Source: Lactobacillus acidophilus (GTDB lineage: Bacteria; Bacillota; Bacilli; Lactobacillales; Lactobacillaceae). From it: 64,000 nucleotides of DNA. Of the stretch, positions 1 through 64,000 are shown piece after piece (position 1 is the first letter of the stretch; the number at the start of each line of letters is the position of its first letter). The translations under genes and the position numbers were made by a program. The DNA is taken from assembly GCF_034298135.1 (NCBI RefSeq), contig NZ_CP139575.1, positions 806,001 to 870,000 on the forward strand, in the 5' to 3' direction. Below the pieces are notes generated by a model. The model worked only from the letters and a program-made list of their open reading frames with translations. It was not told the origin of the DNA and did no database searches.

Positions 1-2484
1 ACCAGTTAAGCCATTACCCGTAATTGATACATCTGGGTTTGCCTGATTATTCCAAATATCCTTAGTCTGGAATCCATTCATTGGAATATTTACATCATTT
101 ACATTAAGCCAAATTTGCTTTGAACCATCTGACTTAATACGTTGGTAAACAACAAACCCTGAACTATTAGGATTTGATGGATCATAGTCGCCACCACTAA
201 CACTAAATACTCCTTTGTTACCAGACATATAAATCAAATTGGAAGTATATTCTGCTGAAGTGGTGTTAATCATGTCACCACCGGTTGGCATCCAACCAGT
301 AGTTGCTCCGCCTTTAGAATAACGTTGCAAGTTAAGCATCAATGGATCTTGGATATCAATGCGTGAATTAGATCCACCTAATGGGAAGGAAATTAATTCA
401 GCATAGAAGTTGGTATTATCATCACGAATATCGACAATCGCACCTTTCTTTGAAGTAAAGGCAGCAGTAGTATTCGCATTTTGTGAATCAAGTGAAACAA
501 CATCGTCCCATGGGTTATCGCCACGACCTTCAAGAATTACACGGAATGTAGCGTACTCATCAACAGTAATATTACCGCCTTCGTTAACACCAATGTAGTT
601 GTAACCATCATAACTACCTGACGTTCCAGTCTTACCGACAGAATGGAAATATGTAGTAGAGTGCTTAGAAATTTCGATATTTGAGTTAGCAGCTAAATCT
701 AAGGCAACCCCACGACCCTTATTTTCAAAATGAACATTTGAATTTTCACCAGAAATAAAGTTGGCGTTATTACCTAAGATAATACCGTCACGACCAGTGA
801 AATTAAATGTCGATGAATCACCTAGTTGAGCTAATGTTGGTCCATCATTTCTTGAACGTGCACCATATCCACCAAATCGATCTGAATCAGTACCAGTTGG
901 TCGAGTAGCGCCAATAGCAATAGCTTGTCCTAAACCAGTATTAAAGTTGACGTTTGACTTGTAACCACTAATAAAGTTACCGCCATTTTTTGCAAATACA
1001 CCGGCTACATGGTAACGAGTAGCAGTAGTTGAAGCGTTAGTTAAATTAACATTTAAGGTAGCGTTATCGCCAACACGAACTGTCCCACCGTCAGTTAAAT
1101 TAATACCATCATTAATTTCAGAACTATTAATAGTTAATGATGCACCGTTTTCAATATTTACACTATTACCAGCAATGTTAGAATTCTTAAAGTTATTTCT
1201 ATTACCAGTATAATTTTGAGCTTTAAATTGATCCTGTGTTGGAACAGATGAGTTAACACTATTTACATTTGAAGTAACAGTACCCTTAATATTTACAGTA
1301 CCATTACCAAGGATTGAACCATTAACAGTAATGTCATCAAGAGTTAATTGACCATTATTATTAATCTTGTTTTGACCAAGACTTAATGTAGCATTATTGT
1401 CAGCACCCTTAATAGTAAATGTACGATTAATGTTTAAATCGCCATATGCAGTAATGTTACCACTGATATTTACACCACTGACACTGTAATCATTAACAGC
1501 TTGTTGAAGAGCATTAAAGTCACTAACAGTAGTGTAGTTATCAGCTGCATTAGGATTTACTGCAGCAAACATAGCAGTTCTTGCCATTGCTTGCAATTGC
1601 TTAGTAGGATCTACATTTTTACCTACTACAACTTCACTAGAATTAGATTGGTTTAATAATACTTGATTTCCCTTAGTTAAATTAGCTTTTAAGGCATCTC
1701 CACTCAAGTCTGATGAAAGATCACCAATCTTTAATTCTTGAGTAGTTGTATCATTATCTTTAACAATAGTCTTACCGTTTTGACCAGCTTGAGCTATTGA
1801 AGGCAAACTTTCATTAAGTTGTATATTTGATTTAGTTATATCTGTTTGAGTGTTTGCCGCAATGGAATTGTCTATATTAGCATTATTTTCTACAGAATTA
1901 GCACTTTGTTCTACATTGTTTTTATTACTAGTATCTGTAGCAGCTTTTTCTGACGACTTTTTATTATCAATAGTTTGACTACTCTTATTATCATCTTGCT
2001 TAGTTTTAGTAGTCTTATCAGTTACCTTTTGAGTCTCAGCCTTATTCTCATCTGCTGCTTGATTATTATCAATAGTTACTGCAGCATCAGAATTTTGTTC
2101 TTCAGAAGTTATAGCTTTATTTTGTTGTGCATTATCTGAAGATATATCACTTGACTCATCAACACTTTCTTGAGTATTTTGTGCGGATACATTGTTAGTT
2201 TTAGTACTATCATCTGTATTTTCATTTGCTGTTTGATTTTGTTCAACAACAACCTTTTCAACATGACCAGTTGAAGCAGACTGATTACTTTCTAAATTTG
2301 TCTTAGCATCACTGTCATTATTGTCAGTTTCATCAGCATGAACCGTACTAGTAGAAGTACTCATCCATAAACTTGTACCTAGAAGAACTGAAGCTGCACC
2401 TATAGTCAACTTTCTAATAGCAAAGTGTGGCTTACGTTCGGCTACCGCTTCCATCTTCTTATCGCGGTTATTCTTAGAAACCAT
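1..2484 (-). CDS. YSIRK-type adhesin with pectate-lyase-like beta-helix (C-terminus outside window)
   Basis: The frame is open from an ATG at 2484 to the window edge, giving 828 codons with no stop, so the C-terminus is missing. The N-terminus carries a YSIRK-like signal peptide (AIRKLTIGAASVLLGTSLW, then a likely cleavage after VHA at about residue 51). Residues about 55-280 are a low-complexity S/N/T/Q/E-rich stretch. From about residue 290 there are repeated short beta strands rich in N, G and I (for example GNGTVNIKG and NFTGRDGIILGN), typical of the parallel beta-helix called the pectate-lyase-like adhesive domain. The whole segment is a paralogue of the first ~830 residues of the next minus-strand gene. 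By analogy it should continue into MucBP-type repeats and an LPxTG anchor, but that is inference. Secretion by Sec and sortase anchoring are expected. The start follows a GGGGG-type SD about 9 bases upstream. Confidence 0.88.
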   Translation of the reverse strand, partial: MVSKNNRDKKMEAVAERKPHFAIRKLTIGAASVLLGTSLWMSTSTSTVHADETDNNDSDAKTNLESNQSASTGHVEKVVVEQNQTANENTDDSTKTNNVSAQNTQESVDESSDISSDNAQQNKAITSEEQNSDAAVTIDNNQAADENKAETQKVTDKTTKTKQDDNKSSQTIDNKKSSEKAATDTSNKNNVEQSANSVENNANIDNSIAANTQTDITKSNIQLNESLPSIAQAGQNGKTIVKDNDTTTQELKIGDLSSDLSGDALKANLTKGNQVLLNQSNSSEVVVGKNVDPTKQLQAMARTAMFAAVNPNAADNYTTVSDFNALQQAVNDYSVSGVNISGNITAYGDLNINRTFTIKGADNNATLSLGQNKINNNGQLTLDDITVNGSILGNGTVNIKGTVTSNVNSVNSSVPTQDQFKAQNYTGNRNNFKNSNIAGNSVNIENGASLTINSSEINDGINLTDGGTVRVGDNATLNVNLTNASTTATRYHVAGVFAKNGGNFISGYKSNVNFNTGLGQAIAIGATRPTGTDSDRFGGYGARSRNDGPTLAQLGDSSTFNFTGRDGIILGNNANFISGENSNVHFENKGRGVALDLAANSNIEISKHSTTYFHSVGKTGTSGSYDGYNYIGVNEGGNITVDEYATFRVILEGRGDNPWDDVVSLDSQNANTTAAFTSKKGAIVDIRDDNTNFYAELISFPLGGSNSRIDIQDPLMLNLQRYSKGGATTGWMPTGGDMINTTSAEYTSNLIYMSGNKGVFSVSGGDYDPSNPNSSGFVVYQRIKSDGSKQIWLNVNDVNIPMNGFQTKDIWNNQANPDVSITGNGLTG

Positions 2485-2518
2485 GTCTCGTGTCCCCCTA
2501 TTTCTATACATCTCACAT

Positions 2519-2581
2519 GGATGACCAATTCCTTATCACCCTCATCACATTAATAATAACAAGTGTAATTTATTTTTTCAA
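2519..2581 (-). promoter_or_regulatory. Promoter and conserved leader hairpin of the first adhesin
   Basis: On the minus strand a TTGAAA -35 box (2576-2581) and a TATTAT -10 box (2553-2558) are separated by 17 bases. The transcript would begin just before a 23-base block at 2519-2541 that is 21/23 identical to 10801-10823 in front of the second adhesin. Its ends (GGGTGA and TCATCC) can pair into a small hairpin about 35 bases before the ATG. The rest of the 332-base gap (2485-2816) holds only AT-rich sequence and the terminator of the next gene. Confidence 0.6.
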
Positions 2582-2756
2582 GTTTTAAATAACATCTTTT
2601 ATATTTATAGTTTTACGCCAAAATACACAGATATTTTCAAACTAAAATACTACTATTTAATAAATTTATAAGTTCACTTCAACCAAAACAATTTCATATA
2701 ATTGTAATCTTATTTTTAATCTATTCATTTCAATATTCAACTCTCGTATTGATTAT

Positions 2757-2804
2757 AAAAAGCCACATTATTAATTCAGATAAAATAATAATGTGGCTTT
2801 ATTT
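2757..2804 (-). terminator. Rho-independent terminator of the second adhesin
   Basis: An AAAAGCCACATTATTA arm pairs with TAATAATGTGGCTTT across a 12-base loop. A-rich sequence on the plus strand at 2757-2760 supplies the U tract for the minus-strand transcript. It lies 13 bases after the stop codon of the 2650-residue adhesin. Confidence 0.85.
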
Positions 2805-2816
2805 AATATTTTTTAA

Positions 2817-5800
2817 TTATGATTTTTTCTTCTTAACACCTGATAATCCGATTAAACCTATCATTCCTGCCGTTGCTCCTAGAATTGCAGCTGCACTGTC
2901 ATTCTTTTCACCTGTTTGTGGAAGCTCTGCTTCAGGAGTTTGTTCATTCTTAACTACAGCAGCTGCAGTTGGAACAGTCTTATCTTCCTTTTCTGGAGTG
3001 TTATTGCCCTTAGCAGTAGGTGCCTTTGGTGCATGTGGAGCTGGAGCTGGTCTGTCTGGTTCTTCCGGCTTTTCACCATGTGGTGCTGGAGCCGGTGTAT
3101 CTGGCTCATTCGGTGTTACCGGTACATCTTCTCCGTGCGGTGTTGGAGCTGATGTATCTGGTGTTGTTGGAGTACTTGGCTCATTTGGAGTTACCGGTAT
3201 ATTCGGCGTTACTGGCGTAGTTTGTGGTGCGTATGGTACTGGCGTATCCTTGCCTGGATCGCTTGGAGTCACCGTTGGCACACTTGGCTTGTAACCTGGG
3301 ATAGTTGGTACCGGTTCATTTGGCACTACCTTAGTTGGATCATTCGGATCGGTTGGGTAGGTTGGCGTTGGTACGTTTGGTATTGGCTTACCATTTGGAT
3401 CTACTGGAATAATCTTTCCGTTGGCTGTGTAGTTTACAGTTACGATCTTATTCAAGTCCTCTGGGGTAATTGTAGTATTACCTGCAGTACGCTTATCTGC
3501 ATGGTAGCCCTCAACCACTGGGGTATCTACATTGCCAAATGTATGACTGGTTACATTCCAAGCACCGGTACTAATTACCTTACCAGTTACATTATCAACT
3601 ACAGCTGTTCTAGTAAAGGTAAAGCTTTGTACATTATCCTTAGGAGTATTGTTTCCTGCCCCAGTATAATGAATAGTTTGAGTACCAGTCTTACTCAAGT
3701 TATCCTTACCGGTTGTATCTGGCCACTTAGGTCCATCTGGATCGTTAGGGTTAATTGGTTCACCTGGCTTACCTGGTTTATCAGGTATTACAATAGTTGT
3801 TCCATGCTTCAAGATAACTGTGTAAGTCTGAATGGTGCTGTCATCATTATCAAATGTCACACCATCTGGAAAACCATTATGAACCAATACATATCCTTTG
3901 TTTTCAAGATTTTTGATTGTATCAGAAGTATTATAGTCTACCTTGTCTCCTGCTTTACCAATCAAATTTCCTGAACTAATAATTACTTTGTTACCTTCAT
4001 CAGCATCAATGTAATTTACTACAGCTTTTTGATCTGTAATTGGATTTCCTGGAGTATATGGAACTAGAGTATCCGTAGTAGGATCTCCTGGTGTTACTGT
4101 TGGAGTATTTGGTGTGTATCCTGGAACTTTTGGTACCGGTTCATCAGGTATTACCTTAGTTGGATTTGTTGGATCATTCTTGTAACTCGGAGTTGGTGCA
4201 TCTGGAATTGGTGTAGTACCATCTGGACCTACCGGTACAATATTACCAACTTTCTTGTAAAGAACTGTAAATACACGATTACGTTGATCTTCACTAGATT
4301 CACGAGTAGTAGTAAATCCTCCGGCCATGTATTTTCCATTATTGTTAGTATAGCCAGAAACAGCTACGTAACCGGTAATTACTGGAACATCAACAACAGG
4401 AAAGTCTGTGCTTATTGCATTCCAAGTACCAGTTTGAACCTTCGCACCAGTTACTTCATCATAAGCATCACCTGTATAAGTAAATGTAAATTCTTGCAAT
4501 TCAGATTTATGTAATTCATTACCTTCATCATCTACATACTTAACGATCTGCGAAGCTTTAACTTCTTGCTGCTCACGAATCACCTGACCATTCTTAGCAT
4601 AAACCACAGTAGTTTCGCTTGTTGGATTATCAACAGTTACTGTAACACCATCAACCACGATTTTATCTGCATGATGGCCATCAATCGTTGGTGAGAACAC
4701 ATTATTAAACTTATGACTTTCAGGAGTCCATCCCCTATCATCGATCACTTGACCAGTTACATTATCAAATACAAGTGTATGAACAAATGTAACATTTTGA
4801 ACATTATCATCAGCTGCCTTATTTCCATCAACGTAAACGTAATGAATAGTTTGATTACCTTGTTTAGTCAATCCCTTAGTGTCAGTATCGCTTGGCCACT
4901 TAGGCCCGTTGGGATCATTTGGATTAATTGGTTCACCTGGCTTACCAGGCTGATCAGGAGTAATCGTGGTTGTTCCATGCTTCATGTGGACTGTTATAGT
5001 AATATTTTGATCAGCAACAATTTCTGCTGGGACATTACCATCTGTTCCTACATATACATACCCCTTATTAATCAAGTCGGTAATATTTTTGTTAGTCGTG
5101 TAATCGATCCTAGTACCTTCATCTTGTACTCCAGAGTTATAACCAACATCTGGAATAGTTTGATTACTGGTGTCATCGTGGAAAATTACTTGTATTGAAC
5201 CTTGAATTGGAGCATATGGAACCGGAGTATCTTTATCAGGATCTGTTGGTGTAACTATTGGCGTGCTTGGTCTATAGCCAGGAATAGCTGGCACTGGTTC
5301 ATCCGGCACTACCTTCGTTGGATCTGTTGGATCTGTTGGGTACTGCGGCGTTGGTACATTCGGAATTGGATTGCCAGCTGGATCAACTGGAATAATTTTA
5401 CCATTTGGTGTGTATCTTACTACCAGCATCTTGTTCAAATCATCTGGTGTAATCGTTGTACCACCAGCATTCCGTTTATCTGCATGATAGCCCTCAACTA
5501 TTGGAGTATCAACATTACCAAATGTATAACTAGTTACATTCCAACCACTAGTGCTAATTACTTCACCAGTTACTTTGTCAATCACAGCGGTTCTAGTAAA
5601 CTCGAAGTTTTGCACGTTATCTGTTGGAGTTTTACTACCTGCTCCTTCATAATGAATTGTTTGAGTACCAGTCTTAATCAAGCTATCTTTTCCAGTTTCA
5701 TCTGACCACTTAGGTCCATCTGGATCATTCGGATTAATGGGATCGCCTGGTATTCCTGGTTTTTCTGGGGTTACAGTTTGTGTACCATGTTTTAATACCA

Positions 5801-8800
5801 CCGTGAATATTTGAGTAATACCATCATCATCATCAAAAGTTACTCTAGTTGGAAAGCCATCATAAATCAACACATATCCTTTATTAGTAAGATCTGTAAT
5901 TGTTGGTATAGTTGTATAATCAATCTGCTCACCTGGTTTTCCAATTAAATCACCTGAAGAAGTGATCACTTTGTTTTCTTCATCAGAATCAATATAATTT
6001 ACTACTGCTTTTTGATCTACAATTGGAGTTTCCGGAGTATATGGAACTTCAACATCTTTACTCGGATCACCTGGAGCTGGATCAACTGCGTCACCTGGTT
6101 TTCCAGTTTCAGGATGATATCCTGGTACATATGGCTTTTCTCCTGGAATTACCTTAGTTGGATCATTTGGATCGTTAGGGAAATGTGGAGTATCAATACC
6201 CGGAATCTGATTCCCTGATGGATCAACTGGTATTACTTTACCAATTTGTTTATAAGTAATAGTCTTTTCAATATCATTTTGAGTTACAGCAGTTGCCGGA
6301 ACATTAGCTTGATCAGCATAGTAGCCATTCACTACTGGAGTATCTACTTGATCGTAAGTGCTTTTTTCATCACTTGGAATTGTCCAATCAGTAGTAAATT
6401 CTCCATCTGGAACAACTTCATTAGTCACGACATCCACAGTAACAGTACGAATCCATTTAGAAGTTTGAACTTGATCAGCAGGAGTCTTATCACCCGCGCC
6501 AACATAATGAACCGTTTCTTTAACAACCTTTTCAACTTGATTTATATCTACACCATGTTTGTCTGGAGTATCCGGTCCAATTGGAATCACTTGGTGATCA
6601 TAGTATACATTTACCGTTGCATTTTTAGTATCAGCATTAACAATATATTCAGCTACAATTGCAGCTAAACTACTATCTTCGAACCGTGGTGCCTTATATC
6701 CATTTGTAGTTAAATCAGGTGAATTCACACTTTCCCAAATTCCATCAATAATCCAATTATTATTAAGAGTGTACATCTTACCATCTTGGCTCACTGTACC
6801 ATAGCCAATCACCTTGCCAGTTGAATCCAAAATTTCAGTTCGATACATACTTACAGTTTGTTCAACTGGATTAGCTAGGATCAAGTTGATTGGGATTTTT
6901 TCATCTGTTTTACCATCTAAATAATTAATTATTCTAGTTACATTTTTAGTATCAGTCTTGCCTGTATGATAAGTTGCTCCCTCATTGTAAATAACATCAA
7001 CTGTTAAGTCATGTGAATTATTAGTGTTTACTTCATAACTCGTCACACTACCATTACCGGCACTATAGTTACCAGGAGTTACTGAAACAAAGTTATATGT
7101 AGATCCATTATAATCAATTGATGGTTTGGCAGCAGTTTCAGCAAATGTATAAGAATTACCACTTTGAGCACTATCGCCATCTACTGAATAAGTCCAAGTG
7201 AGTTGACCGTTTTGATCTACAATATTACCACTTGCATCAACGGTTACTAAGTTACCTGTCACTGTATCAATTGTGCCTGAACCTGTAAAGACAACCGTCG
7301 AAGTAACAGAGTCAGCAATTATATTGCCAGCAGTGTCAATATAATTGATTGTCCGAGTTACTGTCTTTTGCAAATCTTCCTTAGTATACTTATCAGTTGG
7401 CTGATCAGGGTTGACTGGATTGGTACCATGCTTCATATGAACAGTAATTAGGGTTGCATTATTAGGTATAGTTGTTGGAATCACACCATCTGTACTTACA
7501 TATACATATCCTTGTTTTTCTAAATCACTAATATTTTGTGCAGTTGTATATGTAACTGGTGTTCCTGCTTCCTCTGTCCCTGAATTAAAACCAACACTTG
7601 GGATAGCATCGTTAGTCGTATCATCGTAAAAGATTACTTGAACAGAACCCTTTTCTGCTTTCTTGTAAACAACGATCGTTTGATAATTGTCCGGAATACC
7701 AGTAATACCTTGATTTCTATACCCAGCTGACAATTGACCATTTTGCACCACATCATTGGCTGCATCAAACACAAAATTAGCTTTTACAGTTTGACCATCA
7801 GCACCTAAAGTTACACCCGGTGCATTAGTTGATTGAATAGTAATAATATATCCTTCTTTTACTGGGGAAGTCACAGATGCATATGGATCAGTCACTTTTT
7901 GTCCTTGATCATTAGTGTACGTCCAACCAGAATCTTGAGTTACTGAGTAGCCACTTCTAATATAATTCAAGGTCTCATCAGCAGTATGTCCTAAGGCATA
8001 GTCTTGAATTGTTTTAATTTGTTCAGAAGTTAGATCAAGAGTTAAATCACGTGCTAAATTCAAGTTTTGAGTCACAACTAATGGTTGACTATCGGCACCC
8101 ATAACTGGTGTTCCATCTTCATATACATAACTAATAGTATTAGTATGTGTTCCCTTAATCTGAGTAGAAGTTTCATGTGGAATCCAAATTTGATGACTTG
8201 CACGCATAGTTGAAATACCGTAAGCAGGACTATTTTGTAAGTTCACTAAAGTCGGATCAGTCTGATTGTCACGGATTTGGTTAGCACGAATTCCACTTGT
8301 GAAACCATTACCGCTAATTGAAACATCAGAATTAGCTCCATTATTGAAAATATCTTGTGAAGCAAAACCATTTTTATGGAATTCTACACTATCTACATCA
8401 GTCCAAATTTGTTGGGCACCATCTGATTTAATCTGTTGGTAAACAACATAGTTAGTACCACCAATACTTAAAACACCTTTAGTACCACCCATATAAATCA
8501 AGTTAGCAGTATATTTTTCAGAAGTAGAATTAATAGCTACCCCACCAACTCCAGCCATCCAGCCAGTAGTCTCACCACCAGCTGAATAACGTTGTAGGTT
8601 AAGAAGCAGCGGATCTTGAATATCAATCCGTGAATTTGCAGCTCCTAATGGGAAGGAAATCAATTCTGCATAGAAGTTAGTGTTATCATCACGAATGTCA
8701 ATAATAGCACCTTTTTTGGAAGTAAAGGCAGCATTTGTTGTTGCCAACTGTGAATCTAAAGAAATAACATCATCCCAAGCATTGTCGCCACGATTTTCCA

Positions 8801-10769
8801 TGATTACTCTAAAAGTTGCATCTTCACCAATAGTAATATTTCCTGCTTCATTTACACCAATATAGTTATAACCCTCATAACTACCTGATGGACCAACTAC
8901 AACACCAATAGCATTAGTGGTATTCTTACCTACTGAATGGAAATACGTTACTGCATGATCAGCAATATTAATATTACTATTATTTGCTAGATCAAGAGCA
9001 ACACCACGTCCTTTATTTTCAAAGTGGACATTGGCATATTCACCAACGTTAAAATTAGAATTATTACCCAAAATAACTCCATCACGACCGGTAAAGTTTA
9101 AAGTAGAGTATTGACCCAAATTAATTTGACCCGCACCATTCGCGCGATCACGAGTATATCCACCAAAACGATCATTATCTGTTACGTTAGGTCTCAGACC
9201 TGTCATCGCAATTCCTTGACCAATACTGGTGTTTAGAGTCACTACAGACTTATATCCTGTAGTAAAACTACCATTACTTTCAGCAAAAATACCTGCATCA
9301 TGGTAACGAGCAGTAGCTCCTGTGCCCAATTCATTATTAGTATTCATATTAATAGTTAATTGGCTATAATTACCAACATTAACAATACCATTACTTAACA
9401 AATGGATACCATCGCCAACAGATGAGCGATTAATTGTTAGTGAAGCATTATCATCGACATTAACAGTACTTGATTGAATGTTATATCCTTTAGTTTGAGT
9501 CCAATTCACCTTAACACCAGGAGTTGCTTTTTCAGAATTGGTAAGCGTATAACCATTAGATTCATTAACATTAGAAATAACATCCCCTTTAATATTTACT
9601 GTTCCATTACCCATAATTGAACCATTAACAGTAATATCCTCAAGAGTTAAAGTAGAATTATTAATAATTGCATTTTGATTTAAATTTAACTTTGCATTAT
9701 TAGTTCCCTTAATAGTAAAAGCACGATTAATAGTTAAATTACCAAAAACATAAATATCACCATCGATATTTACTCCGCTTACACTATAATTGCTAACAGC
9801 TCTTTGAAGATCATTATAGTTATTAACAGTAGTGTAATTATCTGCATTTGGACTCGCTGCAACAAGGGTAGCTGTCCTAGCCATTGCCTCTAATTGTTTA
9901 GTAGGATCAGCATTTTTACCTGCCATTGTATCGCTAGAATTAGATTGATTTAGCAATATTTGATTACCTTGAGTTAAATTAGCCTTTAATACTTCATCGC
10001 TTAAATCTGGTGAAAGATCATCAATATTTAATTTAGAACTAGTATTGTTACTAGAATTAACCGTAGTTTTTCCTTGCTGACCAATTTGATCAATTAAAGG
10101 CGAACTTTCATAAAACTGTGTATTTGAATCAATTAATTCTGCTTGTGTATCAGCTAAATTAGAATTATTTACATTAACATCATTATTAGTACTATTATCT
10201 ACAGGGCTTTGAGTGGTTACATTCGTAGATGTATTTTCTGATGAATTGCCAGTTTGCTCAACTGGTGTAATATTATCTGTTGTTTGAGTTTTATTTTTTT
10301 CAACATCTGTTTTTTGTTTATTTTCAATTATTTCTTGTGATTCAGTTTGACCATAAGATGTTTCAGCATGACTGTTATCAGTGTTTGTTTTAATATCAGC
10401 GTCTACATTTTCATTTTTTATAATTTCATCATTTATTTTATTAACACTTTTTTGATCATTTTGTGCAGATACATCATTTGCTGCATTAATATCTTGTTGA
10501 GCACCTTCACTTGATGATTGATTTTGTTCAACAATCACTTTTTCTACATGATCAGTTGAAGCGGATTCATTACTTTCTAAATTTGTTTTAGGTTGATTGT
10601 CATCAATATTAATTTCATCAGCATGAACTGTGCTAGTAGGAATACTAATCCACAAAGTAGTTCCTAAAAGAACTGAAACGGCACCAACAGATAGTGTACG
10701 AATCCCATGATGCTGTTTGCGCTCTGAAGTTGCTTCCATTCTCTTAATGCGATTATTTTTAGAAATCAT
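2817..10769 (-). CDS. Giant mucus-binding adhesin with YSIRK signal, beta-helix, Mub repeats and LPQTG anchor
   Basis: This 2650-residue surface protein is intact. Order of parts: YSIRK-like signal (HHGIRTLSVGAVSVLLGTT, residues ~20-38; mature from ~52), a low-complexity S/N/T/Q/E stretch to ~300, a pectate-lyase-like beta-helix at ~305-860, then a long array of mucin-binding modules. MucBP_2-like units start near 1040, 1586, 1856 and 2251 (motifs such as VQVIFYDDT and KAVVNYIDSDE). Mub_B2-like units start near 1140, 1273, 1410, 1700, 1970, 2073 and 2356 (TRTINYID, TQTIHYEGAG). Linkers rich in P, D and G (DPNDPTKVVP) separate them. A Pro-rich wall-spanning stretch with APAPHG repeats lies at ~2510-2580, followed by LPQTG, a hydrophobic helix and KKKKS. 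Known Mub family proteins bind mucus and are anchored by sortase A. The unusually high number of repeats suggests slippage-driven length variation. Confidence 0.95.
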   Translation of the reverse strand: MISKNNRIKRMEATSERKQHHGIRTLSVGAVSVLLGTTLWISIPTSTVHADEINIDDNQPKTNLESNESASTDHVEKVIVEQNQSSSEGAQQDINAANDVSAQNDQKSVNKINDEIIKNENVDADIKTNTDNSHAETSYGQTESQEIIENKQKTDVEKNKTQTTDNITPVEQTGNSSENTSTNVTTQSPVDNSTNNDVNVNNSNLADTQAELIDSNTQFYESSPLIDQIGQQGKTTVNSSNNTSSKLNIDDLSPDLSDEVLKANLTQGNQILLNQSNSSDTMAGKNADPTKQLEAMARTATLVAASPNADNYTTVNNYNDLQRAVSNYSVSGVNIDGDIYVFGNLTINRAFTIKGTNNAKLNLNQNAIINNSTLTLEDITVNGSIMGNGTVNIKGDVISNVNESNGYTLTNSEKATPGVKVNWTQTKGYNIQSSTVNVDDNASLTINRSSVGDGIHLLSNGIVNVGNYSQLTINMNTNNELGTGATARYHDAGIFAESNGSFTTGYKSVVTLNTSIGQGIAMTGLRPNVTDNDRFGGYTRDRANGAGQINLGQYSTLNFTGRDGVILGNNSNFNVGEYANVHFENKGRGVALDLANNSNINIADHAVTYFHSVGKNTTNAIGVVVGPSGSYEGYNYIGVNEAGNITIGEDATFRVIMENRGDNAWDDVISLDSQLATTNAAFTSKKGAIIDIRDDNTNFYAELISFPLGAANSRIDIQDPLLLNLQRYSAGGETTGWMAGVGGVAINSTSEKYTANLIYMGGTKGVLSIGGTNYVVYQQIKSDGAQQIWTDVDSVEFHKNGFASQDIFNNGANSDVSISGNGFTSGIRANQIRDNQTDPTLVNLQNSPAYGISTMRASHQIWIPHETSTQIKGTHTNTISYVYEDGTPVMGADSQPLVVTQNLNLARDLTLDLTSEQIKTIQDYALGHTADETLNYIRSGYSVTQDSGWTYTNDQGQKVTDPYASVTSPVKEGYIITIQSTNAPGVTLGADGQTVKANFVFDAANDVVQNGQLSAGYRNQGITGIPDNYQTIVVYKKAEKGSVQVIFYDDTTNDAIPSVGFNSGTEEAGTPVTYTTAQNISDLEKQGYVYVSTDGVIPTTIPNNATLITVHMKHGTNPVNPDQPTDKYTKEDLQKTVTRTINYIDTAGNIIADSVTSTVVFTGSGTIDTVTGNLVTVDASGNIVDQNGQLTWTYSVDGDSAQSGNSYTFAETAAKPSIDYNGSTYNFVSVTPGNYSAGNGSVTSYEVNTNNSHDLTVDVIYNEGATYHTGKTDTKNVTRIINYLDGKTDEKIPINLILANPVEQTVSMYRTEILDSTGKVIGYGTVSQDGKMYTLNNNWIIDGIWESVNSPDLTTNGYKAPRFEDSSLAAIVAEYIVNADTKNATVNVYYDHQVIPIGPDTPDKHGVDINQVEKVVKETVHYVGAGDKTPADQVQTSKWIRTVTVDVVTNEVVPDGEFTTDWTIPSDEKSTYDQVDTPVVNGYYADQANVPATAVTQNDIEKTITYKQIGKVIPVDPSGNQIPGIDTPHFPNDPNDPTKVIPGEKPYVPGYHPETGKPGDAVDPAPGDPSKDVEVPYTPETPIVDQKAVVNYIDSDEENKVITSSGDLIGKPGEQIDYTTIPTITDLTNKGYVLIYDGFPTRVTFDDDDGITQIFTVVLKHGTQTVTPEKPGIPGDPINPNDPDGPKWSDETGKDSLIKTGTQTIHYEGAGSKTPTDNVQNFEFTRTAVIDKVTGEVISTSGWNVTSYTFGNVDTPIVEGYHADKRNAGGTTITPDDLNKMLVVRYTPNGKIIPVDPAGNPIPNVPTPQYPTDPTDPTKVVPDEPVPAIPGYRPSTPIVTPTDPDKDTPVPYAPIQGSIQVIFHDDTSNQTIPDVGYNSGVQDEGTRIDYTTNKNITDLINKGYVYVGTDGNVPAEIVADQNITITVHMKHGTTTITPDQPGKPGEPINPNDPNGPKWPSDTDTKGLTKQGNQTIHYVYVDGNKAADDNVQNVTFVHTLVFDNVTGQVIDDRGWTPESHKFNNVFSPTIDGHHADKIVVDGVTVTVDNPTSETTVVYAKNGQVIREQQEVKASQIVKYVDDEGNELHKSELQEFTFTYTGDAYDEVTGAKVQTGTWNAISTDFPVVDVPVITGYVAVSGYTNNNGKYMAGGFTTTRESSEDQRNRVFTVLYKKVGNIVPVGPDGTTPIPDAPTPSYKNDPTNPTKVIPDEPVPKVPGYTPNTPTVTPGDPTTDTLVPYTPGNPITDQKAVVNYIDADEGNKVIISSGNLIGKAGDKVDYNTSDTIKNLENKGYVLVHNGFPDGVTFDNDDSTIQTYTVILKHGTTIVIPDKPGKPGEPINPNDPDGPKWPDTTGKDNLSKTGTQTIHYTGAGNNTPKDNVQSFTFTRTAVVDNVTGKVISTGAWNVTSHTFGNVDTPVVEGYHADKRTAGNTTITPEDLNKIVTVNYTANGKIIPVDPNGKPIPNVPTPTYPTDPNDPTKVVPNEPVPTIPGYKPSVPTVTPSDPGKDTPVPYAPQTTPVTPNIPVTPNEPSTPTTPDTSAPTPHGEDVPVTPNEPDTPAPAPHGEKPEEPDRPAPAPHAPKAPTAKGNNTPEKEDKTVPTAAAVVKNEQTPEAELPQTGEKNDSAAAILGATAGMIGLIGLSGVKKKKS

Positions 10770-10800
10770 TTTTCATGCCCTCCGATTTCCTGTATACTTC

Positions 10801-10880
10801 GGATGATTAATTCCTTATCACCCTTATTACATATCCGATAAAACAGTTAAAATTATATTTTCAGGCATTTAAACATAAAT
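10801..10880 (-). promoter_or_regulatory. Promoter and conserved leader hairpin of the second adhesin
   Basis: The block at 10801-10823 matches the leader block of the first adhesin (2519-2541) at 21 of 23 positions and sits at nearly the same distance from the ATG (32 versus 35 bases). Upstream, a CTGAAA / TTATCG pair spaced by 17 bases aligns with the promoter of the first gene but is a weaker match to consensus. A GGAGGG-type SD precedes the ATG at 10769. Confidence 0.45.
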
Positions 10881-10995
10881 TTTATATATCCATATCTTTT
10901 AATTTTGTACAAAATTTAATAATTGTGGTCATTTATAACAAATGAGCGCAATAAACAATAACACTTTCAGTCTTACTGATAAGCTCAGTATATCA

Positions 10996-11009
10996 TGTAA
11001 GCGCTTATA
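10996..11009 (-). promoter_or_regulatory. Candidate cre (CcpA) site upstream of the second adhesin
   Basis: TGTAAGCGCTTATA is near-palindromic and fits the catabolite-response consensus TGNAANCGNWNNCW at all but one fixed position. It lies about 230 bases upstream of the adhesin ATG. It could control an upstream promoter of the adhesin. There is no direct evidence of binding. The surrounding interval 10824-11183 is otherwise AT-rich with no gene seen. Confidence 0.35.
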
Positions 11010-11183
11010 AGAATTTGCTAAAGATTTTATTCATAAAATTTATCGTTATTTTTTAAATTAAGCTCATTTTATCTAAAAATTATAAATATTTAGTCTATAG
11101 CTATAATTATTGCAGTTTTCTTACCATTATTTTTATTAGCTCCACCAATAGTCAGTTTCATTCTTTAAAGTAGCTAACTTTTT

Positions 11184-11490
11184 GTAAGCGTCAGATAACG
11201 AAGTATATTGAAAAGCCGATCTAGGTGATTTCCTAGGTCGGCTTTTGTCGTGTCTTCTATTTACATATCTTTTGAATTTCTACTTGCCATGGCAAATAAG
11301 CTTTCAGTGCTTCCAGTTTAAAATTCCCTCGTTAGGCAGTTTTTAAAGCAAATAATTTAAGTATTTTTCTGGGTCTAATTCATACCTCTTAGCTGTTTCG
11401 ATCAAGCTTAAAATGATGCTGCTTGTCTGTGTGCCTTCAAAGCTTTGAAAAAACAGCCAATTCTTGCGCCCCATAACTTTTGACGCTTAC
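11184..11490. mobile_element. Internally deleted IS66-type element
   Basis: A perfect 10-base inverted repeat bounds this segment: GTAAGCGTCA at 11184-11193 and TGACGCTTAC at 11481-11490. GTAAGCG is the usual tip of IS66-family ends. The interior holds only the C-terminal part of an IS66 transposase (minus strand) and a strong hairpin at 11211-11246 (AAAAGCCGATCTAGG paired with CCTAGGTCGGCTTTT). No 8-base target duplication is visible in the flanks. This is a 307-base remnant, too short to be autonomous. Confidence 0.7.
11257..11474 (-). pseudogene. IS66 transposase, C-terminal remnant
   Basis: From 11474 the minus strand encodes GRKNWLFFQSFEGTQTSS followed by an IETAKRYELDPEKYLNYL stretch, the typical C-terminal end of IS66-family TnpC. 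An in-frame TAA at 11343-11345 and then a frameshift interrupt it. The last part, LEALKAYLPW and EIQKICK, ends with TAG at 11257-11259. The catalytic DDE region is absent. It lies inside the pair of inverted repeats described for the element. Confidence 0.75.
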
Positions 11491-11540
11491 TACCTTACTA
11501 CTATTCTTCATTTTTTCTAAAACCAGAAATAAGCTATTAC

Positions 11541-14500
11541 TTATTTCATCTTCTTTTTACGTCTAACGACTAAACCATTTAACCCCAACATGGAAAGTAA
11601 AATACCCATCCATGGTAGATATTGATTATTTTCACCAGTTTCAGGTAATATTTTTGTACTATTTTTAAATGATATTTTCTGGCGTAATTTTATATTTTCA
11701 ACTTTATTAACTTTTTTATCTTTCTCAGTGCTATTTGGAATCCGATCATTTGTTATTAATTTTTTCGAAGATTCATATTTGTTAAACTGAGTAATATTGG
11801 CATTACTTATCACTTTATGATGGTTTTTATATGATTGTGTCTTCTTATCTGACCGTTTATCTGGTACTTCCGCCTTACCTAATGGTGCATTAAATATATC
11901 ATCATTTTGATTTAATCGTTCATATTGACTATTATTATCTTCTCGATCTTTTTCTGACAGAAAATTATCAAGACTCGAGTTAGTATTAATAACATCGTCA
12001 TGTGAATCCGTTGGTGAATCATCAGAAAGTTTGTCAGCAACATATTCAATCACTAAATCATCATAGTGGCTATTTACATTTGGTATCTCATAATTAACTT
12101 TTTCCAAATTAGCCTTATAGCCCTGATATTTAGGCACTAGATATTCTGTTAGCCCATTTTTATCCAATCTCCACTTCAAATAATGAATATCTCCGGTAGC
12201 TTCATCAACTTCCGCATCCCTAGTAAAATTAGCTATTTGCACCCTAGTCTTTACTTCACCATTTGGCAAATTGATAATGATCTTTCTTGTAATAGTTTTA
12301 TTCAGATCTTCTTTTTTCACTCCATCTGGATAATGTGCATCAGTATTATGAGGTAAAACATCATCAGTAGTTTTTGGATCATCAGCTTTTACCACTGTTT
12401 TTGCATGTTTAATATGAATTTGTGTAATCCCACCATTAATTTGGATTTTAGTTGGTACTTCTTGATCTGATAAAATCCATCCTTTTGGATAATTTATGGT
12501 AACATCTTGTTTTTCTTGATCTTTTCCAACAAAAGTATCTTCACTTATAACTTCACCATTTTCACCTACGTATTGAATCAACTCAGTATTCCATAAATCA
12601 AAAGAAGCTTGATTTTCAAAATCTATTAAATAATTAGGATATAATTCTTGAATCTTTTCTTGTGCAACTTTTTTTAATTCAATTGAATAATTACCTGGAA
12701 TATTATTATTTTTATTAAGGTATAAATAACTTCGATCTCAGTTCAAATCTGATAGTTGACGCATTTCTGAACCTATTTGAATTGCATATTTATTTAAATC
12801 AAATTGATTACCTTGTTGTTGCGTATCATAACCAACCAGTTTAACCGTTGCAGTAGCTGGAGAAATTGTATAATCTAGGCTATTATTGTCAAATTTAAAA
12901 TTATAATTATCATTCTGACTATTTAAAGCAGATATTATTTTATTATTTAATTTGACAGTATATTCACCAACATTTTAGGAACTTTATTTAATTGGACACC
13001 ATTTTGATACCAATCAAAATCATCAAACGATAATTCTGGAAGCTTAAATTCATTATTTGAAACTGAAATATATTTTTTAAGTCAGAAAGTGATAAAAATT
13101 GACTATATTTGTGGGCTATTTTCCCATCCAAATTTACATGAGCAACATTTTCTATGTAATCTATTACAATAGTTTGATTTTTAGTATCAACAGAAACATT
13201 TTCTTTAACAATTTCTAGTTTATCCGGAGTATAACCTTTAATTGTTGAAGGAATAAATGCATCCCATTTAGTATCCGAGTCAGATTTCCATGCACCATAA
13301 CTTAATTACCATCTACTAAATCCTTATCTATAATTCTACTAAATGTTACAGTTTGAACAATTTCAGATTTATCTAATCCTGGCAAGTTAGTAACGATGGT
13401 TCGTGTAACTGATTTAGATTCGTCATCTTGTACATGCTTATGCCGAACATGAACTTCAATTGGGATTTGATTCACAGCATTAAAAGTATAATTCCCTGAT
13501 ATCTTACCACCAGCAGCTAAATCATAATTTTCTGGTATAGTTACTTGCCATGCAATACTCTTCCCAGTTTTACCAGTAAACCCAACTGTATTAATTTGGG
13601 ATCCATGGCTTTCATCATCAATTATCACAATTTTATTATTTTGAATATCAGCCGTATAAGTAATAGTTATATTTTCACTCTGTGAATCCGGAGTTACAGT
13701 CATCTTTCCAACTGAAGAAGTTGCAGTATAACCAAATATTTTGGGTATATCTATAGCATTAAAATCTTGCGATATCTTATCCCAGTTACCATAAACTTCT
13801 TCCCCAGTTACTTCATCACGTTGATGAACTCTTGTAAAGATAGCTGTTTGCGATACTTTAGCTACACTACCATCGGGATTCACAATATTAACATTGCGAA
13901 TTATTTTATGGATATCATTTTCTTGATCTTCTAACTTATGACCAATTCTAATTACAATATTTTTATTATCTTTTGCCTTAAATGTATATTGCAATGGACT
14001 ATCTTGACCAGAGATAGCTATCCAATGGTCTGGTACTGAATAACTGACATTAACTGTTTGATCAGTATTCCCCTTCAATAACATTGATGAAACTTCACTA
14101 CCTTTTTCATCAACATATAGAATTTTAACTTGTTGAATATTAGCGCTATAAGTGATGACTATATTTTGATCTGTTTGACCAATCATTATATTTTACTTTA
14201 CCAGTAACATTATCTATCATGGCATTACGGTAAATTCTAGCAATTTGTTTAATTGTTTGTACCTTTTTATCAGGTTCATATATTGTAATTTTACGAGTGA
14301 TCACCTGATTCAAATCATTTTGATGAGCACCACTAATTGTTTGACCTGTAATAGTCTTACTATTTAACTCAACTGGCTTGTCATGAGTAACCTTAGTAAA
14401 ACTATGTTCAATTGTTAACTTGATATCAGCTATTGGCGTTCCAGTAAAGTGAATAGTTGCTGGAATTTTTTCATTATCGAGCAATTTCCAACCATTAGGT

Positions 14501-14703
14501 ACATTAGAATTAACATTTACAGTTTGATCTGTTTGACTACTAACTTTATCAATTCTAACCACTTCATCATTCCTATCCGTATAGATGATATGCATATACT
14601 GATTATCGGCTACATAAGTGATATTAACTACAATATCAGCTGTATCACTAGTTACTTCAACTGCATTAATTGCAGCTACTTTATTATCTGCACCAAAGAT
14701 CAT
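11541..14703 (-). pseudogene. Broken LPETG-anchored mucus-binding adhesin
   Basis: A third adhesin survives only as pieces. The C-terminal piece (11541-12581 and the open frame before it) has one Mub unit, a charged linker, LPETG, a hydrophobic helix and an RRKKKMK tail. A TGA at 12738-12740 interrupts LNWDRSYLYL, where W is expected. Single-base losses in A-runs near 12973-12976 and 13075-13078, and a small indel near 13303-13316, break an MBG-like domain (YTVKLN, ISPATATVKL). Upstream, two Mub-like units (13302-14186 and 14146-14703) meet at a deletion junction near 14146-14186 where the frame changes. No signal peptide or start exists upstream of 14703, so the 5' end is lost. At least five lesions make expression of a working surface protein very unlikely. 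It was probably related to the Mub arrays next door, but its units are only distantly similar. Confidence 0.88.
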
Positions 14704-14774
14704 ATTTTTTATCTCTATAATTCATTGGTTTCATTATAACTAACATTTTCTATTAACACATCTTAAGGAAAAAC

Positions 14775-15887
14775 ATGAAAATCTTAATTGTAATTGATGA
14801 TTATTTTAACCAAAGCAACAGTATGTGCATTTCAACTCAGTGATTTACACATGAATATAGAAACTTAGGACAAGAAGTACGCATTATTTCTACAGGAAAA
14901 GATGCAAATTATCCTGTACCTGAGCTAAAAATTAATCTTCCGTTTATTCATAGTTTAATTGAAAAACAAGGTTTTCGCTTTGCTAAACCAATCAGAAAGA
15001 CTTTAAAAGAAGCAGTTAGTTGGGCAGACGTTATTCAAGTTGAAACCCCCTTTCCTGTTTCATGGCGTGCGGCAAAACTTGCTAAGAAACAAAATAAACC
15101 TGTAATAGGTACCTTTCATATATATCCACAAAACATTACTACTTCGGTGCCAATTTTGAATAATCAATTTGGCAATTGGTGCTTTATGACTTTCTTCAAA
15201 GTAAAATCATTTAAAAATTGTACTGCATTACAAGTTCCTACACCTAAAGTAGCTAAATGGTTAAAGAAAAATCATTTCAAACAGAAGCTATTTATTGTTT
15301 CAAACGGTATCAGCGAAAAGTTTATTCAAAATCCGCACAAAGAAAAAGTTGGACACCCCTTCACTATTTTATGTATCGGAAGATTTTCACACGAAAAACG
15401 ACAAGAAACTTTATTCAAAGCAATGCAGCTATCCAAACATACTTCTGAAATCCGTCTTATTTTTGCTGGACAAGGACCTTTAGAAAAGGAATATGCCAAA
15501 TTAGCTAAACAGCTTCCTAAGAAACCTATCATGCGCTATTTTGCTCCAGCAGATTTGAAAGAAATTATGTTTCAGACCGATTTGGTTGTGCACTGTGCTG
15601 ATGTAGAAATAGAGGGAATGGCTTGCATGGAAGCTTTTTCTAGTGGCTGTGTATCTGTAATTGCTGATAGTTCGTTATCTTCTACTGTTAGCTATGCTTT
15701 AAGCGAAAATAATCGTTTCTCTGCTGGAGACAGTAGAGCTCTTGCTCAAAAAATTGATTACTGGTTCGAGCATCCCTCAGAATTAATAAAAATGAGACAA
15801 GAATATCGCAGTTACGGTAAAACATTAAATGTTGCACGTTCAGCCAAAATAGCCTTAGGTAATTTAGAAAATCTGACCTTAAAGTAA
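14775..15887 (+). pseudogene. GT4-type glycosyltransferase with a nonsense codon
   Basis: An ATG at 14775 after an AAGGAA SD starts a glycosyltransferase frame (MKILIVIDDYFNQSN) that meets TGA at 14841-14843 (codon 23). The same frame then stays open to the stop at 15885-15887, giving 370 codons in total. The expected residue is probably Arg (STQ-R-FTHEYRNLGQEVRI), so a single CGA to TGA change explains it. The C-terminal half has family 4 features: PFTILCIGRFSHEKRQE (donor-site start), LIFAGQGPLE, and an EIEGMACMEAFSSG motif resembling E-x7-E. It would act on a cytoplasmic sugar-nucleotide donor, perhaps for glycolipid or surface polymer synthesis. Re-initiation at the GTG/ATG codons near 15147 would give a fragment lacking the acceptor domain. 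Confidence 0.8.
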
Positions 15888-15890
15888 AAA

Positions 15891-15925
15891 AGAAGTCTAG
15901 TCTGTTTAAGACTAAACTTCTTTTT
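15891..15925 (+). terminator. Terminator after the glycosyltransferase
   Basis: AGAAGTCTAGTC pairs with GACTAAACTTCT (one G-U pair) around a 7-base loop and is followed by five T. The next 120 bases up to the treC stop show nothing recognisable. Confidence 0.8.
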
Positions 15926-16048
15926 ACTTCTCTCTATACTACTTCAAAATTTTTATCAAAACTATAGCAAGCATGTGTTTCTAAAGTCATAAAATAAGAT
16001 GTAATAATTTGTCTGTTCGCCTTATTAAGTTAACTACTTTTTTCTATC

Positions 16049-17713
16049 TTATTGTTTAATTTTAATAGCTAATGCTTCATATGGCTTCAATATAATTTCA
16101 TCGGTTAATTGGCTATCTTTAGTATCATAATTGTTAATTAAAACTTGGTATTCTTTGTTTTGATATTCTTCGGGTAATTTAACACTATGTTCTTTACCAT
16201 AGAAGTTAGTAAATACCAATAACTTTTTATCACTATCTTTTAAGTAGCGTTCATAAGCAAAAACCTGCGGATCATCTTTCAAGAACATCTTAATATGACC
16301 ATCAGAGATTAAATCTTCGCTTCTACGCAGCTTAATTAACTTTTGATAGTAATTAAAAATTTCACCATGTGCTAATTCCTCTTCAACATTAATTTTTTCT
16401 TGATCAGTTGGTATGAGCCACGGCTTATGTTCACTAAAACCTGCATATTTTTCACTATTCCAATGCATTGGTACACGTGAATTGTCACGAGCTTTTGATT
16501 TAACTATTTCAAAAGCTTCTTTATCACTCAAACCTTTTTTAGTTAAAGCCTTAAAAGCATTCTTGGCCTCAACATCTACGTAATCATCCATTGAAGAATA
16601 ATCAGGATCAATCATACCAATTTCTTCACCCATATAAATATATGGTGTTCCCCGCATAAGATGAGTTGCTGTGGCAAGCATTTCAGCTGACTTTCCACGA
16701 TACTTACCAGTATCACCAAATCTAGTTAATGCCCAAGGCTGATCATGATTGTCCCAGAATAATGCGTTCCAGCCATCACCTTGATCCATTTTTTCTTGCC
16801 ATTCAGTGAATAATTCCTTTAATTTCATAAAATCAAATGGCATCTTAGACCACTTTTCACCATCCTGATAGTCAACTTTCAAATGATGGAAAGTGAAAAC
16901 CATTGATAATTCATGTTCACTTGGTTTTGAATATTCAATTGAGTTGGCAATCGTCGTTGATGACATTTCTCCCACAGTAATTGATTCAGGGTCTTGACCA
17001 AAAGTTGCAGCATTAAGCTCTTTTAAGTATTTATGAACAATTGGAGTATCAGTGTACAAACTCTTTTCTTCTACAGGATCTGTTGAATCAACTAGTTTTT
17101 CCGCTTTACCCGTAACATTAATTACATCAAAGCGGAAGCCATGGACACCTTTACTACGCCAAAAGTTAACCACTTTAAATAATTCTTTACGAACTTCAGG
17201 ATTATGCCAATCAAGATCTGCTTGAGTTGGATCATACAAGTGAAGGTAGTAGTAATCGGTATCACCAAATTTTGACCAAGCAGTACCACCGAATTTACTT
17301 TGCCAATTATTAGGTAAACCTCCGTTTTTTCCTTTTCTCAAGTAGAAAAATTTACGATACTTTTCATTGCCAGCAAGTGCTTTTTTAAACCAAATATTTT
17401 CAGTTGAGCAGTGATTGAGCACCATATCTAGCATTACACCCACACCGATTTCTTTCAGCTTCTTTACCAATTTCTCAAAATCAGCCATTGTACCAAAGCG
17501 AGGATCAATGTTGTAATAATCAGCAATATCATAACCATTATCATTTTGCGGTGAAACAAAAAATGGATTAAACCAGATCATGTCTACATTTAACTTCTTA
17601 ATATAATCAATCTTTTGAATGATTCCTTGAAGATCTCCTACCCCATCGCCATTTGAATCATAGAAAGATTTAGGATAAATTTGATAAATTATTTTTTTGC
17701 CTAAATTAATCAT
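16049..17713 (-). CDS. treC: Trehalose-6-phosphate hydrolase (GH13)
   Basis: This 554-residue cytoplasmic alpha-glucosidase splits trehalose 6-phosphate into glucose and glucose 6-phosphate. It starts KIIYQIYPKSFYDSNGDGVG, the typical opening of the oligo-1,6-glucosidase/TreC subfamily. Catalytic GH13 motifs are visible: GFRFDVINV (nucleophile Asp), TVGEMS (acid/base Glu) and FWDNHDQPW (third Asp). A longer frame opens at 17761, but the start is placed at ATG 17713 because AAGGAG (17719-17724) sits 5 bases before it and the family begins here. That SD overlaps the treR stop codon, so treR and treC are translationally linked. Substrate assignment follows from TreR and the PTS transporter next to it. 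Confidence 0.93.
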   Translation of the reverse strand: MINLGKKIIYQIYPKSFYDSNGDGVGDLQGIIQKIDYIKKLNVDMIWFNPFFVSPQNDNGYDIADYYNIDPRFGTMADFEKLVKKLKEIGVGVMLDMVLNHCSTENIWFKKALAGNEKYRKFFYLRKGKNGGLPNNWQSKFGGTAWSKFGDTDYYYLHLYDPTQADLDWHNPEVRKELFKVVNFWRSKGVHGFRFDVINVTGKAEKLVDSTDPVEEKSLYTDTPIVHKYLKELNAATFGQDPESITVGEMSSTTIANSIEYSKPSEHELSMVFTFHHLKVDYQDGEKWSKMPFDFMKLKELFTEWQEKMDQGDGWNALFWDNHDQPWALTRFGDTGKYRGKSAEMLATATHLMRGTPYIYMGEEIGMIDPDYSSMDDYVDVEAKNAFKALTKKGLSDKEAFEIVKSKARDNSRVPMHWNSEKYAGFSEHKPWLIPTDQEKINVEEELAHGEIFNYYQKLIKLRRSEDLISDGHIKMFLKDDPQVFAYERYLKDSDKKLLVFTNFYGKEHSVKLPEEYQNKEYQVLINNYDTKDSQLTDEIILKPYEALAIKIKQ

Positions 17714-17723
17714 ACTTTTCTCC

Positions 17724-18449
17724 TTACAATTTAATCTTCTGTCTTCTTGCAAAATCAACAAATTTAAATTTACTTGGATTATGGAAAGATAATGTCAATT
17801 GGAATAACGTAGTGTCATTCAAGAAATTATGACTGGCTACTAATACAGCTAAACTATCATCCAGTTGTAATAACTTTTTAAATTTATCATCAATTTTTTC
17901 AACTGTAATTACCTTTGTAGCATATGAAATATCTAATTTAAGTTTATTTTCAATATAATCATAAATAGATTTTTCTGCTGCCTCTTTTGGTAATTCATCA
18001 ATTGGTGGTGAAAACAAATAATCACAATCTAATACGACAGGCTCATTATTAACTACACGCAATCTTTCAACATAGATTCCTGGTTGCCTTTTTTGCTCTG
18101 GAAATTTTTCCTTAAAAAATTCTGGTAAATCAACCATCTTTTTTAATGTGATTACTTTTGTTTCTGCATGCATGTTTAAAGATTTATTCAATTCAGCGAA
18201 ACTAGTAATTCCAGAAATAGGAAAAGAATATTTTTCTAAATTTAAAACTATTGAACCTTTTCCACGTATTTTTTGTATTAGACCCAACGCAGTTAATTGA
18301 TTCAACGCCTTACGAACTGTCTCGCGAGATGTACCATATAGTGTTGTTAATTGACTCTCACTTGGAAGTAACTCACCAGCTTTAAATTGTTGATGCTGTA
18401 TTTTAGCAGCAATATCTTGTGCAATAATGTCTGATTTTGATTCCGTCAT
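17724..18449 (-). CDS. treR: Trehalose operon repressor, GntR family
   Basis: This 241-residue regulator has an N-terminal winged helix-turn-helix (residues ~5-70; LLPSESQLTTLYGTSRETVR with the GntR signature) and a C-terminal UTRA effector domain (~90-235; GIYVERLRVVNNEPVVLDCDY). In the known family, trehalose 6-phosphate releases it from DNA. It is the first gene of a minus-strand pair with treC and faces treB across 182 bases. A TreR-like half-conserved operator lies over its own promoter (18487-18504), which suggests autoregulation. Confidence 0.93.
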   Translation of the reverse strand: MTESKSDIIAQDIAAKIQHQQFKAGELLPSESQLTTLYGTSRETVRKALNQLTALGLIQKIRGKGSIVLNLEKYSFPISGITSFAELNKSLNMHAETKVITLKKMVDLPEFFKEKFPEQKRQPGIYVERLRVVNNEPVVLDCDYLFSPPIDELPKEAAEKSIYDYIENKLKLDISYATKVITVEKIDDKFKKLLQLDDSLAVLVASHNFLNDTTLFQLTLSFHNPSKFKFVDFARRQKIKL

Positions 18450-18486
18450 TTATGTCTTTCCTTTCTTTGTACATTTATTATATTCA

Positions 18487-18504
18487 TAAATGTATAGACA
18501 AGTA
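18487..18504. promoter_or_regulatory. Imperfect TreR operator at the treR promoter
   Basis: TAAATGTATAGACAAGTA matches the perfect operator at 18565-18582 at 13 of 18 positions. It falls between a TTTACT -35-like box and a TATAAT -10 box of a minus-strand promoter for treR. Confidence 0.5.
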
Positions 18505-18536
18505 AAGCATAATTTAAGTTACTATAAAGTAAATAT

Positions 18537-20563
<2,027 letters not shown>

Positions 20564-20586
20564 AAATTCTAATTATCATCATAATA

Positions 20587-20624
20587 AAAAGAGCATCCGT
20601 AAAAATATTTACAGATACTCTTTT
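20587..20624 (+). terminator. Terminator after treB
   Basis: AAAAGAGCATCCGTAAA pairs with TTTACAGATACTCTTTT (two wobble positions), ending in a short U tract 24 bases after the treB stop. Confidence 0.8.
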
Positions 20625-20745
20625 AGCAAGATTTTTAAATGAAGAAAATAGATTATAATCACTTCTTTAAGGAGGAAGGATATTTCGTCCAGCCATTGGT
20701 TATGATAGTTCTATTTTTCTTATTTGTTAAGTAATAAATGTATTT

Positions 20746-22152
20746 TTACTTAACCTTATTAAAGCTAACTTGAATTTTATAATTAGCACGGTAATTGTCC
20801 CAACTTGTATTTGAGTAATCTTTACCACTTAATTTTTTTGTCAGTATAAAAGTATTTCTACCTGTTTTTTTGTTTAATTTGGCATCAGTTACTGCCCTGG
20901 CAAATATATTATTTACTTTTCTACGTCCTTGTCTACTTAACTGAATTGCATTGTATGGACTCATTGGATAATTCCATTTAAGTCCAGATATATTCATAGT
21001 TAATTTATTTTCGTTAAATTGATATTCAGTATTTTTTGACTTTGTTGCCAATTTATTAAAACTGTTTTGATCTTTGACTACCTGTTTAGCTTTTTTCCAA
21101 TTAGTTATACTGATAAATTTTTTATCCATATAATTAGGATTAAATGCAATATAAACCTTTTGATTTAGCTGTGGGTTAGGCAAGGCCAAATTGCGCTTCT
21201 TAATTTTATTATTAATAGTTCCAGATATACTTTTTGTTTTAATGTTTAGACTATATATACTCCCTGAAATCCAATTTTCTTTACGAGCTTTTTCTCGTTT
21301 TAATTTTTCTTCTTTTTTCTTTTTTTGCAATGCGAGCTTTTTTGCTTTTTCAATTTTCTTTTTATTGATTTTTCGAGAAACTTTAGTATCTGAAACAACA
21401 GTCTTAGGATGAGTATTAGTATTTAATAGCTTACTAATCGCAAAGCCGCTTCCTACGATAATTACCAAAATACTAATCATGATGATAGTCTTAAATACTC
21501 TAGATTTTTTATGGTTTTTGGTTTTATCTTTTGGCTTTTGCTTATCGGCTACTTGCTTAACAAGCGGCTTAGTAATAATTTTATTTTTTTCAATATCACT
21601 AGTTTTATCTATCTGTTTAGCTTTAAATGTCGTTGACTTTTTATCTATTTTTTCACTATTAAAATTTAAATCTAGTCCCTGATCAATAATTTTATCTGAA
21701 ACCGGTAAGTTTACTTTACGTGGCTTAAATAAATTATCTTTATCTAAGTTACTTTTATAAGCTAGCTGTGCATCCCAATACTTTACCTTACCATCTTCAT
21801 ACACGTTCACTATGTAAGCTAAAAAATCATGTAAACTTGTAAGTTGAGTTAAAAAATCTTGCTTTGTAATTGACTCATCATTAGATGCAACTTTACTACC
21901 ATGAACAATAATTGCAATATCATTAAGAATAGCTTCAGGATATATATGCATCTGCTTAAAGTTTTCCCAATTTTTATCTTTAATATTCTCAATATTTAAG
22001 AGAGTATCCATAATACTATTAAAAATTGAGCCAACTATCTTAACGGCTTTACCGTAATCGTTTTTATCATAGAGAATGAATATGGATTGTATTTGATTGG
22101 CATACTGTTTCAGCAACTGACTTTTTTTAATAAAATTAAAATTTATCTTCAT
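20746..22152 (-). CDS. Uncharacterised lysine-rich single-pass membrane protein
   Basis: I do not recognise a family for this 468-residue protein. Residues 1-~150 look like a helical cytoplasmic domain (FILYDKNDYGKAVKIVG; IAIIVHGSKVAS). A charged linker follows, then one membrane helix at ~225-248 (IIMISILVIIVGSGFAI). A strongly basic coiled coil (KKIEKAKKLALQKKKKEEK, ~265-290) comes next, and then an outside domain of ~170 residues ending in a beta-rich stretch (NTFILTKKL, NYKIQVSF). No signal peptidase site is seen, so it should be anchored with the C-terminus outside. It stands alone between treB (convergent) and the L,D-transpeptidase, whose terminator separates them. Sensing or cell-envelope function is possible but unsupported. 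Confidence 0.8.
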   Translation of the reverse strand: MKINFNFIKKSQLLKQYANQIQSIFILYDKNDYGKAVKIVGSIFNSIMDTLLNIENIKDKNWENFKQMHIYPEAILNDIAIIVHGSKVASNDESITKQDFLTQLTSLHDFLAYIVNVYEDGKVKYWDAQLAYKSNLDKDNLFKPRKVNLPVSDKIIDQGLDLNFNSEKIDKKSTTFKAKQIDKTSDIEKNKIITKPLVKQVADKQKPKDKTKNHKKSRVFKTIIMISILVIIVGSGFAISKLLNTNTHPKTVVSDTKVSRKINKKKIEKAKKLALQKKKKEEKLKREKARKENWISGSIYSLNIKTKSISGTINNKIKKRNLALPNPQLNQKVYIAFNPNYMDKKFISITNWKKAKQVVKDQNSFNKLATKSKNTEYQFNENKLTMNISGLKWNYPMSPYNAIQLSRQGRRKVNNIFARAVTDAKLNKKTGRNTFILTKKLSGKDYSNTSWDNYRANYKIQVSFNKVK

Positions 22153-22240
22153 TGCTATATCCTTCTTAATTTTATGCCTTTTAATACAATGATACTGGTT
22201 TTATTATCCATTTGTAAACAAAATTACTAATCAAAAATAA

Positions 22241-22266
22241 AAAAGCTCATTTTATTATGAGCTTTT
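22241..22266 (-). terminator. Terminator of the L,D-transpeptidase gene
   Basis: AAAAGCTCAT and ATGAGCTTTT form a compact hairpin, followed on the minus strand by a T-rich run. It lies 10 bases after the stop codon. Confidence 0.75.
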
Positions 22267-22275
22267 AAATCTATT

Positions 22276-23481
22276 TTATTCATAAATAATAACTGGTTCA
22301 TTTTTAGAAATATTGTTCCAAACACTTCTAATTTCACTTGGCTTTACATTTACACAGCCATGTGATCCACCCTTTAAATAAGCCGTCTTACTCCAGTCAG
22401 TTCTCCAACTTGCATCATGGAAACCACAACCGCTTAAAGTAAATGGCATCCAATACTTAACTGGCGAAGCATAACTTGAACCATCATCATTAGTTCCACG
22501 TAAGGTACTTGGTGATTCTTTGTAATGGATATACCAAACTCCACGTGGAGTTTGATTACTCTTGCTACCTTCCATTGTGCCAGTAACAACATCTCTCAAA
22601 TGGACTGCTAACTTACCCTTTCTAATTAGCCATACTTCTTGTTTCTTTAAAGAAACTACGGCATAAGTATCACCGATTTCGCTGTTTGATTTACCATAGC
22701 CATGAGCATAAGTGCTATAGCCTAAACCATATATTGCATCTGCACCATTGAAATCTTTTTTACCTTTAGAAAAAGCATCCAAAATTAAACGCTGAGCCTT
22801 TTTTACATAAATACCCCAACCCCAAGTTTTATTCTTAATAGTGATTGTTTTGCCTTTAACTTTATTATTAACAGGTACAGTAAATTTATAACTCTTATGC
22901 AGAGTAGAAACTTCTTTATTAATTTGATTTAATCTAGCAGTTAATTTAGCAGTGTCACCATACTGATATCTATCATTTTGATAGGTAACATTGTTCAATA
23001 AATCTCTAGCTTTTAAAACATAAGTTTTACCATTAATCTTATAATTTAAGGTTGCCTTTTTCAGTGCATTTAACTTGTCTTTAGCAATAGTTAAATCTTC
23101 AGTAGTAAACTTATATTTCTTATCAGATGGAGTTTTCGTTTGTTGCTTTTTAAAAAGTGCTTGTGTCTCTGCCTTATTAATGGTTTGAATATTTGTATTG
23201 TAGCTATAAACTAATTCATTATTTTTTAACTGAACTTGGTTTTTGGCATTTTTATTAACCTTATTCATTGCCTTAGTGACAGTCAATTTTCCTACCTTTA
23301 CCCCATCAATTTTCACATTAGGATTAAAGTGTGTTTGAGCAAATTTCTCTGCTGCCGCTTGAGTAGTAACACGATGATTATGTATAGCAAATCCTGCAAC
23401 CACCGAAATAATGATTACAATTCCAACTACTAACAAGATCAGATTATTTCTCTTATTTTTCTTTTTAAGATCTTCATTCAT
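22276..23481 (-). CDS. L,D-transpeptidase (YkuD family) with PG-binding domain
   Basis: This 401-residue enzyme is anchored by one N-terminal helix (LILLVVGIVIIISVVAGFA, ~15-33). The middle (~45-260) resembles the PG_binding_4 domain seen in Gram-positive YkuD proteins. The C-terminal YkuD domain (~275-401) has the catalytic motif GGSHGCVNV with Cys at ~376 and the upstream SGCGFHDASW His. Family members form 3-3 peptidoglycan cross-links or attach stems at the outer face of the membrane. An ATG at 23481 is preceded by a purine-rich SD. It is monocistronic. Confidence 0.92.
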   Translation of the reverse strand: MNEDLKKKNKRNNLILLVVGIVIIISVVAGFAIHNHRVTTQAAAEKFAQTHFNPNVKIDGVKVGKLTVTKAMNKVNKNAKNQVQLKNNELVYSYNTNIQTINKAETQALFKKQQTKTPSDKKYKFTTEDLTIAKDKLNALKKATLNYKINGKTYVLKARDLLNNVTYQNDRYQYGDTAKLTARLNQINKEVSTLHKSYKFTVPVNNKVKGKTITIKNKTWGWGIYVKKAQRLILDAFSKGKKDFNGADAIYGLGYSTYAHGYGKSNSEIGDTYAVVSLKKQEVWLIRKGKLAVHLRDVVTGTMEGSKSNQTPRGVWYIHYKESPSTLRGTNDDGSSYASPVKYWMPFTLSGCGFHDASWRTDWSKTAYLKGGSHGCVNVKPSEIRSVWNNISKNEPVIIYE

Positions 23482-23584
23482 ACATCTATCCTGCCTTTAT
23501 TTGAATTAAACTAATGATTTAAATATAGCACCCAATATAAATAGTGTAAAATCTATTGTTTGTATTGTATGTAACAAATAGAAA

Positions 23585-24142
23585 TTATTTTGCTTTTTTC
23601 AAAATCAATTTTCCAGCATCTTTTACCGCAAAATATAAAATTGGCGTACAAATTGCAGTAGAAATTGAATTAATCACTGTAGCAGGTAAACTAACAAACG
23701 CACCTATATAAGCAACTTGAAGACTCGTACCAACCATTAGTGCTTCAACAATTGATACGCAATATGTAGTAAAGATCTTAGTAACACCTGCGATAATCCC
23801 CAAAATGATAATATTTTTCTTACTATCTCGGTAATTCATCCCTTTAAAAACTGCGGTTAAAACAGAAGCTACTACTACTACTTCAAGCATCGTTAACCAG
23901 GAAGTTGCAGCATAACCATTTAGTAAATCAAATCCACCTAAACCGATAATTCCTGCAATCATTCCATTGCGGTAGCCTAAATATAAAATAGCTACAGCGG
24001 TTAATGTGTTACCAAAATGGATAAACGGACGTCCTACCATTGCTGGTACTGGAATACGAATTACCCAAATACCAATGTAAATAATTGCGGCAAACAACCC
24101 TGTTAAAACTAATGCTTGTAATGAATTCTTATCTCTTTCCAT
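23585..24142 (-). CDS. ECF transporter S component, probably for vitamin B6
   Basis: This is a 185-residue membrane protein with five or six helices (ALVLTGLFAAIIYIGIWVIR; MIAGIIGLGGFDLLNGY). It has the compact size and fold expected of the substrate-binding S subunit of an energy-coupling factor transporter. The A/A'/T module is not in this window and is probably shared. It lies 13 bases downstream of the pyridoxal/pyridoxamine kinase gene in the same direction. This genome context is known for PdxU-type S components, and the vitamin B6 assignment rests on it. Confidence 0.82.
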   Translation of the reverse strand: MERDKNSLQALVLTGLFAAIIYIGIWVIRIPVPAMVGRPFIHFGNTLTAVAILYLGYRNGMIAGIIGLGGFDLLNGYAATSWLTMLEVVVVASVLTAVFKGMNYRDSKKNIIILGIIAGVTKIFTTYCVSIVEALMVGTSLQVAYIGAFVSLPATVINSISTAICTPILYFAVKDAGKLILKKAK

Positions 24143-24155
24143 GATATCTATTACC

Positions 24156-25004
24156 CTACTTTTCTAACTCACTTAATAACCATGGTAAACCAGCAGCATA
24201 ATTAGGTCCAAATAAGGATTCTAATTTTTGATCCATATCAATAATGGCTAATTTAACAAATTCTGCTGCAATTGCACAACTTTTTTCTAAATTTTTCCCA
24301 TATAACACTGCTGCTAAAAATGCACTCGCAAACATATCACCTGTTCCAAAAAAATCACCTGGCATTTTTTCTTGAATAATAGACCATTTTCCTTCTTTGG
24401 TTATTCCCACTTCGCCTATTTTATCTTTAGACAATGTAATTCCTGTGATAATTACATTAGGAATTGCAAATCTTTGCACTAATTTTTCAGCTAATACTTG
24501 CGCTTTCTCCAATGAATTTTCTGGTATATCTTCATTTAATAGAAACGCAGCTTCAGTTATATTAGGTGTTAAAATTGTCGCTTTAAAAATCAATTGACGC
24601 ATCTTTTTTATGTAATCAGTATCTAAGCCTCGATACATCTTTCCATGATCCGCCATTGCTGGGTCAATTAAAACAACTTGATTTGTACGTATTATTTGTT
24701 CAATATTTTTAATCCAAAAATCTAATGCTTCTTTACCTAAATAGCCCAAATATATAGCTTTAAATTCCAAATCAATCTTTTGCCAATGGGACATAATCCT
24801 AGACATTTCATTACTTAAGTCAAGATAAGTATTATCTTTAAAGCCAGTATGTGTTGATAAAATTGCTGTCGGTAAAACTGTCGGTCTGGCACCACATGCA
24901 CCAAGAATAGGTAAAGCTACTGATGTTGACACTTGACCTGCACAAGATAAATCTTGACTAATTAACACTCCTCCATTTATCACTTTAACTTTCACCCCAA
25001 TCAA
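24156..25004 (-). CDS. pdxK: Pyridoxal/pyridoxamine kinase
   Basis: This ribokinase-fold enzyme of about 275-282 residues phosphorylates B6 vitamers. Family marks are the N-terminal LISQDLSCAGQVSTSVALP, the middle LIDPAMADHGKMYRGLD and the anion-hole/catalytic GTGDMFASAFLAA near the C-terminus. The start is uncertain. TTG 25004 has an AGG 6 bases before it, but it lies inside the U run of a terminator hairpin. GTG 24983 has GGGGTGA 9 bases upstream and gives a protein beginning just before VLISQDLS, closer to the usual family length. It is followed directly by the ECF S component, so import and trapping of vitamin B6 are probably co-expressed. Confidence 0.88.
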   Translation of the reverse strand: MIGVKVKVINGGVLISQDLSCAGQVSTSVALPILGACGARPTVLPTAILSTHTGFKDNTYLDLSNEMSRIMSHWQKIDLEFKAIYLGYLGKEALDFWIKNIEQIIRTNQVVLIDPAMADHGKMYRGLDTDYIKKMRQLIFKATILTPNITEAAFLLNEDIPENSLEKAQVLAEKLVQRFAIPNVIITGITLSKDKIGEVGITKEGKWSIIQEKMPGDFFGTGDMFASAFLAAVLYGKNLEKSCAIAAEFVKLAIIDMDQKLESLFGPNYAAGLPWLLSELEK

Positions 25005-25043
25005 AAAAATCCTGCTATTAGCTTAACATAAGTTAATTGCAGG
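25003..25043 (-). terminator. Terminator hairpin abutting the pdxK start
   Basis: CCTGCAATTAACTTA pairs with TAAGCTAATAGCAGG (two mismatches) around TGT, followed by seven T at 25009-25003 on the minus strand. It ends transcription of the serine hydrolase gene upstream. Its 3' arm and U run overlap the only SD of the TTG start candidate of pdxK. Confidence 0.8.
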
Positions 25044-25058
25044 AAAAATTATTAAATT

Positions 25059-26153
25059 CTATTTTGCACTAAATGTATTAGGTTGAATATGATTTAAAAT
25101 TTGATAACCAATAGTCTTATTTCTAGCTTCATCATTTTGAGTCTGATTTAAGAACATAATCAAACCATTCCTATTATCAGAAGTCATTTGAATCCAATTA
25201 CCAAAGTGGGTGTTATACAAGTTACCATATGCTAATTTTAAATTATCATTATTTTTCATATATAACCCACCGGAATACCCATTGCTGGATCTTGAACTCA
25301 AATGAGTCATATAGTTGAATTCAGCTTGATTTAAAATTTTACCATTAGTTAAGCCAACTTGAATTCGGTAATAATCCATTGGTGTTGAGAATAAATTGCC
25401 AGCACCTACTAATTGGGAAGCTTGTTGTTTTTTTACATATTGCGCCCATTGATAATTCTTAGCATTCCAGGTATACGAAATACCATCAGTCATACCCGCA
25501 GGAATATCTTCTAAGAAATATGTCCGCTTCAAATTAAGAGGACTAATAATTCTTTCTTGAACATTTTGCTTATAAGATTGACCCGTTACTTTACGGATAA
25601 TCCCCGCTAACAAAATATAATTGGTATTATTATATGAAAAATTACCTGGATTATTTTGGGAGGTTTCATTTAATCGATCAACAACCCAATTAATAGCGTC
25701 CTCTTCAGAATACATACGTCTACGATTAACTTCAGTATCGGCTGCTTTCAATCCAGAAGTGTGTGTCATCAAGTTTCCTACAGTAATATTGGATGCACCT
25801 TTTAGGTTAGGATACCATGTTGAAATCTTAGTATCTTGATTAAACTTTCCTGCATAAATCAATTGGGTGATAATAGCTCCTGTAATCACTTTTTGCAAAG
25901 AACATACTGGATAAACAACCTTGCTATTACCAGCACCTAACCTTTTACCGTAATAGCCATAACCATAACTAATTTGTTGAGCATGACCATCTTTAATAAT
26001 GACGGTAGTCCCACGGGCATAATAATTAGCTATTGTTCTTCTAACAAAACTACGCATTTCACTTTGATCATATGCAGCATGTACAGTTTTGGTATTTGCC
26101 AAAACTCCCATTGGCAATGAAGCAATTACTGTCAATGAAGCTGCTGCTTTCAT
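25059..26153 (-). CDS. Secreted serine hydrolase, class C beta-lactamase / PBP-like fold
   Basis: This 364-residue exported protein starts with a Sec signal (LTVIASLPMGVLANTKTVHA, cleavage ~ residue 27). It has the three motifs of the beta-lactamase/esterase family: SLQK (catalytic Ser and Lys, ~83-86), YNN in FSYNNTNYILLAG, and HFG near the C-terminus in place of KTG. Such proteins are D-Ala-D-Ala carboxypeptidases, esterases or antibiotic-related enzymes, and the sequence does not decide which. It has an AAAGGAA SD, is monocistronic and has its own terminator. Confidence 0.88.
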   Translation of the reverse strand: MKAAASLTVIASLPMGVLANTKTVHAAYDQSEMRSFVRRTIANYYARGTTVIIKDGHAQQISYGYGYYGKRLGAGNSKVVYPVCSLQKVITGAIITQLIYAGKFNQDTKISTWYPNLKGASNITVGNLMTHTSGLKAADTEVNRRRMYSEEDAINWVVDRLNETSQNNPGNFSYNNTNYILLAGIIRKVTGQSYKQNVQERIISPLNLKRTYFLEDIPAGMTDGISYTWNAKNYQWAQYVKKQQASQLVGAGNLFSTPMDYYRIQVGLTNGKILNQAEFNYMTHLSSRSSNGYSGGLYMKNNDNLKLAYGNLYNTHFGNWIQMTSDNRNGLIMFLNQTQNDEARNKTIGYQILNHIQPNTFSAK

Positions 26154-26343
26154 TAAATTCCTTTTTAAATTTATCTTTTTCGTTTTAAAGGCCCCCAGAA
26201 ATGTTAATCTTTATAGGATTAATATTAGCATTTATTTTTTTCATTGTAGTTACAGATTTAAAAAAATATCATAATAATTAATTTTTTTAATAATTTATAT
26301 TTTTTTAAATAAATCATATCAATCAATCTTTTACCACATTCAA

Positions 26344-26733
26344 CTATTGGATGATCATAATTATCAATAAAAAATTATGAACTCTATGAGACCTTTTAAA
26401 ACCACATTTTTCATAAAAGGGAATTGTCAGAGGACTATCACCTGTTCCTACCTGCAGAAATTTATATTGAGTTTTATATCTTTCACATAAAAAATTAATT
26501 AATTTTTTGGCATAACCTTGACCTTGATAATCAGGAACTGTAGCAATATTTTTTATTTCTAAAATCTTGTCTTCGTTTGTAACAACACATTCACTTATAA
26601 CTTCATTTCTATCAATTAGAATATACATAGTCCCACGTTCAAGATATTTATCAATCATATTTTCTTGTTCATCAGCTAAAAGCAATAAAGATAAATATTT
26701 TTTCTTATTTTGTTTTACTTCTTTAATTATCAT
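26344..26733 (-). CDS. GNAT-family N-acetyltransferase
   Basis: This acetyltransferase of about 129 residues has the acetyl-CoA loop VPDYQGQGYAKKLINFL (motif A, ~75-92) and the C-terminal IPFYEKCGFKRSHRVHNF (motif B). The substrate cannot be told. A TTG start at 26751 is possible, but ATG 26733 gives the usual family start (MIIKEVKQN) with a purine-rich GGAACGGAA upstream. It is divergent from the PAP2 gene. Confidence 0.85.
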   Translation of the reverse strand: MIIKEVKQNKKKYLSLLLLADEQENMIDKYLERGTMYILIDRNEVISECVVTNEDKILEIKNIATVPDYQGQGYAKKLINFLCERYKTQYKFLQVGTGDSPLTIPFYEKCGFKRSHRVHNFLLIIMIIQ

Positions 26734-26825
26734 AATAAAGTTCCGTTCCAATAAAATTGTTCTTTAATATCTATTCTATGATAAACTTTTAATGTCGTTA
26801 AAAATTAAAGGTTATAGAGGAAAAA

Positions 26826-27458
26826 ATGCGAAAGAAAAATATTACAGCTATTTGCATAGGATTGCCTATCTTTTTAATCTTGGCAATCTCAATTATGATG
26901 CATGCAAGCTGGATCAATGGATTCGACAATTTCTTTGAACAACTCGTACACACAATTCCTGGCCTAAAAGGAATTATGCTTAAGATTACGTTCTTAGCCG
27001 ATACCAAAGTTGATCTGGTTTGGATGTTGTTAATTGCCATTATTTTATGGATTAAAAAGCAGCGCCCACTCTCGCTCAGCATTGTAATTTCTTTAATTAC
27101 TGCTGATGCATTTGGCTGGGTGGTTAAACATGTTATTCAACGTGCTCGTCCTGTTCGACACTTAGCAGTTGATGATGGATTCAGTTTTCCAAGTGGACAC
27201 ACTTTAGGAATGTCAATTATTGTCTTTTGGTTAATGCTCATCTTGATTCCAGCACTAGTCAAAAATAAAACAACTAGAATTTGGTTAGATGTACTATTAG
27301 TAATCTGGTTAATTTTAGTTATGATTTCAAGAGTTTACGTGTATGCACACTTCCCATCTGATGTTTGTGGTTCAGTAGCATTAGGTGCTATGTGGATCGG
27401 AATTGTTGATGCAATTTGGGATAAAGTTACACCGCAAACTTCAAAAAATAATTTTTAA
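26826..27458 (+). CDS. PAP2-family membrane phosphatase
   Basis: This 210-residue protein has about six membrane helices and the three PAP2/acid-phosphatase motifs: KHVIQRARP, FPSGH and SRVYVYAHFPSD. The family dephosphorylates lipid phosphates such as undecaprenyl pyrophosphate or phosphatidic acid at the membrane. A role in undecaprenyl phosphate recycling is plausible. ATG 26826 follows an AGAGGA SD. It is monocistronic with a terminator directly after. Confidence 0.9.
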   Translation: MRKKNITAICIGLPIFLILAISIMMHASWINGFDNFFEQLVHTIPGLKGIMLKITFLADTKVDLVWMLLIAIILWIKKQRPLSLSIVISLITADAFGWVVKHVIQRARPVRHLAVDDGFSFPSGHTLGMSIIVFWLMLILIPALVKNKTTRIWLDVLLVIWLILVMISRVYVYAHFPSDVCGSVALGAMWIGIVDAIWDKVTPQTSKNNF

Positions 27459-27461
27459 GAT

Positions 27462-27511
27462 AAAAAACGATAGCTACTGAAGCTCCCTTAACTTCACAGC
27501 TATCGTTTTTT
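27462..27511. terminator. Bidirectional terminator after the PAP2 gene
   Basis: AAAAAACGATAGCT pairs with AGCTATCGTTTTTT, and an inner GAAG/CTTC pair extends the stem. U tracts exist on both strands. It would also stop any minus-strand transcript coming from 27530-27664. Confidence 0.85.
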
Positions 27512-27519
27512 ATTGGGTA

Positions 27520-27606
27520 TTATAACCAAAAAGAAAAAGTCACTAAGGAAAATGTCCTTAATGGCTTTTCTACACCTTCAAATTTCTTCCTATCAGCAAA
27601 TGTCAT
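27520..27606 (-). CDS. Possible 28-residue small ORF inside the candidate RNA
   Basis: ATG at 27606 is preceded at 7 bases by AAGGTG, a fair SD, and runs to TAA at 27520-27522. The predicted peptide begins MTFADRKKFEGVEKP and ends TFSFWL. The terminator-like hairpin lies within its 3' half, which argues against it being the functional product. It is listed because the SD spacing is good. Confidence 0.2.
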   Translation of the reverse strand: MTFADRKKFEGVEKPLRTFSLVTFSFWL

Positions 27607-27664
27607 AAGAGACACCTTGCCTAGCCTTTTCATCCTCGGAGCGCTCATCACACGCTCCGACATT
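27528..27664 (-). ncRNA. Candidate structured small RNA of unknown family
   Basis: The interval between two convergent genes holds a chain of hairpins on the minus strand. First is a perfect 8-bp stem TCGGAGCG/CGCTCCGA (27636-27660). Then comes GCAAGGTGTC/GACATTTGC around 27597-27620. Last is a terminator-like AAAAGCCATTAAGGA / TCCTTAGTGACTTTT with a T-rich run near 27530. A CATAAT -10-like box lies at about 27664-27669, with no good -35. GGCU near 27622 could pair with the AGCC of the terminator arm, as in an attenuator. I recognise no known riboswitch, 6S, SRP or tmRNA signature. No downstream gene on this strand exists for a cis-acting leader to control. An alternative reading is a 28-codon ORF at 27520-27606. 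Confidence 0.4.
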
Positions 27665-27764
27665 ATGATAACAGATAACAAGGAAAATATAAAGAAAAAT
27701 ATTTCAATAATTTAAAATATTTCTTAATAAGTTTAAAAAATTAAATTTTATAATTTTCTATCGA

Positions 27765-28697
27765 CTAATTTGTAGATCTAATAGTTTGGAAAAAGGTAGC
27801 AATTTGTTGAATTTGTTTTGTACCGGTTGAACAGCATCCTCCAATAATATGTGCTCCATGTTTATACCATTCTTTACTGAGTTTAGTGAAATCTAAGTCG
27901 GCATTGAACGGAATCCAATTTCGTTCAAATTCATCGTAAACACCACCCAAATTTGGATAGACTATAATTGTTTTTTGAGTGAACATTCGCATTCGATCAA
28001 TTGCAGTAGTTGCTAAAAATGGTTTAAAGCAATTTGCACCAACAGCAAAAACTTGTTCATACTCATTGAGCTTTTGCATTACTTTTTTCAAAGGAGTACC
28101 ATCACTAATTTTGGTTGTATCATGTAAAGTGAATGTTACATATACAGGTATCTGATTAGCATACTCTTTCAACCAATCTAAAATTGCAATAACTTCATCT
28201 AACTTAGGTTGAGTTTCAATTGCTAAACAATCTGGTTTATTTTCTAGTAAAATCTTTAATCTTGGTAAGTGAAAAGCTAAATATTCTTTAGGGGTCAATG
28301 AATAATCTCCACGAAATTCATCCCCATCACTAAGATATGCACCATATGGGCCAACAGATGCAGCAACCCAATTATGCTTACCAGTTTGCGTTTGATAATC
28401 ATCACGAGCTTTTTTAGCTATTTGTACAGCATCAGTAATTAATTTTTTAGTATGTTCATCACTATAGCCATGTTTTTTAAAAGCTTGCACGTTTGCCTGG
28501 TAAGTATTCGTAATGGTCATTTGTGCTCCGCTTTTAAAATAATTCATGTGTACTTTATAAACTTTATCCAAATCATTTTCTAATGCTACCGCTGTCCACA
28601 AGTCATTATTAGTATTAACGCCTTGTTTTTCAAGGGCCGTAGACATTGCACCATCTAATATTAGCCCAAAATTGCGAGCTTGATTAACTAAATTCAT
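27765..28697 (-). CDS. mmuM: Homocysteine S-methyltransferase
   Basis: This 310-residue zinc enzyme transfers a methyl group from S-methylmethionine (or SAM) to homocysteine, making methionine. It has the N-terminal LILDGAMSTALEKQG motif, a distal zinc Cys in VGANCFKP and the C-terminal GGCCSTG Cys pair. Its length is that of the MmuM/YagD group. No S-methylmethionine permease lies beside it here. ATG 28697 follows AAAGGTGA. It is probably transcribed from the 73-base gap after the UvrA-like gene. Confidence 0.92.
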   Translation of the reverse strand: MNLVNQARNFGLILDGAMSTALEKQGVNTNNDLWTAVALENDLDKVYKVHMNYFKSGAQMTITNTYQANVQAFKKHGYSDEHTKKLITDAVQIAKKARDDYQTQTGKHNWVAASVGPYGAYLSDGDEFRGDYSLTPKEYLAFHLPRLKILLENKPDCLAIETQPKLDEVIAILDWLKEYANQIPVYVTFTLHDTTKISDGTPLKKVMQKLNEYEQVFAVGANCFKPFLATTAIDRMRMFTQKTIIVYPNLGGVYDEFERNWIPFNADLDFTKLSKEWYKHGAHIIGGCCSTGTKQIQQIATFFQTIRSTN

Positions 28698-28769
28698 ATA
28701 TTCACCTTTTTCACAGTAAAATATAATTAATTAATTTTTATTTAATTTTATATTAATTAAGCTAATAAA

Positions 28770-31292
28770 TCAATTATTATCTTTAAACATATCAAATTTT
28801 CCGCAATAAACAGCTAGATATTGTGTTGTTAAACTATGTGGATCTTTAATCAAATCCATAACTCTACCACTTGCTACAATTTGACCACCATTATTACCAC
28901 CTTGTGGTCCCAAATCAATAATATAATCGCAATTAGCAATTAAATTTAAATCGTGTGTAATCGTAATCAAAGTTGCACCCTGATCAAGCAACTTCTGCAT
29001 CACTTTAACTAATGTCTTAACATCTAATGGATGAAGACCAATTGTTGGTTCATCAAAAACAAATAAAGTATCTGATTGTTTGTGACTCAAATGTGTAACT
29101 AATTTTAAACGCTGAGCTTCTCCACCAGATAAAGTCGGAGTACTTTCACCTAGATGTAAATAATCTAGTCCCACTTCTTTTAATAATTTTAATTCACGTT
29201 CAATCTTAGGAACCCTTTTAAATAAAGGTAATGCCCCTTCAATATCTAAATTTAAAATGTCTACAATAGACATCCCCTGCCATTTAACTTGCTGCACTTT
29301 TTGATTATAACGATCACCATGACAAGTTGGGCAAACCTGTTGCATATCAGGCAAAAATTGAATATCTAATGTAACAATTCCCGTCCCACCACAAGTTGGA
29401 CATGCTCCTTGCTTGTTATTATATGAAAAATAAGTTGGAGTAAAATGTTTCTCTTTAGCTAGTGGCTGACTTGCAAACAAACGCCGCAAGTTATTCATAA
29501 TTGAAGTATACGTAGCTACAGTTGAACGGGTACTCTTACCAATCGGGGATGCATCAACACCAACCACATTTGAAACAGGTGCAGAAAAATTAATGATTTG
29601 TTTAGGTAACTTTTCATTTTTACTTTCGGCTTTAATAGCGGGTACTAAACTATCCAAAATTAAAGAAGTTTTACCTGCACCAGAAAAACCCGTCACTGCA
29701 GTCAATTGATTTAACGGTATATTTGCTTTAATATCTTTTAAATTAAAATAATTTTTGACTTCAAATGAAATGCCATCATTATTAATTTGATTAGCTATTT
29801 TTCTGGCAAGAAGCTGAGCACTACCATCAAGATATGGTCGAATTAAAGACTGTTGATCATTCTTGATAGTACTTATTGGTCCATGATCAAGAATTTGACC
29901 GCCCTTTTCTCCAGAACCTGGTCCTATTTCAATTACCTCATCAGCAGCTGCAATAATATCTACATTATGATCAACAACTACTAGAGAATTTCCTTGATTT
30001 ACTAACTTACGTAGCACCTTAATTAGTCCTGCAACATTAGCTGGATGAAGGCCTATTGATGGCTCATCAAGTACATATAAAACTCCAGTTGTTTCTGTAC
30101 GTAAGGTTCTCGCCAATTGAATCCTTTGAAGTTCGCCAGTAGATAAAGTATTTCCATTTCTAGCCATAGTTAGATAATCTAAACCTAAATCTAATAATGG
30201 TTGAAGATTATCTAAAAATTCTGCAAATAAGGCATGTGCCATTTTATGCATATTAGCGGGTAACTCTGCTTGAATTTGATCTGCCCAAGTAGGTAACTCA
30301 CCTAATTGTTTTTGAGAAACTTGATTGATGTTACTATTTCCTACCCATTGCTTTAACAATTCTGGCTTTAATCTACTTCCATGACAAACAGGACAAATTG
30401 AATACGTAAAAAATTCTGCAATTCTTTTTTGGGCACGTTCACTTTTACTTGTTTGTGCAGAACGATAAACAGCTTGATGTGCATTTTCATAAAGCACGTT
30501 AAAATCATGAAATACCCGCCCTGTACCAGATAAGAAATCCATTTTATATTTTTTCTCTGGCCCATTTAAGACAAAATCTTTTTCTTTAGCAGTCAGATCT
30601 TTATACGGAATATCAATTCTAACCCCAGCATATTCAGCAACATTAGGCATAAAGTTTCTGCCAGGTAAACTCCATGATGCAACAGCCCCCTCTTTAATAG
30701 AAAGATTTTCATCAGCGATAAGTTTATCTTCATCAAGTTGGCGAACTTTACCAGTCCCACCACACTCTATACATGCACCCTCAGAATTAAATGCAAACTG
30801 TTCTGCACTTGGAGCATAAAAATTTTCGCCACATACAGGACAAGTTAACTGACCCATTTTTTCACCTGACAGACTCATTGATTCCGCAATTTTTAAACTG
30901 GGCTTTAATCTGTGCCCATTAGGACAAACAGGTGAGCCCAACCGTGAAAAAATAAGACGTAATATATTGAAAGTTTCGCTCATTGTTCCTACAGTGGCTC
31001 GCTCATTAGGAACACTTGGTCTTTGACGTAATGCTAGAGCAGATGGGATATGCTTAACGGAGGTTACATCCACCTGACTTCCTTGTTTAATTCTTCTGCG
31101 CATATATGTAGATAACGCATCCAAATATCGCCGTGATCCTTCTTCATACAAAATCCCCATTGCTAAAGAAGATTTACCAGAACCAGATAATCCAGAAATT
31201 GCTACGAATTTATTTAATGGAATATCAACATCAATATTTTTTAAATTATGAACACGACCGCCACGTACTTCAATTTGATTCGGAATTGTCAT
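28770..31292 (-). CDS. UvrA-like ABC ATPase (UvrA2 type)
   Basis: This 840-residue protein has two ABC modules: Walker A GLSGSGKSSLA near residue 33 and GFSGAGKTSLI near 530, with signatures LSTGELQRIQLA and LSGGEAQRLKL. Zinc-finger cysteines are present (CPVCGENF, CIECGGTG; CPTCGGTG, CPTCHGD). True UvrA has about 940-950 residues. The shorter length fits the class of paralogues lacking part of the UvrB-binding region, some of which are linked to drug resistance or DNA protection. It is therefore not named uvrA. It stands apart from any uvrB. Confidence 0.88.
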   Translation of the reverse strand: MTIPNQIEVRGGRVHNLKNIDVDIPLNKFVAISGLSGSGKSSLAMGILYEEGSRRYLDALSTYMRRRIKQGSQVDVTSVKHIPSALALRQRPSVPNERATVGTMSETFNILRLIFSRLGSPVCPNGHRLKPSLKIAESMSLSGEKMGQLTCPVCGENFYAPSAEQFAFNSEGACIECGGTGKVRQLDEDKLIADENLSIKEGAVASWSLPGRNFMPNVAEYAGVRIDIPYKDLTAKEKDFVLNGPEKKYKMDFLSGTGRVFHDFNVLYENAHQAVYRSAQTSKSERAQKRIAEFFTYSICPVCHGSRLKPELLKQWVGNSNINQVSQKQLGELPTWADQIQAELPANMHKMAHALFAEFLDNLQPLLDLGLDYLTMARNGNTLSTGELQRIQLARTLRTETTGVLYVLDEPSIGLHPANVAGLIKVLRKLVNQGNSLVVVDHNVDIIAAADEVIEIGPGSGEKGGQILDHGPISTIKNDQQSLIRPYLDGSAQLLARKIANQINNDGISFEVKNYFNLKDIKANIPLNQLTAVTGFSGAGKTSLILDSLVPAIKAESKNEKLPKQIINFSAPVSNVVGVDASPIGKSTRSTVATYTSIMNNLRRLFASQPLAKEKHFTPTYFSYNNKQGACPTCGGTGIVTLDIQFLPDMQQVCPTCHGDRYNQKVQQVKWQGMSIVDILNLDIEGALPLFKRVPKIERELKLLKEVGLDYLHLGESTPTLSGGEAQRLKLVTHLSHKQSDTLFVFDEPTIGLHPLDVKTLVKVMQKLLDQGATLITITHDLNLIANCDYIIDLGPQGGNNGGQIVASGRVMDLIKDPHSLTTQYLAVYCGKFDMFKDNN

Positions 31293-31319
31293 TAATTATC
31301 CCTTTCTAGCAAAATAAAA

Positions 31320-31339
31320 AGTCATGAAAAATCATGACT
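31320..31339 (-). terminator. Terminator after the flavodoxin gene
   Basis: AGTCATGA pairs with TCATGACT around a 4-base loop and is followed on the minus strand by a T run. It separates the flavodoxin gene from the UvrA-like gene. Confidence 0.7.
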
Positions 31340-31364
31340 CTTCTATAGTGATTAACTATTTAAA

Positions 31365-31817
31365 TTATTTACTCCATTTATCAACTTCACTATCATCTCT
31401 AGCCACACCAATAACATTCAAACCATCTGCCCATTCATTAAAGTGACTAACATATGCTTTATGATTTGTTCCAGCTGAAGTAAAGAATGATGCAACTTCG
31501 CCTCTATAATTCTTCATTTGATCAAGTAAAGTTTTGATTGGAGTTGCAGGATAGCCTGACCAAACTGGACTACCAATTAAGATTAAATCATAATTATTAT
31601 AATCTATATTATCTAATTGGATTTCTGGAAAATCCTTATTTCCTTGAATTTGATCTAATGCGATATCTGAAGTCTTATACATATCAGCATCAAAAGTTCC
31701 TTCAGATACTTTTACTTCTTTGAGCTCGCTATCTTTAATTTCACTATTGATCTTTTCCGCCATTTTCTTGGTTTCACCAGACCAAGAATAATATAAAATT
31801 AATGTTTTTTTAGCCAT
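31365..31817 (-). CDS. Flavodoxin family protein
   Basis: This 150-residue single-domain protein carries an FMN-binding loop variant (ILYYSWSGETKKMA, residues ~6-19) and the second flavin-contact region LILIGSPVWSGYPATPI (~80-96). It is probably an electron carrier or NAD(P)H-linked reductase partner. The partner is not visible in the window. ATG 31817 follows a GGAAGGA SD. Confidence 0.88.
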   Translation of the reverse strand: MAKKTLILYYSWSGETKKMAEKINSEIKDSELKEVKVSEGTFDADMYKTSDIALDQIQGNKDFPEIQLDNIDYNNYDLILIGSPVWSGYPATPIKTLLDQMKNYRGEVASFFTSAGTNHKAYVSHFNEWADGLNVIGVARDDSEVDKWSK

Positions 31818-31901
31818 AACTTAGTCCTTCCTTCATTTAGACATATTGTAATAAAAAAATATTCTCATGCCAATATAAAGGCGCTTATTTTATGATAACT
31901 T

Positions 31902-33674
31902 TTAATTTTCATATTCACTTATAGCATTTATTACAATATCACCATATCTTTCCATTTTAGCTTTTCCTATACCCGTTACCTGTAAAAGTTCAGTCTTATT
32001 CTGTGGTTTTATTTTGGCCATATCATGTAAACTACGATCCGAAAAAATCATGAAAGCAGGTACTTTTTGTTTTTGAGCAATCTCCCACCGCTTTTTTCTC
32101 AATAATTCAAACAGATTTGCATCTTCATTATGATCAAAAATACGTATACTTTTTTGCACCTTAGCAATTCTTCTTTTTACAATAGTTTTACCATCAAGTA
32201 CATCCCAACCTCGATTAGTTACATGAACTAATGGATATTTGGTCCCCTCTACTTCTAAATATTTAGAAGCAATTAAATAATCAATTAAACTAATTGTTGC
32301 CTTTTGATTTAATTTCAAACTACCAAAATGTTTATATTGTTTAGCATTAAGTTCTCTCATCTTTTGATTATCTGAACCAGTTAAACATTGCGCTACAATA
32401 TTTTTACCAAAGCGTCCATCCAGTTCATAAATCATGGCAATTACCTTTTGTGCATCGGAAGTAATATCCACTAAATCATCTTGATTTAAACAATTAGAGC
32501 ATTTACCACATGGCTCACAATCTTGTCCAAAATAACGGACAATATATCTTTGTAAACATTCACCGGTATTAGCATAATCAGTTATAGACTGTAATTTTTG
32601 ATACTGTAATTCACGATATTTTTCATCAGCGTTTGATTTATCTATAAAATAGCGATATTGTCTCAAGTCACCTGAGTGATAAATCATAATTGCTTCACTT
32701 TCCTCACCATCTCGACCAGCACGACCTGCTTCTTGATAGTAACTCTCAATATTTCTAGCACTTGAAGCATGAATAACAAAGCGAACATTACTTTTATCAA
32801 TTCCCATTCCAAAAGCATTGGTAGCTACTATCACTTGAAAACGATCAAATTGAAAAGCCTCTTGAACATCTTCTCGTTCTTTATTTTCCATTCCGCCATG
32901 GTATGCTCCAACTGAAATATTATTTTTAGCTAAATAATTAGTTAATCCTTCCACTTTTTTGCGTGTATTTGTATAGATAATTCCTGCATGATCAGGATGC
33001 AACTTAATATATTTAGCAATATACAGTGGTGTATTTTGAGGGAAAGCGACCACTTTAAAGCTCAAGTTTGGCCTTGTAAAAGAAGTTATTATAGTATTTT
33101 TTTTAGGAATATTTAATTGTTCACTGATATCATCTTGAACAGCGGGTGTAGCAGTAGCTGTTAATGCTAAAACATTGGGATTACTTTTTAAAGAAGTAAT
33201 CCCTTCATATATTCGCCGATAAGCCGGACGAAAATCATGTCCCCATTGCGAAATACAGTGAGCCTCATCCACTGCTACCAAAGCAATATCTAAAAAATTT
33301 AGCTGATATCTGAAATAATCCATTGCCAACCGTTCAGGTGTGATGTAGATTAACTTGATCTTTCCTTCATAAGCCTGTCGCAAAATAGGATTAACTTTTT
33401 CTTGTGATGTTGCTGAATTTAAAGCTGCCGCATTAATCCCATTTTGCTTTAATGCATCTATTTGATCTTTCATCAACGAAATCAAAGGTGAAATAACTAA
33501 AGTAATCCCTGAATTCATCAGTGCTGGAACTTGATAGCAAAGTGATTTCCCTGCACCTGTCGGCATTACTGCTAATACATTTTGTCTATTTAAAACTAAA
33601 TCGATAACTCTCTTTTGACCTGGACGAAAACTATCATAACCAAAGGTTTGTTTTAATACTTTTTCTGGATTCAT
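31902..33674 (-). CDS. recQ: ATP-dependent DNA helicase RecQ
   Basis: This 590-residue superfamily 2 helicase has Walker [13 protein letters not shown], the DEAH box [17 protein letters not shown] and motif [13 protein letters not shown]. The RecQ zinc-binding CLQRY...[10 protein letters not shown] is at ~375-400. A winged-helix region follows, and a C-terminal HRDC domain is at ~510-590. It unwinds 3'-5' in recombination repair. It is monocistronic. The 160 bases to ktrB contain the divergent promoters. Confidence 0.94.
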
Positions 33675-33834
33675 AGATTTTCCTAACTTATATGAAACAT
33701 TTTCCTTATTTTAACAGATTTTTTTGCTTTTTTTCTTTATCACGCAGATAGCCGAATTTTTGCAGTTCAATCAAGTCATGCCTGTATCTAAGGATTATAA
33801 TTAAAGTATTCCAAGTCAGAAAGAAGGAAAAACA

Positions 33835-35175
33835 TTGATACATCTCTTCCACCGACGTATCACATTCTCACTAGCTTTAACCATTGGCTTTTTAATTTTG
33901 ATATTTATCGGAAGTATTTTATTATCACTACCTTTTGCAGACAAAGTGGGACGTGCAACTGATTACTCAGATGCACTTTTTACTGCAACATCAGCAGTCT
34001 GTGTCACAGGATTAAGTACAGTTACAACGGCAACACACTGGTCATTCTTTGGGCAATTAATTATTATGATTTTAGTCGAAATAGGCGGTTTAGGTTTCAT
34101 GACTTTTGCTGTTATGCTTAGTAATTTTGCTCATCAAAGAATGAGTCTAGGCGCCAGAATGCTGACTGAGGAAGCACTTAACCTACATCACCTTTCGCAG
34201 CTTCGCGTAGTACAATTAATTATTAGACTTTCATTAATCATTCAATTAGTTGGAGCTGCACTACTTTTTATTGCATTAGAGCCATCCTTAGGAGTTAAAA
34301 AAGGTATCTGGTATAGTCTTTTTCACTCAGCAGCAGCTTATTGTAACGCGGGTTTTGATTTATTTGGTCCATCAGTTGAACAGCTTAACAATAATCCGTA
34401 TATTTTAACTGTATTTATGCTTTTAATTGGCGCTGGCTCATTTGGTTTTCTAGTATGGCGAGACTTACTAACATATCATATTCGCCATAAGATTACCTTG
34501 CACACTCGCTTTGCTTTAACAGTTGGTTTGATTATTTTAGTATTATCAATCATTGGCTTTTTATTTAGTGAGCAAAATCTTAAGCAGTTTAGTAGCAGCT
34601 TAAATGGAGTAGATCGATTTTTTAACACCCTATTTTTAGCAGTTACGCCACGAACGGCTGGATTTTTCTCAGTTCCTTACACTAAACTAAGTACTGCCGG
34701 AATCGTTATTACTATTATTTTAATGTTTATTGGTGGTACTCCTGGTTCAACCGCTGGAGGTGTTAAGACTTCAACTATCGGTATTCTTTTCCTGCAAAGT
34801 ATTGGAACATTTACTGGTAAAGAACCTGCATTTTCTCATCGTCGGTTCACCCGTGATAATATTAATCGCGCATTGACCTTATTCTTTTCTGCAATTTTAT
34901 TAATCATCTTAGCTACATTATTATTAACGATGACTCAACCATCCTTAGGTCACAATGGTGTCACGAAGGCTGTTTTTGAAGCTGTTTCTGCATTTGGCAC
35001 AGTTGGATTAACACTAGGACTTACCCCGCACCTTAATTTATTCGGAAAAATTATTATTATGGCTTTGATGTTTATCGGACGTGTTGGTATTTACACATTC
35101 ATGTATTCTATTTTCAAATCACATCCTTCAAAACAAAGTTATCGTTATCCAGAGGAGGAAATTATCATTGGCTGA
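33835..35175 (+). CDS. ktrB: Potassium transporter membrane subunit (TrkH/KtrB family)
   Basis: This 446-residue polytopic protein has the four P-loop selectivity-filter regions of the family, for example SAVCVTGLSTV, YCNAGFDLFG, TPRTAGF and SAFGTVGLTLGLTP. It imports K+ together with the cytoplasmic KtrA ring. The start is TTG 33835 after AAGGAA. The stop overlaps the ktrA start by 8 bases, so the two are translationally coupled. Confidence 0.93.
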   Translation: MIHLFHRRITFSLALTIGFLILIFIGSILLSLPFADKVGRATDYSDALFTATSAVCVTGLSTVTTATHWSFFGQLIIMILVEIGGLGFMTFAVMLSNFAHQRMSLGARMLTEEALNLHHLSQLRVVQLIIRLSLIIQLVGAALLFIALEPSLGVKKGIWYSLFHSAAAYCNAGFDLFGPSVEQLNNNPYILTVFMLLIGAGSFGFLVWRDLLTYHIRHKITLHTRFALTVGLIILVLSIIGFLFSEQNLKQFSSSLNGVDRFFNTLFLAVTPRTAGFFSVPYTKLSTAGIVITIILMFIGGTPGSTAGGVKTSTIGILFLQSIGTFTGKEPAFSHRRFTRDNINRALTLFFSAILLIILATLLLTMTQPSLGHNGVTKAVFEAVSAFGTVGLTLGLTPHLNLFGKIIIMALMFIGRVGIYTFMYSIFKSHPSKQSYRYPEEEIIIG

Positions 35176-35839
35176 TCAAAGTTTTGCTGTTTTAGGTTTA
35201 GGAAAATTTGGTATGGCACTAACTGTAGCTCTTTTAAAGGCTGAACAAGATGTGCTTGTAATTGATTCAAACGAAGAAGTAATTAACGATGTTGCTCACT
35301 TAGTTACTCACGCTGTAATTGCAGATGCAACTGATGAAGACGAACTACGGGATTTAGATATCGGCTCTTTCGATCACGTTTTCGTCACTATGGGAGAAAA
35401 CGTCGAAGGGAGTATTATTACCACTATGCTCGCCAAAAAGCTTGGTGCTCCTGATGTTACTACTCGTGCAAATAACCATAATCACCGTTTAGTTCTAGAA
35501 AAAATTGGTGCTGACCATGTAATTGAGCCTGAGCAAGATATGGCACGTCAACTAATTTTTCGTCAGCTTCATCCAAATGTGGTTAACTACTTTAACCTTT
35601 CTAAAAATATTTCTCTAATCGAAGTTAGTGTAGAAAATTCACGATTTTTTAACCAATCACTTGGTGATTTAGATTTTCGTAAAAACTATGATGTTAGCGT
35701 CATTGGTATTGTTCATGATGGAAAATTGAATCAGGTTCCACTTGCTACAGATGTCATTGCTCCGCATGATCAAATTACCTTAATCGGCTCAAACAAAGCA
35801 GTTCAAAGACTTGACGATATCTTGCGAGAAGAAAAATAA
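35168..35839 (+). CDS. ktrA: Potassium uptake regulatory subunit (RCK)
   Basis: This 223-residue cytosolic protein has an N-terminal Rossmann RCK_N domain (FAVLGLGKFGMALTVAL, GxGxxG) ending in the acidic VLVIDSNEE that contacts the nucleotide ribose. A C-terminal RCK_C domain lies at ~140-220. KtrA octamers bind ATP/ADP and gate KtrB. TTG 35168 is chosen because GAGGAGG lies 7 bases before it and the family begins here. Upstream in-frame codons lie within ktrB. Confidence 0.92.
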   Translation: MADQSFAVLGLGKFGMALTVALLKAEQDVLVIDSNEEVINDVAHLVTHAVIADATDEDELRDLDIGSFDHVFVTMGENVEGSIITTMLAKKLGAPDVTTRANNHNHRLVLEKIGADHVIEPEQDMARQLIFRQLHPNVVNYFNLSKNISLIEVSVENSRFFNQSLGDLDFRKNYDVSVIGIVHDGKLNQVPLATDVIAPHDQITLIGSNKAVQRLDDILREEK

Positions 35840-35853
35840 TTATTGAATATATA

Positions 35854-35893
35854 AAAACAACCTTGAGAACATATCATTCTCAAGGTTGTTTTT
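35854..35893 (+). terminator. Terminator after ktrA
   Basis: AAAAACAACCTTGAGAA pairs perfectly with TTCTCAAGGTTGTTTTT around a 6-7 base loop. Confidence 0.9.
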
Positions 35894-35964
35894 ATTATTT
35901 ATTATTTTTCTGCCTTATCTTTATCCATTTTAATCTTCCTCACTAGAAATTTTCTTAAGTGTAT

Positions 35965-36200
35965 TTATAAGTACATCTCAAGACCACTTTGATGAGCATA
36001 GTCTTCAATCTGCTTCATTCTAGGAGTTAATTCATGATCTGAAGATTGAAGTACTTTTTAGGTGGATTAGGATCAAGTTGGTAAGCTTAAAATTCAAGTG
36101 AAACTTTATTCTCTAAAAGCCTAAATCTTTAATAGCTCTCTTCATGTTATTTGAACCAATATTTAATTTACCTTTTTTGCCCCTTCAATTTATCAACTAT
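35965..36200 (-). pseudogene. Decayed small ORF of unknown function
   Basis: The 436-base gap between ktrA and the next gene contains fragments of a minus-strand reading frame that shift between frames. NMKRAIKDLGF, then ENKVSLEF, then AYQLDPNPPKK, then LQSSDHELTPRMKQIEDYA and HQSGLEMYL before a TAA at 35965-35967. In-frame stops and indels separate the pieces. I do not recognise the family. The composition is protein-like rather than random intergenic sequence. The rest of the gap is the ktrA terminator and AT-rich sequence. Confidence 0.45.
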
Positions 36201-36248
36201 TAGTAAGCTTTAAATGAAAAAGAGTAATGTAATCTTTTTGCTCAAATG

Positions 36249-36273
36249 AAAAAGGCATTTAAAATGCCCTTTT
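36249..36273 (-). terminator. Terminator after the methionine gamma-lyase-family gene
   Basis: On the minus strand AAAAGGGCAT pairs with ATGCCTTTTT around a short loop, ending with a T run, 3 bases after the stop codon. Confidence 0.75.
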
Positions 36274-36275
36274 CA

Positions 36276-37538
36276 TTACTTATAAAATGTTTCTTCAACT
36301 GCATGAGTAATGGCAATCTTATCATGTGCGTAAGATAAACCACCTTGAATATACAGCATATATGGATCACGAAGTGGACCATCAGATGATAATTCAATAG
36401 TTGAACCTTCCACAAATGAGCCTGAAGCCATAACTACTTCATCTTCATAACCATCTTGGTGATATGGAATTGGATCAACAAATGAATTCATTGGTGAATA
36501 GTGTTGGATTGCAGCACAAAATTTAACCATTGGATCTGGCTTGCCAAAAGTAACAGTTTGAACAATGTCACTACGAGGATCACTCCACTTAGGTGAAACT
36601 TCCATACCCATTTCTTCTAAAAGCGCAGCAGTAAAGACCATACCCTTTTGTGCTTCACCAGTAGTATGAGGTGCCATAAAGAAACCTTGGTAAATATCAC
36701 GTAAGTAGCCCCAAGTTGCACCTTCACCTTTACCAGCACCTGGCACAGTTAAACGTGAGCCGGCACCATCAATCAAGTCTTGGCGACCTACTAAGAATGC
36801 ACCACCTTTAACTAAACCAGCACCGGCATTTTTGTAAAGTGAACCAGCCATCATATCTGCACCATAGAAAGTTGGTTCTTCACATTCAGAAAATTCACCG
36901 TAGCAGTTATCAATAAAGATATTAACGTCAGGACGAACTTCCTTAATGAACTTAAGCATCTTCTTGATCTTGTCCATAGTGAAAGTCTTACGAGTTGCAT
37001 AACCTAGAGATCTTTGAATAGCTACAACCTTAATAGATTTATCTTGAAGATCTTTCTTGGCCTTTTCATAATCAACTTCACCATCATCTGTTAATTCGGT
37101 TGTCTTGAAGTTGATACCCCATTCTTTCATGTTGCCTGGCTTATTACCTGCTAATCCAATAACTTCTTGAATAGTGTCATATGGAGTACCAGTCAAGTAG
37201 TAAAGAGTATCACCTGGACGAAGCATACTGAAAAGACCCACGGTAATTGCATGTGTACCTGAACCAAATTGTGGTCTTACTAAAGCATCATCCACCTTGA
37301 AGTAGTCTGCATAGATATCTTCAATCTTGTCACGACCGATATCATCGTAACCATAACCTGTTGATGGAACTAAATCTTCTTCACCAACATGGTGTTTTCT
37401 AAATAAATCAAGAACACGTTGTTGGTTATACAAAACTTGTTCATCAATTTCTTCAATTCGAGGTTGAATCATCTTCTCAACCTTAGTAACTTTTTCCTTT
37501 AATTCTTGTGGTAAATTCTCTTTCCAAGAAAAACTCAT
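36276..37538 (-). CDS. Methionine gamma-lyase family protein (PLP-dependent)
   Basis: This 420-residue fold-type I PLP enzyme belongs to the family once labelled aluminium resistance protein (YnbB-like). Visible marks are RPQFGSGTHAI, IFIDNCYGEF (cofactor Asp) and the probable PLP lysine in GSLYKNAGAG near residue 235, followed by GGAFLVGR. The reaction is not established for the family; a C-S lyase activity is suggested by similarity only. It starts at ATG 37538 after AAGGAAG, 26 bases downstream of the ornithine decarboxylase gene, so the two are probably one operon. Confidence 0.87.
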   Translation of the reverse strand: MSFSWKENLPQELKEKVTKVEKMIQPRIEEIDEQVLYNQQRVLDLFRKHHVGEEDLVPSTGYGYDDIGRDKIEDIYADYFKVDDALVRPQFGSGTHAITVGLFSMLRPGDTLYYLTGTPYDTIQEVIGLAGNKPGNMKEWGINFKTTELTDDGEVDYEKAKKDLQDKSIKVVAIQRSLGYATRKTFTMDKIKKMLKFIKEVRPDVNIFIDNCYGEFSECEEPTFYGADMMAGSLYKNAGAGLVKGGAFLVGRQDLIDGAGSRLTVPGAGKGEGATWGYLRDIYQGFFMAPHTTGEAQKGMVFTAALLEEMGMEVSPKWSDPRSDIVQTVTFGKPDPMVKFCAAIQHYSPMNSFVDPIPYHQDGYEDEVVMASGSFVEGSTIELSSDGPLRDPYMLYIQGGLSYAHDKIAITHAVEETFYK

Positions 37539-37564
37539 TCTTTACTTCCTTTTCTTCTTTATTT

Positions 37565-39658
37565 CTATTTCTTAATAACTTCAGCTTGTACTCTCAACGT
37601 ACCATCAGCATTTTGATCCAAATATACTCCTTGAATTTCTGGCACAAAACCTGGAAATTTTTCAATTGCATGTGCCAAAACTTCGAAGTACTTTTGATCA
37701 ATTGTGCCCCACTTTTCACCAGGAGCTACAATAAAGACTCCCGGTGGATATGGCAAAGCACCTTCAGCTGCGGTTTCACCTACCACATCTTCAAGGTTGA
37801 CTACTTTATTTTCATTACGCTTAAACATTTGATCAGCTTCTGCAGGAGTCATCTTGTAATCTTGCATCCCCGGCTTTTCAAATAGTTCTTGCTGCAAAAC
37901 AAAAGTATTATTTTCTTTATAGTATTCGTGCATTTCTTGACAAAGATGCTTAACAGTGTAGCCCTTGTAGCGATCAGGATATTCTTTGTACAAAACTGGA
38001 AGGACATCCTTTACCAAACCATCATCGTTATAATACTTTTCAAACTTCAAAAATGCATCAAGCAAGGTATCAAGTTCTTCTTTAGTATCACCTGGTGTTA
38101 GCAAGAACAAAAGCGAATTCAAGTCGTTCTTTGCACGAATAATATGATTTTCCATCAAGAATTCTGCTACAACTGCACCTGGAATACCTGTTTCTTCATA
38201 TTTAGCATTCTGGACATCAATACCAGGAGTTTTTACCGTAATCTTGAGTGGATCGATCATTGCTTCGCCTTTACCCATCTTAGTAAACCCATGCCAATTA
38301 TCTTCTTTGCTCATATTCCAATACTTAGCATTAGTTGCCAATTCATTAGTCGGAATATCTAAAAAGTTAACTGGAACAAATGGCTTAAATAATTTAGACT
38401 TCTTTAGAAGTTCCTTACGCCATTCAATACCCATACGCAAGATTTCATCCCACCACTTTTTGTTACCTTCACCAGCAGTAACATAAGAGTTAACAGTCAA
38501 AGATGCATAAAGTGGATAGGCATATGAAGAAGTAACAAACTTCAAGTATTCATGGTTAAAGTGCTTGTGGTCAACATAGCGCTTTTGGCCTTGAATATGG
38601 GAGTCCTTCTTCAAAATTTGAGAAGCCTGAGCCATACCAACTTGTTGCTTGTGCAGTGATTGAGTTACCAAAATACCAGGATCATCAGGCCCTAGGTTAA
38701 GGAGTAATGGTGATAAGTGTTTCATAATTGGAACAAATTCTTCAAATCCGCCCCATGCACAATCGAATAAGATGTAGTCACAAAGTTTTCCGATTCGATC
38801 AAGAATCCACTTAGCATCATAAAATATACCATCATAAGTTTCAGCTTGCACAATGGCTAATCTGAATGGACGCTTTAATTTAGCTTTTTTTGGATCAACT
38901 TTGGCAATTTCAGCTCTAATTTTATCTTCTGTTAAAAAGTCAGGGTCCATTTCGCCAATTAATCCCAAAGCATTGCGATCAGTTGGAATATATACAGGCT
39001 TAGCACCGCTCATAACTAATGCGCTATTGTATAAGGACTTGTGATTATTACGGTCAAATAATACTAAATCACCTTCAGACAAAAGCGCACTTGCACAGAT
39101 AGAATTAGCACTAGTTGTACCATTCGTACAGAAATACACTTTATCAGCATGATAAGTTTCTGCCGCCTTTTTCTCTGCGTCAAGTGGTGTACCCGTATGA
39201 GTCATCGTATCACCCAATTGAGGAACGGTATCGCTTGTATCTGCAAACATCATATTCTTGCCAAAGAACCTATTGAATACTACACCAGCGGGATGCAAAT
39301 CAAGGTATTGACCATTATGGTGACCCGGCGTAGTAAAACTAATCGGTTTAGCCTGAGCGAAATTAATCAAATCAGTTAAAAAACCGGGCACCATTTCATG
39401 TTGATAGTTCTCCGCTTTTTGAATTATATCTTGTTTTACTTTTGAATCAACTTGCTGCTCTACTTCAATCACAGGAATCGGAAACCCAGATTGTTTTTTT
39501 AATTCATCAGCTTTTAATTTAGCTAAGATATCATTTTGCTTAATGACAATAGCTGCAAGCTCCGCACTATTTTCAGCTTGACCAATTGGAACTAATGTCC
39601 AATCTTTTAATTTATCGATACTAACATTATTTCCAATAGCTATTTTTAAAAAATCCAT
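37565..39658 (-). CDS. Inducible ornithine decarboxylase (Orn/Lys/Arg decarboxylase group III)
   Basis: This 697-residue PLP enzyme should convert ornithine to putrescine and CO2, consuming a proton. It has the SLHKQQVGMAQ motif (PLP lysine near residue 337), FDCAWGGFEEF (cofactor Asp) and SFTTPGHHNGQYLD. Its size and domain order match the Lactobacillus 30a-type enzyme, with an N-terminal wing domain slightly shorter than the ~730-residue reference. Lysine or arginine as substrate cannot be excluded from sequence alone. It is divergent from an APC permease that is a candidate ornithine/putrescine exchanger. Together they would form an acid-resistance and polyamine module. Confidence 0.9.
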   Translation of the reverse strand: MDFLKIAIGNNVSIDKLKDWTLVPIGQAENSAELAAIVIKQNDILAKLKADELKKQSGFPIPVIEVEQQVDSKVKQDIIQKAENYQHEMVPGFLTDLINFAQAKPISFTTPGHHNGQYLDLHPAGVVFNRFFGKNMMFADTSDTVPQLGDTMTHTGTPLDAEKKAAETYHADKVYFCTNGTTSANSICASALLSEGDLVLFDRNNHKSLYNSALVMSGAKPVYIPTDRNALGLIGEMDPDFLTEDKIRAEIAKVDPKKAKLKRPFRLAIVQAETYDGIFYDAKWILDRIGKLCDYILFDCAWGGFEEFVPIMKHLSPLLLNLGPDDPGILVTQSLHKQQVGMAQASQILKKDSHIQGQKRYVDHKHFNHEYLKFVTSSYAYPLYASLTVNSYVTAGEGNKKWWDEILRMGIEWRKELLKKSKLFKPFVPVNFLDIPTNELATNAKYWNMSKEDNWHGFTKMGKGEAMIDPLKITVKTPGIDVQNAKYEETGIPGAVVAEFLMENHIIRAKNDLNSLLFLLTPGDTKEELDTLLDAFLKFEKYYNDDGLVKDVLPVLYKEYPDRYKGYTVKHLCQEMHEYYKENNTFVLQQELFEKPGMQDYKMTPAEADQMFKRNENKVVNLEDVVGETAAEGALPYPPGVFIVAPGEKWGTIDQKYFEVLAHAIEKFPGFVPEIQGVYLDQNADGTLRVQAEVIKK

Positions 39659-39698
39659 CTATTTCCTTTCTAGGTTTCATATAAATCTCGTTATCATA

Positions 39699-39726
39699 TT
39701 GCAAAACTTAAATAAATCTTTATAAT
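39699..39726 (+). promoter_or_regulatory. Promoter of the APC permease gene
   Basis: TTGCAA (39699-39704) and TATAAT (39721-39726) are 16 bases apart. Transcription from here would give a leader of about 160 bases before the permease ATG. Confidence 0.65.
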
Positions 39727-39817
39727 CTTTTTACAGAACTGTGCATTTGTTTTACTTATTCATAAAATAAAGCACATGTATATAACAAATTATATAAATA
39801 TTGGGGGTTTTAAACAA

Positions 39818-39856
39818 GTGCATATGCCATGTTCTCCTCCAAGTATGGAAGTTTAA
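39818..39856 (+). CDS. Possible 12-codon leader peptide before the APC permease
   Basis: GTG 39818 (or ATG 39824) opens MHMPCSPPSMEV ending at TAA 39854-39856, with GGGGG 10 bases before the GTG. The ORF spans the left arm (39835-39846) of the hairpin that masks the permease SD, and it includes a Pro-Pro pair, a context that can slow ribosomes. The arrangement resembles translational-attenuation leaders. Translation has not been shown. Confidence 0.35.
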   Translation: MHMPCSPPSMEV

Positions 39857-39888
39857 GTGTTGAAAATTGAATAACTATACTTGGAGGA
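39835..39888 (+). promoter_or_regulatory. SD-sequestering hairpin before the APC permease
   Basis: TCCTCCAAGTAT (39835-39846) is perfectly complementary to ATACTTGGAGGA (39877-39888) with a 30-base loop. The right arm contains the GGAGGA that is the permease SD, so the folded leader would block initiation at ATG 39896. A ribosome on the short upstream ORF would cover the left arm and release the SD. Confidence 0.65.
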
Positions 39889-39895
39889 AAATTTC

Positions 39896-41368
39896 ATGTC
39901 AGAAGAAATTGAAACTATTAATTTCGAACCCGGCAAAAAGCATTATATGAGTTGGCCAGTCATTGCTTTGATTGACTTTGTTACTATTATTAGTTTTGAA
40001 AATATTTTTTATCCATTTCAAAACCAAGGATTATCCGTTGTTGTTTCTTGGATCTTCCTTTTATTTGCTTATGTTATTCCTTATGCTTTGATGTGTAGTC
40101 AAATGGGGTTGACTTTTAAAGATCAAGCAGGTGGACTTGCTTCTTGGGTTCGTCATTCATCAAATGATACTTTAGGTTATTGGACCTCTTGGATGTATTG
40201 GGTACAAACCGTCCCTTATCTAGTTGACGTATCCAATTCAGTTATTGTTTCATTCTCTTGGATTATTTTAGGCAATAATACTTTAGACAAGCACATGTCT
40301 ACTTTCTGGTTCGGAATCTTAACATTTGTAATTATTTTGGCTTTTATCCTGATAGAAAATGCTATTAAGAACTCACTTGAGCTTCTTTCTTTAATCGGTG
40401 GGGGTGCCATGTTCATTATGTCTATGCTGTTTGTCTTACTTGCAGCTTGGGCCGTTATGCATGGTCATCATATTGCTACTCAGCCATTTAACTTAAGTGC
40501 ATTTAAACCATCGTTTAGTTTGAGATATTTCTCAACTACTGGTTTATTGATTTTTGCTATGTCTGGTGCTGAACTTGCTGCGCCTTACATTGTACAAATG
40601 CGAGATCCAAAACACGAATTTCCTAAAGCAATGTGGATGCTAGCTATTATGACTGGCTTTTTAACCATCTTTGGTACTTTAGCATTAGCACTCTTCTTTA
40701 ATGCTCACCATATTCCACACGACTTTAAGATGAACGGACCTTACTATGCTTTCCAACTTTTAGGGGAAAGTTTAGGCTGGGGTAAAGTCTTAATGTACAT
40801 CTTTGCCGTCGTTCAAGCCATCTTTATGATGGCACAATTAGCCGTGTTACTAGATGCATCTAGTCGTGTATTCGCAGGTGACGTTGCCGATAAGTACATG
40901 CCTAAGTGGCTTACCGGCAAAAAGGACAAGACAGGACGTCCGATCCACTCTTACACTTTGACTTGTGGCTTGGCTTTATTCTTGCTTTTACTTACTGGTA
41001 CTTTACCAAATATCAATTCTATTTATAATTGGTTATTAAACATTAACGGTATTATTTCACCATACAAAACTTGTTGGGTATTCTTTGCTTTTATCATGAT
41101 GCGTATGCACCAAAAGAAATTTCATTCCGATTATGTTTTTATAAAAAATAGAACGGGTGCCCTAATCATGGGTTGGTGGTGCTTAATCTTCACTTTCATC
41201 TGTGCTACCTTAGGTTTTATCCCTCAAGAAGCAGAAGCTACATTTGGTAGTACCGCATTTAATCACCAATTGATCATGAATATCATCACAGTTACCGTAC
41301 TCTTTGGATTAGGCTTCTTATTGCCTTGGCTACGTAGACGTGAAGAAAAACGTGAAATGAATATATAA
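39896..41368 (+). CDS. APC-family amino acid permease
   Basis: This is a 490-residue transporter with about 12 membrane helices. The first helix region (SWPVIALIDFVTIISFENI) and the later MSGAELAAPYIVQMRDPKHEFPKAM are typical of the amino acid-polyamine-organocation family. Start ATG 39896 follows GGAGGAAA at 8 bases; an upstream TTG at 39881 lies in that SD and is rejected. It is divergent from ornithine decarboxylase, which makes ornithine/putrescine exchange an attractive guess, but substrate specificity cannot be read from the sequence. A terminator follows. Confidence 0.88.
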   Translation: MSEEIETINFEPGKKHYMSWPVIALIDFVTIISFENIFYPFQNQGLSVVVSWIFLLFAYVIPYALMCSQMGLTFKDQAGGLASWVRHSSNDTLGYWTSWMYWVQTVPYLVDVSNSVIVSFSWIILGNNTLDKHMSTFWFGILTFVIILAFILIENAIKNSLELLSLIGGGAMFIMSMLFVLLAAWAVMHGHHIATQPFNLSAFKPSFSLRYFSTTGLLIFAMSGAELAAPYIVQMRDPKHEFPKAMWMLAIMTGFLTIFGTLALALFFNAHHIPHDFKMNGPYYAFQLLGESLGWGKVLMYIFAVVQAIFMMAQLAVLLDASSRVFAGDVADKYMPKWLTGKKDKTGRPIHSYTLTCGLALFLLLLTGTLPNINSIYNWLLNINGIISPYKTCWVFFAFIMMRMHQKKFHSDYVFIKNRTGALIMGWWCLIFTFICATLGFIPQEAEATFGSTAFNHQLIMNIITVTVLFGLGFLLPWLRRREEKREMNI

Positions 41369-41372
41369 CTAA

Positions 41373-41403
41373 GAAAAAGAACCGGTTAAATCGGTTCTTT
41401 TTC
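41373..41403 (+). terminator. Terminator after the APC permease
   Basis: GAAAAAGAACCG pairs perfectly with CGGTTCTTTTTC around a 7-base loop. Confidence 0.88.
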
Positions 41404-41487
41404 AGTTCTGACAATTATTTACATTGCTAAAAGTAATGAATTTCTGATAAAATTTTAACTAACGAAAAATAAGAAAAGAGGGAAAAT

Positions 41488-42891
41488 ATGAATTTAGATT
41501 ATAAGGAATTAGCTCAAGCTAAAAAAGAAGATATTCTTCGTGATCTTGGCGAATTAATTGCAATTGACTCGTCAGAAGATTTAGACAATACATCTATTGA
41601 ATATCCTGTTGGTCCTGGCCCAGTTAAGGCAATGAAGAAGTTTTTATCATTTGCTGAACGTGATGGTTTCCACGTTAAAAACGTTGATAACTATGCTGGT
41701 CGCGTTGATTACGGTGAAGGTGAAAAGCGTTTAGGCGTTATTGGGCATATGGATGTAGTTCCTGCCGGTGATGGCTGGGTTACAGATCCATTTAAGATGA
41801 TTATTAAAGATGGAAAAATCATTGGTCGTGGTTCAGCTGATGACAAAGGACCTGCTTTGGCAGCTTATTACGGTATGCTTTTACTTAAAGAAGCTGGCTT
41901 TAAACCTAAAAAGAAAATTGACTTTATTGTCGGTACTAATGAAGAAACTAATTGGGTTGGTATTAATTACTACTTAAAACATGAACCGACTCCTGATCAA
42001 GTTTTCTCACCTGATGCGGAATATCCAATTATTAATGGTGAACAAGGCATCTACACATTAGAACTTAATTTCAAAGACGATAAGCCAAAAGGCTCAGTAG
42101 TCCTCAAGAAATTTAAAGCCGGTATTGCTACAAATGTTACACCACAAAAGGCTTTTGCCACTATTCAAGCTGACAATCTTGACGAAATTAAAGCTAAATT
42201 TGGTGAATTTCTGGCGGAAAATAATCTAGAGGGACATTTTGAAATTGATGATAATATTGCTCAGATTGAATTAACTGGCCAAGGTGCTCATGCATCTGCT
42301 CCACAAGTTGGGCGTAATGCTGCTACCTTTTTAGCTTTATTCTTAGATCAATTTGACTTTGCAGGTCGTGATAAAAATTATATTCACTTCTTAGCAGACG
42401 TTGAACATGAAGACTTCCAAGGTAAGAAATTAGGTGTATTTCATCATGATGACTTAATGGGTGATTTGTCATCCGCTCCTTCTATCTTTGAATATGAAGA
42501 AGACGGTGTTGCCATTCTTAAAGACAATATTCGTTATCCTCAAGGTACAGATCCAAGTACAATGGTAAAACAAGTTACCGAAAAATTTAGCGATATTTTA
42601 AGTGCTAGTTTTGACTCATTTGAAAAACCTCACTATGTACCTGGTGATGATCCACTAGTTCAAACTTTACTTAAGGTTTACGAACGTCAAACTGGTAAAA
42701 AAGGACATGAAGTTGTTATCGGTGGTGGTACTTATGGCCGATTATTCGAGCACGGTGTTGCATATGGTGCTCAACCTGAAGATGCGCCAATGGTTATGCA
42801 CCAAGCAAATGAATACATGAAAGTTGATGACTTAATTGATTCTATTGCTATCTATGCTGAAGCAATTTATGAATTGACTAAAGAAGCTTAA
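41488..42891 (+). CDS. pepV: Dipeptidase PepV (M20 family)
   Basis: This 467-residue cytosolic metallopeptidase has zinc ligands in GVIGHMDVVPAGDGW (His, with the catalytic Asp), GRGSADDKGP (bridging Asp) and GTNEETNW (catalytic Glu and ligand). A lid domain is inserted at ~190-380 and the last His is in VMHQANEYM. PepV cleaves a broad range of dipeptides, including carnosine-like beta-Ala peptides. ATG 41488 follows GAGGGA. It is monocistronic. Confidence 0.95.
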   Translation: MNLDYKELAQAKKEDILRDLGELIAIDSSEDLDNTSIEYPVGPGPVKAMKKFLSFAERDGFHVKNVDNYAGRVDYGEGEKRLGVIGHMDVVPAGDGWVTDPFKMIIKDGKIIGRGSADDKGPALAAYYGMLLLKEAGFKPKKKIDFIVGTNEETNWVGINYYLKHEPTPDQVFSPDAEYPIINGEQGIYTLELNFKDDKPKGSVVLKKFKAGIATNVTPQKAFATIQADNLDEIKAKFGEFLAENNLEGHFEIDDNIAQIELTGQGAHASAPQVGRNAATFLALFLDQFDFAGRDKNYIHFLADVEHEDFQGKKLGVFHHDDLMGDLSSAPSIFEYEEDGVAILKDNIRYPQGTDPSTMVKQVTEKFSDILSASFDSFEKPHYVPGDDPLVQTLLKVYERQTGKKGHEVVIGGGTYGRLFEHGVAYGAQPEDAPMVMHQANEYMKVDDLIDSIAIYAEAIYELTKEA

Positions 42892-42893
42892 TT

Positions 42894-42932
42894 AAAAAAG
42901 AGTAAACGCACAAAACACGTTTACTCTTTTTT
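42894..42932. terminator. Bidirectional terminator between pepV and the crcB genes
   Basis: AAAAAAGAGTAAACG pairs with CGTTTACTCTTTTTT, with U tracts on both strands. The genes on either side converge on it. Confidence 0.9.
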
Positions 42933-42935
42933 GAC

Positions 42936-43310
42936 TTAAAATAAAATTGCCAAATAATAGCCTACAAAAACTAAAATTAACCCTCCTAAATAAGAAGACA
43001 AAGCATAAAAAATAAATCCCCGATAGTTTTTACTCTTATATAGTTCCACTAATTCAGTATTCATAGTTGAAAAAGTTGTATATCCTCCTAAGACTCCAGT
43101 ACCAACAATTGCATAAATAAAGACGTTTGTTTTAATTCCAAAAATAAATCCTAAGATGAAAGCCCCAGTTAAGTTAATAAATAGAGTTGGTGTGGGTAAA
43201 TTAGAGAATTTATTACCAATCCATTCCCAATGCTTTTTTCCATAATTAGTGATTGCATATCGCAGCATTGCTCCTATTGAGGCGCCTATTCCCGCTAATA
43301 AAAAATTCAA
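42936..43310 (-). CDS. crcB: Fluoride channel subunit CrcB (second copy)
   Basis: This small protein of 124 residues has four membrane helices. The Fluc signatures are GIGASIGAMLRYAI, LFINLTGAFILGFIFG (Asn pore residue) and GVLGGYTTFSTMNTE (the TTFS Phe-box). It begins with TTG 43310 after AGGAAG, 2 bases downstream of the other subunit. Paired crcB genes usually encode heterodimeric fluoride exporters, each subunit with opposite topology. Confidence 0.92.
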   Translation of the reverse strand: MNFLLAGIGASIGAMLRYAITNYGKKHWEWIGNKFSNLPTPTLFINLTGAFILGFIFGIKTNVFIYAIVGTGVLGGYTTFSTMNTELVELYKSKNYRGFIFYALSSYLGGLILVFVGYYLAILF

Positions 43311-43311
43311 C

Positions 43312-43701
43312 TTAATCTTCCTTTCTCAATAAATTTCCCACTTGCTTACCGGCATTCATTCCTAAATAAGCAAAACAAAAACCAAAAATGATTGAACTCA
43401 AAAAATAAATTAAAGCAGTTATTGGCACATTAGCTTGTATATTCTTTAAAACATCCAAATTAAAAGTTGAAAAAGTAGTAAATGCCCCCACAAAACCTGT
43501 TCCTAATCCAACTGTTAACCATTGTCGTACATCTTTAAATTCCATAAATAAATACGTGAAAAATGCTAATAGAAAACAACCAATAATGTTGCCCCAAAAT
43601 GTGCCATAAAAGCCAAAACTAGAATTTAACCATGCACGTGCTATTCCACCAAAAAAAGCAAAAATTGCAATACTAATGTAATTACCAGTTTTTGTAGACA
43701 A
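43312..43701 (-). CDS. crcB: Fluoride channel subunit CrcB (first copy)
   Basis: This four-helix membrane protein of 129 residues shows [25 protein letters not shown] (pore Asn) and [16 protein letters not shown] longer frame opens at 43731, but that codon lies in the riboswitch terminator. TTG 43701 has GGAGGAA 6 bases upstream and is the likely start. It is the first gene of the pair and is controlled by the fluoride riboswitch immediately upstream. Confidence 0.9.
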
Positions 43702-43718
43702 AACGAATTCCTCCAAAC

Positions 43719-43793
43719 AAAAAACGTCCACTCCACCCCTTGGGATAAAGTAGACGTCATTAGATTTCTCGATTAACGGTGAACGTCATCACC
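43719..43793 (-). promoter_or_regulatory. Fluoride riboswitch (crcB RNA) with terminator
   Basis: On the minus strand GGTGATGACGTTCACC (43793-43778) is the conserved first stem of the crcB motif. AATGACGTCTAC, which closes the pseudoknotted core, follows. The expression platform is a terminator: AGTGGACGT (43732-43724) pairs with ACGTCTACT (43757-43749), with CCC/GGG inside and six T after it. The terminator stem uses part of the aptamer 3' end, so fluoride binding should prevent termination and switch on both crcB genes. Confidence 0.92.
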
Positions 43794-43919
43794 TTTTTAC
43801 TTTACAAATAAAAATATACAACTTCTTTTTTTAAATGGCAAGGTTTAAGTTGGAAAATAATTTAGTAACAATATACTTGATGCTATAATAAAAAGAAATA
43901 ATTAGAAAGGAAAAATACT

Positions 43920-44732
43920 ATGAGCTTTCCTTATGAAAATAAATTTCGAGCTTATTGCAAACAAAAAAAGAAATTAGCTGATTCTACCATCTCTCTTGCT
44001 TCAAAATCAATAAGTACTTTTTGGAATTACTATACTGCTAATGTTGGCAAAGATGCTGATATAAATGAAGTCAAGGCTGGCGATATTCGTAACTTTTTAG
44101 CATCACTAGAAGAGAACCTCCACATGAAAAGCAATACGGTGAATAAATATCTTAGTCATATTAAGATGTATTTCGTTTTTTTAAGTGAATATGGTTATAT
44201 TATTACCTATCCTTTATTAACTTTACGTGGTAACAGATTTGATCGCAAACAAAAGTATATTATTAATTGGATGGACCATATACCTGAAATAGCTAAAATT
44301 AAAGGAATACATCCTGAAACAATTAAAATGATGGCAGCAGTTGCTGTAGGATTTAAGCCTAAGGAAATCGTGGTCTTAAGGACCAACACATTACTAGATT
44401 TACTTAAAAATGATGAAATCAAGCAATACATAATTAAGCACACAGATTATTCAAATAATGATAATCCATACATATTCAGTCGTAAAAATGGTGAACATTA
44501 TGCTTCAGATTTCAAAATTAACCAAACAATTGCACCTGACCGTTCTAAAATTGGGATGCAATTAACATCGCATAAATTGAGGATGAGCTTCGTCTATTCA
44601 ATTATTTCCAATCATAAATTATCCGATAATGAAATTCTACAAACGCTGAATATTTCAATAAAGTCACTTAACTATTACCGTAAGAATTTAATGCTTTACG
44701 TTGCTACAGAAGATTTTCAACTACCAAAATAA
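43920..44732 (+). CDS. Degenerate tyrosine recombinase-like protein
   Basis: This 270-residue protein has the fold outline of a tyrosine recombinase. The N-terminal SAM-like DNA-binding domain is at ~1-105 (KSNTVNKYLSHIKMYFVFLSEYG), followed by a catalytic-like domain. Box II keeps HKLR, but the Box I Arg is replaced (VGFKPKEIVVL where TGxRxSE is usual) and the LGHxS His region reads LNIS. A Tyr pair (NYYRKN) is near the C-terminus. With two catalytic residues missing it probably binds DNA without strand exchange, or is a relic still under translation. It is a single gene with no phage genes or att repeats seen nearby. ATG 43920 follows AGAAAGGA. Confidence 0.75.
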   Translation: MSFPYENKFRAYCKQKKKLADSTISLASKSISTFWNYYTANVGKDADINEVKAGDIRNFLASLEENLHMKSNTVNKYLSHIKMYFVFLSEYGYIITYPLLTLRGNRFDRKQKYIINWMDHIPEIAKIKGIHPETIKMMAAVAVGFKPKEIVVLRTNTLLDLLKNDEIKQYIIKHTDYSNNDNPYIFSRKNGEHYASDFKINQTIAPDRSKIGMQLTSHKLRMSFVYSIISNHKLSDNEILQTLNISIKSLNYYRKNLMLYVATEDFQLPK

Positions 44733-44760
44733 GCTAAGAAATTTTCTTAGCTTATTTTTT
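44731..44760 (+). terminator. Terminator after the recombinase-like gene
   Basis: AAGCTAAGAAA pairs with TTTCTTAGCTT and is followed by ATTTTTT. The hairpin begins inside the stop codon. It abuts the convergent hydrolase gene and could serve both. Confidence 0.8.
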
Positions 44761-45613
44761 ATCTTCTATTATTTCTGCCTACTCTATCTGTATCATTTAA
44801 TACATATTCTTCAATTAATTGCAAAACCTGATTGTTTTGAGGTAATTCCGAATGCTGAGCCAATCGTCCTGTAACTGTGATCTGAGTATAATGTTTTACC
44901 ACACCTTGATAAATATACTTACCAGCTTCCACACTAGAAACAGGTACAATACCATCAGCTACATAATTTTTAGTTCCTGCCACTGAATACATAGTTAAAT
45001 ATTTAGGCAAATTTTTTCTATTCTTAATAAAGTCTTTTAACATTTGTGTTGGACGGTTTGATGTTTCCGCAAAGTTATACGGTGAGCCAATTGTCATTAA
45101 AACTTTCATCCGAATAAGTCGATTACTTGTTGTATTGAAATAATTCTCTAAAAATGCAGTATAGATAAGACCACCATTTGAGTGACCAATTGCCTTAAAA
45201 TTATTAAAGTTATAGCGTTGCTTTAACTCATTAAAAGCAAGATTAAACCATTTTGCCTGCTTCTTAATATTGCTATAACCATCATGATTATTTTGAAAAC
45301 CAACTACAATAAAAGGTTCATTATCTTGACGTCTTATTCGTCCTGTGAAAACCAATTGACCATTTTCTTTAACATATACTTTAAGCAAACTATGGTTCTT
45401 ATGGTCTCTTTCATTAATTTTTTGTACTAATGTGTCAAAACGATTAATAGATGCTGAACTTCCTGGAATCATAATCACAGGTGACATCCTAGAATCCCGT
45501 CTCATTTGTAATTTAGTTGCATTCTGATTTGCATAAATTGTAGCTGGAATAGCCAATACAATGGTTATTATTAAAATTACTATAGGACACAAACATTTTT
45601 TATATATTTTCAT
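44759..45613 (-). CDS. Membrane-anchored or exported alpha/beta hydrolase (DUF915)
   Basis: This 284-residue protein has an N-terminal hydrophobic segment (PIVILIITIVLAIPATIYA, ~10-28) that may be a signal or anchor. A DUF915-type alpha/beta hydrolase domain follows, with nucleophile motif AIGHSNGGLIY (Ser ~145), Asp in VADGIVPVSS and His in RLAQHSELPQ. The substrate is unknown. Its ATG overlaps the stop of the PTS EIIC gene by 4 bases (ATGA), so the two are translationally coupled. This pairing points to a shared role at the membrane. Confidence 0.85.
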   Translation of the reverse strand: MKIYKKCLCPIVILIITIVLAIPATIYANQNATKLQMRRDSRMSPVIMIPGSSASINRFDTLVQKINERDHKNHSLLKVYVKENGQLVFTGRIRRQDNEPFIVVGFQNNHDGYSNIKKQAKWFNLAFNELKQRYNFNNFKAIGHSNGGLIYTAFLENYFNTTSNRLIRMKVLMTIGSPYNFAETSNRPTQMLKDFIKNRKNLPKYLTMYSVAGTKNYVADGIVPVSSVEAGKYIYQGVVKHYTQITVTGRLAQHSELPQNNQVLQLIEEYVLNDTDRVGRNNRR

Positions 45614-46878
45614 TTTAAACTTTCCTCGTATTTATCAGCGACTTTATTATCTAATTTAACAAAAGGTAGATAGATACAAACATCTACTATTAAAATGAAA
45701 ATTGTATAAATCAAAGCTAAATTATTTCCGCCAGTTCCCATTAAAGGTCCCAAAATACCTGGTAGACCATCTGGTACTGGATAAACTAATGGTGGAAACA
45801 TTTTAAGTAAGATTGCAATACTACCTAAAAACATATTCACAATTGGCGTTAAAACAAATGGTATTAAATAAATTGGATTCAAAATTGTTGGTATACCCAA
45901 TACTAAAGCAAAATTAACGTTAAAAAAAACAGGTACAGAACTAGCTAATGCAACTTTTTGCTTTTGCTTTCTATTACTAAGTAAAATCAAAGCAATGACT
46001 AAAGCTAGTGTAGCGCCAACTCCACCAATTTTTCCAAATCCATTAAAAAGTGCTTGTAAGGTAAAAGGATACGGGATATTCCAAGGTGTCTTATGGGATA
46101 ACGCATATGACAAATTAGCAATAGATTCACTACCAAAAATATTACTACTAAAGTTTAATGTTCCAGCATATCCTAACCACATAGTAAAGGCAGTAATTAA
46201 AGATATCAAAATTGATAGGCCATAACTACTATGTTGATTAGCTACAGTTGATACACTTTGAGCAACTATACGATCCATTTGATATTGCCGATATGTTGCA
46301 AAAGCTAAATGAATCAATAATGCCACAGCTAACACAATTAACATGGGACGAATATTAATAAAAATTTCTTTAATAATATCTCGATCTTTAATACGCGGAA
46401 TATCATGCCCTACTTTAGCAAAAACTAATCCTACAAAATACCCCACAATAATACCGCAAATGAACCAAGTCGCACCATAATAACTCATTTCCACTCGTTG
46501 AGTATTGCGAATAGTATGAACAAAAATCAATATATATGACGAAACACTTGCTATACCTACAATACTAGAAGCTTTTCCATAATGTCGCATTGTTAGTTCT
46601 GCACTGACAAATGCCGCATAAAGTGCAAAAATTCCCGTTGTAGCTAAACTAACATCATTAACTATTGCACTAGCAAAATTATGATCTGGAAACCATTTGG
46701 TTATATTGGTTAAACGACCAAAAAAACTATTTGTCGTTAAACAACTATTAACCAATGTCCAACAATATGTTCCAATCAAAGCAACAGGAAAGAGCGAGAC
46801 CATTGTCTGTTGTAAGATTTTTATAAAAGTTAATTGTTTGTACTTAACAAGCCAACTAACTATTTTATCCTCATTCAT
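45610..46878 (-). CDS. Orphan PTS EIIC permease, lactose/cellobiose-type
   Basis: This polytopic protein of about 422 residues (8-10 helices) has EIIC features: FPVALIGTYCWTLVNS, FFNVNFALVLGIPTILNPI and a PDGLPGILGPLMGTGGN loop. No EIIA or EIIB is encoded next to it, so phosphoryl transfer would need proteins from elsewhere. ATG 46878 follows GGGG at 6 bases and is preferred to the in-frame ATG 46896, which lies 5' of that SD. It is the first gene of a two-gene operon with a DUF915 hydrolase. Confidence 0.82.
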   Translation of the reverse strand: MNEDKIVSWLVKYKQLTFIKILQQTMVSLFPVALIGTYCWTLVNSCLTTNSFFGRLTNITKWFPDHNFASAIVNDVSLATTGIFALYAAFVSAELTMRHYGKASSIVGIASVSSYILIFVHTIRNTQRVEMSYYGATWFICGIIVGYFVGLVFAKVGHDIPRIKDRDIIKEIFINIRPMLIVLAVALLIHLAFATYRQYQMDRIVAQSVSTVANQHSSYGLSILISLITAFTMWLGYAGTLNFSSNIFGSESIANLSYALSHKTPWNIPYPFTLQALFNGFGKIGGVGATLALVIALILLSNRKQKQKVALASSVPVFFNVNFALVLGIPTILNPIYLIPFVLTPIVNMFLGSIAILLKMFPPLVYPVPDGLPGILGPLMGTGGNNLALIYTIFILIVDVCIYLPFVKLDNKVADKYEESLK

Positions 46879-47080
46879 AAAAATCCCCTTTTTCATTTTT
46901 CTTTAAATATACATTTTTAAAAGAAAAAGGACAAGAAAAAAAGCGTTTCAAAATTTAATTTATTTTTTCTATTGTAATGCAAAATAGTTTACTACCGTGT
47001 GTATTTACTTGATATTTTTTAAGAATAGACCTAGACTGATCGTGTATTAAGTAAATATATATATTTAGGAGGTTCATATT

Positions 47081-47485
47081 ATGGCAGATTACAATAAAAG
47101 ACAATTAAAAGCATTGGACAGAATTGCTAAGAAGATTTCTGATGCTGAAAGTCATTTAACTAAAATTGAAGAAAGTGAACCTGATAAGCGCCACCGTACT
47201 GCACAACACGAAACTATTAAAGATATCAAGTCTATCTTAAAACATGCTAAAAAAGTCGGCGAAGACGATATCAAGATCGAAGCTGAAAAAGATGACAGTA
47301 AAGACTCTGTGTATACCACTGATGAAGCTGGGGTTATCGATGATCTTAAATCTGAATTTAAAGATCTAGATGACAAGCTTAGTCATTTGAAAGACGAAGA
47401 CGGTTATGACATTAAACGTTATAGAGCAGAACATCATTCACTAGAAAAAGCAAAAGAAATTCTTAAGAATGCTCATAAATTTTAA
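47081..47485 (+). CDS. Uncharacterised charged helical protein with an internal duplication
   Basis: This is a soluble 134-residue protein rich in K, D and E, with no signal or membrane segment. Two halves resemble each other: RHRTAQHETIKDIKSILKHA near 48-67 and KRYRAEHHSLEKAKEILKNA near 112-131, each after a DAESHLTKIEE- or DDKLSHLKDED-like helix. It should be a helical bundle of two related hairpins. I do not recognise a family. It has a strong AGGAGG SD and its own promoter region and terminator, and many favoured codons, suggesting good expression. Confidence 0.8.
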   Translation: MADYNKRQLKALDRIAKKISDAESHLTKIEESEPDKRHRTAQHETIKDIKSILKHAKKVGEDDIKIEAEKDDSKDSVYTTDEAGVIDDLKSEFKDLDDKLSHLKDEDGYDIKRYRAEHHSLEKAKEILKNAHKF

Positions 47486-47507
47486 TTAATTTGTATATCT
47501 AAGAAAT

Positions 47508-47541
47508 AAAAATCCTATTGATAAATATCAATGGGATTTTT
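47508..47541 (+). terminator. Terminator after the charged helical protein gene
   Basis: AAAAATCCTATTGAT pairs with ATCAATGGGATTTTT and is followed by a T-rich run. Confidence 0.82.
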
Positions 47542-47560
47542 ATTTTTGTTTCATCAAACC

Positions 47561-47595
47561 AAAAAATCGAGTTATTTTGTTAAATAACTCGATTT
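47561..47595 (-). terminator. Terminator for the aldose epimerase-like gene
   Basis: AAATCGAGTTATT pairs perfectly with AATAACTCGATTT. Six A on the plus strand (47561-47566) give the U tract for the minus-strand transcript. Confidence 0.8.
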
Positions 47596-47654
47596 AAATA
47601 CCTTTTTCACCATCAAACTATGAAAATTACTAGGTACATCTTCATTAAAAATTT

Positions 47655-48554
47655 TTATTTTACCTCATCTGTAGTTGAATGATATGTCATACTAAAACCA
47701 GCTTGAAATTCTTTTCCTGGTTTTAAATGATTCATACCATATTTGTGTTCTAAGTCACCATCAGCATCATCACGGTCAGCAATTCCCCACCATGGCTCAA
47801 TACATACATAGTTATCCGTTTTTGGATATTGTGACCAAATACCCACAAATGGTGCATCCCTTGTCCAAACATTTACGTGAAATTTATTTTTATCTGTTCT
47901 AAGCGAAACCTTATTATCATTTCCACGTAATTCATAGATTAAAGCATCATCTTTAAACAAATCATCACTTAATGCAATTAAACTATCAGTAGGCGCAAGT
48001 GAACGATTATTCCAATCAAGACTAGCATCTTTAAGAGGAATTCTAACACGGGTTACTGATGGATGCATATCAAAATAAAAGTCTTCTTTATTTTCACCAT
48101 GATCAGTTGGTAAATTGAAGCCTAGATGTCCACCAACGCCAAAAATCATAGTTTCATCAGATTTATTAACAACACTAAAGTTTTCTTCAAGTAAGTTGTT
48201 CATTAAATTATAGTTTACTCTAAACTCAAACTTGAATGGGTAAACTTTACGAGTTTCTTCATTGTCTTTCAATAAAAAAGTAATACTTTCTTTGGTATGA
48301 TTTTCTACTTCAAAATCAGCATTTCGGGCAAAACCATGTTGACCTAAATGATATGTTTTACCCTTGTAGGTATATTCATCATTTTTAAGACGACCTACAA
48401 TTGGAAAAAGCACAGGGGCATGCCGTCCCCATATTTCAGGGTTTGCTTGCCACATAAATTCTTCATCAGTATGTGCACTTTTTACACTTTGAATTTCAGC
48501 ACCATGATCTGAGATCACGACTTTAATCATATTATTTTCAATTGTATAATCCAT
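47655..48554 (-). CDS. Aldose 1-epimerase family protein (LacX-like)
   Basis: This 299-residue beta-sandwich protein of the galactose mutarotase superfamily shows FPIVGRLKNDEYTYKG and LGQHGFARNADF, where the His is a likely catalytic residue. GGHLGFNLP (second His) and CIEPWWGIADRDDADG complete the set. It belongs to the LacX-like branch, so the physiological sugar may be a phosphorylated hexose or an oligosaccharide rather than galactose. It is monocistronic and preceded by a candidate cre site. Confidence 0.88.
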   Translation of the reverse strand: MDYTIENNMIKVVISDHGAEIQSVKSAHTDEEFMWQANPEIWGRHAPVLFPIVGRLKNDEYTYKGKTYHLGQHGFARNADFEVENHTKESITFLLKDNEETRKVYPFKFEFRVNYNLMNNLLEENFSVVNKSDETMIFGVGGHLGFNLPTDHGENKEDFYFDMHPSVTRVRIPLKDASLDWNNRSLAPTDSLIALSDDLFKDDALIYELRGNDNKVSLRTDKNKFHVNVWTRDAPFVGIWSQYPKTDNYVCIEPWWGIADRDDADGDLEHKYGMNHLKPGKEFQAGFSMTYHSTTDEVK

Positions 48555-48596
48555 AACTTACTTATCCTTTACATATCAAACAATAAAAAAACATAA

Positions 48597-48610
48597 TGTA
48601 ATCGCTTTGA
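48597..48610 (-). promoter_or_regulatory. Candidate cre site upstream of the epimerase-like gene
   Basis: TGTAATCGCTTTGA (plus-strand reading) fits the cre consensus at all but one fixed position. It lies 43 bases upstream of the ATG in the likely promoter region. This fits sugar-dependent control by CcpA. Confidence 0.45.
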
Positions 48611-48660
48611 TTACCTATATTTTAACATTATTGGCTGAATATAACAGAATATTTTTATGC

Positions 48661-48693
48661 AAAAAAGCACTTAGAATTTACATTCAAGTGCTT
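48661..48693 (-). terminator. Terminator after hslU
   Basis: AAGCACTT and an inner GAAT pair with ATTC and AAGTGCTT; six T follow on the minus strand. It closes the ylqF-to-hslU cluster. Confidence 0.8.
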
Positions 48694-48711
48694 AAAATAT
48701 ACAAATTATTA

Positions 48712-50112
48712 CTAAAGAATAAACTTAGTTAAATCCTTATTCATGATGATATCACCAAGCTTTTCTTCAACATAAGCTTCAGTAATAGTAATTTCACCCA
48801 TTTCCATATCTGGCCCTTCGTAAAGAACATCTTCAAGCAACTTTTCTAAAATAGTAGAAAGGCGTCTTGCACCGATATTATCAGTTCCTTGGTTAACATC
48901 GAAGGCAATTTCTGCAATTTTATCAACTGCTTCTTGAGTAAAAATCAATTTAATTCCGTCAGCTTTAAGCAGTGCAATATATTGCTTTAAAAGTGAGTTT
49001 TGTGGGTCCTTCAAGATCTTAACAAAATCATCTTTAGTTAAAGCGTTAAGTTCTACTCTAATTGGAAAACGACCTTGAAGTTCAGGAATTAAATCACTTG
49101 GTTTACTTTCAGCAAATGCACCAGCTGCAATGAATAAAATATGATCGGTTGAAACAGGACCATATTTTGTATTAACTGTTGAACCTTCAACGATTGGCAA
49201 AATATCTCTTTGTACACCTTCACGAGAAACTTCACCAGAATTACGCTTATTACCAGCAATAATCTTATCAATTTCGTCGATAAATATAATACCATTATTT
49301 TGGCTTCGTTCAATTGCACGTTGGTAAATAGTATCATAGTCAACTAATTTACGTGATTCTTCTTGAATTAAAACTTCACGTGCTTCTCTAACTGGTAAAG
49401 TACGCTTAACCTTCTTTTTAGGCATAATGTCATTAAGCATTGAGCCCATGTCCATGCCCATTTGTCCCATCATATCGCTCATTGGATTAGCTTTGGGAGC
49501 TTGCTCAACTTCAATAGTAACCTCACGGTCTTCAAGAAGATCCTTATTTAATTTTTCAGCTACGTCCATTCTTTGGTTACGAACTTCTTCACTAATTTCC
49601 TCTTGGTTATTATTAGTTTGGTTATTCATTCCACCCATTAACATGGACATCATATCTTGCATCTGTTGTACTTGATTCTCACGTTTTTCACGCTTTTCGC
49701 CAGGTGCAAGCAAACGAACTAATTCTTTATTAGCCTCTTTAGTAGCTTGAGGTTTTACACGTGCAAATTGGTCTTTTTCTTCCATCCTAACGGCTTCGCC
49801 AACTAAGTCACGCACCATTGATTCAACGTCACGACCAACATAACCAACTTCAGTAAATTTAGTTGCTTCAACCTTAACAAATGGAGCTTCAACAATTGTA
49901 GCTAAGCGGCGAGCAATTTCAGTTTTACCTACACCGGTAGGACCAGCCATAAGTAAGTTCTTAGGTGTGATTTCACGTTGCATTTGTTTTGGCAATTGCA
50001 TTCTACGATAGCGATTATACAAAGCAATCGCTACAGATTTTTTTGCTTCATCTTGGCCAATAATATATTCATTTAAGATTTTAACTATTTCTTTTGGGGT
50101 CTTTATAGCCAT
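48712..50112 (-). CDS. hslU: HslUV protease ATPase subunit (ClpY)
   Basis: This 466-residue AAA+ unfoldase feeds substrates to the HslV peptidase. It has Walker [12 protein letters not shown] near residue 57 and Walker [12 protein letters not shown]. The intermediate I-domain at ~110-240 contains a Met- and Asn-rich linker ([17 protein letters not shown]). The C-terminal tail ends TKFIL, the segment known to insert into HslV. It lies 11 bases downstream of hslV. Confidence 0.96.
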
Positions 50113-50123
50113 ATTTTTTACTC

Positions 50124-50648
50124 CTAAATTTCATCAGTAACAATATGATCATCAGTAAACACGTCAATACCTGACGCAATCTTAACTGCTTCATGTGCGA
50201 TCTCATCGGCTTTCATTTCTTTAGCATGACGTGTCATTGCAATGGCTGCAGCTTGAGCGAAATTACCACCTGAACCAATCGCTACAACATTTTCATCAGG
50301 TTCAAGAACCTCACCATTTCCTGAAATCAAAAGAAGATCTTTATCATCAAAAGCGATCAGCATTGCGTTTAATTTTTGCAAAGTTGGATCTTTACGCCAT
50401 GCTTGTGCCATTTCAACAGCAGCACGGCGTAAATCACCACTATAACTTTCAAGCTTTCCTTCAAGCATATCTTGTAAACTTACAGCATCCGCAACACCAC
50501 CGGCAAAGCCGATAACTACACGATCATGGTAAATACGACGAATTTTTCTTGCAGTTGCCTTAGCAATTACTTTTTCACCTAAAGTAACTTGACCATCTCC
50601 AGCAATAGCTGTTTTTCCATTAAATCTTACTGAACAAATTGTTGTCAT
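50124..50648 (-). CDS. hslV: HslUV protease peptidase subunit (ClpQ)
   Basis: This 174-residue N-terminal nucleophile hydrolase begins [20 protein letters not shown]. The catalytic Thr2 is exposed after Met removal, unlike B. subtilis CodW, which uses Ser. Lys in [15 protein letters not shown] completes the site. It stacks as a double hexamer with HslU. It is 9 bases after xerC and 11 before hslU. Confidence 0.96.
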
Positions 50649-50657
50649 TATTAAATC

Positions 50658-51566
50658 TCAACTTTCTTTATTACGAGGAAAATATTTTTCATAATCTGAT
50701 TTCAAATGAGCCATTGTCACATGCGTATATATTTGTGTAGCAGATAGACTACTATGGCCTAATAATTCCTGCACACTACGTAAATCAGCTCCATTATTAA
50801 TCATAGCTGTCGCAAAAGTGTGACGTAGCTCATGTGGATGTACTTTACCACTTATTCCTGCCTGATTAAAAGTTTTTTGCATTACATATTGGATTCCACG
50901 ATTACTTATCGGCTTACCCAAATTACTTAAAAATACATGAGGTTCATCTTCGTTCTTTAATAACTTAGGACGAGCAATTTCAAGATACTTAGTCAAAGAT
51001 CTTTTCGTCTTATCGTCAAAGGCAACATAGCGATCTTTTTTACCCTTTCCATGTACCAAAATAGTCTGCATCGTTAAATCAATTTGGTTTAAGGTTAAAC
51101 TACTAACTTCACTAACTCGCATCCCTGTTGCATAAAATAGTTGAAACAAGGCCAAATTGCGCACAGTCAACGGTTTATCTCCGCTTAACGAATCAAAAAC
51201 TTGTTTAATTTCTGGTTCATAGAAAAATTCCGGAAGCTTTTTTTCTCCTCGCCTTAAAGTAATCTGTTGTGTTGGATCAACCTGTACAATTTTTCTTCTA
51301 GTCAAAAAACGATAAAAAGAATGCAAACTAGACATTTGTCGTAATTGACTACTTCTAGCTAACTTTCTATCAGACAAATGCTGCAAATAAAGTTGAATAT
51401 CTCGTTCTGTTATATTCTTCCAGCCATTATAGCCGCCATTTTCTTTTAAAAATTTTTCCACTTCTAATAAATCTGTTTTATAAGAAGCAATCGTTTTAGA
51501 ACTATAATGTCGTTCATTTTGCAAATAAGAAATAAAAAGGGTTAGTTCATCATTTTCTTTTATCAT
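50658..51566 (-). CDS. xerC: Tyrosine recombinase XerC
   Basis: This 302-residue recombinase resolves chromosome dimers with a partner recombinase at dif. An N-terminal SAM-like core-binding domain lies at ~1-90. All catalytic residues are present: ATGMRVSEV (Arg I), HGKGKKDR (Lys), HELRHTFA (His-x-x-Arg), LGHSSLSAT (His) and IYTHV (Tyr). The gene is immediately downstream of trmFO (start and stop share a base) and upstream of hslVU, the order known for the codV/xerC locus of Gram-positives. An alternative annotation as a single XerS-type enzyme is unlikely given this context. Confidence 0.94.
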   Translation of the reverse strand: MIKENDELTLFISYLQNERHYSSKTIASYKTDLLEVEKFLKENGGYNGWKNITERDIQLYLQHLSDRKLARSSQLRQMSSLHSFYRFLTRRKIVQVDPTQQITLRRGEKKLPEFFYEPEIKQVFDSLSGDKPLTVRNLALFQLFYATGMRVSEVSSLTLNQIDLTMQTILVHGKGKKDRYVAFDDKTKRSLTKYLEIARPKLLKNEDEPHVFLSNLGKPISNRGIQYVMQKTFNQAGISGKVHPHELRHTFATAMINNGADLRSVQELLGHSSLSATQIYTHVTMAHLKSDYEKYFPRNKES

Positions 51567-52882
51567 TAATCTAAAACTTCTGTTTTAAATGCATCTAAAC
51601 TAGCTAAACCACGCTCACTAATCTTTTCATGGCGTTCACGCTTTTTACGAATTTTCTTACCTTCCAGAGCTGGTAAAAGAGCAAAACTAGCATTCATTGG
51701 TTGAAAATGCTTAGCACTAGTTGTAGTTACATAATTAGCCATTGAACCAAGTGCCGTATTCTTAGGAAACGCAACAGTTTCTTTCCCTAATGCTTCACGT
51801 GCTGCATTAATTCCAGCAACTAAACCACTTCCTGCACTTTCAACATAACCTTCAACACCAGTCATTTGTCCAGCAAAAAACAATCCAGGACGATTCTTTG
51901 CCTCATAACTAGCTGTTAAAACGTTAGGCGAAGCCATGTAAGTATTTCTATGCATCTTACCGTAACGAACAAAACGAGCATTTTCTAGGCCAGGAATCAT
52001 TGAAAAGACACGCTTTTGTTCACCAAACTTAAGGTGAGTTTGAAAACCAACGATGTTATACATTGAAGTTGCTGCATTATCTTGACGAAGTTGCACAACG
52101 GCATATGGAGTTTCGCCTGTATGAGGATCTTCAAGACCTACTGGCTTCAATGGTCCAAAAAGCATTGTTTTAGCTCCACGAGCTGCCATCACTTCAATCG
52201 GCATACATCCTTCAAAGACATCACTATTTTCAAAGCCATGTAGTTGAGCTGTTTCCGCCTTAATCAACTCATTAGCAAACTTTTCATATTGTTCTTTAGA
52301 CATCGGACAATTCAAGTATGCAGCTTCACCACGATCATAACGTGATTTTTTGTAAACAATATCCATGTCAATTGAATCAGCTGCTATGATAGGTGCCGCT
52401 GCATCAAAGAAATGTAAACTATCAGTACCTGAAAATGCTTGGATTTGTTTTGCTAAGGCATCACTTGTAAGCGGACCTGTTGCAATAATAGTAATTCCAT
52501 CTTCAGGGATTTTAACTATTTCTTCTTCATGCACCGTAACATTATCCATACCTTTTAAAGTATCAGTTACATATTTACTAAAACTATCACGATCAACTGC
52601 TAATGCTCCACCAGCAGGTACTTGAGTCATATCAGCAGCTTTCATAATCAATGAATCAAGATGACGCATTTCCTCTTTTAAAAGACCTACGGCATTTGAT
52701 AATTGATTTGAACGCATCGAATTAGTGCAAACAAGTTCTGCAAATTCACCAGTCTCATGAGCTGGCGTTTCTTTTTTAGGCCGCATCTCATAAAGATCTA
52801 CATGAATTCCACGTTTAGCCAATTGCCAAGTAGCTTCGCTACCTGCGAGTCCTGCTCCGATTACAGTTACATTTTCTGGCAT
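51566..52882 (-). CDS. trmFO: tRNA (uracil-54-C5)-methyltransferase, folate/FAD-dependent
   Basis: This 438-residue enzyme makes ribothymidine 54 in tRNA using methylenetetrahydrofolate. The FAD-binding [19 protein letters not shown] is at residues ~6-24, with the [10 protein letters not shown] region (catalytic Cys) and C-terminal [12 protein letters not shown] (second FAD contact). Formerly called Gid. It is the third gene of the conserved dprA-topA-trmFO-xerC run, 26 bases after topA. Confidence 0.96.
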
Positions 52883-52908
52883 TAAATCACCTTTTATTTT
52901 CTATAAAA

Positions 52909-55026
52909 TTATTTGTCCGTTTCGCCTTCTTGTGGCTCTTCTTTATAATCACCATTTGGACACAAAACAACTGGACCTTTCTTAGAGTGTTTTTCTACTA
53001 AAAAGTGTCCGTCATTTGGACAATTTCTCCCAATTGGTTTATCCCATGAAACAAAATCACATTCTGGATAACGTGAACAGCCATAAAACTTTCGATTTCT
53101 TCTCGACTTCTTTTCAACGACTTCACCTTTACCACATTTTGGACAAACCACGCCAATTTCCTTAACAATGGGTTTAGTATTGCGACAATCTGGGAAACGT
53201 GAACATGCGTAAAATTTACCATACCGCCCCATTTTAATTACCATTGGAGCACCACAGATATCACAATTAAAGCCAGCAGGTTCATCCTTAATTTGAACCT
53301 TTTCAATTTCGCTGTCTGCTTTAGTTAATTCTTTCTTAAATGGTTGATAATACTCATCAACCACATGAACCCATTCTTTCTTTCCGTCTTCAACTTCATC
53401 CAGCTCATTTTCAAGATGTGCTGTATAGTCAACGTTAGCAATATCTGGGAAGAATTCTTCAATTAATGTATCAACAATTTCTCCCAATTCAGTTGGAACA
53501 ATTGAACGACCATCAAGTTTAACATAATAACGACGTTGAATAGTATCAATTGTCGGAGCGTATGTTGATGGTCGACCCACACCGTTTTCTTCCAACGCAC
53601 GAACTAAACTGGCTTCAGTATATCGTGCTGGAGGCAAAGTAAAGTGTTGTTTATTATCTGACTTAGTCATTTTGACTTTATCGCCTTCTTGTAAGTCTGG
53701 TAAATCAACACTTTTTTCTTGTTGATTATCATAAACTTTGGTAAAGCCTGGGAATTTCATTTTAGAACCAGTAGTTCTAAACATTACACCATTTTGAACA
53801 ATATCTGCTCTTACTGTATCGTAAACGGCCGGAGTCATTTCACTAGCCAAAAAGCGTGACCAGATCAATTTATATAAACGATATTGTTCTGTAGTCAATA
53901 CACTCTTTAAAGATTCCGGTGTTCTATATACGCTAGTTGGTCGAATTGCTTCGTGAGCGTCTTGAGCATCTTCTTGGTTTTTAAAATGTCTTTGACTTTT
54001 AGCAGCAAATTCAGCACCATAATTTTCGTGCAAGAATTTAGAAGCTTCTTGTTGAGCAACTGGTGAAGTACGCTTAGAGTCAGTTCTCATATAAGTAATT
54101 AAACCTACAGTTCCCTCTTTTCCTAAACTAATTCCTTCATATAGTTGCTGAGCAATACTCATTGTTCTACGAGTTCTATAACCAAGACGTTTATTAGCTT
54201 CTTGTTGCATTGTTGAAGTAGTAAATGGAGCAGCGGGTTGACGACGACGTTGTCTTGAAACAACATTTTCTACTTCGAAGTTCTTTCTCTTATCAATTTT
54301 AGCTAGAACTTCTTTGACAGCATCATTATTAGGTAATTCCTTTTTCTTACCATCAATCCCATAAAATGATGACTTAAAAGTATCTTTTCCTTTACTAAAT
54401 TCAGCATCAATTGACCAATATTCTTTTGGTTTAAAGTTTTTTATTTCTTTTTCACGGTCAATAACTAATTTTAAGGCAACTGATTGAACTCGACCAGCAC
54501 TTAACCCCTTCTTAACTTTAGCCCATAAAATCGGTGAGAGTGAATAACCCACAATTCTATCTAAGACACGTCTAGCTTGTTGCGCATCAACAGTATCCAT
54601 ATCAATGCTACGTGGATGCTTAAAGCTTTCTTTAACAGCATCCTTAGTAACTTCATTAAAGGTTACACGATTCTTAGCATTTTCATCTAAATCAAGAGCA
54701 TGAGCTACGTGCCAAGCAATTGCTTCTCCTTCACGATCGGGGTCAGATGCTAAATATACTTCTTTAGCTTTTTTAGCTTCACTCTTCAGCTCCTTAATCG
54801 TATCACCCTTACCACGAATAGAAATATACTTTGGTTTGTAATTATCTTCAAAGTCTATTCCCATCTGTGACTTAGGTAAGTCACGAATATGCCCTTTTGA
54901 GGCAATAACGTGATAATTTCTACCTAAATATTTTTCAATAGTTTTGGCCTTTGCAGGAGATTCCACAATGACCAATATTTTTTTACGTTTTTTAGTTTTT
55001 GATTTACTCTTTGCTTTAGTAGGCAT
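52909..55026 (-). CDS. topA: DNA topoisomerase I
   Basis: This 705-residue type IA topoisomerase relaxes negative supercoils. The Toprim domain ([19 protein letters not shown]) with [13 protein letters not shown] supplies the Mg2+ acidic residues. The active-site Tyr is in [12 protein letters not shown] near residue 310. Three C-terminal zinc-ribbon units follow. The first two have full Cys sets (CDICGAP...CSRFPDC; CPKCGKG...CSRYPEC). The third is degenerate, with Asp in place of two Cys (CPNDG...CPNGD). A Lys-rich N-terminal extension ([13 protein letters not shown]) precedes the core. Confidence 0.96.
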
Positions 55027-55086
55027 TAAATGCCTCCTTATATAAATATTATTTTTACTAATTATACTGTCAGATTAAATAATACT

Positions 55087-55944
55087 TTAACAATTGTCAA
55101 ATCTTTCCGTTTTAAATTTAAAATCTACAATTGGCATTGCCCCAGCTTCTATTAACTGATTGGGCCCTGCAGAAAGTGAGCTAGTAATTGGACCAGGGAC
55201 TGCGTAAATATCACGATTTTCTTGTAAAGCCAGGCTTACTGTTATTAATGAGCCAGACTTTTCCCTTGCTTCCGTAACAATTATACTTTTACTTAATCCG
55301 GCTAATATTCTATTACGCTCAGGAAATCTATATGGTCTAGGCGGTGTATCTGGTAAATATTCACTAATTATTAATCCTTTTTGCTTAATTTGATTTTGCA
55401 AATCAACATTTTCTTTTGGATATGAATAATTTAATCCATTGCCTACAACTGCAATTGTTTTACCATTATTTTTCAAAGTAGCGATATGTGCTAAGGCATC
55501 TACTCCTCTAGCTAATCCACTAGCTACAACAATATTTTGTTCAATCAAATTAGGAACTAATCTTGTAATAACATCTTTACTGTATCCAGTAGGATAACGT
55601 GATCCAACAATTGTAGTTATCTCTTTATTAAGTAATGAAATATCTCCTTGTGCAAACAAAATTATCGGTGGACGATAAATCTGCCGTAATTTTTCAGGAT
55701 ATTCTTTATCAAAAAAACCAATTACCTCACATTGGCGGTAAATTTGTGTGACTAATTTATCAAGTTTTGAATCTTGAAATGCTCGATAACATGCCATCAT
55801 TAATTTTTCTGGTAAATCTAAATTTTCCAGATCATTCAAATTAACTTCTGACTTATTATCTAATTTATTAGCAATTGTCAGCAACTTTACGTAGCCAATT
55901 CCCTTTTGCAGTTTAAGTTTTAATAAAAATTTTGTCTTTTTCAT
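55087..55944 (-). CDS. dprA: DNA-processing protein DprA
   Basis: This 285-residue Rossmann-fold protein loads RecA on incoming single-stranded DNA in natural transformation. Motifs include TIVGSRYPTGYSK, VASGLARGVDALAH and IAVVGNGLNYSYPKEN. It ends soon after the Rossmann core and lacks the C-terminal winged helix of longer homologues. The SD GGGGAGG (55954-55960) is 9 bases before the ATG and is partly held in a hairpin (see 55957-55981). Confidence 0.94.
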   Translation of the reverse strand: MKKTKFLLKLKLQKGIGYVKLLTIANKLDNKSEVNLNDLENLDLPEKLMMACYRAFQDSKLDKLVTQIYRQCEVIGFFDKEYPEKLRQIYRPPIILFAQGDISLLNKEITTIVGSRYPTGYSKDVITRLVPNLIEQNIVVASGLARGVDALAHIATLKNNGKTIAVVGNGLNYSYPKENVDLQNQIKQKGLIISEYLPDTPPRPYRFPERNRILAGLSKSIIVTEAREKSGSLITVSLALQENRDIYAVPGPITSSLSAGPNQLIEAGAMPIVDFKFKTERFDNC

Positions 55945-55956
55945 AAAAAAGAGCCT

Positions 55957-55981
55957 CCCCTTTTTATTACGTAAAAAAGGG
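55957..55981 (-). promoter_or_regulatory. Hairpin overlapping the dprA ribosome-binding site
   Basis: On the minus strand CCCTTTTTT pairs with AAAAAGGG across an ACGTAAT loop. The GGG of the 3' arm is the first half of the dprA SD. Read on the plus strand, the hairpin is followed by TGTTTTTT, like a terminator, but no plus-strand gene precedes it. Confidence 0.45.
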
Positions 55982-56005
55982 TGTTTTTTCTTAAAAAGCT
56001 AATTT

Positions 56006-56764
56006 TTACTTAAAAAAATCACTCACTGGTGCAAAAGTTTTTCGATGAATATGTGTTGGACCATATTGTTTTAATGCATCAATATGTTCTTTAGTTCCAT
56101 AGCCTGCATTTCTAGAAAAACCATAATGTGGATAAATTTTATCATAATCATCCATTAATTTATCACGAAACACTTTGGCTACAATAGAGGCAGCAGCAAT
56201 TGAATTAGATTTCGCATCTCCTTTAATCAATTCAATCTGTGGCAAATCAACCGGTACATTCATTGCATCAACTAATAATGCATCAGGCTTAATATCTAAT
56301 GCATTAACAGCTTGTGCCATTGCCTGACGATCTGCTTCATAGATGTTAATTTGATCAATTACCTGTGCATTTTTCACGCCTACTGCAACACTAACTGCTT
56401 CTTCAAGAATCTTAGGATAAAGTTTAAGTCGCTTTTCTGGTGACAATTTCTTAGAATCATTAACATCCAGTAAATCAAAATCTTGATCAATAATTACTGC
56501 TGCAGTCACAACCGGCCCGGCTAAAGGACCACGTCCTACTTCATCCACTCCAGCTACTAACTGACCTTTTTGCCAAAATTGCTTTTCATATAAAAATCGT
56601 TCTAAAAACGCCTGTTTTTTTTCGAATAGCTTTTTCTGCTTTTTACGATAACTAATTAATAATTTTTGTACGCCAGAACGCGAATCTTTTTCTAAATTAG
56701 CAATTTCCTCTTCACTTACATCGCCTTTTAGTAATTCTTTAATTTCTTTAATTGTCATATTCAT
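56006..56764 (-). CDS. rnhB: Ribonuclease HII
   Basis: This 252-residue RNase HII removes ribonucleotides and RNA from RNA-DNA hybrids. Its catalytic acidic residues are in [15 protein letters not shown] (Asp, Glu), LLVDAMNVP (Asp) and further downstream in the [10 protein letters not shown] region. An N-terminal helical extension of ~70 residues, typical of Firmicute RnhB, is present. The start at 56764 (or Met at 56758) overlaps the 3' end of ylqF. Confidence 0.95.
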
Positions 56765-57602
56765 CCGGTCTATCTAAAGTAATCCTGCCAATTGCACCTT
56801 TACGAAGTCGTTGCAACATAAACAACGAAAAACGATCATAATCATCTCGCATACCGTATTTTTCAGTCATTGCTAATAAGATATCTGCATCCGATAAATT
56901 TTCAATATCTGCACTATTTAACTTAGAAAATTTAATTAAATCTTTTAAATAATATTCGCGTAATCTTTCTAAAACATATAAAGCTACATCGTCAGCATGA
57001 AAAATACTATCTTTGATTGCACCAAATGCGGCAAGTTTATAACCAACAGTTTGATCAGAAAACTTAGGCCATAAAATCCCAGGCGTATCTAACACTTGAA
57101 TATTAGCACTTGTTTTAAGCCATCTTTGACCTTTAGTCACTCCTGGTTTATTTCCCACTTCAGCGACATTACGACCAACTAACCGGTTAATAATAGTTGA
57201 TTTGCCACAGTTTGGAATTCCTGCCAAAGCAATTCTAATAGTTGGATTAGAAGCTCCTCTTGCTTCTAATTTTTTAGTTTTATCAGATGCAGCTTTCTTT
57301 ACCAATGAAATTAATTTTTGCATATTGGTATTATGAAGCGAATCTAGTGCCAAAACGTACTTATCTGGTCCACTAAATTTTTCAGCCCATTTTTTAGTTA
57401 AAATAGGGTCAGCTAAATCTGCTTTATTTAAAATAATAATATGCGGTTTATTTCCCACCAATTCTTCAATCATTGGATTTCTAGATGATTCAGGAATTCT
57501 TGCATCTAATACTTCTACTAAAACATCAATTAAATTTAACTTATCTTCTAATTGATTACGTGCCTTATTCATGTGACCCGGATACCATTGAATTGTTGCC
57601 AT
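56748..57602 (-). CDS. ylqF: Ribosome biogenesis GTPase YlqF/RbgA
   Basis: This 284-residue circularly permuted GTPase is needed for late 50S subunit assembly. Motif order is G4 (ILNKADLAD), G5, G1 ([15 protein letters not shown]) and G3 (LDTPGILWP), as expected for the YlqF family. The RNA-binding C-terminal domain is at ~190-284. It is the first gene of the conserved run that leads to hslU. An SD (GAAAGGAA) precedes ATG 57602. Confidence 0.95.
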
Positions 57603-57635
57603 ATTAGTTAATTCCTTTCTTTTGTTTTAACTTTA

Positions 57636-59237
57636 TCAATCAATTTCTTCATCGCCCAAGAAAATAACTTCAGCAATCAAAATTTCACGATATAAAACTA
57701 AAAAACCATGTCTGTATTCGCGTTCTTGCTGCACAATTCTTCCTAAATAGTTACGTTCCTGCCTAAACGCATAACGATACACTGTCGCTCTAAAATCTTT
57801 TTCATCCTCAGGCAATTCTTTTTGTTTAGCAGTATATTTAAGCTCTTTAATAAAATCTTCTATTGAAGTTTGATTCATCTGTGCCCGCAAATCAAATTCT
57901 AATTGCTTTTTTATCTTTTTAGGCAAATAAATTTTATTCATTTGCTCCATTGCATATTGAACCATTTCTACCCGTACACGATCAACTTCTTTTCTTTGAT
58001 CTAAATCTGGTTTATCTGGTTCAAGAATAAATCTAAATAAAATTGTAGGTACAATCATACTTAACAAAATTAATGTAATTTCACTTATTAAAATCAAGTG
58101 TAAATCTGCAATATTGACACTCATTTCACTTAAAGTGTATGCTAAAGCAAAAGTAACAGCACCGTGGATGCCACCTAAACTAAAAATCCAAGCATCTTTT
58201 GAACTTATTTTTCCCTTAATTAAAGGAGAAAAACGACAATACAAAAATCTAACTATTAAATTGGCAAGATACAGAATTATACCAATTATAATTGCTTCAA
58301 TTGTTTGTTTATTAAAGACATCCTCACGCATAGAACGAACAATAATAATACCCAATACAATAAATACTATACCGTTTAAAATATCAGTTAATAATTGTGA
58401 AATTTGTTTACTATTATAAAAAATGGCTGCATTAGTCAAACGGCTGCGCTCCGATTCCACATTATGGACTAATCCAGCAGCCACAACAGCAATAATACCA
58501 GAAACATGTATCTCTTCTGCTAAAAAATAGATAAAAAATGGCGTTAATAAAAACAAAATTTCTATAGACATTAAAACACTATTAGCTAAATGATATTTTG
58601 ATCGCGGACTTTTTTGTCGTAAAAAAATTAGTAAAATAGCAATTAATACACCAAAAATTATTCCACCGCCGGCAGAATACAAAAAATTGCCTATGGCAGC
58701 TCCAACGCGTAGACGTTGATGAATATACCAATCAACACCCATATTTAACAAAATGATACCTGAAGCATCGTTAAAAAGTGATTCATCTTTTAGATAAAAT
58801 TCTATTTTTTTAGGTAACTTTAAGCCATGCGTTACAGATTCCGTAGCTGTAGCATCAGTCGGAGTTGATATTGCAGCTAAAATAAATGACAAAGGCAAGG
58901 ACACACCTAAACTTAGATAAATACCAAAACTAGCTGTAATAGTTGCCAAAACAATCATTATTACTGTTAATCCAAGGATTGCTCGCCAACTTCTTAATAT
59001 ACTGTATAGCCGTGTTCTTTGTCCTTCAAAAAATAAAAGGGGTGCAACAATTAACCCCATAAAAACCTCAGAGCTAAAATTTTCAATTAATAAATTAGTT
59101 TGAGGAATTAATGCCAGAATCATTCCCATTGCCATTGCAATGTAATTAACAGATATTATCTTAAAAAAACGTTGCTGGATCATTGTTGAAAATGCTACTG
59201 CCAACATAATGATCCCTATAAAAACCATTATTTTCAT
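57636..59237 (-). CDS. CPA1-type Na+/H+ antiporter
   Basis: This 533-residue membrane protein has about 12 helices in residues 1-400 and a soluble C-terminal tail rich in charges (~400-533). ISTPTDATATESVTHG carries the conserved Asp pair-like region of NhaP/CPA1 transporters, and ESLFNDASGIILLNM is the second ion-binding stretch. It probably exchanges Na+ or K+ for H+ in pH homeostasis. The SD GGAGGTG is strong. It sits directly 5' of ylqF on the same strand. Confidence 0.9.
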   Translation of the reverse strand: MKIMVFIGIIMLAVAFSTMIQQRFFKIISVNYIAMAMGMILALIPQTNLLIENFSSEVFMGLIVAPLLFFEGQRTRLYSILRSWRAILGLTVIMIVLATITASFGIYLSLGVSLPLSFILAAISTPTDATATESVTHGLKLPKKIEFYLKDESLFNDASGIILLNMGVDWYIHQRLRVGAAIGNFLYSAGGGIIFGVLIAILLIFLRQKSPRSKYHLANSVLMSIEILFLLTPFFIYFLAEEIHVSGIIAVVAAGLVHNVESERSRLTNAAIFYNSKQISQLLTDILNGIVFIVLGIIIVRSMREDVFNKQTIEAIIIGIILYLANLIVRFLYCRFSPLIKGKISSKDAWIFSLGGIHGAVTFALAYTLSEMSVNIADLHLILISEITLILLSMIVPTILFRFILEPDKPDLDQRKEVDRVRVEMVQYAMEQMNKIYLPKKIKKQLEFDLRAQMNQTSIEDFIKELKYTAKQKELPEDEKDFRATVYRYAFRQERNYLGRIVQQEREYRHGFLVLYREILIAEVIFLGDEEID

Positions 59238-59252
59238 TCTTACACCTCCAAT

Positions 59253-59283
59253 AAAAAAGCCCAGGCTTTTTAGGCTTGGGCTT
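59253..59283 (-). terminator. Terminator after the YozE-family gene
   Basis: AAGCCCAAGCCT pairs with AGCCTGGGCTT (one mismatch) and is followed by six T on the minus strand. It overlaps the stop codon of the YozE-family gene. Confidence 0.75.
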
Positions 59284-59512
59284 AATACATCATTTTTTCT
59301 TCATACATTTTATATGCACGATCAAAAACTGACATGCTTGGTAAATAACTAGCATTAAGTTCTAAATAATCTGATAATTCTTCATAATCTTGTTCTTGCT
59401 TAGGAAAAGTCAGATCATGTTGTGCATTATTAGCAAATTGAGCTACTTCATCTGACGAATCAGCATCTCTTTGTGTCATCAAATAACGATAAAAACTTTC
59501 TCGATAAGCCAT
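59282..59512 (-). CDS. YozE family protein (UPF0346)
   Basis: This small acidic 76-residue protein begins [20 protein letters not shown] and has the SAM-like helical fold assigned to YozE. Its role is unknown. It lies 2 bases after the DegV gene, so they are probably co-transcribed. Confidence 0.88.
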
Positions 59513-59514
59513 AG

Positions 59515-60365
59515 TTACTCCAAATAATACAATATTGCATAAGCCCCGTTACCAGCATGTGTAGCAATAATTGGACTAGTTTCTGCAACAAGAATATCAA
59601 TATCAGGATTGATTTCTTTAATTTTATCAGCTAGTTCTTGCATTTGTTCTGGCGTGTCTACATAAGAAATTCCTATTTCTTTAATTCTATCTTTGTTGTC
59701 TGCAATTTCTTTTAATACACGTTCATCAAATGCACGAGTAAACTTTTTGCCTCGACCTTTTTTATAAACTTGTAACTCGCCTTTAGGCATTTGAAGTGAA
59801 ATTCTAATATTTAACATAGTAGCAATTCGACCAGATACAGCACCCAGACGACCACCTTTAATTAAGTTTTGCAAGTTAACAACCATCATTTCTAACTTCT
59901 GGTTGTCACGAATTTTTTAACATGGGCGATAATTTCATCCATGCTCTTGCCGGCTTGGCTATCTTTAGCTGCAGCTAATACTTGAAAACCTTCAGCCCTA
60001 TCAGTGAGTTCTGAATCAATGATTGTTACATTATCTGTTTGACCTGCTATTTCAACAGCTTGTCTTGCAGCATCAACAGTTCCGCTAAGTGCTTTGGCCA
60101 AAAAAATGCCTATAACTTGACTACCATCAGCAGTTAATTTTTCAATTGTTTCAACAAAACGTCCAATCGGAGGTTGACTAGTCTTGGGCAAAGACTCAGC
60201 TTCATTCATCTTTTTAACAAAATCGCTTCTAGTAATATCAACCCCGTCGATATAAGAATGCCCATCAATAGTAATTGTTAATGGTACTACCGTAATATTA
60301 TATTTTTTAATTTCTTCTGGTGTTAATTGGACAGAAGAATCCGTCATAACTTTTATCTTTGACAA
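59515..60365 (-). pseudogene. DegV family fatty-acid-binding protein, frameshifted
   Basis: Two adjacent frames together encode a full DegV protein of about 284 residues. The N-terminal part (IKVMTDSSVQLTPEEIKKYN, from TTG 60365 after GAAGG) ends prematurely at TAG near 59892. The C-terminal part (MMVVNLQNLIKGGRLG onward) runs to 59515. Adding one A to the run of six (59913-59918 on the plus strand as T) restores the family sequence HVKKIRDNQKLEMMVV. The fatty-acid-contact motifs TSQPPIGRF and [10 protein letters not shown] are kept. DegV proteins hand exogenous fatty acids to FakA kinase. The change is either real, phase-variable slippage, or a sequencing error in a homopolymer. Confidence 0.85.
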
Positions 60366-60484
60366 CGTATTCGCCTTCAATTCTAATTTATTTCCCTTGT
60401 TTTATGATAAAATGTGAGCAATATATACTAAGTATTGTATCAAAAAAATTACATAAGAAAAAAGGATTGATTAGGTATTACATT

Positions 60485-61150
60485 ATGAAAATTAATCAAC
60501 TTTGGCAAGAGCCTAAACAAAGATCTAAAAGATATTATCTTTTAGATAACATCTTTAGTGCCATTACCCACGGTATCGGCTTTGGATTAGCAATAGCAGG
60601 ATTAGTAGTTTTAATCGTTAAGGCAGCTCATACGGGCAGTCCTATGCGAATTGTAACATTTACTATTTATGGAGCGTGTTTAGTTTTACTTTATTTATTT
60701 TCCACTTTATATCATAGCTTGGTCTTCACCCGCGCTAAAAATGTTTTTCAAATCTTTGATCACTCATCAATTTTTCTATTAATTGCTGGTTCATATACTC
60801 CATATTCACTAGTAGCTATTGGTGGTGTATGGGGATGGACATTATTCGGACTTATTTGGGGATTAACTATTTTTGGAATTATCTATTACGTATTTAATCG
60901 AGGAAAACACGTTATTTTCGATACGATATTATACGTAGCCATGGGATGGTTAGTAATATTGTCTGGACCATATTTATATGTCCGCCTAAGTTCAACTGGA
61001 TTTTGGCTATTAGTTGGTGGCGGTATCGCTTATACTATTGGAGCAATTTTATTTAGTATGCGTAGCGTAGCGTTTATTCATACCATCTGGCATTTATTCG
61101 TTATATTGGGATCAATCTTAATGTATTTTTCTGTTTTACTATATGTTTAA
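60485..61150 (+). CDS. Hemolysin III / PAQR family membrane protein
   Basis: This 221-residue protein has seven predicted helices. Family motifs are NIFSAITHGIGFGLA, STLYHSL (Ser and His), FDHSSIFLLIAGSYTPY (Asp and His) and C-terminal HTIWHLFV (His), a set that forms a metal site in PAQR proteins. Function in bacteria is poorly known. An in-frame extension goes back to 60359, but ATG 60485 matches the family start. Confidence 0.9.
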   Translation: MKINQLWQEPKQRSKRYYLLDNIFSAITHGIGFGLAIAGLVVLIVKAAHTGSPMRIVTFTIYGACLVLLYLFSTLYHSLVFTRAKNVFQIFDHSSIFLLIAGSYTPYSLVAIGGVWGWTLFGLIWGLTIFGIIYYVFNRGKHVIFDTILYVAMGWLVILSGPYLYVRLSSTGFWLLVGGGIAYTIGAILFSMRSVAFIHTIWHLFVILGSILMYFSVLLYV

Positions 61151-61189
61151 AAAATGCGGAGGTTTTATATTAAACCTCCGCATTTTTTA
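61149..61189. terminator. Bidirectional terminator between hemolysin III and cca
   Basis: AAAAAATGCGGAGGTTT pairs with AAACCTCCGCATTTTTT, with U tracts on both strands; the neighbouring genes converge. Confidence 0.9.
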
Positions 61190-62389
61190 TTACTTCAATT
61201 CATCTAAATATACCTCTATTGCTTCTTGTGTATTTTCTATTTCACTTGAAACAACCAACTTACGAATATTATTCAAAGTTTCACCTAATTTAGCCCCAGG
61301 ACGCATTCCCTGTTCAATTAAAAATCGACCGTCAATTGCCAATTCCGAAGACTTTTTAATTGGGAGTGCCATATATCTATCTACTAAAGCTTCTGAAGAT
61401 ATAGGCTGCCCTAAAATATGTGCCACATCAATTGTATTAATTAATGTTTCTTCTCCAGCTTGGAATAACTCATAATCTGTGGGTGCATGTTCAGAAATTA
61501 AATCAAACAAATTAATAATGCGCTCAACTTTTTCTGTCATTGCATTGGAATTTTTCCAAGCACGCATAAATTTACCAATACTTTCATTTGGCATCTTTAA
61601 TAAAATTATGATGATTGACCACAAGCTGGTTTCCATAGTTGGACTAAACTGCAATTTAGGATAAACTGATAATAAATCTTTTTTGCCAGCAAAATTTGGT
61701 ACATCCTCACTTAACTGAGTATCCAAAAAAACTTGAAAAGCCTGTCTTGAATGGGATCCTAACCCCATCTTTACAAATTCTTCACGAATTCTTTCTATCG
61801 AAATTTTCTTTAGTAACTCATGATTGTCTTTAATAGCGCGTTCTGTTTTTTCTTCAAGCTTAAATTCCAGCTGACTCATGAAACGTACAGCTCTCATCAT
61901 TCTTAGTGCATCTTCATGAAATCTTGTTTCAGGATTCCCTACTGCTCGAATAACACGTTTTTTTAGATCTTCTACACCGTTGAATAAATCAATAATTTGA
62001 CCACGAATATCCATTGCTAAAGCATTAATAGTGAAATCACGTCTTTTAAGGTCTTCATCAAGATTTTGCACAAAAGTCACATGATCCGGTCTTCTAAAAT
62101 CTTGATAGCCTGATTCGGTTCTAAAGGTAGTAATTTCATAGCTTTCTCCTTCATAAAGAACGGTCACAGTCCCATGTTTAATACCTGTATCAATTGATTT
62201 TTCAAATAATTCTTTAACTTCTTCTGGATATGCACTAGTGGTAATATCAATATCATGAACATGTCTATCAAGTAAGACATCTCTAACTGAACCGCCCACA
62301 AAATATGCTTCAAAGCCTGCATCTTCTAATCTTTGCAAAACAGGCATTGCCTTTGTAAATATATTTGGTAAATTGTCTATTTTGATCAT
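61190..62389 (-). CDS. cca: CCA tRNA nucleotidyltransferase
   Basis: This 399-residue class II nucleotidyltransferase adds or repairs the 3' CCA of tRNAs. The head domain has [15 protein letters not shown] and HDIDITTSA (metal Asp pair, ~30-50). [12 protein letters not shown] and the template-like [12 protein letters not shown] follow. A neck/body/tail helical region without an HD domain completes the protein. It is the single-enzyme type of Bacilli, divergent from the YitT-family gene. Confidence 0.95.
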
Positions 62390-62472
62390 TAATAAAATCT
62401 CAATTCTTCTTATTCTTTAATTATCACTTTTGTCTGTTAGAATGAAGTAAAAAGCATAAGGAGGTAATCATT

Positions 62473-63360
62473 ATGCAAAAAATCAACAAGCATACACTCA
62501 TCGAAATTTGTATGATTGCACTTGGATGTGCTATTTACGGCATAAGTCTAGATATGATTTCTGTCCCTAATAAGTTAGCCGATGGAGGAATAAGCGGGAT
62601 TTCCCTTATTTTGCGCCACTTCTGGGGTATTAATATGGGGTTATCTACCCTAATGCTTAATATCCCTTTAATATTGATCGGCTACCGTTTTATGGGAAAA
62701 CGTGCCTTGGCTTATACCATTTGGGGTACACTTTGCCTTTCATTCTTTCTTTGGTTTTGGCGCTCAGTACCTATTATAAAACAATTAGATTTAGAACACG
62801 ACCTCTTCCTTTCTGCAATTTCAGCAGGTTTACTATCTGGTTTAGGATTAGGATTAGTTTTTCGCTATAACGGAACTTCCGGCGGAACAGATATTATTGC
62901 TAGAGTTTGTCAAATAAAACTAGGAATATCTTCAGGCAAAGTACTTTTATTTTGTGATGCTGTAGTTTTATTTGCATCCTTGTCTTATTTAGATATTAAA
63001 CATATGCTTTATACCTTATTAGCCTCCTTTGTTTTATCTCGTGTAATGGATACCGTCCAACAAGGTGCATACACAGCTCGGGGCCTTTTAATTATTTCTG
63101 ATAAATACAAACAAATAGGACAAATGATCGATTTAAAACTAGAACGTGGTTTTACTTATCTAAATGCTCTAGGTGGCTACAAACAAGATAAAAAACGTGT
63201 AATTTATGTTGTCGTTTCTCCTAGAGAAATTGCTACCATAAAGCAATTAATTAGACAGGAAGATCCTAATGCTTTTGTTTCAATCATTGAAGTTCATGAA
63301 GCATTAGGTGAAGGTTTCACTTATAATCAGAAAAAACATCACTTTTTCATACGCAAATAA
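62473..63360 (+). CDS. YitT family membrane protein (DUF2179)
   Basis: This 295-residue protein has about five or six helices in residues 10-205 with the repeat motif NKLADGGISGISLIL and FRYNGTSGGTDIIARV. A soluble C-terminal DUF2179 domain lies at ~215-290 (RGFTYLNALGGYKQDKK; EVHEALGEGF). Its physiological role is unclear. ATG 62473 follows AAGGAGG. Confidence 0.9.
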   Translation: MQKINKHTLIEICMIALGCAIYGISLDMISVPNKLADGGISGISLILRHFWGINMGLSTLMLNIPLILIGYRFMGKRALAYTIWGTLCLSFFLWFWRSVPIIKQLDLEHDLFLSAISAGLLSGLGLGLVFRYNGTSGGTDIIARVCQIKLGISSGKVLLFCDAVVLFASLSYLDIKHMLYTLLASFVLSRVMDTVQQGAYTARGLLIISDKYKQIGQMIDLKLERGFTYLNALGGYKQDKKRVIYVVVSPREIATIKQLIRQEDPNAFVSIIEVHEALGEGFTYNQKKHHFFIRK

Positions 63361-63390
63361 AAATAAACCGGCAAAATTGTCGGTTTATTT
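63361..63390. terminator. Terminator between the YitT-family and TPR genes
   Basis: AAATAAACCGGCAA pairs with TTGTCGGTTTATTT (one wobble), with T-rich sequence after it; it serves convergent genes. Confidence 0.82.
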
Positions 63391-63392
63391 TT

Positions 63393-64000
63393 TTACAAAT
63401 TATTATATAAATCTTGCATTTCAACATCTTCAGGTACAAGTTTAAGATATTTTTCAAGCAATTGTTTTGTAATATCGGTATTACTTTGTGCATTGAAAAA
63501 TAAAATCATTTGTCGTAAAAAGTCTGGATTTTCTTTAAAGTCCGGATAGGCCAATAAAAATTCACTTTGGGCTTTTTCGCTATTATCTAGTCTTTCATAA
63601 GATAAAGCCATATTCCAATGAGCTTGAGGCTCTAGATTATTACTATCTAAATCTTTGAATAAAGCAATATTTTCCTTATCCTGATGATTATGTAAGTATA
63701 AATTAGATAACTGTAATCGTAAGTCACTATTATCAGGAGCGACTTTTAATCCTTTTTCTAATAACTCACGTGCAGTTGATAATTCATCCAAATTGGCAGC
63801 TGCTCTTGCACCCATTGAATACAAAGTTTCATCTAATTCATTATATGCAAGTCCTGCCTGAGCAGTTCTTAATACTTTAGTATAATCATGCTTATGCTCA
63901 TAGGCCTGCGCTAATAACGGATAGGCATTTACGTAATCTGGACTTTGCTGAATGACTTCATCTAAAAATTTAATTGCACGATCATCATCGCCAACAGATA
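63393..64000 (-). CDS. Tetratricopeptide repeat protein (N-terminus outside window)
   Basis: At least 201 codons are visible. The frame is open to the window edge, upstream of the internal Met at 63824, so the true start lies beyond 64000. TPR units are recognisable: RAIKFLDEVIQQSPDYVNAY, LRTAQAGLAYNELDETLYSM, ARELLEKGLKVAPDNSDLRL and SEKAQSEFLLAYPDFKENPD, each about 34 residues apart. It is a scaffold-type cytosolic protein, and the partners are not known. It could correspond to the YpiA-like TPR protein often found near cca in related genomes, but that is inference from context. Confidence 0.88.
   Translation of the reverse strand, partial: SVGDDDRAIKFLDEVIQQSPDYVNAYPLLAQAYEHKHDYTKVLRTAQAGLAYNELDETLYSMGARAAANLDELSTARELLEKGLKVAPDNSDLRLQLSNLYLHNHQDKENIALFKDLDSNNLEPQAHWNMALSYERLDNSEKAQSEFLLAYPDFKENPDFLRQMILFFNAQSNTDITKQLLEKYLKLVPEDVEMQDLYNNL

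Follow-up and report, generated by a model that had tools for sequence, protein, structure and literature searches.

The locus described here raises the question of how translation of an amino acid permease can start when its Shine-Dalgarno (SD) sequence is buried in a stem, and what role a short open reading frame (ORF) running over the opposite arm of that stem might have. The window, i.e. the whole stretch of 64,000 nucleotides that was analysed (positions 806,001 to 870,000 of Lactobacillus acidophilus contig NZ_CP139575.1), carries the permease gene on the forward strand (39896..41368; Pfam AA_permease_2) with an ATG start codon at 39896-39898. The best resemblances of the permease in NCBIfam were to YjeM/GadC/TyrP, all below cut-off, and a PDB sequence search gave no match at E <= 0.001. 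A putative ornithine decarboxylase (TIGR04318 lacto_ODC_hypo, above cut-off) is encoded divergently from the permease on the minus strand (37565..39658), with a PF06838 protein beyond it. The L. acidophilus gene pair LBA0995/LBA0996 is presumably the counterpart of the permease and decarboxylase of the window. This pair is listed for stress resistance in a table of a review (PMC12999724).

By direct reading, a leader ORF of 12 codons, MHMPCSPPSMEV, was located at 39818..39856 of the forward strand, with a GTG start at 39818, a TAA stop at 39854-39856 and an SD of its own, GGGGG, at 39803..39807 (+), which in the upstream alignments reads GGAGG or GAGG in many relatives; the same ORF was obtained in a motif-free ORF search. 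It contains the Pro-Pro codons CCT CCA (39836..39841, +), of which the second, at 39839-39841, corresponds to the Pro common to 56 distinct leaders and is the presumed pause codon. Sequence reading and folding placed the left arm of the stem at 39835..39848 (+) and the right arm, which includes the permease SD GGAGG (39883..39887, +), at 39875..39888 (+). Positions 39835-39846 and 39877-39888 are perfect complements and form 12 bp around a 30-nt loop, and one G-U and one G-C pair extend the stem to 39848/39875 (14 bp with one G-U). An earlier note on this DNA had claimed that the permease SD lies inside a perfect 12-bp stem with a 30-nt loop and that a 12-codon ORF with its own SD runs over the left arm; both were read directly as claimed, with exact coordinates for the stem.

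The MFE of the segment 39780-39910 was -29.6 kcal/mol (RNAfold; z = -2.57) and equal stability was reached in 3 of 200 shuffles. When SD-covering stems were ranked for those 31 genes of the window, out of 47 crude gene calls, whose upstream stretch measured at least 60 nt, the longest was that of the permease leader with 13 Watson-Crick pairs, and the next two had 9. No terminator-like site was found between leader and permease in the window (0 intrinsic terminators), and no Rfam family matched over the leader at gathering score, so there is no known riboswitch or T-box match. At a relaxed threshold 39650-39960 gave 13 weak matches, all below gathering score, nine of them to microRNA families. 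The sole Rfam match of the window at gathering score was a fluoride riboswitch (RF01734, 46.9 bits, 43744-43802, minus strand) directly ahead of two small ORFs for membrane proteins on the same strand, which presumably are a fluoride-exporter (CrcB) pair.

A probable promoter precedes the leader (39699..39726, +), consisting of TTGCAA at 39699-39704, a spacer of 16 nt and TATAAT at 39721-39726. The consensus scan as such found matches to the -35 and -10 sequences at chance level in this region (2 found, 2.5 expected), and the TTGCAA/TATAAT pair recurs among the Lactobacillus and Companilactobacillus rows listed of the upstream alignment. In the same two genera the stretch corresponding to 39760-39817 (TTATAT..., GAGGTT, ACAAGTG) is well conserved beyond the SD and may be the site of a further element.

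For comparison, 80 loci with a related permease were kept. A short leader ORF was present upstream of the permease in 56 of these 80 loci and in the window; it was absent at L052 and at 23 loci of paralog or outgroup permeases with 39-51% identity. Peptide statistics were calculated for 56 distinct leaders (L007 was dropped as a duplicate of L005), the leader starts being picked by us among in-frame alternatives. One Pro was common to 56/56 leaders, which is partly by construction given that the first leader scan demanded P[PG] in the ORF, and this loose scan also matched other peptides at 12 of 24 control loci. The motif-free search found an SD-led short ORF within the chosen interval in 51/56 orthologs, with a mean of 1.02 each; 49 of these were scored as having the motif ORF, and at L033 and L041 it is the same ORF with another start; within its limits it gave no ORF at L018, L024, L039, L055 and L081. 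Among the controls 7/24 had an ORF by this search, encoding other peptides, one of which (L062, MNLPPKNPK..) contains PP too. Conservation of the short ORF, one of the checks proposed in the earlier note, was thus found among the relatives.

The common Pro is directly preceded by another Pro in 47/56 leaders and Lys is found at position -2 in 47/56, the commonest core being K-P-P-N (30/56). The peptides of the window's group (MHLPCSPPG.. and similar) have a CSPP core without Lys, most Companilactobacillus leaders read MK.NSSLLTLKPPN.., and many other Lactobacillus leaders read ..VLKPPN.. or ..QLKPPN... Liquorilactobacillus leaders contain ..HKPPN.. or ..NKPPN.., those of Ligilactobacillus M..NKHPG.., and those of Lapidilactobacillus and Lacticaseibacillus NKAPG, NKGPG or NKPP cores. 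The leaders are 10-38 aa long, with 7 to 17 residues up to the common Pro in the type linked to ornithine decarboxylase (ODC). All four bases occur at the third position of the Pro codons (0.45 and 0.39 for the commonest), and the CC of the common codon is at 1.00. The invariant core columns in a 26-row alignment (A2) are AA, CC, CC and AA, which are positions one and two of the Lys, Pro, Pro and Asn-or-Lys codons, and the third bases of the Lys and Asn/Lys codons beside the prolines vary.

The pairing of the leader with the permease SD was examined in the same set. The Pro codon pairs with the SD zone in 47/56 folds, compared to 29.4 (22-36, 20 rounds) after shuffling of the spacer, in which only the bases between the Pro codon and the SD were permuted; it is unpaired with the SD in the remaining nine (L005, L017, L028, L033, L035, L043, L047, L051 and L079). 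The register from Pro to SD recurs across relatives. Two loci, L018 (C. nantensis, 3173-3500) and L039 (Lactobacillus sp. UCMA15818, 3265-3490), have strongly folding extra DNA between the arms, giving a Pro codon-SD spacing of 294 and 179 nt, respectively, versus about 43 nt, yet the MFE fold pairs the Pro codons with the SD in both.

Co-variation of the two arms, likewise among the checks named in the earlier note, was found as well, so that the first of the note's two refuting conditions, a lack of conservation of stem or ORF, did not occur. Outside the Pro/SD core the mean stability of the leaders' own arms was -5.45 kcal/mol, as compared to -2.13 (sd 0.23) for swapped arms and -2.94 (sd 0.28) for arms swapped within clades (n = 54; L018 and L039 were left out for their long insertions, as was L007, and the clade labels were our own). 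The stability of the own arms was matched by 0/5000 swaps, both overall and within clades. Co-variation was weakest in Companilactobacillus (own -3.59, cross -2.28). RNAalifold gave no consensus pair on the 26-row MAFFT alignment, probably because the arms are out of register in this alignment; the covariance model R1 was therefore built from sequence only, without consensus pairs, and the arm-swap tests were used instead.

The earlier note had also pointed to the neighbouring ornithine decarboxylase, and this association holds in that a putative decarboxylase lies within the fetched stretch at 51 of the 56 leader-bearing loci. At the other five (L038-L041 and L043, i.e. Liquorilactobacillus and one unclassified strain) leader and permease stay together in other surroundings, for which the ORFs around the leader were listed at L041, L043 and L038.

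The effect of a ribosome on the SD was examined with a folding model. The mean unpaired probability of the SD over the 56 loci was 0.25 for the free RNA and 0.23 when the ribosome sat on the leader start, as compared to 0.53 when it sat on the Pro; in the window the latter position raised it from 0.00 to 0.72. The change modelled for a ribosome on the Pro was above 0.2 in 36/56 loci and 0.2 or less in 20/56, some values being negative (e.g. L029, L051 and L079).

Given these findings, the element is very probably a conserved attenuator that controls translation of the permease. In the default state the hairpin, whose left arm consists of the Pro-Pro codons and the next leader codons, would bury the permease SD. 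A ribosome paused at the invariant Pro (assumed to be in the P site) would occupy the left arm, whereby the SD would be released and the permease translated. The nascent peptide at this point (N/H/L-K-x-P in most relatives and CSPP in the clade of the window) would be the arrest module, and the residues before the core, which are conserved only within permease subfamilies, may tune the arrest or sense the signal. That the pause is encoded by the peptide at the Pro core is likely, and we hold with similar confidence the reading as a whole, in which a leader-peptide pause at the invariant Pro frees the permease SD. Of the attenuator as proposed in the earlier note (short ORF, Pro-Pro pause, release of the SD), the ORF, the Pro and the stem have thus gained strong comparative support; the pausing itself we infer, as we do its place at the Pro, its dependence on a signal and the switching on of the permease.

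Four other explanations were weighed. The one that survives best, a possible but less probable alternative, is that the core is an XPPX/XPX motif, so that what the leader senses would be the activity of EF-P or how fast Pro peptide bonds form in general. To our knowledge XPPX stalling needs no Lys at position -2, and the Lys kept there in most leaders argues against this explanation, as do the 9/56 cores with a single Pro (KHPG, KAPG and KGPG). It is favoured by the Pro-Pro cores in 47/56 leaders and by findings in Escherichia coli, where stalling at the tested motif PPN is relieved by EF-P and EfpL, which have XPX motifs among their targets as well (PMC11611912).

Plain translational coupling, in which any leader ribosome, translating or terminating, would open the stem and the leader would set the permease level with neither arrest nor signal, is rather unlikely. 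The model agrees with it in one respect, since the SD opened about equally with the P site anywhere from five codons before to five after the Pro, and in the window every P site from five before to four after, the last sense codon included, opened the SD to 0.51-0.76. The Pro is thus not singled out by geometry; it is the conservation of the peptide that singles it out as the putative pause site, and a core peptide kept with free third codon positions is not needed by coupling. Once the P site is at least six codons beyond the Pro, the SD is closed again in the model (mean 0.30 or less), and 31/56 leaders have their last sense codon that far from the common Pro or farther, which makes termination unlikely as the event that generally opens the SD. 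At L011 (C. futsaii) and L031 (C. formosensis) the leader ORF extends about 23 nt beyond the chosen permease start; there, read-through ribosomes would cross the permease SD and paused ones would not.

An attenuator responding to amino-acid starvation, in which a shortage of charged tRNA for Pro, Lys or Asn would keep the ribosome waiting at the core codons, is disfavoured and improbable: the Pro codons do lie on the left arm with Lys and Asn codons alongside, but just one Pro is common to all leaders, entire clades have other residues in place of the K, the N or the first Pro (CSPP, KHPG, KAPG), runs of a single codon are absent and the window has no terminator. Finally, that an anti-SD stretch (CCNCC) alone makes the pairing and the ORF is incidental is most improbable, for although CC.CC pairs with GG.GG and 29.4 of 56 folds still pair after spacer shuffling, the Lys and Asn/Lys codons of the 26-row alignment all keep their AA and differ in the third base, the Pro codons are free at their third position, and both the start and the SD region of the ORF itself are conserved.

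The preferred reading, a peptide-encoded pause at the Pro, leads to the question of the signal, and the leaders of other permeases bear on this. The genome's own paralog L002 (49% identity) has the leader MREEFKNKSPAFSFICGRSV upstream. For the L002 subfamily in the genus (L002 and L130-L158, the 30 loci returned among the matches listed), leaders of the type K(F/C)KNKSP were seen by eye at 16 loci and none at 14, and their arms co-vary weakly (own -8.31, swapped -7.12, 54/5000 swaps as good; n = 13). Among 20 upstream stretches of other permease copies ten had NNSPP, NPPP, NKPP or NKSP cores and ten did not; the motif-like ORFs of L159, L160, L161, L175 and L176 were discounted by eye on account of overlap with a gene start or the lack of a leader-like place or SD, and the leaders of L151, L155 and L170 were read directly from the upstream sequence. 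NKPP-core leaders were also found in two other families of the order, f9 (L191 and L192, genomes G436 and G464) and f3 (L189, genome G425, and L219, L224, L225 and L227), the leader being absent within f3 at L190/L223, L220 and L222. A further set of 29 loci, several of them repeats, contained 13 with and 15 without a leader and one unassigned (L237), and the more distant relatives in the order (L195, L196 and L198-L207) had no leader where a start was found.

A search with the R1 profile over 301 genomes of the family returned 30 loci (L098-L127), 26 of which were the same permease, i.e. all 25 at E <= 1.2e-4 and L124; the others were L123, L125, L126 and L127. At E <= 0.1 some match, mostly weak, was obtained in 176/301 genomes, and no second gene family was revealed by R1 among the loci returned. 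Given that the paralog leaders came from reading upstream of the paralogs, R1 misses divergent members.

In a tree of 135 permeases (quick method; the placement of the long branches L213, L210, L212 and L003 is unsure) the leader was present in 79 rows and restricted to one clade of 120 (SH-aLRT 100), within which it was found in every main branch but not in every row; it was absent from the sister group of 15 rows. The leader label changed 8 times on the tree, as compared to 43 in shuffles. These labels were our own, with L188 scored as having none because its start was not found and with L193 and L194 repeating L138 and L137. The simplest reading of this distribution is an ancestral leader with several losses, and the putative attenuator is thus older and wider than first claimed, extending to paralogs and to two other families of Lactobacillales.

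Among the neighbourhoods of such copies that were tested, the decarboxylase was found only near L211 and L213, both loci of the ODC type, and was absent around L208, L209, L210, L212, L214, L215, L216 and L128; around L189 and L191 the tested stretches likewise contained no ornithine decarboxylase. Similar cores thus precede paralogous permeases around which the stretches examined have no decarboxylase. A signal specific to ODC is therefore not the most economical reading, and that ornithine or a polyamine is the signal must be regarded as doubtful. There are two candidates. In one, the N-terminal residues would read the substrate of the respective permease, which might be ornithine or putrescine in the case of the ODC-linked copy; in the other, the core would respond to a slowing of Pro peptide-bond formation in general. 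As only 7 residues have been made at the Pro in the shortest ODC-type leaders, the sensor would have to lie near the peptidyl transferase centre. A tentative idea is that the N-K-x-P leader is an ancestral device of one GadC/YjeM-like permease clade in Lactobacillales in which peptidyl transfer at proline acts as the sensor, so that its slowing would switch on several stress or amino-acid permeases at once, the N-terminal residues of each leader providing the tuning. Causes of slowing considered here include low cytoplasmic pH, EF-P or polyamine status and the permease's own substrate in the tunnel.

The best-known cases of translational attenuation by arrest peptides concern genes for drug resistance and secretion and a few genes of metabolism. 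In the open literature, with subscription papers mostly outside and judged by titles and the starts of abstracts, no published description of such a leader in lactobacilli was recognised, in agreement with the earlier note, nor was this leader recognised in the literature on arrest peptides, SpeFL and Pro leaders in general. Its occurrence in several genera and three families points to an undescribed set of very short leaders before amino-acid permeases and makes directly testable the question of what a Pro-stalled ribosome senses in lactic acid bacteria.

SpeFL/ORF34, the leader of speF in gamma-proteobacteria, has 34 aa with a HIRRT core (DUF2618) and controls a decarboxylase operon through Rho, RNase G and the RBS, its translation helping to unfold a structure that hides the RBS (PMC6386406). 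The present leader is similar in being linked to ornithine decarboxylase physiology and differs in preceding the divergent permease instead of the decarboxylase and in its length of 10-38 aa. Identity with SpeFL was ruled out by this difference in the gene controlled and by the HIRRT core, which by eye was in none of 57 leader peptides. In the RAPP-like arrest peptides (ApcA RAPG, ApdA/ApdP RAPP, SecM RAGP) the third motif residue, Pro in ApcA, ApdA and ApdP, is in the P site at the stall (PMC10987492, PMC12992588, PMC10951233), and the general (RQH) motif is given in one of these papers as (R/Q/H)-(A/G/D)-(P/G/S)-(P/G) (PMC10987492). Some relatives here come close in reading NKAPG, NKGPG or NKHPG, but the leaders have Lys for Arg, are far shorter and precede a transporter and not the Sec/YidC machinery. 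Membership in this family was rejected by eye on the motif, which reads CSPPS in the window and mostly KPPN elsewhere, with KAPG/KGPG close but carrying Lys. The mRNA of the eukaryotic antizyme inhibitor has a polyamine-responsive uORF with a Pro-Pro stall, which resembles the proposed device in tying such a stall to polyamine physiology and differs from it in being eukaryotic and releasing no SD. In the Erm leaders (ErmBL, ErmCL) a ribosome stalled on the left arm releases a downstream SD from sequestration. The present leader shares with these a short ORF with its own SD upstream of the gene to be controlled, a hairpin that sequesters the downstream SD with its left arm inside the leader ORF (47/56 folds) and a short nascent peptide at the putative stall (7 to 17 residues up to the Pro); unlike the Erm systems it has neither a drug resistance gene downstream nor an Erm leader sequence, and in the proposed attenuator the arrest codons would themselves be the anti-SD.
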